Assembly: GCA_016764895.1 (NCBI GenBank) | Contig: JAESRA010000013.1 | Coordinates: 1 to 41,364, forward strand | DNA length: 41,364 bases | Source of the DNA: Phycisphaerales bacterium | GTDB lineage: Bacteria > Planctomycetota > Phycisphaerae > Phycisphaerales > UBA1924 | Direction: 5' to 3' | Position numbers and translations under genes: made by a program | The notes under the pieces: generated by a model | The model's input: only the letters and a program-made list of their open reading frames with translations | Databases searched by the model: none | Told to the model about the DNA's origin: nothing | In this document: positions 1 to 41,364 of the stretch, piece after piece | Position numbering within the stretch: position 1 is the first letter of the stretch | Layout of the letters: each line of letters begins with the position of its first letter

Positions 1-1
1 C

Positions 2-334
2 ACCCCCGGGTACCTCATCGACGATGTCAACGGGCTCGATCCATCGTGGTATCCCAAAGGCACCGAGCGAATCCTCCTCACCGCGGGCGCGTCAGCCCCC
101 GAAGATTTGGTCTCCAACATCTGCAAGCACTTTGTGAAACATCACGATGCGACATTACACATCGCGGATGTGTACGAAGAATCCATTGAGTTCGGGCTCC
201 CCTTATCGCTCAAGCGGCTCATGGAAAGCCACGGGTTCGATCACAAAGACCGCCGAGTCCTCGTCGAAGCCCCTGTCATTACTCAAGACGAATACGGCGC
301 AATCGCTGTACCTCTGACCATTGCTGGAAAATAA
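2..334 (+). CDS. ispH: 4-hydroxy-3-methylbut-2-enyl diphosphate reductase, C-terminal part (truncated by window start)
   Basis: Reading frame open from base 2: TPGYLIDDVNGLDPSWYPKGTERILLTAGASAPEDLV..., the IspH/LytB C-terminal TAGASAPE(D/V)LV signature; stop at 334. Confidence 0.88.
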   Translation, partial: TPGYLIDDVNGLDPSWYPKGTERILLTAGASAPEDLVSNICKHFVKHHDATLHIADVYEESIEFGLPLSLKRLMESHGFDHKDRRVLVEAPVITQDEYGAIAVPLTIAGK

Positions 335-342
335 CCAACCCC

Positions 343-1488
343 ATGAATCACCCCACCAACCATTTCTTCTCGCTCACACCCACCACCCTCAAGGACTGGT
401 GCAAATCGCACAGAATGCAGGCGTTCCGCGCGAAGCAGATCATGGAATGGGTCTATGAAAAAGGCATTGTCGACCCTCAGCAGATGAGCAACCTCTCGAA
501 TCTCGACCGCCGAGTCTTGAGCGAAGAGATGACCTTCCTCTCCGGCCCAACCGTCGCCCACCAGCTCGCAACCGATGGCACCCAAAAGCTCCTGATCGAA
601 TGGCCCGACGATATCGAAACGAACAAAGTCGCCCCAGACGAAGCCGGCGTTGACCAATCTAGCCGACTCCCGATTGTTGGCCAAGACATGCCCTACTCGA
701 ACACCGCACGCCAAACCGAATGCGTGATGATCCCCGCGGTTGACACCGATCGACGCACCGCCTGTGTGTCGTCACAGATCGGCTGCCCGGTTGGGTGTAA
801 ATTCTGCGCCACCGGAATCGGCGGACTCGACGGCAACTTGTCTGCGGGCCGAATCGTCGAACAGGTCTGGCGCCTCAACCAACTCGAAGGCGTCGGTCGC
901 ATCTCCAATGTTGTCTTCATGGGCATGGGCGAACCACTCGCCAACTTGAGCGCGGTCATTCACGCGGTCAAAGCGCTCGCAGCACCGTGGGGCTTGGGTA
1001 TTAGCGCACGCAAAATCACCGTCTCGACCGTCGGCATGCATAAAGCCATCGAACGGCTCGCAGAAGAACTCGATCTCCCCGTCACCCTCGCCCTCTCGAT
1101 CCACGCGCCCAACGACACGCTGCGTCGCGAGCTTATTCCATGGGCTGAGTTCACCACGATCAATCAGCTCGTCGATGCCTGTTCGGACTGGTTCAAGAAA
1201 ACCGGGCGCGAGATCACCCTCGAATACATCCTCCTCGGCGGCGTCAACGATCGCCCAGAGCATGCCGTCGAACTCGCAACCATCGTCAAAAAACTCCGCG
1301 CCAATGTCAACCTCATCCGCTATAACGAGGTCAAAGGACTCCCCTTCGAACGACCCACCGGCGACGATGTCCATCACTTCCAACGCGTGCTCCGTGAGCA
1401 AGGCGTGAACTGCCATATCCGCGCAAGCCGAGGTAGAGACATCGCCGCAGCCTGCGGGCAACTCCGCCACGAGCTCGCACCCTCATAA
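343..1488 (+). CDS. rlmN: 23S rRNA (adenine(2503)-C(2))-methyltransferase, radical SAM
   Basis: CVSSQIGCPVGCKFCATG radical-SAM Cys motif, VFMGMGEPLAN, SIHAPND, EYILLGGVND, GRDIAAACGQL. Confidence 0.95.
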   Translation: MNHPTNHFFSLTPTTLKDWCKSHRMQAFRAKQIMEWVYEKGIVDPQQMSNLSNLDRRVLSEEMTFLSGPTVAHQLATDGTQKLLIEWPDDIETNKVAPDEAGVDQSSRLPIVGQDMPYSNTARQTECVMIPAVDTDRRTACVSSQIGCPVGCKFCATGIGGLDGNLSAGRIVEQVWRLNQLEGVGRISNVVFMGMGEPLANLSAVIHAVKALAAPWGLGISARKITVSTVGMHKAIERLAEELDLPVTLALSIHAPNDTLRRELIPWAEFTTINQLVDACSDWFKKTGREITLEYILLGGVNDRPEHAVELATIVKKLRANVNLIRYNEVKGLPFERPTGDDVHHFQRVLREQGVNCHIRASRGRDIAAACGQLRHELAPS

Positions 1489-2309
1489 TGCAAGACGCGA
1501 TCCCAACCAACCCGAACGAGTACAACTGGATCAACGAGTTCCATTCGTTCACCTCGTTCCACTACCTTGTGCTGGCGATCAGCATCGGATCGTTCACCGC
1601 GTTCTGTGTCGTTGGCCGAAGATTCCTCAAGCACGACCTTGCTCATGGCACCAATCGAGAGCAAACCTTCCGCCGAGTGCTGGCGTGGACGATCATCGGC
1701 TCACAAGCGTTCTTCTTTATCCGTAGACTGACCCCTGAGCATTGGGATATCCAGGATTCGCTCCCGATGCACCTCTGCCGATGGACGGTGTGGGTCGCGG
1801 CGTGGGCGATGTGGAGCCTGAACCCCAAGGCGAGATCACTGTTGTTGTTCTGGGGGATCGCGTTGAGTTCACAGGTGTTTTTCTCGCCGATGATTACCGA
1901 TGGGGCTGGCTCGATGGCGTTCTGGATCTACTGGATCAACCACACGCAAATCATCGGCGCTGCGATCTATGACCTTGCCGTGCTTGGGTATCGCCCCAAG
2001 CGACGCGATTTGTACTTCGGCGCGGGCATGGGCACTGCTTATGGCATCTTCGCCGTTGCATTGAACGCTGTTCTGGGCACGAACTACACCTACCTCGGGC
2101 ATGGCGCTCACAGCGCCCCATCGCTCGTCGACCAGCTCGGCCCGTACCCGCTCCGCACCGTGTGGATGATTCTCGCTGGAAACATCATGTGCCTGATCGT
2201 GTATTTGTTCTCATCAGGGATGATGACTCTCCGCACGAAGGCCTTCAAACACCCGCCGCCACGGATGTTCACTGCCCAAGATTTCCAATCTTTCAAGAAA
2301 CGGAACTAG
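1488..2309 (+). CDS. YwaF/TIGR02206-like integral membrane protein
   Basis: Multiple hydrophobic segments; F..FHYLVL N-terminus and LPMHLCRW motif typical of the family; start overlaps rlmN stop. Confidence 0.7.
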   Translation: MQDAIPTNPNEYNWINEFHSFTSFHYLVLAISIGSFTAFCVVGRRFLKHDLAHGTNREQTFRRVLAWTIIGSQAFFFIRRLTPEHWDIQDSLPMHLCRWTVWVAAWAMWSLNPKARSLLLFWGIALSSQVFFSPMITDGAGSMAFWIYWINHTQIIGAAIYDLAVLGYRPKRRDLYFGAGMGTAYGIFAVALNAVLGTNYTYLGHGAHSAPSLVDQLGPYPLRTVWMILAGNIMCLIVYLFSSGMMTLRTKAFKHPPPRMFTAQDFQSFKKRN

Positions 2310-2319
2310 ACTCTCACTC

Positions 2320-3450
2320 GTGGAACTCCTGATTCTCATCTTGATCGCATTGTCCTTGTTCATCTCGCTGCCCGCGACTTGGATCATCGTGAAGCTCTCC
2401 CATCGCATCGGCGCACTCGACAGCGCACCGATCGAAGGGCAAATCAAAGCCGACACCCGATCCATCCCCAACACCGGCGGCATCGCCATCGCACTCGGTA
2501 TCCTGATCCCGATGATCTGCGCCTTGGGCGTGTTCTCATTCCTCGATGCAGATGCACTCCCAACGATTCTCGATCCGATCAAAGAGCATATTCCAGGATT
2601 GAAATCTCAACTGCCTCTGGGCTGGACACTCATCGCGTGCCTGCTTGGTTTGCATATTCTCGGATTGATCGACGACCGCAAACCAATGGGCCCTTGGCTC
2701 AAGCTGATCATCATGCTCATCCCCGGCGTGATCTTCGCGGCGTTCTTTGACACCCGACTCATGACCATGCTCGACGGCTATGTCGGCGGCCCATGGCTGA
2801 GCATTTTGATTACCATTCTCTGGTTCGGGATCATCATCAACGCGATGAACTTCATCGACAACATGGACGGGTTATCTGCGGGCATCGCGATCATCGCTGG
2901 GGCATTGCTCCTCGTCGCTGCGTTGCTCAACGGACAATGGTTCGTCGGCGCGATCTTGGCTTTGCTCATCGGCTCAACCCTCGGGTTCCTTATTTTCAAC
3001 TTCCCGCCTGCCAAGATATTCATGGGCGATGGCGGGTCGCTGATCCTCGGATTGCTCTTGGCCTTCCTCACTGTCCGAACAACCTATATGCCGATCGACG
3101 AATCTGGCCCGTCCGCAGGGGCGTGGTATGCGGTGTTGATGCCGGTGGTCATCTTGGCCATACCTTTATATGACTTCGTGTCCGTCACGCTGATTCGGCT
3201 CTCTCAGGGCAAAAGCCCGTTTGTAGGCGATCTTCAGCATTTTTCGCACAGAATTCGCGATCGCGGGATTAGTTCTCGATCGACGATTCTGGTCATCTAT
3301 GCCCTCACCCTCGCCACCGGGATATCCGGGTTGCTGATCTCTCGTGCCCAGCCTTGGCAGGCGATTGTTTTGGGGATTCAAATCTTCGCATTGATCAGTG
3401 CCATCGCCCTCTTCGAGTATCGCTCGCCGAACAAGGGTGCTGATGAGTGA
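2320..3450 (+). CDS. MraY/WecA-family undecaprenyl-phosphate glycosyl-1-phosphate transferase
   Basis: Multi-pass membrane protein with LIDDRKPMGPWLKL, NAMNFIDNMDGLSAG, FNFPPAKIFMGDGGSLILG motifs. Confidence 0.92.
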   Translation: MELLILILIALSLFISLPATWIIVKLSHRIGALDSAPIEGQIKADTRSIPNTGGIAIALGILIPMICALGVFSFLDADALPTILDPIKEHIPGLKSQLPLGWTLIACLLGLHILGLIDDRKPMGPWLKLIIMLIPGVIFAAFFDTRLMTMLDGYVGGPWLSILITILWFGIIINAMNFIDNMDGLSAGIAIIAGALLLVAALLNGQWFVGAILALLIGSTLGFLIFNFPPAKIFMGDGGSLILGLLLAFLTVRTTYMPIDESGPSAGAWYAVLMPVVILAIPLYDFVSVTLIRLSQGKSPFVGDLQHFSHRIRDRGISSRSTILVIYALTLATGISGLLISRAQPWQAIVLGIQIFALISAIALFEYRSPNKGADE

Positions 3451-5674
3451 ATCGCCGAGCAAACTCGGAACAGGCTTGGCATGGCTCGGGCTGATCATGA
3501 TGACCACCTTGGTCATGATCCGCACGATGGTCGAGCATGATGCATTCCCGATGTGGGTATCGGATCCGTTTGTGTTCTCGCCGCCGGTGATTGGACTGAC
3601 ACCAATCAAAGCACTCATCCTCAATCTCGGGGTCGTGCTGAGTTGTTGCACGGTGCTGATCGGGTTGTTCCTTCGCAAAGAACACTTTGGTACAATCGCC
3701 GCCATCTTGATGACACTCGGCGTCGCGGTCATTGGATATCACGGGTTCAACACATTCGAGAGTATCGCAGAAGGTTCAAATCTCTTAGCGATCATCGCGG
3801 TGCTGTATGTCGCGTCTTGTGCGCACAAAATCGGCGGTGCGCAACAGCTCATCGCTGCGATCACGCTGGGCTTTGTGGTGCTCTTGGTGGTGATGGGTGC
3901 ATACGAAATGTTCGTGATCCATCCCAACACGATTGCGAACTATGAAACCACCCGCGATTCGTTCTTGGCTGCCCGTGGCTGGACACCGGGATCATTCGAA
4001 GCCCTCGCTTACGAACGCCGATTGCACCAAGCCGAGCCGATCGCATGGTTTGGATTGACCAATGTGTTCGCGAGCTTTGCCGGGGCAGGGGCAGCGGGGC
4101 TACTCACACTTGGCTGGACGCTCCGAAAAACGGATCGACTCTCAACAGTTTACTTGCTCGCCGGGCTCGTTGCGATGGGTGGCTTGCTCATGACTGGAGC
4201 CAAAGGCGGGATCGGCGCGTTTGGGCTAGGGATTGGCTTGACAGCAGCCGCGATGCTCTTTTCTCGCAATAAACTCGATGGACGAGCAATCGCGGCGATG
4301 TGTGGCTTAGTGATATTGGGCGTGATTATCCGAGGATTGATTGGCGAACGACTCGGCGAGTTGAGCCTGCTCTTCCGCTCGCAGTACATGGTCGGCTCGA
4401 TGAAGATGTTCTTCGAGAACCCACTCTTTGGGGTCGGCCCGGGCGCATTTCAAGAACAATACATGATTGTTAAGCCCGCACTGAGCCCCGAAGATGTCGC
4501 CAGCGCCCACAGCATCGGGTTCGATCTCATCGCCATGCTCGGCATCGGCGGGTTGGCACTCTTCGCCATGCTGATCAGCATCATCTGTCGGATCCGCCCA
4601 CAAACAGTGCAGACTGAATCAACACCGACCGAGTTACTCTTTGAACGCCGACAGCTTGTACAGATCACGATGCTGATCATCGCGATTGCTTCGGTGATTT
4701 CGATCCGGTTTGGATCGCCGGCGATGGACATCAACCTGCTCATGATCCAAGTGCTCGCAAGCGGCGCATGGGGCGGGCTTGCATACCTGCTGATTCGCAA
4801 AGAAGGCATCGAAGCTTCACTGCGTTGGGCGATGTTCAGCGCTGCGGCGGTGCTCTCCATCCACGCGATGATTGAAGTGACCGCGAGCTGGATGGTCTCG
4901 GGAATGCTCTGGGCGCTGGTCATCGGCAACGCCTGCACATCTGTCGGCGGATCTCTCGGCACATTAAAGCTCAAAGCCCACCCGAGACATGTGCTTGGCG
5001 TCGTGATCTTGGCGATGCTCAGTTCTTCGGCGGTCTTTGGGTTACGGCTCCCAAGTCTCGCGAAATGGGAACAGCAGCTCACGCTGGCTTCACGCTTTGG
5101 TGTCAACATCGCCTTTCAACGCCAAAGACCCAACGAACTGCGATCGGTGAAACTCGACCAACTCGAGTTTGACGGGCGAACATCAGCGATCGAGCATCTT
5201 GTCGAAGCTGCAAAGATCCGCCCGACGCACATGCCCACCCGGATCGCCGCCACGCACCAGATGCTCTGGAAGGCGAGTGTGCTCGAACACACGAACCAGC
5301 ACGAGATGGCCGTTGTGCAATGGGAGATCGCATTCGAGCTGCTTGAAGAAAACATCGAGCACTCGACCGGGGCGGCTGGATATTATTGGCTCGGGAGTAT
5401 GTGGTCCGGGCGAGCGAAACTATTTCCAGATGATCCGATGCGTGATGTTTGGCTCAGGCATGCCCAAAACGCGTGGGTGCTAGCCGTCGATCGGTCGCCT
5501 TTGAACCCGCAGTTGGCGCTTAATCTGATGAATTTGGCGATCGAGCGTGGGCTCGGTGACGATATCTCGATGTGGGCTCATCGAGCACTCAAACTCCATG
5601 AACAGAGCCGACTCGATCCGCTGCGCGGGCTTGGCGACTCGGATCTCATGCGTGTGCGTCGATATGCTCGGTGA
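3443..5674 (+). CDS. O-antigen ligase/polymerase-like membrane protein with C-terminal TPR-like region
   Basis: Multi-TM; ENPLFGVGPGAFQEQY matches the Wzy_C/O-antigen ligase signature; ATG at 3443 overlaps upstream stop; soluble helical C-terminus. Confidence 0.8.
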   Translation: MSESPSKLGTGLAWLGLIMMTTLVMIRTMVEHDAFPMWVSDPFVFSPPVIGLTPIKALILNLGVVLSCCTVLIGLFLRKEHFGTIAAILMTLGVAVIGYHGFNTFESIAEGSNLLAIIAVLYVASCAHKIGGAQQLIAAITLGFVVLLVVMGAYEMFVIHPNTIANYETTRDSFLAARGWTPGSFEALAYERRLHQAEPIAWFGLTNVFASFAGAGAAGLLTLGWTLRKTDRLSTVYLLAGLVAMGGLLMTGAKGGIGAFGLGIGLTAAAMLFSRNKLDGRAIAAMCGLVILGVIIRGLIGERLGELSLLFRSQYMVGSMKMFFENPLFGVGPGAFQEQYMIVKPALSPEDVASAHSIGFDLIAMLGIGGLALFAMLISIICRIRPQTVQTESTPTELLFERRQLVQITMLIIAIASVISIRFGSPAMDINLLMIQVLASGAWGGLAYLLIRKEGIEASLRWAMFSAAAVLSIHAMIEVTASWMVSGMLWALVIGNACTSVGGSLGTLKLKAHPRHVLGVVILAMLSSSAVFGLRLPSLAKWEQQLTLASRFGVNIAFQRQRPNELRSVKLDQLEFDGRTSAIEHLVEAAKIRPTHMPTRIAATHQMLWKASVLEHTNQHEMAVVQWEIAFELLEENIEHSTGAAGYYWLGSMWSGRAKLFPDDPMRDVWLRHAQNAWVLAVDRSPLNPQLALNLMNLAIERGLGDDISMWAHRALKLHEQSRLDPLRGLGDSDLMRVRRYAR

Positions 5675-6176
5675 TCTCAATCACGATATCAAGGTCCGAG
5701 AATGCGCACAAGCAGGTCTGTCCGCTTGATTCAGGTGTTCGCTGGGCTAGGATTGGGGGAAATCATGCGTGTTGGTCGAATAAGATGATTCGATAATACT
5801 CATGATTTGACAAGTCCTTTATAGACAAGGTATTGAGCATGTCGCTCGGGTGTGCATTGATGATGTGCATTTGAGAGAAATGACCGACGAGGAGTGTGAC
5901 GAATGGAAGAACCAACCGACCCAGAACCGGCGAGGCTCGTTTAGAGAATCTCATAGAGAGATTGCACTTTCATTTGACTGCACTCGGCGAGCTCTGCCGA
6001 CCCATTAAACAACCATTAAAAATAACCAGGTGCGACTTTTGAGTTGCACATTCGATCGGTTCATGCCGAGCGGGGATTGTTCCCCCACTGATGAGCCAGC
6101 AACCAGAAGTTTTCACCAAGTAGTACACCCAATAAAGTAGGACCTGTACTCACACACCAGCAAGAGGAATTAGCTG

Positions 6177-8294
6177 ATGGCCACCGACCTTTCATACATC
6201 CGTAACATCGGAATCTGTGCCCACATTGACGCGGGCAAAACCACCGTCACCGAACGCATCTTGTACTACACCGGCAAGAACTACAAGCTCGGTGAAGTGC
6301 ACGAAGGCACCGCAACCATGGACTTCCTCCAGGAAGAACAAGAACGCGGCATCACCATCCAGTCGGCAGCAACCACCTGCCCTTGGACACACAAGGGCAA
6401 AGAATACAAGATCAACCTGATCGATACGCCGGGGCATGTGGACTTCACGATTGAAGTCGAGCGTTCGCTCCGCGTACTCGACGGCGCGATCGCAGTCTTT
6501 GACGGCAAGGAGGGCGTTGAAGCCCAGTCCGAGACCGTATGGCGTCAGGCGGATCGGTACAATGTGCCTCGGATGTGCTTCATCAATAAGATGGACAAGC
6601 TGGGTGCAAACTTTGAGTACTCATTCGAGACCATCAAGAAACGCCTCGGCGCCAACCCGATCGCGTTGCAGCTCCCATGGGGCGAGGGTGATGATCTTGT
6701 TGGGATCATCGACCTCCTGGAAATGAAGGCGTACCACTTTGACGAAGAGTCACAGGGCGCGATTGTCACCGAGAAAGAAATCCCCGAAGACCTGCTCGAG
6801 AACGCCCAGAAATGGCGGCACGATCTGATCGAAGCTGGCGCATCACTTGACGACGCACTCATGGAGCAGTACCTCGAAGACGAGGACTCGATCACCGTAG
6901 AGCAGATCAAGGCCGCGATCCGTAAGGGTACCATCGCACTCGAATGCAACCCGATCCTCTGTGGCTCGGCCCTCAAGAACATCGGTGTCCAACGCCTGAT
7001 CGACGCGACCATCGACTACCTCCCAAACCCCGAGGAAGTTCCCGACACCAAGGGCACAGATCCCAAAGACAAGACCGTTCAGATGACCCGCAAGAACAAC
7101 GAGTCAGATCCGTTCTCCGCGCTCGTCTTCAAAGTCGTCTCCGATACCCATGGCGACCTGACCTACATTCGGATCTACTCCGGTAAGCTCGTCAAGGGCA
7201 CACGGGTACTGAACCCAAGCAACAATAAACGAGAGATCGCGTCTCGTATCTTCGAGATGCACGCCAAGGACCGTTTGGCTCTTGACGAAGTCGGCGCGGG
7301 CAACATCGTTGCTGTTGTTGGTATCAAGAACTCGATCACCGGTGACACACTGTGTGACCCAGACAACCAAATCGTCCTTGAACGCATGGAGTTCCCTGAG
7401 CCGGTGATTTCGATGTCGATCGAGCCCAAAACCGCTGATGACAAGCGGAAGCTCGGTGAGGCACTCGTGACTATTCGTCGCGAGGACCCGTCGTTCCGTT
7501 CGGAATACAACGAGGAGACCGGCCAAACCATCATCGCGGGCATGGGCGAGCTTCACCTTGAGATCATCAAGAATAAGCTGCTCCGTGACATGAAGATCGG
7601 TGTAGAGGTTGGTCGCCCTCGCGTTTCGTACCGCGAGGCGATTAAGAACTCGGCCAACGGTTGCCGCGGGTTGTTCAAGAAGCAGTCTGGTGGTCGTGGT
7701 CAGTTTGGTGATTGCACCATCAATATTGAGCCTTACACCGCTGAGCAAGCCGAGGCGGATGGACTGAACTTTAAGGACAATGTCGCGTTTGTCAACGGTA
7801 TCGTTGGTGGCTCGATTCCTAAGGAGTTTATTCCATCGGTTGAGGTTGGTGTTCGCAACACTGCCAAGAGTGGTGTTTCGGCTCCGTTCCCGTTGATCAA
7901 CATCAAAGTCACCGTCACCGATGGTAAGTACCACGATGTTGACTCGTCTCAGATTGCCTTTGAGCAGGCTGGCCGGTTGGCACTGCGTGAAGCGGTCTCC
8001 AGAGCGGGCTCGATCTTGCTTGAGCCGATCATGAAGGTGGTTGTGGTGACTCCTGAGGATTACCTTGGTAATGTGACGGGTGATATTTCGTCGCGTCGCG
8101 GGATGATCTTGGACACCGAAGACAAGGGCATTATCAAGGAGATTACTGCTGATGTGCCATTGAGCGAGATGTTCGGGTACACGACTGATCTGCGTGGTAT
8201 GTCCCAGGGTCGTGCTGCCAACTCGATGGAGTTCAAGGAATACCGCGAGATGCCTCGGAATCTGCAGTTGGAAGTGATTGAATCTGGGGGCTAA
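6177..8294 (+). CDS. fusA: Elongation factor G
   Basis: AHIDAGKTT, RGITI, DTPGHVDFT, NKMDK, GSALK G-motifs; full EF-G length (705 aa); SD-like AGAGGAA upstream. Confidence 0.97.
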   Translation: MATDLSYIRNIGICAHIDAGKTTVTERILYYTGKNYKLGEVHEGTATMDFLQEEQERGITIQSAATTCPWTHKGKEYKINLIDTPGHVDFTIEVERSLRVLDGAIAVFDGKEGVEAQSETVWRQADRYNVPRMCFINKMDKLGANFEYSFETIKKRLGANPIALQLPWGEGDDLVGIIDLLEMKAYHFDEESQGAIVTEKEIPEDLLENAQKWRHDLIEAGASLDDALMEQYLEDEDSITVEQIKAAIRKGTIALECNPILCGSALKNIGVQRLIDATIDYLPNPEEVPDTKGTDPKDKTVQMTRKNNESDPFSALVFKVVSDTHGDLTYIRIYSGKLVKGTRVLNPSNNKREIASRIFEMHAKDRLALDEVGAGNIVAVVGIKNSITGDTLCDPDNQIVLERMEFPEPVISMSIEPKTADDKRKLGEALVTIRREDPSFRSEYNEETGQTIIAGMGELHLEIIKNKLLRDMKIGVEVGRPRVSYREAIKNSANGCRGLFKKQSGGRGQFGDCTINIEPYTAEQAEADGLNFKDNVAFVNGIVGGSIPKEFIPSVEVGVRNTAKSGVSAPFPLINIKVTVTDGKYHDVDSSQIAFEQAGRLALREAVSRAGSILLEPIMKVVVVTPEDYLGNVTGDISSRRGMILDTEDKGIIKEITADVPLSEMFGYTTDLRGMSQGRAANSMEFKEYREMPRNLQLEVIESGG

Positions 8295-8352
8295 CTGAGC
8301 TTTGATCGCCCTTCGGGTGTTTGATCAGTACAAACCACTGTTTCGTTATTAT

Positions 8353-8394
8353 CCGGGCGTGCCACAGATGGTACGCCCGGCTTTCTTTTTCTTT
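8353..8394 (+). terminator. Rho-independent terminator after fusA
   Basis: CCGGGCGTgCC-ACAGAT-GGtACGCCCGG stem followed by CTTTCTTTTTCTTT. Confidence 0.88.
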
Positions 8395-8507
8395 GACTCA
8401 GCGGCTCTGGATCAACCACGGATTGAAGAATGCCGACCTATTGTTGAGACCCGCCGGAGGATGGCGGGCATATCGGACCTCATCATCTGGCTACAGGAGT
8501 CGGGCCA

Positions 8508-9125
8508 ATGTCAGAACGGTATCAAGCTATTTTGCTCTTTGGAGCACCCGGAGCAGGCAAAGGCACCCAAGGTCTCTTGCTCGGGAATATCCCCGGCTTC
8601 TTTCACATGTCCACAGGTGATATGTTCCGAACACTCGATCACAACTCAGAGATCGGGCAACTGTTTGATCAATACTCTGCACGGGGCGAACTTGTCCCCG
8701 ATGAAGTCACCATCAAGATGTGGTCTGAATATGTCCACGCGCAAACTGTTCTGAGCTTGTACAAACCAAAGCAAGACCTGCTGTGCCTCGATGGCATCCC
8801 GCGGACCGTTGCCCAGGCTCATTCGATCAAAGAACATATTGATGTGCGGGGGATCATCCATCTGGTAGCACCGAATCCAGAAGAAATGGTGATGCGTTTG
8901 CAAAGACGGGCGATCGAACAAAAACGCGTCGATGACGCGAAGATCGATGTCATCCGCAATCGACTCGATATCTACGAGCGTGAAACACGCCCGGTGCTGG
9001 ATCAGTTTGATCCAAACTTGATCCATGAGGTCAATGCGATTGGGACACCCGCTGAGGTGCTTGGCGGGATACTTCGTGTGCTGGCGCCGATTCAGGCTAC
9101 GGCCCATACGACGGTTCCCAACTAA
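8508..9125 (+). CDS. adk: Adenylate kinase / nucleoside monophosphate kinase family (short LID)
   Basis: LLFGAPGAGKGTQ P-loop, MSTGDMFR, LCLDGIPRT, RVDDAKIDVIRNRLDIYERETRPVL. Confidence 0.85.
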   Translation: MSERYQAILLFGAPGAGKGTQGLLLGNIPGFFHMSTGDMFRTLDHNSEIGQLFDQYSARGELVPDEVTIKMWSEYVHAQTVLSLYKPKQDLLCLDGIPRTVAQAHSIKEHIDVRGIIHLVAPNPEEMVMRLQRRAIEQKRVDDAKIDVIRNRLDIYERETRPVLDQFDPNLIHEVNAIGTPAEVLGGILRVLAPIQATAHTTVPN

Positions 9126-9154
9126 ACTAAGCCTGAGGGCTTATGTATTTATTG

Positions 9155-9224
9155 GTAGAACGGGCTTCCAACCCGTTTTTTTATTTTCCGTTTGGAGAAG
9201 AAACGGGCTGGAAGCCCGTTCTAC
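9155..9224. repeat. REP/BIME-like nested inverted repeat (24-bp arms, 23/24 match)
   Basis: GTAGAACGGGCTTCCAACCCGTTT (9155-9178) versus AAACGGGCTGGAAGCCCGTTCTAC (9201-9224); each arm is also palindromic (AACGGG...CCCGTT). Confidence 0.9.
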
Positions 9225-9252
9225 TGGGAGACAGTGAGCCGTCAGGCATGAC

Positions 9253-10593
9253 CTATGGCTTTGGCTTGTAGTCATCGATGGTTTGTGGTGTATTCATTAC
9301 ATCGACCGAGAGGATCTGGGTTACGCCATTGCCTATATCTGGAGTGGTTTTGATTCCGTAGAGCCCGGGAAAGCCGTAGGCTTTGTAGTTGACTGGTGGG
9401 TGAAAGTAGTATGACACAGGGATGACATTGTGCAGGTAGTCGTGTGTGCCGAAGTAGTCCCAGTTTTGCTCGTACACATTTGCCCCTCGCCCGTTGTCTC
9501 TGAGCCGATCGAGATCGATGGGGATCCAGAGTATTTGATCTCGGGCTTTGTCGTAGAGTGCGAATTCGACAATCACGATGATGCGTTCGTCGAGTGTGAT
9601 TTTAATTGAGTTGTCATAGCACACAACCGTTCTTGCGGGCACGCCTGCGGTTCTGAGTACGGCAGTGAGCAGCATGGACATATCGAGCATCGAGGAACCG
9701 GCGGGGTCAAGGGCTACCTGATCTGCTGAGCGTACATTGAACCCGGACCATGATGAGAGCGGGGATGATGAGAAGCCGTTTACGAATGAGCGAATTGCTC
9801 CGATATGAAGCGTTGGTGCCAGTTGTGATTGGCCTCGCTCAACACGGACATAATCGAGTACCTTTCCGGTGAGATATTTGGTCAATGTGACTTGGCTGAT
9901 GGATTTGGGATCATTGCCTTCGGTCCATTGGTCAACGAGCCGGACGAGTTGGTCTTGCCCTTCGGGGTCGATGGGGTCGCTGATGCGATCGATGGTTGGG
10001 GTTAGAAACAGCGTTGCTTCTTCTGGCCAAGTTTGAGGCCAGGGGATTTCTTTGGCGAGTTTTTCATCAAATACGGTGTCGGCGGTCACGATGTGGGAGA
10101 CCTGGGAGAAATACAGATGCCGTGTTCTTGTGTCGCGTTGGTTTGATCGCCACCAGACATACTTGGCGTGCGAATCTGGAGTTTGGAGTATTTCGGGTTC
10201 GGGTGTGTATTGGACATTGTCAATCCGGAGGACTGTTTGGATGTCTTCGTTTGGAGACCAGTAGAACCCGCCTTGGCGGACGATTGGATAGATGTATTCA
10301 AAGTCTTGAATATCCCAGGTCGCGGAGAGTTCTTCTCGAAACCCTGAGTTGTTTCTGTAGTAAATGCCGGCCTGGAGGATGACCTGAGACCTGAGATCCC
10401 ACCGCCAGGCATTCGCATGGCGGAAGTAAGGATTTGATTTCATTGGCGAGACAGCATCAGGATGCGACATGGTCTGAGCGTTGGCGTGCTGCTGACTCAT
10501 AAAACCAGTCGAGGCAATCAATACTGAAATGAAACGCGTGAAAGTTGTTGTTGGCATAATGGTCCCTTCGGTCTGTTGAGCCGGTCTGTTCAA
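9253..10593 (-). CDS. Secreted transglutaminase-like fold protein, probable non-canonical active site
   Basis: Signal-peptide-like MPTTTFTRFISVLIASTGFMSQQHANAQ (internal start near 10557); SSMLDMSMLLTAVLRTAGVPARTVVCYD ... IVEFALYDKARDQILWIPIDLDRL resembles the transglutaminase core. Confidence 0.65.
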   Translation of the reverse strand: MNRPAQQTEGTIMPTTTFTRFISVLIASTGFMSQQHANAQTMSHPDAVSPMKSNPYFRHANAWRWDLRSQVILQAGIYYRNNSGFREELSATWDIQDFEYIYPIVRQGGFYWSPNEDIQTVLRIDNVQYTPEPEILQTPDSHAKYVWWRSNQRDTRTRHLYFSQVSHIVTADTVFDEKLAKEIPWPQTWPEEATLFLTPTIDRISDPIDPEGQDQLVRLVDQWTEGNDPKSISQVTLTKYLTGKVLDYVRVERGQSQLAPTLHIGAIRSFVNGFSSSPLSSWSGFNVRSADQVALDPAGSSMLDMSMLLTAVLRTAGVPARTVVCYDNSIKITLDERIIVIVEFALYDKARDQILWIPIDLDRLRDNGRGANVYEQNWDYFGTHDYLHNVIPVSYYFHPPVNYKAYGFPGLYGIKTTPDIGNGVTQILSVDVMNTPQTIDDYKPKP

Positions 10594-10683
10594 TAATACG
10601 GGCTCAAATGGTGTTGGTTTCGGAGGGGCTTTGTTCGTGTAGGGAACTATGATCTTGGAGTCCCGTTCATAAGGAGAACTCAG

Positions 10684-12150
10684 TTGACCACCGCACCCTC
10701 AGGCATCGAGATGACACGCGTTGAAAAAGATTCTATGGGCGAGATGACCGTCCCCGCTGATGTACTCTATGGAGCTTCTACACAGCGGGCGGTACTCAAT
10801 TTTCCGGTTTCGGGGCGTCCTGTGCCTGAGACCATGATCCGGGCCTTTGCGATTCTCAAGACGGCGACCGCCAATGCCAATACAAAGCTCGGAAAGCTTC
10901 CTGATGCCAAGCGAGAGCGGATCGTTGGGGCGTGCGATCAGATTCTGGGTGGGCTTGATGAACATGGCGGGATTGAACGCCACTTTCCGATCGACATTTT
11001 CCAGACCGGATCAGGAACCTCGACCAATATGAATGTCAACGAGGTGGTCGCCAACCTGGTGTGCATCGCCAATGGGGTGGCGATCGGATCAAGTAAAGAC
11101 GCTGAGTACCTCAGCGGCGATGCCTCGATCCATCCCAATGACCATGTCAATATGGGCCAATCGAGCAACGATACCTTCCCCACTGCGATGCACATCGCTG
11201 CGGCGATCGGGATCAAAGACCGCTTGCTTCCTGCGGTGCAATCACTCGCCAAAGCCCTTGAAAACAAGGCCAAAGAGTGGGATGATGTGGTCAAAATCGG
11301 GCGGACACACCTGCAAGATGCCACGCCGATCCGGCTTGGGCAGGAGTTTAGTGGGTACGCCTCGCAGATGCGCCATGCTGAGGATCGGCTCAACCGTGCG
11401 CTGGGAACACTGGCCGAACTGGCGATCGGCGGGACGGCAGTCGGAACCGGGATCAACACGCATCCTGATTTCAGCGGGTTGATTGCCAAGGAACTGACCA
11501 CCCGCTGTGGCATTGAGTTTCGCGAGGCCGACAATCATTTTGAGGCCCAGCATGCTAAGGACGGGTATGTGGAGGTTTCGGGGATGCTGCGGACAATCGC
11601 GGTGAGTATGTCCAAGATCGCCAATGACATCCGCTGGTTGGGGTCTGGGCCTCGATGCGGGATTGGTGAGCTCAAGTTGCCTGCGGTGCAGCCTGGATCG
11701 AGCATTATGCCTGGGAAGGTGAATCCGGTGATTTGCGAGGCCGTGGTGATGGCGAGTTGTCAGGTGATGGGGAATGATGTTGCGGTGACTGCTGGCGGGT
11801 TTGGCGGGATTGGGTCGCTTTTGGATTTAAATGTTGCGATGCCGATGATGGCGGCGAATCTGCTGGATTCGATCCAGTTGCTGACCGGGTCATGCACGAT
11901 TTTTGAAGAGAAACTTATCAAGGACCTTGAGCCTGATCGTGAGCGGTGCGGGGAGTTGATTGAGGGCTCGCTTGCGATGTGTACAAGTCTTGTGCCTGTC
12001 ATTGGTTATGATGCTTCTGCCAAGCTTGCGTATGCGGCGTATGAGCAGGGTAAAACCGTACGGGAACTGGCATTGGAGCAGGGTGATTTGGATGCTGAGC
12101 GTCTCAATGAATTGCTGGATCCGGGCTCTATGACCCGTCCGGCTCCCTAA
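10684..12150 (+). CDS. fumC: Class II fumarate hydratase
   Basis: GSGTSTNMNVNEV, GQSSNDTFPTAMHIA, GRTHLQDATPI, GSSIMPGKVNPVICEA; TTG start. Confidence 0.96.
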   Translation: MTTAPSGIEMTRVEKDSMGEMTVPADVLYGASTQRAVLNFPVSGRPVPETMIRAFAILKTATANANTKLGKLPDAKRERIVGACDQILGGLDEHGGIERHFPIDIFQTGSGTSTNMNVNEVVANLVCIANGVAIGSSKDAEYLSGDASIHPNDHVNMGQSSNDTFPTAMHIAAAIGIKDRLLPAVQSLAKALENKAKEWDDVVKIGRTHLQDATPIRLGQEFSGYASQMRHAEDRLNRALGTLAELAIGGTAVGTGINTHPDFSGLIAKELTTRCGIEFREADNHFEAQHAKDGYVEVSGMLRTIAVSMSKIANDIRWLGSGPRCGIGELKLPAVQPGSSIMPGKVNPVICEAVVMASCQVMGNDVAVTAGGFGGIGSLLDLNVAMPMMAANLLDSIQLLTGSCTIFEEKLIKDLEPDRERCGELIEGSLAMCTSLVPVIGYDASAKLAYAAYEQGKTVRELALEQGDLDAERLNELLDPGSMTRPAP

Positions 12151-12420
12151 CGCTGTCGGCGGCCGCCGGCTTTGATTTCCAAAGTCAATTGCGGAACCAG
12201 AGCCCAGTAACCAACGAATAGGAAGCGGCTGCGTGGAGTTCTCCCCTGATGCTCCTGATCGCATAGCGATTGTGGCCTGCTCGACGAGTGGATTGATCCA
12301 CAATTCAAGCAAGAGAATCATGCAATAACTCGCCTACGAGGCTGATTATGCGATATGATGGTGACAACACATAAACCCTCACACACGATGAACCGTGATA
12401 GTCAATAATTGGAGCATTTC

Positions 12421-15400
12421 ATGCGATCTGAAAAGAGTCGATCCACCCTTTCCCGTCCTGTAGCGACCGCCATGATATTTTTGGCGAGTGGTTTGGCGTG
12501 TTCGCTGGCGATGGCCGAGCCTGCTGCTCAGGCTGGGCAACTTGAGAGCGTGCAGGTCAAAGGCCGTGCTGTTCAATCTGTGCAGATTGACAATCTTGAG
12601 GCGGCTACTTCCAAAGGCACTGTGATCAGTGCCAATGGCGTGGTGACTGCGTATTTTTTCAATAAGGATGTTGTCGTCCAGGCAACGGATTGGTCGGCTG
12701 TGCAAGCTGTGATCGGTGGGATGCCTGGCGTGACATTTGGGCGGGCACTTGGCAATCGTGGTCGATTCCATGTGATCGAGACCCCGAGTGTTGGCGTAGC
12801 CTTTGAGGTGCAGAAGGCACTGAGCGGGATTGATGGGGTGATGAGTGTTCAAGTTGACTCCGGGCCGACCAAGAGTGGTCGACAGGGCGAGTTGATGAAC
12901 ACCATGATCGCTAGCCGGGCGATTGCTGCGAGCAATGCAGCATACATGAATGCCAAGGCCAATATCGGGGTTATTCCGGTGGATTCGGGTTCGGATCCGG
13001 CGTCCATCCCTTTATCACAATGGCACTTCTCTAACACCGCTGGTGGGCCTGGGAGCCATGCGAATCCTACTCGCAGTCATGACAACAATATTCTTGAGTC
13101 GATTTACAGCACCGACATGCTCACGGGAACTGGGGTAGTTGTGGGGCTTTCCTCAATCGCTTACAATGTCCACCTTGATGTCAATCACATCGAACTGGTC
13201 AGCCCGACTCGAGACGGCGGCTACCGGGAGGATCTTTCACAACCATTCGATCCCAATCTCACGCTTGATGACGATCCAATCACCGGATTTGCTGGCATTA
13301 TCGCTGCTGAGAGAACCGAGCCACCGGTTGCCAACGATCTCCAGGGTGTCTCGCCGGGCGCGGGTGTCGCGACCATGTTCCGCGGCCCAACCCCTCTGTT
13401 TGAATCGCAGGCGTACGAGTGGAACTGGAACGAGATCGACATCAAAGTCCATGAAATATCCGGCGAATATGATGTGCCGGGTGCTATGTATAACCGGAAT
13501 CGACAGAATGAGTATGTCAGCGATTCGTTTAAAAATTCAATACGGTTTGGGCGAGGCAGACTGGGCACAATCCATATCTTTGGAACGGGCGTGGGCTTCA
13601 ATCTGCTTCCAGACCCATACCGGGATTACACCGATGGTGGCACCGGACCGACCAGTCAGCTATGGGATGTGATTGGGTTGAACCCCAACAAGGTTGGTGT
13701 AAGTCAGTCCAATAGATATTTGACACAAACAGAGGGGGCTGCAGGACCACTACCGGATTTTGCAACTACACCTTTATTCAGAAACTTTTTTCTGCCCCAC
13801 ATTGAACAGTTCTATGTTGGGGGCCAGACTCATCAGTTCCCGCTGGCCAATGATCGCACTTCACTGATTATCCAAACGGTCTCTGAAGATGGCAACAGCA
13901 ACTCACTCGGGGCAATCGGGCCAGGCGTTTTTGCCTCATTCTTTGCCGGGTCATCAAATGATCTTTTCTCATTTGACCAGAGCATCTCTGGGCGAGGAAT
14001 CATGACGATCTCAGGAGAGGGCGACCCTGACAACCCCCTCCCTGCTGAGCCGGGCCCAGGCTTCCTCGCCTCAGCACAGGGATTCTCCGGCGATATGACC
14101 GGTGCCTCGGTGGCGGCCGGGGTTATTGCCCTGATGCTTGAAGCCAATCCGGGTCTGAGAATCCGTGATATTCAGCATATCTTCTTTGAATCGATTCAAG
14201 AAAGCACAAAAATCAGTGCCGTCAAATGGCCAAACTTTGAAAGCCAACGCAACTACTATGGATTCTTTGCTGATCCCAGGGCCGACATTGGGGCTTCATT
14301 AAACGCTTCATTCTGGCAGCTCAACACCGCATTCTACAATAATCCTGACGCGGTGCCACCAGTTGTCAATCAAACGATCCGCCACTCCGATCAGTACGGA
14401 TTTGGTGTTGTCGATGCAAATCTCGCCATTCAAAAAGCCAGGACATGGACTGGTCTGCCTCAGCTTGTTCTTCTGGATTCTGGAATCGTTGGCGATATCA
14501 ATGATGACCAGCAGACGCCAAATCCCGATGATCTGCGGGTGCCGTTCGAAATTGAAGACGCGGAGTGGGATGTCATCATTGATGCCGAGGAAGAAGCCGG
14601 AGACCCGGACCCTACTCCAACCGACGGCGTGAGTATCGATGGGAGTGCCGGTATGATATTCTTTACTGGAGCAGGTTTTTCAATCTGTATCCGTCAAAAT
14701 ATTCTGATTGAAAGCATTGTGCTCGAACTGACCATTGAAGGCGAAGGCAGCAATGATCTGTATATTGAACTTCAAAGCCCGACAGGGACCCGATCAACCC
14801 TGGCATTGCCAACAACACTCAACCCCACAGGGATGTCTCCTGAGACCGATGCCGTCGATCCTCCCGATGAAGGCTTTAACTCGGGCAGATACAACGACAC
14901 CGATTATGCGTACTACCAACACCCATTCCTGACACACAAGTACTGGGGCGAACTCTCAGGCGGTCGCTGGCAGGTCAGGTTTGTCGACCTTGGCCCAGAC
15001 ATCATCAACCCAGAGGGTGTTGAGCCCGGTCCTGCTTCAGTAGTCAATCCGGCAATCTTTCCAAATCCCGGTGCCGATATGATTATTGATCTCGGCGAAA
15101 TCGGGATTCCAGGCGATGCAACCCGATCGGGAAAGACCGTCGTGGCATTCCGCCTCAAAGTCTATGGCACTGAGATTGGTGTTCAACCATTCTTGGGCTG
15201 TCCTCCTGGTGAGACATCATGCCCTGGAGACCTGAACGGTGACGGACGGATTGATCTTACTGATCTTCATCTTTTCTTAGCCTGGTACACGGCAGGTGAT
15301 GCCAGAGCTGACCTGACTGGGGATGGCAATATTGACTTCTCTGATATCCAAGCATACCTTGGCCTGTTCCAGCCGGGGTTCTGTACAACGGGCGATTCGC

Positions 15401-15474
15401 CGTTTACTGGCGGGCGTCCAATCCCAGGGGGCCAAACCCCTTCGGACAACAACCCACCAACCCGTCCAATCTGA
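12421..15474 (+). CDS. Secreted S8/kexin-like protein with P-domain and C-terminal dockerin; likely degenerate catalytic centre
   Basis: Signal peptide; kexin-like DP...QWHF entry, GTGVVVGL, GFAGIIAAE, TGASVAAGVIALMLEANPGLRIRDIQHI; P-domain (IESIVLELTIEGEGSNDLYIELQSPTGTRSTL...GGRWQVRFVD); dockerin DLNGDGRIDLTDLHLFLAWY...DLTGDGNIDFSDIQAYLGLF. Confidence 0.8.
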   Translation: MRSEKSRSTLSRPVATAMIFLASGLACSLAMAEPAAQAGQLESVQVKGRAVQSVQIDNLEAATSKGTVISANGVVTAYFFNKDVVVQATDWSAVQAVIGGMPGVTFGRALGNRGRFHVIETPSVGVAFEVQKALSGIDGVMSVQVDSGPTKSGRQGELMNTMIASRAIAASNAAYMNAKANIGVIPVDSGSDPASIPLSQWHFSNTAGGPGSHANPTRSHDNNILESIYSTDMLTGTGVVVGLSSIAYNVHLDVNHIELVSPTRDGGYREDLSQPFDPNLTLDDDPITGFAGIIAAERTEPPVANDLQGVSPGAGVATMFRGPTPLFESQAYEWNWNEIDIKVHEISGEYDVPGAMYNRNRQNEYVSDSFKNSIRFGRGRLGTIHIFGTGVGFNLLPDPYRDYTDGGTGPTSQLWDVIGLNPNKVGVSQSNRYLTQTEGAAGPLPDFATTPLFRNFFLPHIEQFYVGGQTHQFPLANDRTSLIIQTVSEDGNSNSLGAIGPGVFASFFAGSSNDLFSFDQSISGRGIMTISGEGDPDNPLPAEPGPGFLASAQGFSGDMTGASVAAGVIALMLEANPGLRIRDIQHIFFESIQESTKISAVKWPNFESQRNYYGFFADPRADIGASLNASFWQLNTAFYNNPDAVPPVVNQTIRHSDQYGFGVVDANLAIQKARTWTGLPQLVLLDSGIVGDINDDQQTPNPDDLRVPFEIEDAEWDVIIDAEEEAGDPDPTPTDGVSIDGSAGMIFFTGAGFSICIRQNILIESIVLELTIEGEGSNDLYIELQSPTGTRSTLALPTTLNPTGMSPETDAVDPPDEGFNSGRYNDTDYAYYQHPFLTHKYWGELSGGRWQVRFVDLGPDIINPEGVEPGPASVVNPAIFPNPGADMIIDLGEIGIPGDATRSGKTVVAFRLKVYGTEIGVQPFLGCPPGETSCPGDLNGDGRIDLTDLHLFLAWYTAGDARADLTGDGNIDFSDIQAYLGLFQPGFCTTGDSPFTGGRPIPGGQTPSDNNPPTRPI

Positions 15475-15509
15475 TCGGTTAGATTGAATATTTAGGAATC
15501 TCCTCAAAG

Positions 15510-15540
15510 CAGCGTGCTCGATTGGCACGCTGTTTTTTTA
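15510..15540 (+). terminator. Rho-independent terminator of the kexin-like gene
   Basis: CAGCGTGC-TCGATTG-GCACGCTG followed by TTTTTTT. Confidence 0.92.
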
Positions 15541-15620
15541 TGCCTCCAGCACCACTCACCACCGATGACAGATCGTAGAGAACGATTCGGCCTATAGGGG
15601 TTGTGCCTGATGGCTCTGAA

Positions 15621-15734
15621 GGGTGCCCCGCTGGTGGATTCTTATCCACCTGCGGGTCTTGGTGGTACAAAAAACATCTGGCGGTCAAAGACCCGAAGGT
15701 GGCACCCCCCAAAAAGCCCACCATCGGGGCACCC
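15621..15734. repeat. Structured intergenic repeat element, copy 1
   Basis: 10-bp perfect terminal inverted repeats GGGTGCCCCG/CGGGGCACCC; internal hairpin CCCGC-T-GGTGGAT-TCTT-ATCCACC-T-GCGGG; aligns with copy at 39992-40102. Confidence 0.85.
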
Positions 15735-15793
15735 AGAGAAGAAAACTTGGAGTCGTCAGACACGGCCTAGATGTCGATCAGTGCTGGGCGATG

Positions 15794-15829
15794 TAAAAGC
15801 GGCTCCGATGTTTCAACATCGGAGCCGCT
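15794..15829 (-). terminator. Long perfect hairpin, probable terminator of the minus-strand endonuclease gene
   Basis: AGCGGCTCCGATGT-TTCA-ACATCGGAGCCGCT (14-bp perfect stem); short T-tract on the minus strand (AAAA 15795-15798 on plus). Confidence 0.7.
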
Positions 15830-15891
15830 GGGAATGTATTTGGATCATGCGGTTGAACGGGGATCAAATGACCACTCGTTCAAGCGATTTG

Positions 15892-17619
15892 TTATGGGCA
15901 TCCTGTCGTGAATGCACTGAGGAATGCTGAGATATCGAAGAAGTCAAAGACCATGTCGCCATTCATGTCGGCTGCTGGGTCTTGCGAGCTGAAGGCCGAG
16001 AGGAATGCGGAGATATCGAAGAAGTCGAGCACTCCGAATGGGGCTGCGAAATCTGCTGCTCCACAGGTTGCGCCGGTGACTTCGCCGATCAGGTTGACGA
16101 TCAGGTCATCGCCTGAGGCGGCCGTACCAAAGAGTGATTCATCGTTGACCGCTTTGAAGGTATAGGTCGCGGCAAATGCCCCGAAAGCCGCGTCTGAGAG
16201 GGTTGCTTGGATGGTTTGGCTGGACTGGGCTGGGATTGATGTGACCGATGAGAAGTCTGTGGTCAACTCGGCGGTGTCGCCAACGGAAGAGATGAACTGG
16301 ACATCCATTGGGGCGCCGGTTGTCAGTTCTGCGATGTTGAAGAACTCGATGTTCTGCAGGGCATCTCCGGTCCCCAGAGCGATGATGCCCAGGTCGATGG
16401 TGATTTCATGGAGATTGCTGCCCGATGCCAGTGAGCCGTCTGATGGGTTGAAGATGTTGATTTGGATGGTGACGATGTCATCGCCGTCGTTGTCGCCGTT
16501 GCCGGCTCCGCCTTGGGTGGTGACATCGAGGTTGTCGATGACGACTTGCTCTACGCTGATCGAAGCGGTGTCAGTTGCCCCCGCTGGCAATGAGATGTTA
16601 AACTGGCTTGAATCGTTGGGTGTGTTCATCGGGAAGGCGTTTGGGTTGCCCCAGACGGAGGTTTCGATGCCTGCTGATGGTGTGACTGTGTAGTAGGTTC
16701 CGTCGCTGCCGTCTTTGTTGATGGTGATGGGGACTGAGCCGAGCGAGTCGCCTACGAGGGCGTTGAACTCGACGGTCATTGCTGAGGAGCCGTCGGCGTT
16801 TGATGCTCCGCCGACCCAGAGGGTGGAGTCGTTGCTTTGGTCAACATAGATGGACCAGACGAACTCTGGGTGATCTACGAATGCGTTTCGGTTGTTGGTA
16901 TAGAAGAATGGGTTGTAGGCGACATCGGACACGGCATGGTTCCGTCGGCGTTCAAAGGTGTCTGGGGCGTCGAGGTAGTGCCATGCGAGCAGGGCGTTGA
17001 GATCACCCATTTGGTTGCCTGAGGGGAATCCGTTGACCAGTGAGAGCCCAAGTGAGGTCCAGCGGGTGTCGGAATAGAAGAGGCTGCGGGCGATGTCGCC
17101 TTTGTCTACATCGCCTGGGAAGTAGTATGTCCCTAGGTTTCCGAAGGAGCCTGTTGTTGAGGCCGTGCCGAATGGTTTGTTGCTTCTTGAGGAGTTAATT
17201 GAGGGGTTGCAGGGGCGGAGTGCGTGTGGATCGCCCAGATTGCTACGGGAGGAGTTTGAGGCGCTGCCGGGCTGCCTGGACTGTGGCCAGACATGTTCAC
17301 GGTTCCATGTGGAGCCTTGATCCCAGACCGCTGAAACTGATGCTCCGTTGTAGACCAAGAGGATATTTCCGATTACATTGGGGTCTTCATCGATTTGTCG
17401 TGACATCACGCGGTAATCGCCATAGGCCCGTTGGATATGCCCTGAGGACATGGCGCTGGTGAGTTGGGATTTGAGGGTTGATCCTGTGCCTGTTGCGCCG
17501 TTGTAGTAGTTTGCGGGCGGATCGAACGGATCGGCTGCGATGGTTGTGCCTGCTGTTGCCAGCAAGAGAAGTATGGTGCACGAGAAAGGACTGGAACTGG
17601 TGACTTTGAATGGTTTCAT
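15892..17619 (-). CDS. Secreted endonuclease I family protein with C-terminal GC-type dockerin-like anchor
   Basis: Signal peptide MKPFKVTSSSPFSCTILLLLATAGTTIAA; STWNREHVWPQS, NLGDPHALRPCNPSINSSRSNKPF, DVDKGDIARSLFY; tail CGAADFAAPFGVLDFFDISAFLSAFSSQDPAADMNGDMVFDFFDISAFLSAFTTGCP. ORF extends to 17943 but start at 17619 is preferred. Confidence 0.88.
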   Translation of the reverse strand: MKPFKVTSSSPFSCTILLLLATAGTTIAADPFDPPANYYNGATGTGSTLKSQLTSAMSSGHIQRAYGDYRVMSRQIDEDPNVIGNILLVYNGASVSAVWDQGSTWNREHVWPQSRQPGSASNSSRSNLGDPHALRPCNPSINSSRSNKPFGTASTTGSFGNLGTYYFPGDVDKGDIARSLFYSDTRWTSLGLSLVNGFPSGNQMGDLNALLAWHYLDAPDTFERRRNHAVSDVAYNPFFYTNNRNAFVDHPEFVWSIYVDQSNDSTLWVGGASNADGSSAMTVEFNALVGDSLGSVPITINKDGSDGTYYTVTPSAGIETSVWGNPNAFPMNTPNDSSQFNISLPAGATDTASISVEQVVIDNLDVTTQGGAGNGDNDGDDIVTIQINIFNPSDGSLASGSNLHEITIDLGIIALGTGDALQNIEFFNIAELTTGAPMDVQFISSVGDTAELTTDFSSVTSIPAQSSQTIQATLSDAAFGAFAATYTFKAVNDESLFGTAASGDDLIVNLIGEVTGATCGAADFAAPFGVLDFFDISAFLSAFSSQDPAADMNGDMVFDFFDISAFLSAFTTGCP

Positions 17620-17919
17620 ACGAATAACTCTCCGCAGTACAGATCGGATGGTTCCGACTGTGTGTTCTGGTCTATGTGTTGAAAGCGAATAGGCAAATGC
17701 CAAATGCCTGTTAGGATACGACTGACCGAACCAGCATACACGACAAACGGCTTTGTTCATCGGAATTAGTCTGGTTTTCTGGCGAATTTTGGCGTTATCG
17801 GGATGCGTCAGGTCTGGCATTTGATCCAGTAAATTAGTAGCACAACACCCATTTGAGTATTTGTACTTGATGTATTTGTATCCGTGTGCGATGCCCAACA
17901 TTCCCCTACTATGGTGTTC

Positions 17920-20850
17920 ATGAATACTGGATGCACACGACATTTTTTAGGTTGGGATCAACCTGCACTCGATAGCGCGGCTCAATGGATTTTTGATCGC
18001 TTCGTCCAGAACTCTGAACTGGATTTGAGTGATGTACATTTGGTGCTTCCCGGCCGAAGGGCTGCCCGGACATTGCTTGGGAATCTTGTGGACCTTTGCG
18101 AGAGCCAAGGCATCGTACTGATCCCTCCGATAACCATGACCCCACTGGAAATTCCAGCGGCGACTATTGGTAGGGCTAGTGAGATCGAAGGTATGGGCGG
18201 GCTTGGCCGGCACGCCTCCAAACTTTCTCGGAAACTCGCTTGGATTCAGGCATTGCAAGACTGTGACCCCAGCATGCTTGCTGAAATTCTTCCGGCCCCG
18301 CCAGAAACCCAGGACCTTGGGCATTGGATTGGGATCGGCGGGTGGATAGCGGGGGTCAGCGATGAACTCTGTGATGCAGGCTTGCGGATGAGCGAGGTTG
18401 CGACTCGTGGGATTCAGATACTTGATGAATCTGAAACGGTCCGATGGGATGCACTTGGCGAAATCCAGAACTCGTATGAACAGATACTGGCTGGGCTCGG
18501 GGTCGTTGATGATCGCTTGGTGACGCTGGACCATGTCTTTCATGATGATGAAACCGTTCGTAGTGGACGCCGATTTATTTGTATCGGCATGCCCGAACTC
18601 GGTTCAACGGCACGGGGCGCGATCGAGCGCGCAGAATGCGAAGTTGATTCGTTGGTCTTTGCGCCTGAATCATTGGCAGAGCGGTTTGATGAGTTTGGAT
18701 GCGTAGTGACGGATCAATGGATCAGGGCGAGCTTGGAAATTGATGAAGGCCGCATCGTCTTTGAAGAGAGCCCTGCGAGCATGTGTGAGCGAGCGATGAC
18801 GCGGCTCGCTCTGCATGGGAGTCGATCAGGAGCTGATGCTTTGGATACTTCTTCATGCGTCATCGGGCTGGCGGATGAATCGTTGATCGGGCCGCTCCGG
18901 CAAATCGCTAGCATGGGCGGGCCCAAACTGGGTATTGAGATTCACGCGCCGATCGGGCGGAGCGCATTGAGCACGCCTCCTGGACAGCTTGTCGAGTTGA
19001 TCCAGGCGTATCTGGGTAATCCGTCGTTTGACACGCTCGCCTTGCTTGCCCGCCATCCTGATATGGAACTTGCTTTGACTGCTGGGCACGCTGAATCTGA
19101 TTCTGATGCACCAAAGCCCAAGGCGTGGTGGCTCACATCGCTTGATCTGATCCGCCAGAATCATGTACTGACCAGCAGCACGGTTGTCCCCAATGGAACC
19201 AAAGCGTCACTAGCCAAAGATGCTGAGTTTGTGGTGCAAACCGTTGCCCAACTCCTTGGGCCGTTGATTCCAAGCCCCGGCGCGGATCTTCCACTTGATG
19301 ATTGGGCTGGCAAACTTTCAAAGACGCTTGAACTGATCTATCTTGATATTGAGCTTGATATCCAATCCGAACATGACCGCTCGACGATCGAGGGGCTTGG
19401 ATCGATCCGTGCGGTTCTTGATGAGATCAGTGATGCCAAGTTGCTTGGGCAGTGCATGCCTGTGACATCGGCGCATACTGCGGTTGCATTGATTTTGGAT
19501 CGGCTTGGCGAAACGATGCTTGCAGAGCCGCTCAATCGTGACGCGATTGAGGCCGTTGGATGGCTCGAACTCCCGCTTGATCCTTCGCCATTGTGTGTGG
19601 TTGTTGGGATGAGCGAGTCATGTGTCCCCGGATCAATAACTCACGATCCGCTCCTTCCGGGTTCGCTTCGTGATGCGCTTGGGATGACCACCAACGAGGA
19701 TCGCTTGGCCCGCGACACTTTCTTGATGGCATCGATTCATGCGTCAAGGGATGCGGTCTTTATGTGCGCTAGGAACGGCGAAAAAAATGATCCCGTCACA
19801 CCCAGTCGCCTTCTTTTACGGGTGTCTGGCGAATCTTTAGCCAAACGCGTCGGGCGGTTTGTTGATCCTTCAGAGGACTGTCCTTCATTGCACTCTTTGG
19901 CGATGGACGCCAAACCTGGGAAGGTCGATCGGTTCAAATCCACACTCCGGGTCTGCGAAGATTTTGTTGTACCGGTATCAATGCGTGTGACGGATTTTGA
20001 TACTTTTCTGAGATCGCCAGCACAATGGTATCTGGAGCGACACTTGGGGCTCGGCGAGATTGACATTGATATACGAGAACTCGGCCCCGCTCAGTTGGGC
20101 ACGCTCATCCATTCGATACTCGATTCATTCGGCAAGGATCCAGCGATGCGGGACCTTGATGATCCTGATGCGATCAATGCTGCCCTTTTACATTTGCTGG
20201 ACCAAGAGACCGTTTCTCAGTATGGGACAAAGCCTGCCGCTGCTGTTATTGTGCAGACCCGGCTCCTTCATTATCGGCTTGGGTGGTTTGCAACTCAGCA
20301 GTCGCAACGAAGACGCGACGGCTGGGCTATCGCCTACACAGAATGGTCGCCCGACAAAGCTGCGCCGCCTTCGATTTTGGTTGATGGCGATCCGATGGAG
20401 TTGCGTGGAAAGATCGACCGGATCGACAGACATGAGGACGGCCGGCTTGCGATAATTGACTACAAAACAGGTAGAATCGTCGATGCTCGCAAGGCTCACC
20501 AGACCAAGGATGCTTGGACGAAGCTTCAACTTCCGCTCTATCGTTTTCTGGTGCGGCAACTTGCCAGCGACCAGGAGATTGTTCTTGGGTATGCGGGTCT
20601 TCCAGCAAATGCAGGTGAAGATGTCTGGCAGTTTGCTGATTGGGATCAGGACGAGCTGAAATCTGCCGACGAGGCCGCGTGTGATGTTGTTCGGAATATC
20701 CGTAAGATGTCAGCCGGGGACAAGGTCGAGATGGGCGATTCTCCGCCGGACAATGGGATTCTCGGATTTTTGACTGGACAACGATTCGATACCGGCGGGA
20801 ACCAATGGATACACGAAGAAGAATCCACCGAGGCGGAGGTGGGCGTATGA
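17920..20850 (+). CDS. addB: AddB-like protein: inactivated helicase-like region plus C-terminal PD-(D/E)XK nuclease
   Basis: LRGKIDRIDRHEDGRLAIIDYKTG nuclease motif; N-terminal LVLPGRRAARTL in place of Walker A; ATGA overlap with addA-like gene; start could be 17911 or 17884. Confidence 0.78.
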   Translation: MNTGCTRHFLGWDQPALDSAAQWIFDRFVQNSELDLSDVHLVLPGRRAARTLLGNLVDLCESQGIVLIPPITMTPLEIPAATIGRASEIEGMGGLGRHASKLSRKLAWIQALQDCDPSMLAEILPAPPETQDLGHWIGIGGWIAGVSDELCDAGLRMSEVATRGIQILDESETVRWDALGEIQNSYEQILAGLGVVDDRLVTLDHVFHDDETVRSGRRFICIGMPELGSTARGAIERAECEVDSLVFAPESLAERFDEFGCVVTDQWIRASLEIDEGRIVFEESPASMCERAMTRLALHGSRSGADALDTSSCVIGLADESLIGPLRQIASMGGPKLGIEIHAPIGRSALSTPPGQLVELIQAYLGNPSFDTLALLARHPDMELALTAGHAESDSDAPKPKAWWLTSLDLIRQNHVLTSSTVVPNGTKASLAKDAEFVVQTVAQLLGPLIPSPGADLPLDDWAGKLSKTLELIYLDIELDIQSEHDRSTIEGLGSIRAVLDEISDAKLLGQCMPVTSAHTAVALILDRLGETMLAEPLNRDAIEAVGWLELPLDPSPLCVVVGMSESCVPGSITHDPLLPGSLRDALGMTTNEDRLARDTFLMASIHASRDAVFMCARNGEKNDPVTPSRLLLRVSGESLAKRVGRFVDPSEDCPSLHSLAMDAKPGKVDRFKSTLRVCEDFVVPVSMRVTDFDTFLRSPAQWYLERHLGLGEIDIDIRELGPAQLGTLIHSILDSFGKDPAMRDLDDPDAINAALLHLLDQETVSQYGTKPAAAVIVQTRLLHYRLGWFATQQSQRRRDGWAIAYTEWSPDKAAPPSILVDGDPMELRGKIDRIDRHEDGRLAIIDYKTGRIVDARKAHQTKDAWTKLQLPLYRFLVRQLASDQEIVLGYAGLPANAGEDVWQFADWDQDELKSADEAACDVVRNIRKMSAGDKVEMGDSPPDNGILGFLTGQRFDTGGNQWIHEEESTEAEVGV

Positions 20851-23800
20851 GCCAAACAGCACCCGCTACCAAACACACGATCGTGCGTGCCTCGGCTGGT
20901 TCTGGCAAGACCTATGAACTGACGAGCTCGTATATCGCAAGGCTCTTTGAGGGAGAGGATCCATCGGGGATGCTTGCGACGACCTTTACCAAGGCCGCGG
21001 CGGGTGAAATTTTGCACCGTGTGCTCAAGCGGCTCAGTGCTGGCGTGCTCGACGGCGCATCACTTGCCGAACTCCAAGAAGCAACGCATGACCCTGAGTT
21101 ATCACATGAGCGATGCGCTCAGGTGCTTACCAATCTGATTCAGCAGCTCCATCGCATGTCGATTATGACCATCGACTCTTTTTTCTCGCGGATGGCCAGC
21201 TCGTTTAGTTTCGAGCTCGGCCTGCCGATGGAGTACCGGTTGCTCGAAGACGATGAGGATGAATCGCTGCGCGAGCAGAGTGTCGATCAAGCTTTGAATG
21301 AATGTTCGAGCAGTGAGATGGTGGAGTTGCTCCGCTGGTTGCAGGGCGACCGGATTCAGATGCAAACCCACAGCGCGATCATGAAGGCTGTTAAGACTGG
21401 GTATTCGATGTACCTGGCGACCAACGGGCGTGCGCCGGTTTGGGATATGATCGAACCTGTTGGACGCGAGATGAGTGCTTCGGATTTGGATGAGGCCATC
21501 GCGGATCTTGGACAAGCATCCGTCCCGACCAGCAAGACCGGCAAGCCCAACGGGAACTGGGTCAAAGCACGCAACAAATGTGTCACGGCAACGCAAGCAA
21601 ACGACTGGGTGACCCTGCTCAAAGGCGGGCTCGGCGGGCTTGTCCTCAAGGGGATTCTGACCGGGCAAACACCGACCTATTACAAACTTGATATCCCAGC
21701 GGGCTTGATTGAAATACTGACTCCGATCGTCGAGCACGCTCGGCATGCGTTGATCAATGAACACATCAATCGCACACGCGCCGTTTTTAAACTCATGGAA
21801 CGATTCGACCAGGCGTACCGGTCAGCCAAAATGTCCAGCGGGCAACTGAGCTTTGATGACCCACCCAGACTGCTTAATGAAGCGGGTATTACCGGGGAGC
21901 TTGAACATCTGTATTACCGGCTTGATGCGTCGATCCGCCATGTGATGCTGGATGAGTTTCAGGATACTTCGATGCCTCAGTTTAATCTGATTGAGCCGAT
22001 TATTGACGAGCTTCTCAGCCAAGATGTAGAGGGACGGTCGGTGTTTGTGGTCGGGGATGTCAAGCAGTCGCTCTATTCTTGGCGTCAGGCCGAGCCCAAG
22101 TTGCTCGGAGCGATGACCGACCGATGGGGACTGTTTGAAGAAAAGACGCTCGCTAAATCTTGGCGTTCATCGCCGGTGGTTCTCGATGCTGTCAATGCGA
22201 TCTTTGGCGACCTTCCTGACAACGATGCGATGCGTTCTAAAGAAGTCGGCGCCATGGCTGCGGCCAACTGGCACACGCAATATGACACACACGATGCGGA
22301 GAAAAAAAAGCTGCCCGGATATGTGAGCCTGAGCGTTGCCGAAAGTGATGCCGAGAATGATAAAGAAGCAACCGAAGAGGTCCTCTGGTCATGCGCCAGC
22401 CGGGTTGCAGAAGCCAGGGCGCAATCTCCGGATGCCTCGATCGCGGTTCTTGTTCGCCAGACCAAGCATATCTATCCGCTGCTTGACAAACTGAGCAAAC
22501 TCGGTGTTGACGCGTGCGAGGATCGTGGAAATCCACTCGTCGATGCGCCTTGTGTGGCGGCGGCGGTTTCGATGCTTGAGTTGATTGATCATCCGTCAAA
22601 CTCTGCTGCTCTCTTTCATGTCCGATCGACGCCGTTGGGGGAAGTTGTTGGCTTGCAGGATTCCAAACGGCTCAGCACTGTTGCATCGGATTTCCGTCGC
22701 CGCATTTCTTTGGAGGGTTGTGTGCCGATGCTCACCCGGTGGCTTAAGGAGTCGGCCCATTCTATGGATGCACGGGGGTATGTTCGGTTCAACCAGCTTA
22801 TTGAACTTGCAGGCAAGCTCCAAAGCGATGGGCGAGGGGGAGCAGCGACCCTTGCGATGGTCGCCCAGACCCGGAAGATCGACGAACCGGGGCATGCTCC
22901 GGTGAGGGTGATCACGATCCATCGTTCAAAGGGGCTCGAGTTTGATGTGGTTGTGCTGCCACTCCTGGGACAAACATGGAGCATTCGACCAGACTCGTTG
23001 TTGTCAAAGCGTGATATTCCGCTGGGCCCGATCACTCAGGTCACGCGATACCCCAGCGAGGTGATGCAGGCCGTTCATCCGGATCTCCAAGCCATTCACA
23101 ATCAATCCATGCTCAACCAGATCAATGAAGAGTTGTGCTGTTTGTATGTCGCGATGACACGGGCGAAGTGTTCATTGCAAATGATCGTTCCGGCCGACAA
23201 GAATGGTCGATCTGGTAATCCTGCCAGCAAGTTCTCGCTCAAACCAGCCCACTTACTCCGGGCGGCGCTTGCTCCCGAATCCCCGGCTGTTCCTGGATCG
23301 GTTCTCTATGAAACTTCTAGTGAACAGGATTGGTCCAGCGGGATCGAGCCCGGTTCTGCGCTTTCGACCACTGCCCCAAGAACGCCGATCACGCTCCGAA
23401 TCCGCCCGCCTCAACGCCTCCGCGCTGGCCAACTCATGGCCGCGGCCCCATCTTCTGAACACCAATCCACGAAGGTTTGTGCAAGCTCTTTGCTCCAAAA
23501 TACTGAGTTTGGGCAATATGCCCGTGGGTATGGCGAGTGTGTTCATGCCGCCTTTGAGCAGTTTGATTGGCTCGACACCAAACCAAGTGACGAGCAAGTT
23601 GCCTCTGAACTCAGAGGGCTTGGGCATGATGACGATACCGCCACAAAGGCTATCGCAGAACTCAACGCGGCCTTGGGATGCGATCCGGTTCGGCATATTT
23701 TCGATCTCAACCAATGGTTGGCCACGCATCCGCTCTCGAATTCTACGATGCCCACCGTCCACCATGAACGCCCATTTGCGGTTCGCTTGGGTACATCTGG

Positions 23801-24065
23801 AAAAGAACGGCTGGTGCAAGGCCGCTTTGATCGGCTCGTGATTGGACGCGATGGCGATCGGGTCACGAATGTGCAGATTGTTGATTACAAAACCGATCGA
23901 GGCGCCCAGGGTCTCGATGCGACCCAACTCGCTGAGTATGCGGCAAAGCATCAGCCTCAGATGAACACCTACCGGCAAGCGGTCGCGGCGATGTACGGGC
24001 TCGACGAAACCGCGATCGAGATCGCACTGGTCTTCACGGCCTCGCCTGGTGTGGTCTATCTTTGA
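20847..24065 (+). CDS. addA: AddA-like UvrD-family helicase-nuclease
   Basis: VRASAGSGKTYEL, LDEFQDTS, VVGDVKQSLYSWRQAEP, ITIHRSKGLEFDVVVLP, LYVAMTRAK; C-terminal QGRFDRLVIGRDGDRVTNVQIVDYKTDRG. Confidence 0.88.
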   Translation: MSQTAPATKHTIVRASAGSGKTYELTSSYIARLFEGEDPSGMLATTFTKAAAGEILHRVLKRLSAGVLDGASLAELQEATHDPELSHERCAQVLTNLIQQLHRMSIMTIDSFFSRMASSFSFELGLPMEYRLLEDDEDESLREQSVDQALNECSSSEMVELLRWLQGDRIQMQTHSAIMKAVKTGYSMYLATNGRAPVWDMIEPVGREMSASDLDEAIADLGQASVPTSKTGKPNGNWVKARNKCVTATQANDWVTLLKGGLGGLVLKGILTGQTPTYYKLDIPAGLIEILTPIVEHARHALINEHINRTRAVFKLMERFDQAYRSAKMSSGQLSFDDPPRLLNEAGITGELEHLYYRLDASIRHVMLDEFQDTSMPQFNLIEPIIDELLSQDVEGRSVFVVGDVKQSLYSWRQAEPKLLGAMTDRWGLFEEKTLAKSWRSSPVVLDAVNAIFGDLPDNDAMRSKEVGAMAAANWHTQYDTHDAEKKKLPGYVSLSVAESDAENDKEATEEVLWSCASRVAEARAQSPDASIAVLVRQTKHIYPLLDKLSKLGVDACEDRGNPLVDAPCVAAAVSMLELIDHPSNSAALFHVRSTPLGEVVGLQDSKRLSTVASDFRRRISLEGCVPMLTRWLKESAHSMDARGYVRFNQLIELAGKLQSDGRGGAATLAMVAQTRKIDEPGHAPVRVITIHRSKGLEFDVVVLPLLGQTWSIRPDSLLSKRDIPLGPITQVTRYPSEVMQAVHPDLQAIHNQSMLNQINEELCCLYVAMTRAKCSLQMIVPADKNGRSGNPASKFSLKPAHLLRAALAPESPAVPGSVLYETSSEQDWSSGIEPGSALSTTAPRTPITLRIRPPQRLRAGQLMAAAPSSEHQSTKVCASSLLQNTEFGQYARGYGECVHAAFEQFDWLDTKPSDEQVASELRGLGHDDDTATKAIAELNAALGCDPVRHIFDLNQWLATHPLSNSTMPTVHHERPFAVRLGTSGKERLVQGRFDRLVIGRDGDRVTNVQIVDYKTDRGAQGLDATQLAEYAAKHQPQMNTYRQAVAAMYGLDETAIEIALVFTASPGVVYL

Positions 24066-24085
24066 TCAACGAAAGGATTCTGTAC

Positions 24086-24886
24086 ATGCGCGTGCATCTT
24101 GTTCAGTTTGACATCCAATGGGAATCGCCGGAAGCGAATTTTGAACGCGTCCGGTCTCTTGTCGATGACTGCGGGACGCAGGCCGGCGATCTTATTGCGT
24201 TGCCTGAACTCTTTGATTCTGGATTCACACTCAACACCCAACATTCGTGCGATTCTAGTGGCCGAACCCTCGCATTCTTGTCCAAACTTGCGCAAGACAC
24301 CGGATGTTTTGTCCATGGGTCTCGGTCTATTATGCCCGCAGGTTCAGGCCGGGCCTTGAACTGCGCGACTGTTATGGAGCCAGGGATGGAATCGGGATCA
24401 ACCGATCCGATCTGCGAATATTACAAGATTCATCCGTTTTCAATTGGCCGCGAACTCGAAGCCTACCAAGGCGGCGATGAACTCAGCCGATACACCATGG
24501 GGCACGGCGAAGATCAGATTCATATCTGTCCAGCGATCTGCTATGACCTGCGGTTTCCGGAGTTGTTCAGGAAGGGCGTCGCTGAGGGCGCGGAAATGTT
24601 TGTGCTGGGTGCCAACTGGCCGGTCGCTCGCCAGCATCACTGGCGCACGCTGCTGATTGCTCGCGCAATCGAGAACCAGGCGTTCGTTCTTGGGATTAAC
24701 CGGTGCGGGGATGATCCGAGTTTGCATTATGGGGGAGGGACGATTGCCATTGGTCCCAAGGGCGAAATCCTCGGCGAACTCGATGATCAACAAGGGGTGC
24801 TGAGTGTTGAGATTGATCCATCGCTGGTTCATCAATGGCGTAGAAAGTTTCCCGCTGTCGATGACATCAAGATCCGGTCATTCTGA
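24086..24886 (+). CDS. Carbon-nitrogen hydrolase (nitrilase superfamily, omega-amidase-like)
   Basis: IALPELFDSGF (Glu), EYYKIHPFS (Lys), CPAICYDLRFPELFR (Cys) triad motifs. Confidence 0.9.
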   Translation: MRVHLVQFDIQWESPEANFERVRSLVDDCGTQAGDLIALPELFDSGFTLNTQHSCDSSGRTLAFLSKLAQDTGCFVHGSRSIMPAGSGRALNCATVMEPGMESGSTDPICEYYKIHPFSIGRELEAYQGGDELSRYTMGHGEDQIHICPAICYDLRFPELFRKGVAEGAEMFVLGANWPVARQHHWRTLLIARAIENQAFVLGINRCGDDPSLHYGGGTIAIGPKGEILGELDDQQGVLSVEIDPSLVHQWRRKFPAVDDIKIRSF

Positions 24887-24893
24887 GTGCATA

Positions 24894-24924
24894 CAAAAAA
24901 ACACCCGCTTTCGGCGGGCGTTTG
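24894..24924 (-). terminator. Terminator of rplS, possibly bidirectional
   Basis: Minus strand ACGCCCGC-CGAAA-GCGGGTGT-TTTTTTGT hairpin between convergent genes. Confidence 0.85.
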
Positions 24925-24943
24925 TATTGGTTCGTTGAGTCGC

Positions 24944-25336
24944 TTACTTGTTTACGACTGACATGCCTTCGACATGCTTCATGCCGCGACGGCGATCACG
25001 GAGACGACGGGACTTACCGACGCGGTCACGCAGGAAGTACAGCTTCGCTCGGCGGGCATCGGCACGACGGATCACTTCGATCTTCGAGATCATTGGTGAG
25101 TTCATCGGCCAGGTCCGCTCGACACCGACTTCGCCGACGATGCGGCGAACGGTAATCATTTCGTTGATGCCGCTGCCTTTGCGGGAGATCAGCGTTCCAG
25201 AAAAGACCTGGATGCGTTCTTTTTTACCTTCAACGATCCGCACATGGACATTGATGTTGTCGCCGACATCGAAACGGGGTAGATCCGTTTTGATTGCCTC
25301 GGCGTTGACGGATTCGATGAGTTTCTGCGTGTCCAT
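24944..25336 (-). CDS. rplS: 50S ribosomal protein L19
   Basis: FDVGDNINVHVRIVEGKKERIQVFSGTLISRKGSGINEMITVRRIVGEVGVERTWPMNSPMISKIEVIRRADARRAKLYFLRDRVGKSRR. Confidence 0.97.
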   Translation of the reverse strand: MDTQKLIESVNAEAIKTDLPRFDVGDNINVHVRIVEGKKERIQVFSGTLISRKGSGINEMITVRRIVGEVGVERTWPMNSPMISKIEVIRRADARRAKLYFLRDRVGKSRRLRDRRRGMKHVEGMSVVNK

Positions 25337-25473
25337 AAGTCAATCCTTTGCTACGCCTGCACTTGCAAGCGGGACCGCAAGGGTAGGCGTGTGTGCATCC
25401 AGAGTCGAGCCAGAATCGCCTTTAAGCCGTCTCAAACACAGCTCTCGACTGTTTTTTGGTCCTAAACTCCGCC

Positions 25474-26520
25474 ATGAGAGCCATCGTTGTCGAAAAACAA
25501 GCCAGTCCTGTCGCCCCGAACATCTCCCTCAACTCAGATTGGCCAAGCCCGGCCGAGCCTGAACAAGGGCAGGTGATCGTCAAAACCCTCTGCTCTGCGT
25601 TCAATCATATGGACCTTTGGGTCGGGCGCGGCGTCCCGGGGCTCAAGCTGGACTACCCACGCGTCTCAGGGTGCGATGGTTGCGGCGAAGTTCTCAGCGT
25701 TGGTCCCGGGGTCGATGAATCTTGGATCGGTAAACGGGTCATCTACAACGCGGCGATTGTTGTTCCAGATCAGAGCCGTCCGCATGACCCGCCTTCTTCG
25801 ACCATGTGCCCCAACTACGAGCTGATCGGCGAGCACCACTTTGGCGCCCATGCCGAGATGTTTGCGTGTCCGGTTGAGAACCTTGCTGCACTCTCTGAAG
25901 ATGCCGATCCTATCGAGGCCGCCGCTTTTGGATTGTGCGCCCTGACGGCCTATTCAATGATGACCACCAAGGGCGATCTGCGTCCGGGCCAATCCGTACT
26001 CATCACAGGCATCGGAGGCGGGGTCGCGACCTCGGCCCTTGCAATCGCCAAGCACATGGGCTGCCCGGTCGCGGTGACATCACGGCATCAATGGAAGCTC
26101 GACAAAGCAATCGAACTGGGTGCCGACCATACTATTCTCGATGAGGGTCAGGACTGGTCGCGTGATTTGCGATCTTGGACGAATAAACGCGGAGTGGATA
26201 TGGCGGTGGATTCTGTTGGCAAAGCCGCCCATCTGAACTGTATCAAATCACTCGCCCGCGGCGGGGCGTATGTCACTCCCGGTTGCACCACAGGCCCTGA
26301 CGCAACGACTGATCTTGCTCGCATATTCTGGAACCAGCTCCGAATCTTGGGTTCTACGATGGGCACCAACGATGAGTTTAAGGAAGTTGTATCGCTCTTT
26401 AATAGTGGATCACTCAAGCCGGTTGTGGATCAGGTATTTTCGCCGGCGGATTGCAAGAAAGCCTACGAGCGGCTTGAGGCCGGCGAGCAGTTTGGAAAGA
26501 TTGTTGTAGACTGGCGATGA
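25474..26520 (+). CDS. Zinc-type alcohol dehydrogenase / quinone oxidoreductase family (MDR)
   Basis: GxxHMD-like NHMDLWVGRG, YPRVSGCDGCGEV, GQSVLITGIGGGVATSALAIAK, ELGADHTI, SLARGGAYVTPG; exact start uncertain (ORF opens at 25456). Confidence 0.9.
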   Translation: MRAIVVEKQASPVAPNISLNSDWPSPAEPEQGQVIVKTLCSAFNHMDLWVGRGVPGLKLDYPRVSGCDGCGEVLSVGPGVDESWIGKRVIYNAAIVVPDQSRPHDPPSSTMCPNYELIGEHHFGAHAEMFACPVENLAALSEDADPIEAAAFGLCALTAYSMMTTKGDLRPGQSVLITGIGGGVATSALAIAKHMGCPVAVTSRHQWKLDKAIELGADHTILDEGQDWSRDLRSWTNKRGVDMAVDSVGKAAHLNCIKSLARGGAYVTPGCTTGPDATTDLARIFWNQLRILGSTMGTNDEFKEVVSLFNSGSLKPVVDQVFSPADCKKAYERLEAGEQFGKIVVDWR

Positions 26521-26523
26521 GTT

Positions 26524-27714
26524 CTAGCTTGGTCCATCGACGGTATATTCAATGGTCACCGACCAAACCCGCATGGTGCTATCCCCAGGCCAAAATGAGC
26601 TAAACACACGGATGTAGTACCCGGTTGAAAAGGTATCGACGACCGTCGAACCTTTCGTGATTTCTGTGGTGACAAGAGACTGAATCCCCACAACGGGGGC
26701 GATGCCAATGGTGTCGACGGCCGCGATGGTGACGAGTGTTCCATTACTCTGAACCCCGGTGAGCGAAATCGAAAGATCACCCGCTGCGTTGTCCTCCAAG
26801 CGTCCGATGAGTTTGGTGACCGTCGCCCCATTGGGTAATGAAACTGGTGCTACTAAGGGTGCATTGCCGCCTGCTGTGCTGAGATACGCCCCGCCCCCAA
26901 AGAATGAGGCTATAAACGGGGTTCCGAGGGCGCTGTGAAACACATCGCCGGAAATCGTCACCGCCTGAGTTCTCGGGCTTGGGAACCGGAACTGAGGCGA
27001 AGAAATCCCTGCCGAGTCTGCCTCCATTGCAACCGACCCTCCAACTTCAAGCGCCCAGACTCTGTTTTTTTTGTTCAATGTATATGAATGGGACGCACCA
27101 ACTTCTCCATCGACAGCATACGAAATTGAAGGAACACCCAAAATATCCTCATTTGAAACAAGAATTCCACCCGTTAATGTGCTGGTGACATGGACACCGA
27201 AATATTCGTCGGCGGTCAACGCATCAGCCCGATTGATAATGGCCCGATCATCACCCTCCCCAAACAGAAGTAGTCCGCCCTCAAAGGCTGAAACTCCTCC
27301 ATCGCTCCAGTTTGTCCCGGTTAAGTTTTGGGCCAGTACCGAATATGTCGCGTTGATCGCAGTGGGCGTTGGAAGGATTTGCTGACGAGGCATGAGGACA
27401 TCATACAAGTCAACGCTCGCCCCGGGACGCAGCGATATTTCGAAGAACATACTCACAGCATCAAACTCGTATTCAAAGTCCAGCTCAACACTAAACAGCC
27501 CTCCATTGATCAATAAATCATCAATCCCCACCGTCTGCCCGAGTTGTATGCCATCAATAGCGGCATCGAACACTCGGCACTCAAGATCGTATAAACCCTG
27601 CGCCGGCAGGCCGCCATCGAGCAGATGACCTTGATACGAGATCGGCTGGGCACTAGCGGCCCCGACCATTGCCACCAAGAACCCGAGACAAAACAATACC
27701 TTTGATTTCAACAT
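26524..27714 (-). CDS. Secreted hypothetical protein with planctomycete-type N-terminal domain
   Basis: Signal peptide MLKSKVLFCLGFLVAMVGAASA; YQGHLLDGGLPAQGLYDLECRVFDA...GLFSVELDF; ORF extends to 27828. Confidence 0.7.
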   Translation of the reverse strand: MLKSKVLFCLGFLVAMVGAASAQPISYQGHLLDGGLPAQGLYDLECRVFDAAIDGIQLGQTVGIDDLLINGGLFSVELDFEYEFDAVSMFFEISLRPGASVDLYDVLMPRQQILPTPTAINATYSVLAQNLTGTNWSDGGVSAFEGGLLLFGEGDDRAIINRADALTADEYFGVHVTSTLTGGILVSNEDILGVPSISYAVDGEVGASHSYTLNKKNRVWALEVGGSVAMEADSAGISSPQFRFPSPRTQAVTISGDVFHSALGTPFIASFFGGGAYLSTAGGNAPLVAPVSLPNGATVTKLIGRLEDNAAGDLSISLTGVQSNGTLVTIAAVDTIGIAPVVGIQSLVTTEITKGSTVVDTFSTGYYIRVFSSFWPGDSTMRVWSVTIEYTVDGPS

Positions 27715-27802
27715 TTCATCCATCTCCGTGTGATTTCGAGAAATCATCGTTCTCCAATACTCCAGCCTACCACACCGCAGAGAGTGTGTGGGGCCAAGAT
27801 AT

Positions 27803-27826
27803 AAAAAAACGCCCGTCGAAACGGGC
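27803..27826 (-). terminator. Terminator of rpsP
   Basis: Minus strand GCCCGT-TTCG-ACGGGC-GTTTTTTTAT. Confidence 0.92.
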
Positions 27827-27855
27827 ATTTCATTGATTCTACAAACTAAACGAGC

Positions 27856-28413
27856 TTACTCGGCAGCTTCTTCAGCAACTGGCTCAGGAGCAGGTGCTGG
27901 TTTGGCGGATTCGGCTTTGGACATCGCGTCCTTGGCAGCGGCGAGGCACTTGGCGGCCTCGTCGTCCTTGGCGAGCGACAAGGTGTTCTGCACCATGTTG
28001 AACGCCTTCTTGGCACTGTTGACAAATGGGGTCAGGTCGGCATCAGAATCGCCGGCCATTTTTTCGAGCGAAGCGACGATGCCTTCGATTTCTTTGCGGG
28101 CCTTCTTGCACTCGCCACGCTTCATGTTGGTGGCGCGATCAGATATCCATTTGGCTTTCATATCGCCTTCGAGGATGTCGGCTTTGCCGAGCATGTCGCG
28201 GACGGTGTCGGATGGCTGGGCACCCTTGGCGAGCCAGACTTTGATCTCTTCGATCTTGAGCACGATCTGCTTATCTTCGTCCTTGCACATCGGGTCGTAG
28301 TGACCGAGGTTTTCAAGAACGCGGCCATTGCGGCGGGTGCGTTGATCGATCGCATTAATGCGGTAAAACGGGCGGTGAGTGCGGCCAAAGCGCTGCATAC
28401 GGAGACGAACCAT
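27856..28413 (-). CDS. rpsP: 30S ribosomal protein S16 with ~100-aa C-terminal extension
   Basis: MVRLRMQRFGRTHRPFYRINAIDQRTRRNGRVLENLGHYDP...VWLAKGAQPSDTVRDML; SD AAAGGAT upstream. Confidence 0.95.
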   Translation of the reverse strand: MVRLRMQRFGRTHRPFYRINAIDQRTRRNGRVLENLGHYDPMCKDEDKQIVLKIEEIKVWLAKGAQPSDTVRDMLGKADILEGDMKAKWISDRATNMKRGECKKARKEIEGIVASLEKMAGDSDADLTPFVNSAKKAFNMVQNTLSLAKDDEAAKCLAAAKDAMSKAESAKPAPAPEPVAEEAAE

Positions 28414-28640
28414 GGTGGTTATCCTTTCATTGCCCGTTCCACTCTTCCAAGAGGTCGGGAGTCCAAACCCAGCAGTACCGATCCCAAACCATTGCCTGGT
28501 ATCGGTTTAATCCCTCGACTGCGCCAACCGTTGGTGCTGTCTGCGTCCGCTGGGAAGAGAATCGTTGGCATGAATCCCCGCTAAATCCACTCCCTACCCG
28601 ATCTTCCGCTCTTTTCTTGGCTCCCCCACTATCATGCCCC

Positions 28641-29432
28641 ATGCGGATTGATGTCCTGACAACCTTTCCTGAAATGTTCGAGAACCAATCGCCCGGCGCA
28701 ATGGGGGTTTCGATCCCAGGCAGAGCCCAGAAAATGGGGCTTCTGGAACTCCATGCGACCAATATCCGTGATTACACCACCGACAAGCATCGCAAGACCG
28801 ATGATCGTCCCTACGGCGGCGGTCCAGGAATGGTCATGATGTGCCAGCCGGTTTGGGACGCGGTTATGGCCGTCGAATCCGCCGACCCACGCCCGGCGAC
28901 CCGGATTTACCTGACCCCGCAAGGGCGGCCCCTGACTCAGGACCTCGTCGAGTCGCTGGCAACCAAGCCTCGGTTGCTGATGATCGCGGGGCATTATGAG
29001 GGGATTGATGAGCGAGTGATCGAACGGCTCGATCCACTAGAAATCTCCATCGGGGATTACATCCTCTCTGGGGGCGAGCTGGCGGCGATGGTTTTGATCG
29101 ATTCTGTGACAAGAACTTTATCGGGTGTACTGGGACACGAGAACTCGGCGGCGGAGGATTCGTTTTCGCCAGCCAACACCACCAATCCAGACGGCTCTGT
29201 GATTGATCCCAAGGCCCTCAAAGGGCTCGATATTCCGACCGGTGCTAAGTTGCTCGATTGCCCCCACTACACGCGTCCGCAGGTCTGGGAGGGTATGGGG
29301 ATACCTGAAGTGCTTACAAGTGGGGATCACAATGCGGTCGCCCGCTGGCGACTCGAACAACGGCTTTCTAGAACCCAAGTGCGCCGACCTGAATTATTGA
29401 CCTCTAAATCTTGTATAAATCTTGACTCATAG
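28641..29432 (+). CDS. trmD: tRNA (guanine(37)-N1)-methyltransferase
   Basis: MRIDVLTTFPEMF, DDRPYGGGPGMVM, LIAGHYEGIDERV, EISIGDYILSGGELAAM, PHYTRPQVWEG. Confidence 0.96.
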   Translation: MRIDVLTTFPEMFENQSPGAMGVSIPGRAQKMGLLELHATNIRDYTTDKHRKTDDRPYGGGPGMVMMCQPVWDAVMAVESADPRPATRIYLTPQGRPLTQDLVESLATKPRLLMIAGHYEGIDERVIERLDPLEISIGDYILSGGELAAMVLIDSVTRTLSGVLGHENSAAEDSFSPANTTNPDGSVIDPKALKGLDIPTGAKLLDCPHYTRPQVWEGMGIPEVLTSGDHNAVARWRLEQRLSRTQVRRPELLTSKSCINLDS

Positions 29433-29537
29433 GGTCAAGAGAGCGATTATCTATGACCCCGAGCGTCGATGTTCGGCCTGCACAGGATCGGGGACTTGTC
29501 TTTACACCATACCCCGAATCAATTTGGAGATTCTCGA

Positions 29538-29852
29538 ATGAACAACACAATCAAAGCCCTGCTCGGTGCCGCACTTCTTACTGTCGTTATGTCCGGTTGC
29601 GAGACCATGGCTGAGCGCAGTGCCAACAGCCCAGACGGCAAGGCCTGCGACACCGCTAAGTATTCATCAGATAAAAAAGCCGACTGTGATAAAGCAGACA
29701 AAGCTGGATGTGATAAAGCAGACAAAGCTGGCTGTGATAAGAAATCCAAAGCTGGCTGTGACAAGGAAGCCAAAGCAGCCAAGGCAGCATGCCCATCAGG
29801 CAAGGCCGCGATGAAGTGTGGCGAAAACTGCACCAAGCCCTGCTGTGCATAA
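29538..29852 (+). CDS. Small Cys/Lys-rich repeat lipoprotein
   Basis: Lipobox-like LLTVVMSGC; 8-aa repeats DKADKAGC; SD GGAG upstream; terminator downstream. Confidence 0.8.
   Translation: MNNTIKALLGAALLTVVMSGCETMAERSANSPDGKACDTAKYSSDKKADCDKADKAGCDKADKAGCDKKSKAGCDKEAKAAKAACPSGKAAMKCGENCTKPCCA
29689..29760 (+). repeat. Three tandem 24-nt coding repeats
   Basis: GATAAAGCAGACAAAGCTGGATGT / GATAAAGCAGACAAAGCTGGCTGT / GATAAGAAATCCAAAGCTGGCTGT. Confidence 0.9.
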
Positions 29853-29919
29853 ACCGATTCTGGCTGATTGAGGCTCTAGGCCTTGATTCTCTGTCAGGAT
29901 TCGTGATTCAAATACACAG

Positions 29920-29942
29920 ACCCGCTTTGGAGCGGGTTTTTT
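29920..29942 (+). terminator. Rho-independent terminator after the Cys-rich lipoprotein
   Basis: ACCCGCT-TTGG-AGCGGGT-TTTTT. Confidence 0.92.
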
Positions 29943-29972
29943 CATGACCAAGGTCTACCCTTATACACACCC

Positions 29973-31442
29973 ATGGAAGCACTCCTGACCACACTCGCCG
30001 ACTGGAAACCGTTTAACGCCATCGTTGTCGGCGACTTCATGCTCGACCAGCAACTCTATGGCAACGCCAACCGGCTCTCACCCGACGCTCCCGTTCCCGT
30101 TCTCCATGTCACCAAACAAGAAAACCAACCTGGCGGGGCGGCGAATCTGTGTCTTGATCTTCACGCGATGCACGGCAAGGTCATGGCCATCGGAGTCGTT
30201 GGCCAAGATCAAGACTCCAAAATCCTCACCGATGCACTCAACGACCAAGGCGTCGATGCTGAGTCGATCATCAACGATCCGTCTCGGCCTACGACTGTCA
30301 AGCGGAATCTGATCGGGCTGGCACAAGGGCGGCACGCTCAAAAAATGTTCCGCGTCGATTTCGAATCTTCTGAACCCATCGACCAATCAATCGTTGATCA
30401 ACTGCTCAAACAGTTCGATGCACACCTTGCCGATGCTGACTTTGTGTGCATCGAGGATTACAACAAGGGTGTGTGTACGCCCGCGTTGTGCCAGGAAATC
30501 ATCAAACGAGCCAAGCTCGCGGGCAAGCCGGTGTATGTCGATCCGGCGCCGATTAAGGACTACAGCAAGTACGCCGGGGCGACGGCGATTACGCCCAACC
30601 GCACCGAGGGCGAGCTCGCCAGTTCGCTCGACAACAAGAGCGATGACCGTGCAATCGCCCATGATCTCCGTACTCAGAACGATTTTGAAACTGTCGTCCT
30701 GACGCTCGACAAGCACGGGGCTCTGCTAGAGCGCGGAGACCTTGATGAAGCGGTGTCGATCCCGACGCAGGCGCGGAGCGTGTATGATGTGACGGGTGCT
30801 GGGGACATGATGCTTGCGGGGCTTGCTGCTGCTCGGGCCAATGGGCTTGGATGGGTGGATTCGGTCAGGCTGGCCAATGCGGCCGCGGGATTGGAAGTTG
30901 AAATCTTTGGCGTGGCTCCGATCCCCATCGAAAAAATCCATCATGAACTGCTGATGCTCAATGCTGGATCTAGGGGTAAACTTCGCACCCTCAATGAAGC
31001 GATCGTGATGACCAAGGCCTCCAAGAACAGCGGTCAATCTGTGGTCTTTACCAATGGGTGCTTTGACATTATTCATGCGGGGCATATTTCGCTGTTGCAG
31101 CGGGCCGCGGCTTTGGGTGATGTGCTGATTGTGGCGATGAACGACGATCACTCTGTCCGCAGGCTCAAAGGCCCGACCCGGCCGGTCAACGACCAGGAGA
31201 ACCGGGCTCGGGTGCTGGGGGCACTCGAATGTGTCGATGCCGTGGTGCTGTTTCATGACCAAACCCCGATCACACTCATCGAGGGGATCAAGCCCGATGT
31301 TTTGGTCAAGGGCGGGGACTACAGCGTGGAAACTGTTGTCGGCGCAGAGTTTGTGATCGCCAGCGGCGGTCGCGTTGAACTGTTGAGCCTCGTCGATGGG
31401 CTATCGAGCACCTCGACAATCGAGAAGATGAAGCAGTCCTGA
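29973..31442 (+). CDS. hldE: Bifunctional heptose 7-phosphate kinase / heptose 1-phosphate adenylyltransferase
   Basis: PfkB-type N-terminal kinase (GDFMLDQQLYGNANRLSPDAPVPVLHV, DVTGAGDMMLAGL) fused to nucleotidyltransferase (VFTNGCFDIIHAGHISLL, NDDHSVRRLKGPTRPVN). Confidence 0.94.
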   Translation: MEALLTTLADWKPFNAIVVGDFMLDQQLYGNANRLSPDAPVPVLHVTKQENQPGGAANLCLDLHAMHGKVMAIGVVGQDQDSKILTDALNDQGVDAESIINDPSRPTTVKRNLIGLAQGRHAQKMFRVDFESSEPIDQSIVDQLLKQFDAHLADADFVCIEDYNKGVCTPALCQEIIKRAKLAGKPVYVDPAPIKDYSKYAGATAITPNRTEGELASSLDNKSDDRAIAHDLRTQNDFETVVLTLDKHGALLERGDLDEAVSIPTQARSVYDVTGAGDMMLAGLAAARANGLGWVDSVRLANAAAGLEVEIFGVAPIPIEKIHHELLMLNAGSRGKLRTLNEAIVMTKASKNSGQSVVFTNGCFDIIHAGHISLLQRAAALGDVLIVAMNDDHSVRRLKGPTRPVNDQENRARVLGALECVDAVVLFHDQTPITLIEGIKPDVLVKGGDYSVETVVGAEFVIASGGRVELLSLVDGLSSTSTIEKMKQS

Positions 31443-31548
31443 ACGATCAGCCAGAGTTGCCCACATGTTTGTGGGGGGCTTGTGGAATGGACGATGACAT
31501 CCAAAACAATCCCCTGAGACCAAAGATTCCCGCTGGATTGTCCGATAT

Positions 31549-31986
31549 ATGTGCATGCCTACCACGCACCTGATGATTGTCCATCCCCGCTACATCGCCC
31601 CGCTCCTGAGCGGGACCAAGTCCCTTGAATCTCGGCTCGGACAAGACCGGCGTGCGCCCTTTGGCAAGGTCAGCCCCGGCGACATCGTCTACATCAAACC
31701 CACTGGCAAACGAGTCATCGCAAAGGCCATCGTCCGCTGCGTTGAAGAATACGAAGACCTCACCCCCGACGACATCATTAACCTCCGCGAGTCTTACGAC
31801 GACCGCATCATGGGCGGCGACCACTACTGGCAGTCCAAAGCCAACGCCAAATACGCGACCCTGATCGGTTTTGCGAAGGTGACGATGCTCAACGATGATT
31901 CTACTGTTCCCAGCGAGCTCTTGGTGGCCGACCGCAACGCTTGGCGGATCGTCAAGCCCGATGAGTCCGGCAAGCGGGCCGCGTAA
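31549..31986 (+). CDS. ASCH-domain (PUA-like) protein
   Basis: MIVHPRYIAPLLSGTKSLESRLGQDRRAPFGKVSPGDIVYIKPTGKRVIAKAIV. Confidence 0.75.
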   Translation: MCMPTTHLMIVHPRYIAPLLSGTKSLESRLGQDRRAPFGKVSPGDIVYIKPTGKRVIAKAIVRCVEEYEDLTPDDIINLRESYDDRIMGGDHYWQSKANAKYATLIGFAKVTMLNDDSTVPSELLVADRNAWRIVKPDESGKRAA

Positions 31987-31992
31987 GTCTGG

Positions 31993-32631
31993 TTAGTTCA
32001 GATAAAACGAGTTTACCCGCTCGATCACGCGGCTCAGGGGCAATCCCACAATCGAAGTTTCGTCACCTGTGAAGGTGATCGGCCAGCCTGCTGCGAGCCG
32101 TTCGGTGATGTTGTACGCCCCGGCCTTGCCTTGCCAGAGTTCCGAATCGAGATACAATTCGATCTCGTCATCGGAAATCTGCCCCACCGTCACAACCGAC
32201 CGATCCACAAATAGATCACGGCGACCAGTGTGGGGATCAAGGATCGCGACTCCGGTAAGCACCTCATGGGTTGAACCGCTCATGAGGTTGATGATTTGGC
32301 GGGCGTGGTCGCGGTCGTCGGGCTGCCCGATGATCTGCCCGTCCTGAACGCAGACCGTATCGGCGCCGATGATGACGATCTGCCCCTGAAGATCCGCATC
32401 ATCGATGGTTCGTGAACTGGAGATTGCTTTGAGATACGCCAGAGCAACCACCCATTGATCGGCGTTGGTCCCATGACCGGGAACGAGCTCGCCGTCGTCG
32501 ATTGCTGCGGGGTGTACCCGGTGCGCAACACCTGCCTGCGTAAGCATTTGTCGTCTTCGGGGAGAAGAACTAGCAAGCACCACGATCGGGAAGTTGCTGT
32601 GGGTTTCGGGATGGTCTTTGGTCGTGTTCAT
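31993..32631 (-). CDS. maf: Maf-family nucleotide pyrophosphatase
   Basis: VLASSSPRRRQMLTQAGV, IIGADTVC, GKAGAYNI. Confidence 0.92.
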   Translation of the reverse strand: MNTTKDHPETHSNFPIVVLASSSPRRRQMLTQAGVAHRVHPAAIDDGELVPGHGTNADQWVVALAYLKAISSSRTIDDADLQGQIVIIGADTVCVQDGQIIGQPDDRDHARQIINLMSGSTHEVLTGVAILDPHTGRRDLFVDRSVVTVGQISDDEIELYLDSELWQGKAGAYNITERLAAGWPITFTGDETSIVGLPLSRVIERVNSFYLN

Positions 32632-32698
32632 GGGGTCTATTCAATGTATACCAGATCGGTCCAACATTATTCCCTTGAATAGACACAACTGACAAGAA

Positions 32699-33670
32699 CT
32701 ACATCTTCTTGTGATAAACCTGCCAGTCGAAGGTCTCGATCAACGCGTCGATTGTTTCGTGCGTCGGGACGGGAACACCAAGAGCCGCGGCCCGATCCAC
32801 GATCTGCCGATTAAGCTGCCCGACCTCCGACGGTCGACCCTGCTGAATGTCATGCACCATCGATGGAAGGTGATGCGTTGATTTGGATGCCAGCTCAAGA
32901 GCCCGCTCACGGAAGTTCTCGCCCAGATCAATCCCCTCGGCCCGCGCCACCGCCTCGCCCTCATCAAGCATCCGAACCACCAACTCCCGCGACGGAGAAT
33001 CAAACACCGACCCGATATCAGCATTGACCAGAGCGCACACGGGATTGATCGCCGCGTTGATGATCCCCTTGGCCCAAACTGGAACCTCGATGTTGTCGAG
33101 ATACTCAGTCCCAAATCCTACTTCTGTAAACTTCTCGGCAAGATACTCACAATCCGGCCGGATCGAGTCATCCAGACACCCAATACAGTGCGGCGGATCG
33201 TGCATGATGATGTCCACCGTGCCTTGCTCGTCGCGGATCACCGCGCCGTATCGCAACACCATCCGCATGACCTTGGTTGTTCCGAGCATGTCCATAATGG
33301 CACGGCCTGGGTCGATGCCATTCTGGTAAGAGATCAACTTGACCTCCGGGCGTCCGGGCTGACGGATTTTTTCGCGGAGCGGGGCGAGTTCCTCGCAAAC
33401 CTCTTGGAGTGATGTCGTCTTGACTGCGATAAACAAATACTGCACGCCTCCGATCTCCCCGAGTTCGGCGGCGTCTCGGACAATAACAGGGCGAGCGGTC
33501 GCTTCGAGGGCTCCGGTGCATCGGACGCCATGTTCAAAGATTTGAGCCGCCCGCTGGGGTTCTCTGCACACAATGGCTGTTGGGGCGAATCGGGATGTGA
33601 TGGCCGCAAGCGATGAGCCCATCGCCCCGGCACCAATAATTCCAATTCTGGGTTGTTCAGTCATGCTCAA
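32699..33670 (-). CDS. Ketopantoate reductase family (2-dehydropantoate 2-reductase)
   Basis: RIGIIGAGAMGSSLAA Rossmann motif; SYQNGID; KGIINAAINPVCALVNADIG; STHHLPSMVHDIQQGRPSEVGQLNRQIVDRAAALGVPVPTHETI. Confidence 0.9.
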   Translation of the reverse strand: MSMTEQPRIGIIGAGAMGSSLAAITSRFAPTAIVCREPQRAAQIFEHGVRCTGALEATARPVIVRDAAELGEIGGVQYLFIAVKTTSLQEVCEELAPLREKIRQPGRPEVKLISYQNGIDPGRAIMDMLGTTKVMRMVLRYGAVIRDEQGTVDIIMHDPPHCIGCLDDSIRPDCEYLAEKFTEVGFGTEYLDNIEVPVWAKGIINAAINPVCALVNADIGSVFDSPSRELVVRMLDEGEAVARAEGIDLGENFRERALELASKSTHHLPSMVHDIQQGRPSEVGQLNRQIVDRAAALGVPVPTHETIDALIETFDWQVYHKKM

Positions 33671-33730
33671 TCATATTCGGACGAACTCGTAATCAATCAA
33701 CTTGGCTGAATTCTGACCACCGATCATGCA

Positions 33731-33758
33731 AAAAAACACCCCGCCGAAACGGGGTGTT
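33731..33758 (-). terminator. Terminator of the DUF11 lipoprotein gene
   Basis: Minus strand AACACCCCG-TTTCGG-CGGGGTGTT-TTTTT. Confidence 0.92.
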
Positions 33759-33798
33759 GAAGGTCGTATGACCTGTTTGGATATGAAACCTGTTGAAC

Positions 33799-35421
33799 TT
33801 ATTCGTACAAGTTGGTGGCTTCGGTTTCGATGACCGGGCTGGTCAGGTTGTCCGAAGTCATTTCCAAACGGAAGCGGACATCGCCTGAGGCATCGGCACG
33901 GACGGTGATTCGCCATGAAGCGTCTGCACCGACTGCGAGAGTACCGAGTGGGCTGAAGGTGATCTTCTGGCCACTGACGGTCGCTGCGGTTGCACCGATT
34001 GAACCGATATACGCTTGCTCACCTGGGAGGGTTGCGACGATGCGGACATTGTGGTCTGGAGCCGAGCCCTGGTTGGTGACGGTGATGACATAGGTTGTCT
34101 GGCCGCCGACTTCGACTGGGTCGGTGATGTCAACTACTTCGAGAAGCACAGCGGGGATGCCCTTGACACCAGAGGTGCAAGAATCAGCTACAGCATCAGC
34201 ACATGCAGCGTTGGCTGTTGCTGATGAGGTGTATTCGCCAGCATTTTCAGCTTTGACGGTGATTGAGAAATCACGATCTGCACCGGCTGCCAATGCGCCG
34301 AAGTCCCAGTTCACACTGTTTCCATGAACGCGTCCACCTTCTGATGAGCGGACCAGCGAGGTTCCTGCGGGGATGGAGACTGAGGCAACGGTCGAGGCGG
34401 CTTGGCCGTCGCCGTTGTTGGTCAGTGTGTACCCGAAGGTCATGTTGCGACCGAGATACTGAACATCTGAACAGTCTGCTGACAGAGCGAGTTCTGGGGC
34501 AACGATGACGGTGGTTGTTGCGGCTGCGTCAGCTTCGAGTCCGCCGTTGGCGGTTGCACTTGCTGGGCTTTTGAAGGAGCCGGTTGCTGATGCCATTGCC
34601 CTGACTTCGAAGGTCTTGGATTCGCCTGATGCGAGTGTCCCGACTGGGATGTTCACATTGCGGCCGCCGTTGGCTGTTGCCAGACCGTTTGGCAATGAGT
34701 CAGTAATGACGATGCCGCTGGCAGCACCGGTGCCGGTGTTGCTGACGGTGTAGCGGATTACAACCTCGTCACACTTGAGAGCATGCTCGGTGGCAGTCTT
34801 GGTCAGTGCGAGTGCTGGCTCAACGACATTGAGCGATGCACAGAGGTAGTTGTTGTATGAAACAGTGACGCAATCTGAAGCCAGGCCAACTTCGCTGGCG
34901 GTGCCGGTCATGTGGATGATTTTGGTTTCGTTGGGATCAAAGTCGCCCAGTGCCCAGAGCATCTCGCCGTTGCCGGTGCTGGCTTTGGGATCTGAACTGA
35001 CGATGTCAAGATTGCTCTTGGAGTTGAGTGCAACGAGGACATTCTGGAGATTCGTTTCTGTCAGGTTGGTGACATGGTACGAGAAGCCGAAGTCTGAGCC
35101 ACGGATGACTTCGCCGGGCATGACCTGGTGAAGAAGGACGGCACTGGTGCGAGCTTCCCCGGTTGGGAATGCCATGCGTGCCATGGTCTCTCCGTCTTGG
35201 AGCGAAGGCGAGTAGTAGCCCCATGAATTTCTTCTTGGTGCAGGCGTTGATTCGGTGCCATCACCGACTGGGCCAAGTTTCAGTGCGCCGTGATTGTCAC
35301 TGTTACGGGCTGAACGATTGGGTGAATCACAACCGATCAATGATGTTGCCAGGCCGATCCCGGCTGCAATCATCATGGTTGTTTTCAAACTTGTGCGATT
35401 TTTTATATCCTCAGACTCCAT
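33799..35421 (-). CDS. DUF11-repeat surface lipoprotein, OmcB-like C-terminus
   Basis: Lipobox LATSLIGC; repeated TVSNTGTGAASGIVITDSLPNG / TLTNNGDG / TYVITVTNQGSAPDHNVRIVATLP domains; terminal GDVRFRLEMTSDNLTSPVIETEATNLYE. Confidence 0.85.
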   Translation of the reverse strand: MESEDIKNRTSLKTTMMIAAGIGLATSLIGCDSPNRSARNSDNHGALKLGPVGDGTESTPAPRRNSWGYYSPSLQDGETMARMAFPTGEARTSAVLLHQVMPGEVIRGSDFGFSYHVTNLTETNLQNVLVALNSKSNLDIVSSDPKASTGNGEMLWALGDFDPNETKIIHMTGTASEVGLASDCVTVSYNNYLCASLNVVEPALALTKTATEHALKCDEVVIRYTVSNTGTGAASGIVITDSLPNGLATANGGRNVNIPVGTLASGESKTFEVRAMASATGSFKSPASATANGGLEADAAATTTVIVAPELALSADCSDVQYLGRNMTFGYTLTNNGDGQAASTVASVSIPAGTSLVRSSEGGRVHGNSVNWDFGALAAGADRDFSITVKAENAGEYTSSATANAACADAVADSCTSGVKGIPAVLLEVVDITDPVEVGGQTTYVITVTNQGSAPDHNVRIVATLPGEQAYIGSIGATAATVSGQKITFSPLGTLAVGADASWRITVRADASGDVRFRLEMTSDNLTSPVIETEATNLYE

Positions 35422-35542
35422 GTTTAATACTGGACAAATGTCCTGTGCGGAACGCTCTCCGCAAGAGGTGCGAGATTGCTATCCCGCGATAAGCACAAGA
35501 TCAGCATTTCATCACAAAATAGCAAGCTCAGATTCAATATAT

Positions 35543-36613
35543 TCAGCACGCTGGCTCTGGCAAAGATTTGATACATTGAGCCTCAAATAAGCATTGCCCG
35601 CTCCGAAAATGAATCCCAAGCCGAGGCACCAAAATCGGCAGTCGATTGCCCCAAACACCCTCTCCAATGCTTGATTGGAGTTTGGTCCAATCTTTGGAAG
35701 TTGTCAAAATCGCTGATGCACCCGACATTTCCGCTTGCTGGACAAACTCCCTGAGCACCTCATCTGAATACGCATCATGATCTGGACGATCACACCGATG
35801 CACAATCTCCGTTCCTGCATCTTGAGCCATTGCGATGAATGCGTCTGGATGACCGATGGCCGTCAAGGCTGCAACTGGCCGACCGTCCAATTCCTCAACA
35901 GCACATTGAACCGGATTTTCTTGGCCAGGCTCATAGACAAACACATCGAGCCAGCGATGCTCGATGACCGCGACCTGGACTTCAGGAGCGATCTGCTCGA
36001 TCCATCGCCGAAGTTTTCCAAGTTGTTCTTGTTCAACCATCTCAGCATGCGAGACCACCACCATCTGGGCCCTACAGAGCGACTCTCCCGCCTCACGAAG
36101 AAAGCCCATCGGAAGCAAAGCGTCAAGAAACGGTGGACGAGACGCATCAATGACCACAATATCTAGATTTCGCGCTATCTTGCGATGCTGAAACCCATCA
36201 TCGAGTACCACGCAATCAATCGTTGTTCCTTCATCTGAATCAAACAACGCTCGCAAGCCTGCGACTCGATTTGGCTGGGCAACAATTGGTACTCCAGGCA
36301 GAGCGTTCATATGTTCGCATTGCTCATCGCTGAGTTGTCCTGATTGGGCTTTGTAGCCTCGCATTGCGATTGCTGGATGATACCCAGCGTCGATCAGTGT
36401 ACGGATCACATGCTGAACCAATGGGGTCTTGCCGGTGCCGCCGGTTGAAAGATTTCCGACTGAGATCACGGGTCGATCCAGAGTCGTCACGCCGGTCCCT
36501 TTGTCGTATTTTTGGTTCTGGTGGTTGATTCCGATTGAGTAGAGTTTGGCGAGCATTGATGCCAGAAACACGGGCAGCCGGGTCGGGCGGTGTTCTGGGA
36601 TCGTCTTGGTCAT
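35543..36613 (-). CDS. lpxK: Tetraacyldisaccharide 4'-kinase
   Basis: VISVGNLSTGGTGKTPLVQHVIR, AIAMRGYK, CVVLDDGFQHRKIARNLDIVVIDA. Confidence 0.93.
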   Translation of the reverse strand: MTKTIPEHRPTRLPVFLASMLAKLYSIGINHQNQKYDKGTGVTTLDRPVISVGNLSTGGTGKTPLVQHVIRTLIDAGYHPAIAMRGYKAQSGQLSDEQCEHMNALPGVPIVAQPNRVAGLRALFDSDEGTTIDCVVLDDGFQHRKIARNLDIVVIDASRPPFLDALLPMGFLREAGESLCRAQMVVVSHAEMVEQEQLGKLRRWIEQIAPEVQVAVIEHRWLDVFVYEPGQENPVQCAVEELDGRPVAALTAIGHPDAFIAMAQDAGTEIVHRCDRPDHDAYSDEVLREFVQQAEMSGASAILTTSKDWTKLQSSIGEGVWGNRLPILVPRLGIHFRSGQCLFEAQCIKSLPEPAC

Positions 36614-37038
36614 CCATCATGCTCCGGCTCGATCAAGACCTCTTGCAACTGGGCCCAGAACGCTTTGCTCTGAGACCGGGCAATCCTGATCGAGTTGATC
36701 GCATCGACGCAGGCCATCAGCACGATACCAGCAAGAAGCCCTGTAATGCAGGTCCAGGCGAGTAAAAATTGTTGTTCATTGGTCGGCGACACAATCCCGA
36801 AGCCATAGGCAAGCAGTGGAATGGTGAACATCATGACCCACCCGGTCACCATGCGGATCTGCCTGCGAGATTCGGGCATCTTGCCGATCGCGTGTTCTCG
36901 CAGGACGATCAGGTGAGCCGCGACCACCAGCAGCGCGGCCATCGCCAGCGGCAAGACAAACCAAGATGGAGCAATCGGCCCGTATTCCATGACCGAATCA
37001 TACAACGAATGTGGGAAGTCTGCCCCTAAAAACCCCAT
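36610..37038 (-). CDS. Small membrane protein of unknown function, translationally coupled to lpxK
   Basis: Four hydrophobic segments; 4-bp overlap with lpxK start; alternative start at 37050. Confidence 0.6.
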   Translation of the reverse strand: MGFLGADFPHSLYDSVMEYGPIAPSWFVLPLAMAALLVVAAHLIVLREHAIGKMPESRRQIRMVTGWVMMFTIPLLAYGFGIVSPTNEQQFLLAWTCITGLLAGIVLMACVDAINSIRIARSQSKAFWAQLQEVLIEPEHDG

Positions 37039-37068
37039 TTGCAGACCCAAGACCTACACTCTCGGACC

Positions 37069-38478
37069 ATGATTGACCTCAAAGCACTCCGTGAGAACCC
37101 TCAACGCTTCAAAGATGGCTGCGCCAAGAAAAACTACGCCGTCGATATTGACCAACTCCTGGCCCTCGATGAGCAACGCCGGTCCTATTTGGCCCAGCAA
37201 GAAGCCCTTCGAGCCGAGCAAAAGAAGCTCTCTAAAGAGACCGGCCCCAAGATCGGCCAGCTCATGGGCAAGCTCAAATCAGCAGCCGACGGCGAAAAAG
37301 AAGCCATCGAAGCCGAGATCGCCCAAATCAAATCCGCTCCCGCCAAACTCAAAGATCAGATCAACGCCTTTGAAGACCAAATCACCGCCATCGAGCCGGG
37401 GTTCAACGAGCTTTTGATGTCCATCCCGCTCCCGCCAGACGACGATGTCCCCGTCGGAAAGACCGGCGACGACAACATCGAAATCTCAAAATGGGCACCC
37501 GACACCTGGGACTACAACAAATCCTTCGAAGCCAACAAAGGATTCAAACCCAAATCACACACCGAACTCTGCGACATGCACAACCTCGTTGACTTCCCCC
37601 GAGGCGTCAAAATCGCCGGCTCCCGCTCCTATGTCCTCATCGGCGACGGCGCACGGCTCCACCAAGCCATCCTCCGCTACGCCATCGACACCATGGTCAA
37701 CGACCACGGCTTCACCCCAATGACCGTCCCCGTACTCGTCCGCGAACAAGCCATGATCGGCACCGGATTCTTCCCCGGCGGCAAGGACCAGTCCTACCAG
37801 GTCAACGAAGAATCCCGCGGCGGCGGCCAAGACCTCTACCTCACAGGCACCGGCGAAGTCGGACTCATGGGACTCCATCAGGATGAAATCCTCGACGAAT
37901 CCAAGCTCCCAATCAAATATGTGACGGTTTCCACCTGCTTCCGTCGTGAAGCCGGGGCTGCTGGCAAGGACACGGCTGGCCTCTACCGCATCCACCAGTT
38001 TGATAAGGTCGAGCAGGTGGTCATTGATGTGGCCGACGAAACAAACTCCCGCAAGCACCATCAAGAGATGATGGGCTTTGTCGTTTCGCTGCTCAAATCG
38101 CTGGGCCTCCCCCACCGCTTGCTTCAATGCTGCACGGGTGATCTGGGTGTCAAGAACGCCGACATGATTGACATTGAATGCTGGATGCCCTCGCGAGGCG
38201 ATCTCGATTCCAATGACATCCCCAGCGGCGAGTTTGGCGAGACGCACTCGGCGAGCCGGCTCTATGATTTTCAGTGCCGTCGCTTGAATATGCGCTACCG
38301 CACCGGAGGCCAAGGCGGCAAGGGTGCAACAACCTTCTGCCATTCCCTCAACAACACCGTCGCGGCCTCCCCTCGAATCTTGATCCCGATTCTGGAGATG
38401 TATCAGAATGCGGATGGGACGATCACGGTGCCTGAGGCGTTGCGGCCTTACATGAACGGGCAATCCACGATCGGTTAG
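37069..38478 (+). CDS. serS: Seryl-tRNA synthetase
   Basis: MIDLKALRENPQRFKDG coiled-coil N-terminus; STCFRREAGAAGKDTAGLYRIHQFDKVEQV; LQCCTGDLG; TFCHSLNNTVAASPRILIPILE. Confidence 0.96.
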   Translation: MIDLKALRENPQRFKDGCAKKNYAVDIDQLLALDEQRRSYLAQQEALRAEQKKLSKETGPKIGQLMGKLKSAADGEKEAIEAEIAQIKSAPAKLKDQINAFEDQITAIEPGFNELLMSIPLPPDDDVPVGKTGDDNIEISKWAPDTWDYNKSFEANKGFKPKSHTELCDMHNLVDFPRGVKIAGSRSYVLIGDGARLHQAILRYAIDTMVNDHGFTPMTVPVLVREQAMIGTGFFPGGKDQSYQVNEESRGGGQDLYLTGTGEVGLMGLHQDEILDESKLPIKYVTVSTCFRREAGAAGKDTAGLYRIHQFDKVEQVVIDVADETNSRKHHQEMMGFVVSLLKSLGLPHRLLQCCTGDLGVKNADMIDIECWMPSRGDLDSNDIPSGEFGETHSASRLYDFQCRRLNMRYRTGGQGGKGATTFCHSLNNTVAASPRILIPILEMYQNADGTITVPEALRPYMNGQSTIG

Positions 38479-38869
38479 TTCAAAGACTATTTGCGATTTT
38501 GGAATAAAGTTTGCAATATAGTGTTGACATTTACACGAAGCATGCTAAAACCATACCTGCAGTTCTGCACGCAGTGTGCGAACACCTTGGAGTCCCCACG
38601 ATGATGATGTTGTCTGAACAACTCAAAACACAAAGTTTCAATGCTGCTGCGGATATTCGCTGGCACTGCTATGAAACACTCGACCGCGTGGGTTGACGAC
38701 GGAGCTGGGCTCGTCGGCCCATGCTCACCATGAACACAACCAATCCCAGCTGAGGCGATCTTTTTGATCCACACGCTTGTCGCGTGCTGATTTGTGAATG
38801 ATCGTTCCATATTCGTTTTACACTCGAAAGCCGTGTGTGTGGTTATCACATGCGCCTGGAGAACTCACT

Positions 38870-39328
38870 ATGGTAGATGAAATCAAAATACAAGAATCCG
38901 TCCAGGACACTTCCAAAGTCTGCGCTCTGGCCCGAAGACTCGCGCCCGAAGACATCCTCATGGGTCACTATGTCATGATTCACCAGGACCAGCAGCAGTT
39001 CTTGATAGGACGCTGTAGCCCTTTGGGTGAGCCTGAGTATGTGACCATGGAGTTCATCATGCGCCCCGACGAAACGGCGCTTCCTGGCAAAGTTGTCGAG
39101 GTCTGCCTCCCCTATGTCGTCGTGGAAAACCACAAGGGAAAGACCTCGATCCTTGACACCCGGTCCAAGCACCTCGCTCGCGTGAGCGAGAGCTTCGGGC
39201 TTGCCGCGCTGATCCCGCACAAGCCCAAAGAGAAGGACTCGGAATGCACCTGCAAGAAAGAAGAAGGGTCATCGAAAGAAACGAAGGCAAAGCGGAGCTT
39301 GCTTCGGAAGATATTCCGTAAAAAGTAG
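38870..39328 (+). CDS. Conserved-looking hypothetical small protein with basic, Cys-containing tail
   Basis: ATG at 38870 with SD-like CTGGAG upstream; open frame, terminator downstream; EYVTMEFIMRPDETALPGKVVEVCLPYVVVENHKGKTSILDTRSKHLARV. Confidence 0.65.
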   Translation: MVDEIKIQESVQDTSKVCALARRLAPEDILMGHYVMIHQDQQQFLIGRCSPLGEPEYVTMEFIMRPDETALPGKVVEVCLPYVVVENHKGKTSILDTRSKHLARVSESFGLAALIPHKPKEKDSECTCKKEEGSSKETKAKRSLLRKIFRKK

Positions 39329-39404
39329 CTGCATCCCCTTGCAACAATCGATGCCGCGCCGGCCTCAACTGAGGCAGGCAACCATGTTTTTTCTTGCCCA
39401 ACCC

Positions 39405-39446
39405 ACCCGCTCGGCGTCCACCTTGGCGCCGAGCGGGTATTCTTTT
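39405..39446 (+). terminator. Hairpin terminator between the hypothetical gene and ogt
   Basis: ACCCGCTCGGCG-TCCACCTTGG-CGCCGAGCGGGT (12 bp) followed by ATTCTTTT; ends just before the ogt ATG. Confidence 0.8.
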
Positions 39447-39449
39447 GAT

Positions 39450-39980
39450 ATGAAACTCATCGAACGCACCATCCAAACCTCCCTCTGCCCCTTACGAGCC
39501 GCCACCACTGATCGTGGCATCTGCCTTTTGGAAATGGGATCACCAGATCGATCCAACCGGGAGCAGCGTGAACTTGAAGCGGCCTTCGATACGACCATGA
39601 CCGAGGGCAACCACCCGCTCCTGGATCAACTCGAATCAGAACTCGACGGCTACTTCAAAGGCCAACTCACCACATTCACCGTACCCCTCGATACACCCGC
39701 CACCGAGTGGCAACGCAAAGTCTGGGACGCCCTGATCCAAATCCCCTACGGCGAAACAACTTCTTATGGCCAACTCGCCGCCCGGCTCGACAACCCAGGC
39801 GGAGCGCGAGCCGTCGGACTTGCCAACGGTCAGAATCGGGTAAGCATCATTATTCCCTGCCATCGCGTCATCGCCGCCGACGGCACACTCCACGGCTACG
39901 GCGGAGGACTCGACCGCAAACGCTGGCTCCTGGATCACGAAACCGCCAACTCCGGCAGCGGACTCTTCGCGACTCAATAA
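39450..39980 (+). CDS. ogt: Methylated-DNA--protein-cysteine S-methyltransferase
   Basis: VWDALIQIPYGETTSYGQLAARL, GANGQNRVSIIIPCHRVIAADGTLHGYGGGLDRKRWLL-type active site (IIPCHRVI). Confidence 0.94.
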   Translation: MKLIERTIQTSLCPLRAATTDRGICLLEMGSPDRSNREQRELEAAFDTTMTEGNHPLLDQLESELDGYFKGQLTTFTVPLDTPATEWQRKVWDALIQIPYGETTSYGQLAARLDNPGGARAVGLANGQNRVSIIIPCHRVIAADGTLHGYGGGLDRKRWLLDHETANSGSGLFATQ

Positions 39981-39991
39981 ATCAACTCTCC

Positions 39992-40102
39992 GGGTGCCCC
40001 GACGGAGGATTCTTATCCTCCTTCGGGTCTTGCTTCGATTTTTGCTTCGGTTTTTGACCCACCGGAGACATGCAGATGGCAAAGCCCATCAGCATGGCAC
40101 CC
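39992..40102. repeat. Structured intergenic repeat element, copy 2
   Basis: GGGTGCC...GGCACCC ends; internal hairpin CCCGA-C-GGAGGAT-TCTT-ATCCTCC-T-TCGGG; shared AAAGCCCAnCnnCnnGGCACCCAGA right end with copy 1. Confidence 0.85.
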
Positions 40103-40107
40103 AGAAT

Positions 40108-41292
40108 TTACAATCCAATCCGCGACATCTCAATCGTGTCTTGAATCTCTACGGATTTGGGGCTGCCATGCTCGCGAAGGTACTCGATCACCGCTAAAAA
40201 CTCATCGCGGATTGGAGCGATGAACTTCATGGGTTCTTCGGTGATCGGATGTGAGAACTCTAAAAGAGCTGCGTGCAATGCTTGGCGATCGAGCATCGGC
40301 GTGGTGTCGGCGTTGAGGAATGGGCGGCCGCCGTACATGTCGTCGCCGACGATTGGGAAGCCTTGGTGGGCGAGGTGGACGCGGATTTGGTGTGTGCGTC
40401 CGGTTTTGAGATCGAGTTCGACGAGTGAATACCGCTGTGGCTGGAGGTGTTGCTTTGCGGGAGGCAGTTCGTATCGCTCGCGGACGCTGCAGATGGTCAC
40501 CGAGGGTTTGCCGAGTTCATCGTGACGAACGACCCGTTTTTCGCGGGCGCCTTTGGCTTTGGACTGGTGAGGCCCAAGCGGATAATCAATCACCTGATGA
40601 CTTGGTTCGACCCAGCCATGAACCAGGGCAAAGTATCGCTTGTTGACCTTGCGGTCTTGGAACTGCGTGCCGAGTTTCCAGTGGGCTTGGTCTGATTTGG
40701 CAAAGACGATGCAGCCGGAGGTGTTGCGGTCGAGTCGGTGGACTACGCCTGGGCGGGCGAAATCTTTGCCGACGCTTGAGAGTCCGCCGCCGGTGATATT
40801 TGCAAAGTGCCAGGCGAGGGCGTTGACCATTGTGCCGCGGTTTTCTGAGCGTGCCGGGTGAACGATGATGTCGGGGTCTTTGTTGAGGACGAGCATGTGG
40901 TCGTCTTCGAAAAGCACGGCGAGCGGGATTTCGTCGGGCTGAATCTCACTCGATGGCGGCTTGGGGATGACCAGTTCGATCCGGTCGCCTTCTTTGAGTT
41001 TGGTTGAGGATTTGGCGAGCTTGCCGTTGACTGTTGCTCCGCCATCGCTCATGAGTGTTTGAAGCTGGTTCCGGCTCATGAATGTGACGCGGGTGGTTAG
41101 GTATTTATCGAGCCGGGTACTCAGTGAGGCGCGTGAAATCTCGAAACAGACGCGGACGACAAAATCGTCGTCGCCATTTTCTCGCGCGTGTTGATAGGCT
41201 GCTCTGACCGCGTCGGGATCGACCTTCCCGCCTGGCAGGATCAGGTTCGGGAGGTTGGTTTCGGGCGATTGATTTTCGCCCGATTCACTCAC
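40108..41292 (-). CDS. RluD-family 23S rRNA pseudouridine synthase with N-terminal extension
   Basis: S4 domain RLDKYLTTRVTFMSRNQLQTLMSDGGATVNGK; RPGVVHRLDRNTSGCIVFAKSD; KTGRTHQIRVHLAHQGFPIVGDDMYGG; GTG start. Confidence 0.93.
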   Translation of the reverse strand: MSESGENQSPETNLPNLILPGGKVDPDAVRAAYQHARENGDDDFVVRVCFEISRASLSTRLDKYLTTRVTFMSRNQLQTLMSDGGATVNGKLAKSSTKLKEGDRIELVIPKPPSSEIQPDEIPLAVLFEDDHMLVLNKDPDIIVHPARSENRGTMVNALAWHFANITGGGLSSVGKDFARPGVVHRLDRNTSGCIVFAKSDQAHWKLGTQFQDRKVNKRYFALVHGWVEPSHQVIDYPLGPHQSKAKGAREKRVVRHDELGKPSVTICSVRERYELPPAKQHLQPQRYSLVELDLKTGRTHQIRVHLAHQGFPIVGDDMYGGRPFLNADTTPMLDRQALHAALLEFSHPITEEPMKFIAPIRDEFLAVIEYLREHGSPKSVEIQDTIEMSRIGL

Positions 41293-41364
41293 GGCTGGTC
41301 GGCTTCGGGTTGATCTGATGTAGTTTCATCCGAATCTGTTGCTGGAGCATCTTCATCTTGGGGG
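41289..41364 (-). CDS. C-terminal end of an unidentified protein, truncated by window end
   Basis: Minus-strand frame PQDEDAPATDSDETTSDQPEADQP* with TGA overlapping the GTG start of the RluD gene. Confidence 0.5.
   Translation of the reverse strand, partial: PQDEDAPATDSDETTSDQPEADQP

Follow-up and report, generated by a model that had tools for sequence, protein, structure and literature searches.

The gene at positions 12421 to 15474 of the window, meaning the whole 41,364-nt stretch that was analysed (genome G000, contig C55), probably encodes an exported kexin-type (S8B-like) pseudoprotease that acts by binding, and it appears to be the positional ortholog of a protease which keeps its His, Asn and Ser. 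Judging from sequence, we give this reading a probability of about 0.72. The homologues of the gene fall into two groups. Group B, 12 members of one genus with the window included, has lost the entire catalytic apparatus. Group A, nine members of the same genus and nine genomes from five other genera (g93, g71, g64, g45 and g79), retains the His, the oxyanion Asn and the Ser (where sequenced) and has an invariant Glu instead of the catalytic Asp.

Homologues were sought in 60 related genomes and then across the family with a sequence profile. A single homologue, whole or fragmented, is present in each of the other 20 genus genomes (group-A member G011 was recovered in fragments), and the profile search added the nine from the other five genera. 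Where the source genomes are named, most are Phycisphaerales metagenome-assembled genomes (MAGs). One contig (RHKP01000010.1, L092) is titled "Cyanobacteria bacterium CYA N2_1" and carries the same gene as G080, a member of the window's planctomycete family, so its title looks wrong.

Gene signals and domain layout

The reading frame is uninterrupted on the + strand, from an ATG at 12421 to a stop at 15474, and its product is 1017 aa long. The locus, the signals and the domains are as follows:

10684-12150, +: fumC, which anchors the locus on its upstream side in both groups
12354-12359, +: -10-like box TATGAT (leader alignment)
12411-12414, +: ribosome-binding site GGAG, which recurs in homologue leaders
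12421-15474, +: whole gene of the putative group-B pseudoprotease, matched by a homologue in each of the 20 other genus genomes
12421-12516, +: signal peptide region, residues 1-32 (hydrophobic, by eye; helix 11-30 in the AlphaFold model)
12538-12870, +: prodomain-like region, residues 40-150 (a confident part of the model, with a fold match to the PC1/3 prodomain)
13003-14460, +: S8 (kexin-type) core lacking catalytic residues, residues about 195-680 (furin, kexin, Foldseek and Pfam comparisons)
14545-15174, +: P-domain, residues about 709-918 (PF01483; beta-rich and confident in the model)
15220-15378, +: GC-type dockerin, residues 934-986 (NF041540, 3e-12)
15379-15471, +: conserved C-terminal tail (ortholog alignment)

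The -10-like box takes the form TATAAT, TATACT or TATGAT and falls in the same column in almost every one of the 19 aligned leaders. Roughly 200 bases 5' of the start codon, at about 12190-12225 in the window, many genomes share another conserved element (CGCAACC, about 14 bases, GCGTAT, plus variants). A terminator scan found no terminator-like site 3' of the stop codon; the earlier note had credited the gene with its own terminator, and the site at 12155-12170 instead follows fumC.

That note had also read the protein as a proprotein convertase in layout, with a P-domain and a dockerin, and this is borne out by several comparisons. The window protein matches furin in phmmer (3e-5), the group-B profile matches kexin (1.9e-24), and Foldseek with the predicted model matched Aeromonas ASP, furin and kexin at 1e-15 to 1e-12. 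Among the fold matches is the solved PC1/3 prodomain (TMt 0.69, E 0.02). The P-domain match (PF01483, 4.3e-6, residues 764-857) lies above the Pfam cut-off, and the same domain was detected in 10 of the 11 group-B members scanned. The Pfam Dockerin_1 match to the window protein, at 0.004, is under the family cut-off. The HMM check that the note had proposed succeeded in part: the P-domain was found, and the Pfam Peptidase_S8 threshold was not reached by the window protein itself, although that family does match 9 of the 11 group-B members scanned. By descent, group B belongs to the kexin/furin subfamily of S8, given the homology of its core and the P-domain 3' of that core.

AlphaFold models of the window protein and of one group-A protein have mean pLDDT values of 57 and 52, with the S8 core mostly below 50. 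The usable parts are the prodomain, the P-domain and the dockerin, and the core is too uncertain for superposition on kexin or furin. Because of this low confidence, the catalytic positions below were assigned from sequence profiles. The tail 3' of the dockerin (PGFC...GGRPxPG...DNxPxxRPI) is common to groups A and B and is possibly a sorting or processing signal.

Catalytic positions in the two groups

The positions that matter for catalysis or that distinguish group B are these:

13153-13155, +: Ser245 at the catalytic Asp position, Glu in group A (alignments; Asn249 in an alternative register)
13171-13188, +: HLDVNH, residues 251-256, with group-B-conserved His251 and Asp253 (ortholog alignment)
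13276-13278, +: Pro286 at the catalytic His position (kexin profile and ortholog alignments)
13453-13458, +: Glu345-Ile346 in place of the SW of the SWGP motif (ortholog alignment)
13591-13593, +: Val391 at the oxyanion Asn position (kexin profile and ortholog alignments)
14095-14097, +: Met559 at the catalytic Ser position (furin, kexin profile and ortholog alignments)

Where active kexin/furin enzymes have the Asp-His-Ser triad, the window protein has Ser245 (or Asn249), Pro286 and Met559, and these positions vary across the 12 group-B members. The furin, kexin profile and ortholog alignments concur on the replacements, and when the group-B profile is aligned with kexin, the conserved acid is absent in both registers. 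Within group A and the outgroups, column 245 is Glu in 18 of 18 sequences, column 286 is His (18/18) and column 391 is Asn (18/18), and column 559 is Ser in 17 of 17. The corresponding group-B residues are S/R/A, P/Y/A/N/F/V/S, V/F/T/S/M and M/Q/G/T/L, so the letters filling the vacated positions are freely variable. Ser345-Trp346, present in 18 of 18, is lost in group B, as are A560 and P563 of GTSAAAP, which are likewise conserved in group A. The S8-core columns that are invariant or nearly so in group A and the outgroups yet lost in group B are mainly those of the catalytic site and substrate cleft. Lys342 was considered as a group-B-specific residue and dropped, since the outgroups carry it too.

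These results agree with the earlier note on the loss of the catalytic Asp and His and on the replacement of the oxyanion Asn by Val, and they correct it on the Ser helix, which it had taken to be kept. The catalytic Ser falls on Met559, and the Ser visible in TGASVAAG, Ser563, lines up with the Pro of GTSAxAP. The note's overall description, a pseudoprotease with P-domain and dockerin, is supported except in the Ser and terminator details, and it now extends to all four catalytic positions plus SWG in 12 species.

Group A is apparently a Glu-His-Ser subtilase and probably a live-like, putative protease. When its profile is aligned with furin, the Glu aligns with the furin catalytic Asp (SILD), and the His, Asn and Ser are in place. 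Across six genera, kexin-like subtilases that are otherwise intact (L046-L053 and L189-L197, from group A and the outgroups) carry the invariant Glu, and they may represent a Ser-His-Glu lineage. Searches of the available papers found nothing relevant on Ser-His-Glu subtilases and no paper on planctomycete S8/P-domain proteins. Among the other S8 proteins of the genus, L056 and L059 carry the canonical Asp-His-Ser, according to a regex survey that was partly readable.

A shared locus, its maintenance and its history

Wherever a genus contig extends far enough to show it, the upstream gene order is fusA, adk, a transglutaminase gene on the - strand, fumC, then the gene; this holds for groups A and B alike, and g93 and g71 share the arrangement. 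The g64 copy also lies close to fumC, though inverted, and those of g45 and g79 are elsewhere. Downstream, genes for an ABC transporter and a secretin-like protein (families named by eye) are common to ten genus genomes of both groups. The product of the neighbour at 9253-10593 (-) is weakly transglutaminase-like and is conserved next to fumC in g1, g93 and g71; that of the neighbour at 15892-17943 (-) is an Endonuclease I protein whose end is dockerin-like. In G017 and G006 (L041, L044), the opposite strand directly downstream encodes a tandem pair of related proteins, each about 600 aa long and, by eye, M14 carboxypeptidase-like. None of the 21 genus genomes has both A and B, and searches of the family's other genera and of 398 genomes of the class found no form B.

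Group B appears to be a pseudoprotease kept under purifying selection, not a decaying gene, as the earlier note had also thought of this long and uninterrupted frame with its accessory domains. None of the homologues in the 20 other genus genomes, those of group B included, is broken by an internal stop. The sole group-B pair with unsaturated dS (G015/G008) has a dN/dS of 0.155, and the other pairs range from 0.076 to 0.172, values which are rough because dS is near saturation. In the S8 core the range is 0.06-0.16, so constraint there is about equal to that on the rest of the protein, and a group-A pair gives 0.06. The absence of catalytic residues and the incompleteness of the MAG (84%) could be taken as signs of a pseudogene or an assembly artefact. 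We consider this scarcely credible, and for group B as a whole the pseudogene reading is refuted: 12 species share the form, dN/dS is low throughout, the domains are retained, the promoter-like box and GGAG are conserved, and synteny matches among independent assemblies. Nor do the orthologs all keep Asp-His-Ser beside a single frameshifted copy, the outcome that would have told against the earlier note, as the 11 other group-B orthologs also lack the machinery, and in the orthologs with His and Ser intact the acid is Glu instead of Asp. Because the dead and live-like forms share a chromosomal position in different, intermingled species, group B looks like a maintained replacement protein.

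The history of the gene conflicts with that of its surroundings. In the protein tree, A and B separate with support of 100/100, and the tree of each segment also parts them (dockerin plus tail, 94/92). In the trees of fusA+adk+fumC, rpoB, the ABC transporter and the secretin-like gene, however, A and B are interleaved: G018 (B) clusters with G009 (A) in the three trees that contain G018 (support 80/82 to 100/99), and G015/G008 (B) are placed with G012, G013 and G016 (A) in the fusA+adk+fumC, rpoB and downstream-gene trees. Approximately unbiased (AU) tests on the protein reject such species-like groupings (p 3e-45 and 6e-5). The live-like A and dead B forms therefore seem to be mutually exclusive alternatives at the locus, which would have arisen through recombination or an old duplication.

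Two histories could produce this pattern. We tentatively suggest that the forms were swapped gene-precisely by recombination near the signal-peptide border, that a non-catalytic (binding) function was selected at the locus, and that group A members are working Ser-His-Glu subtilases; taken together, this combination falls short of even odds. Over the leader and first codons, G018 (B) is 60-73% like G009 (A), with similarity falling to background level past the signal peptide, in a region whose leader tree is weakly supported. The other possible history, which we also hold to be less than probable, is an old tandem A-B duplication with one copy lost per lineage. An AU test rejects A+B as a single clade (p 0.001) and so prefers B branching ahead of the split between the genus and g93, which would date the A/B split before the genus; in addition, donor flanks for a recombinational replacement are not visible. 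Against such a duplication, the AU result may stem from the long B branch, the dockerin-plus-tail tree unites A with B against g93 (99/91), and one would have to reconcile it with the 0 of 21 genus genomes that retain both forms and with the confinement of form B to the genus within the family and class genomes searched.

Proposed function and comparison with known systems

Group B is most likely a secreted binding or scaffold pseudoprotease. The Glu/Asp, His, Asn, Ser and SWG motif would have been replaced while the prodomain, S8 core, P-domain, dockerin and tail were retained. The protein would exit the cell via its signal peptide and fold with a prodomain that it can no longer remove autocatalytically, as in CspC. 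It may then attach to the surface or matrix by its GC-type dockerin, through some partner, and bind rather than cut, using its P-domain or what was once the substrate face. A search for cohesin partners gave no PF00963 match across the 21 genus genomes, and a cellulosome reading, suggested by the presence of a dockerin, was lowered for this reason. The window's genome has 58 further matches to the protein, nearly all to the dockerin, and its genus relatives have up to about 190 first-look candidates in a profile search.

Two other functions were weighed. Group B might keep or have gained another enzymatic activity, with a new site built from His251-x-Asp253-x-x-His256-x-Asp/Glu258 and Ser/Thr560. 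H251 is present in 11 of 11 group-B sequences (Phe in 18 of 18 of group A and the outgroups), D253 is also present in 11 of 11, and position 560 is Ser/Thr in 12 of 12 (Ala in 17 of 17 in group A). We nevertheless think this unlikely, as D253, H256 and D/E258 align with the kexin DDGLDYENEDL that follows the catalytic Asp, a structural S8 stretch, and the free variation at the vacated positions looks like relaxation. Alternatively, the protein might regulate or chaperone an active subtilase in the same cell, for which C. difficile CspC and CspA with CspB are a known precedent (PMC6636752). G000 has four or five further S8 genes that could supply a partner, but these sit on other contigs and B replaces A instead of accompanying it, which makes a regulatory role similarly improbable.

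Kexin/furin (S8B) and Aeromonas sobria ASP have a prodomain, S8 core and P-domain in the identical order, with significant profile and fold matches. Compared with these, group B lacks all catalytic residues and SWG and has a C-terminal GC-type dockerin added, and group A has Glu for Asp. Group A proteins share the locus and domain order of the window protein and differ from it in having the His, Asn and Ser together with the invariant Glu.

By analogy, CspC is the nearest functional precedent. CspC and CspA of C. difficile are bacterial subtilases which have lost triad residues and yet are maintained and functional; CspC has Gly at the Ser position and Thr at the His position, retains the Asp at the third triad position and keeps its prodomain uncut, and both are spore proteins with a jelly-roll insertion that act beside the active CspB (PMC6636752). 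They resemble group B as maintained subtilases with triad losses. Neither is known to have a P-domain, dockerin or signal peptide. A further difference is that CspC and CspA accompany an active relative, whereas group B stands instead of one, and no group-B genome among those of the genus holds an active-like relative of its own type.

The pairing of alternative forms at one locus is the stronger finding, together with the apparent Glu-His-Ser signature of group A. CspA and CspC, the best-known bacterial pseudosubtilases, work alongside an active relative; here, in 12 species, the same locus is occupied by a predicted inactive form in place of such a relative. Groups A and B may therefore serve as a natural pair for asking what roles other than cutting a secreted subtilase can have.

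Follow-up and report, generated by a model that had tools for sequence, protein, structure and literature searches.

The two copies of a structured intergenic element in the window, the 41,364-nt stretch of a Phycisphaerales genome (G000) analysed here, are very probably REPINs, that is, inverted doublets of facing REP units, and would be non-autonomous passengers of a RAYT/TnpA-REP transposase (Y1 HuH) encoded elsewhere in the genome. We base this reading on copy number, covariation, the geometry of the pairs, the flanking of RAYT genes by family units, empty sites in related genomes and a preference in the flanking dinucleotide. The system is new in sequence and in host, while its kind is already known. 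Coordinates of the copies, of their flanking genes and of other window features are positions within the window (Table 1).

Two facing hairpin units in each copy

An earlier note, made from the sequence alone, had described copy 1 (15621-15734) as bounded by 10-bp perfect terminal inverted repeats (GGGTGCCCCG/CGGGGCACCC) with a nested hairpin inside, CCCGC-T-GGTGGAT-TCTT-ATCCACC-T-GCGGG, and a second copy, from 39992, with the hairpin CCCGA-C-GGAGGAT-TCTT-ATCCTCC-T-TCGGG. Both descriptions are confirmed, as are the two compensated base pairs that distinguish the hairpins (C-G to A-T; T-A to A-T) and the location of both copies between convergent genes, those beside copy 2 being identified by Pfam as methyltransferase and pseudouridine-synthase genes. 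The perfect terminal repeat of copy 2 is only 7 bp long (GGGTGCC/GGCACCC). What had been overlooked is the pairing: each copy consists of two hairpin units that face one another, and the second unit of copy 2 belongs to a diverged, CATG-footed subtype that is found again elsewhere in the genome. Both hairpins fold far better than shuffled sequences, with z-scores of -6.6 for copy 1 and -4.3 for copy 2.

Table 1. Coordinates of the units, arms and neighbouring genes of the two copies (window positions), and of a RAYT gene located on another contig
Feature	Position	Strand	Description
Copy 1 neighbours	12409-15474 / 15892-17943	+ / -	convergent
Outer left arm around copy 1	~15594-15616	+	degenerate: ATAGGGGTTGTGCCTGATGGCTC vs consensus CTAGGYCGTGTCTGACGGCTC
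REP unit A, copy 1	15621..15661	+	GGGTGC tag side, bulged hairpin, TCTTG tail; R1 61.7 bits, E 1.6e-10 in window
Spacer, copy 1	15662..15686	.	separates the two R1 matches
REP unit B, copy 1	15687..15734	-	faces unit A, apical loop enlarged; R1 37.6 bits, E 9e-6
Outer right arm around copy 1	~15750-15770	-	ends in CTAG; 20/21 letters as in arm consensus
Copy 2 neighbours	39339-39980 / 40108-41292	+ / -	convergent
REP unit A, copy 2	39992..40032	+	R1 67.7 bits, E 1e-11
REP unit B, copy 2	~40066-40102	-	diverged subtype, foot GGGTGCC-ATGC...GCAT; read from sequence
RAYT gene	G000:C214:9496-9948	-	NCBIfam NF047646, 99 bits (cut-off 80); HuH NHVH

A large repeat family with a covarying stem

The window copies are members of a large repeat family whose unit has the consensus GGGTG[GC]-CCCGA-C-GGAGnnn-TCTT-nnnCTCC-T-TCGGG-TCTTG. 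A degenerate pattern matched the own genome 75 times, compared to 3 matches with a reversed control, so the family pattern is not due to chance. Genome-wide counts were made with a covariance model (R1) built on the 41-nt unit and applied to the own 2.6-Mb genome (fragmented, 84% complete), 12 congeners and eight genomes of other genera. For the own genome this model gave a count of at least 143 units, so that the two copies noted earlier are far from alone, and it gave 2-54 units in eight of the 12 congeners (54 in G005, 42 in G007, 18 in G008, 16 in G001, 13 in G009, 9 in G004, 3 in G011 and 2 in G010); it found none in the congeners G002, G003, G006 and G012 and none in the eight genomes of other genera.

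Covariation, which the earlier note had read from two copies, is strong with more sequences. Six pairs of the stem show double-sided changes, with 43 double-changed cells vs 13.9 in shuffles and a covariation score of 0.380, reached by none of 500 shuffles, vs 0.088; shifting the pairing partner by one column destroyed the signal. The earlier suggestion of selection on structure is supported by these changes. The family also matches an already described one, at the level of kind: the hairpin (5 + 7 bp, one mismatch, 4-nt loop) has REP/REPIN architecture, all 21 closely spaced pairs among those listed by the model are in facing order, and their spacers are mostly 12 or about 24 nt, REPINs being doublets of preferred spacing. 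Units lie mostly between genes, as those of REPINs do, with 44 of 67 non-edge clusters intergenic according to a crude ORF caller; the other 23 overlap open frames that may be spurious, and all such context counts are rough. In three places of the own genome (C234, L083/L150; C249, L155; C30, L160) doublets crowd within about 1 kb, with one unit tandemly doubled at C249, an arrangement that resembles higher-order REPIN clusters.

The strong, compensated hairpin is also what might be expected of a structured RNA or riboregulator kept between genes, a role that the earlier note had proposed. However, an Rfam scan of the window at the gathering score returned 0 matches, units are found in either orientation as well as in facing doublets, and copies are scattered genome-wide, missing at orthologous sites in congeners and wholly missing from four congeners; we regard the probability of such a role as negligible. 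Hardly more credible is a bidirectional 3'-end, terminator or insulating element between convergent genes, also proposed at the time. Both window copies lie between convergent genes, as do 21 of the 44 clusters that could be resolved, compared to roughly a quarter of all gaps, so the association with convergent pairs stands as an enrichment; it is not general, since another 18 clusters lie between co-directional and 5 between divergent genes (23 of 44, from rough ORF calls). Moreover, the genes on either side of copy 1 are each followed by a separate hairpin of their own (15510-15539 and ~15800-15829, spotted by eye, the consensus scan having listed none), similar gene-end hairpins occur in G005, which is without the copy 1 element, and the units are not followed by a T-run. 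The convergent bias would rather arise because insertion is tolerated mostly at gene ends. A secondary, mRNA-stabilising effect of the units may nonetheless exist, as has been described for the REPs of E. coli.

Empty sites in related genomes

At both window sites the element is absent from G005. There is no element between the orthologous genes flanking the copy 2 site in G005 or G006, and the copy 2 flanks, joined without the 111-nt element, equal the G005 stretch in length (80/80 nt) with 54 of 80 positions identical. This would indicate that no target duplication accompanied copy 2, a reading taken from length, at 54/80 identity only. At the collinear copy 1 site of G005 the doublet is likewise absent, and a short CTAGTCGTGCCTGAT stretch is present that looks like half an outer arm. 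In principle a deletion might also leave an empty site; insertion is the direction that we infer.

RAYT genes and the route of mobilization

The own genome contains three PF01797/NF047646 genes. One of these, on contig C214 (Table 1), encodes a protein with the motifs MRRIND...NHVHLL...WQRGGG...YIHMNPV and is bracketed by inverted family units starting at 9401 (+) and 10021 (-). The minus unit at 10021 is the same in every letter as two dispersed units, and unit A of copy 2 shares 40 of 41 letters with it. Elsewhere in the genus, too, most RAYT genes have family units close by, with flanking similar to that at C214 in G001, G005 and G007. RAYT genes are present in all nine genomes with units and absent from three of the four without, which, as the genomes are related, is support rather than proof. 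Counting against the link, the congener G002 has a RAYT gene but no units, and neither of the remaining two RAYTs of the own genome, one at C153 and one inside valS, has bracketing units of this family. A PDB sequence search with the RAYT gave no match.

The valS case deserves separate mention. At G000:C70:1-3675 (L084) a single open frame of ~1200 aa reads as a valyl-tRNA synthetase (886 bits to NCBIfam valine--tRNA ligase) with a complete, in-frame RAYT domain in mid-protein (residues 412-546; 87.7 bits to REP_Tyr_transpos). Translated REPs, GRTGFQPV and NGLEARST, border this domain. Such a frame is also found at L207 (G010:C17) and L213 (G007:C52), the G007 site carrying a different RAYT and REP type (RGTGVPPV / HRRDACAT), and G015, G016, G019 and G020 have frames of like length with Y1_Tnp matches. 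A literature search returned nothing on a RAYT within a valyl-tRNA synthetase.

Two features of the unit depart at least partly from the published REP definition. The expected foot tag is GT[AG]G, but among 66 perfect-length units GTGC predominates (45, including both window copies) over the canonical GTGG (21, including both units at the borders of the C214 RAYT), and the basal stem has 4-5 bp, compared to 7 bp in the published search rule. Degenerate tags are tolerated by published REP families (PMC3733652). In un-armed units (those with no adjoining arm of the outer repeat described below), CC stands immediately 5' of GGGTG in 26 of 66, compared to a background of 9.4%. For another TnpA-REP, which cuts GTAC/GTGG substrates, a GTGG guide shifts cleavage to CC in vitro (PMC8266576). 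The match between this result and the CC preference seen here is suggestive; since most units carry GTGC, the rule may differ in this system.

Under the REPIN-RAYT reading, each unit would fold in single-stranded DNA, where the RAYT would recognize the GTG[GC] tag at the foot together with the bulged stem and cut beside a short dinucleotide, probably CC, just outside the tag. The doublet would then be copied or pasted elsewhere, mostly between genes. The C214 RAYT is the likely agent of this cleavage and movement. Among the roles that the earlier note had offered, mobilization through structure, in the manner of a MITE, was the right branch, given a family that is high in copy number, tied to RAYT genes and absent at orthologous sites, although its movement is deduced from these patterns.

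A CTAG-ended element around some doublets

A second inverted repeat, CTAG-GYCGTGTCTGACGGCTC..., surrounds many doublets, copy 1 but not copy 2 among them. Its arm consensus (Table 1) gave 41 matches in the own genome and 0 in the reversed control, and the arms are arranged as terminal inverted repeats. An arm lies directly upstream of 29 of 95 units (~30%), and the ~70% with no adjoining arm include copy 2 and the pair around the C214 RAYT. What the arms enclose varies. Of 33 distinct arm pairs, drawn from five genomes, 12 have a core of this family, 7 a core of type GTGG-CCCGGCTCGCCGAGCCGGG, 5 of GTAG-AACGGGCTTCCAGCCCGTT, 4 of GTGG-GATGGGCTTCCAGCCCGTC and 5 a core of some other hairpin type. 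The outer repeat holds at least five other REP-like doublet types besides this family. A search of the five genomes by exact matches found no empty outer palindromes (arms 0-30 nt apart). The window itself has a second, different REPIN at 9122-9256, a GTAG-tagged facing pair (GGTAGAACGGGCTTCCA...TGGAAGCCCGTTCTAC, ~9154-9224) between degenerate CTAG outer arms, the right one at 9236-9256.

One site shows what happens to the arms when the doublet is missing. At G000:C209 a composite reads CTAG-[~159 nt]-CTAG and measures 167 bp between the outer ends of its arms, and the same flanks in G005:C4 contain a single CTAG with arms and doublet both missing (GTGGCCAATGG-CTAG-TCCCTCAATT vs ...CTAG-TCCCCCAATT). 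The 163 bp missing from G005 thus comprise both arms, the doublet and one CTAG, which is what insertion of a single CTAG-duplicating block should leave. The composite around the copy 1 core, with its inverted repeat of ~17 bp and CTAG flanks, likewise appears to move as a block and to duplicate CTAG, the target-site duplication being seen at one precise empty site, that of C209 and not of copy 1 itself. At L281 (G007:C137:3300-3337) two arms stand back to back with one common CTAG (GAGCCGTCAGGCACGGCCTAGGTCCTGTCTGACGGCTC), as would be expected had one composite taken the terminal CTAG of another as its insertion site.

A 4-bp duplication of a CTAG-like sequence is reminiscent of IS5-type elements. 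This raises the question of whether the copies might be MITEs of the ordinary sort, related to a DDE (IS5-like) insertion sequence but non-autonomous, with the inverted repeats as their ends and the hairpins incidental. For enclosed copies the outer arms do act like terminal inverted repeats that duplicate CTAG, and arms of this kind surround copy 1; yet about 70% of units (all but 29 of 95), including copy 2 and the RAYT-bracketing pair, adjoin none, the link to a RAYT is one of the unit itself, no duplication is visible at copy 2, and none of the six DDE_Tnp_1 (PF01609) genes found in the genus is flanked by outer arms. We consider ordinary MITEs very unlikely. A search by PF01609 found no autonomous partner with arm ends in the fragmented, 84% complete genome. 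Arms are abundant (97 matches in all) in G000, G007 and G011 and few in G005 and G008, and the first three are exactly the three congeners with a DDE_Tnp_1 gene; this overlap may be a coincidence, or an autonomous partner may exist elsewhere.

Alongside the REPIN-RAYT reading of the doublets, we tentatively propose a two-layer element, which we hold to be a serious possibility though somewhat less than probable: a CTAG-duplicating carrier with ~17-bp terminal inverted repeats and interchangeable REPIN cores of many families, in which a RAYT could spread the core via single-stranded DNA, and another transposase, acting on double strands, would move the block as a whole. This second transposase is one that we infer for the outer element. 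Of all these results, it is the enclosing CTAG element and its interchangeable REPIN cores that a specialist would not expect.

Comparison with known systems

The elements resemble REPINs (Bertels & Rainey 2011, PMC3116915) in being inverted REP doublets of preferred spacing with compensatory stem changes, in their high copy number and mostly extragenic location, and in their link to a RAYT. They differ in sequence, in a GTG[GC] rather than GTAG tag, in their planctomycete host and in that part of the copies is locked within a second inverted repeat. TnpA-REP subclasses 2.2/2.4 have long, bulged REPs tagged with GT[AG]G (PMC6006769), with which the elements share the placing of a tag at the foot, the mismatch-interrupted stem, the short loop and the bracketing of a RAYT, whereas here the basal stem is 4-5 bp, the guide is mostly GTGC and the RAYT motif NHVH...YIHMNP fits no single listed subclass motif exactly. 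What is documented here is an abundant REPIN-RAYT system of Phycisphaerales in which the guide tag is non-canonical and is matched by a testable flank preference.

Outer palindromes are also known around the REP dimers A. variabilis GTAG-15, H. neapolitanus CGTC-1 and T. roseum GTAG-23 (PMC3733652), and in A. variabilis and H. neapolitanus, as here, no empty palindrome was found. In those cases each palindrome is reported to hold one REP family and was read as a target into which the dimer inserted (PMC3733652); here, at least six doublet types occur within one palindrome, and the empty site has a single CTAG with palindrome and doublet both missing. These observations bear on a point left open in the REP literature, namely whether REP dimers insert into the palindromes that surround them or travel with them; palindrome and dimer are both absent from the empty site described here. 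If the two-layer reading is true, REP dimers previously regarded as insertions into palindromic targets may be further examples of such an element.
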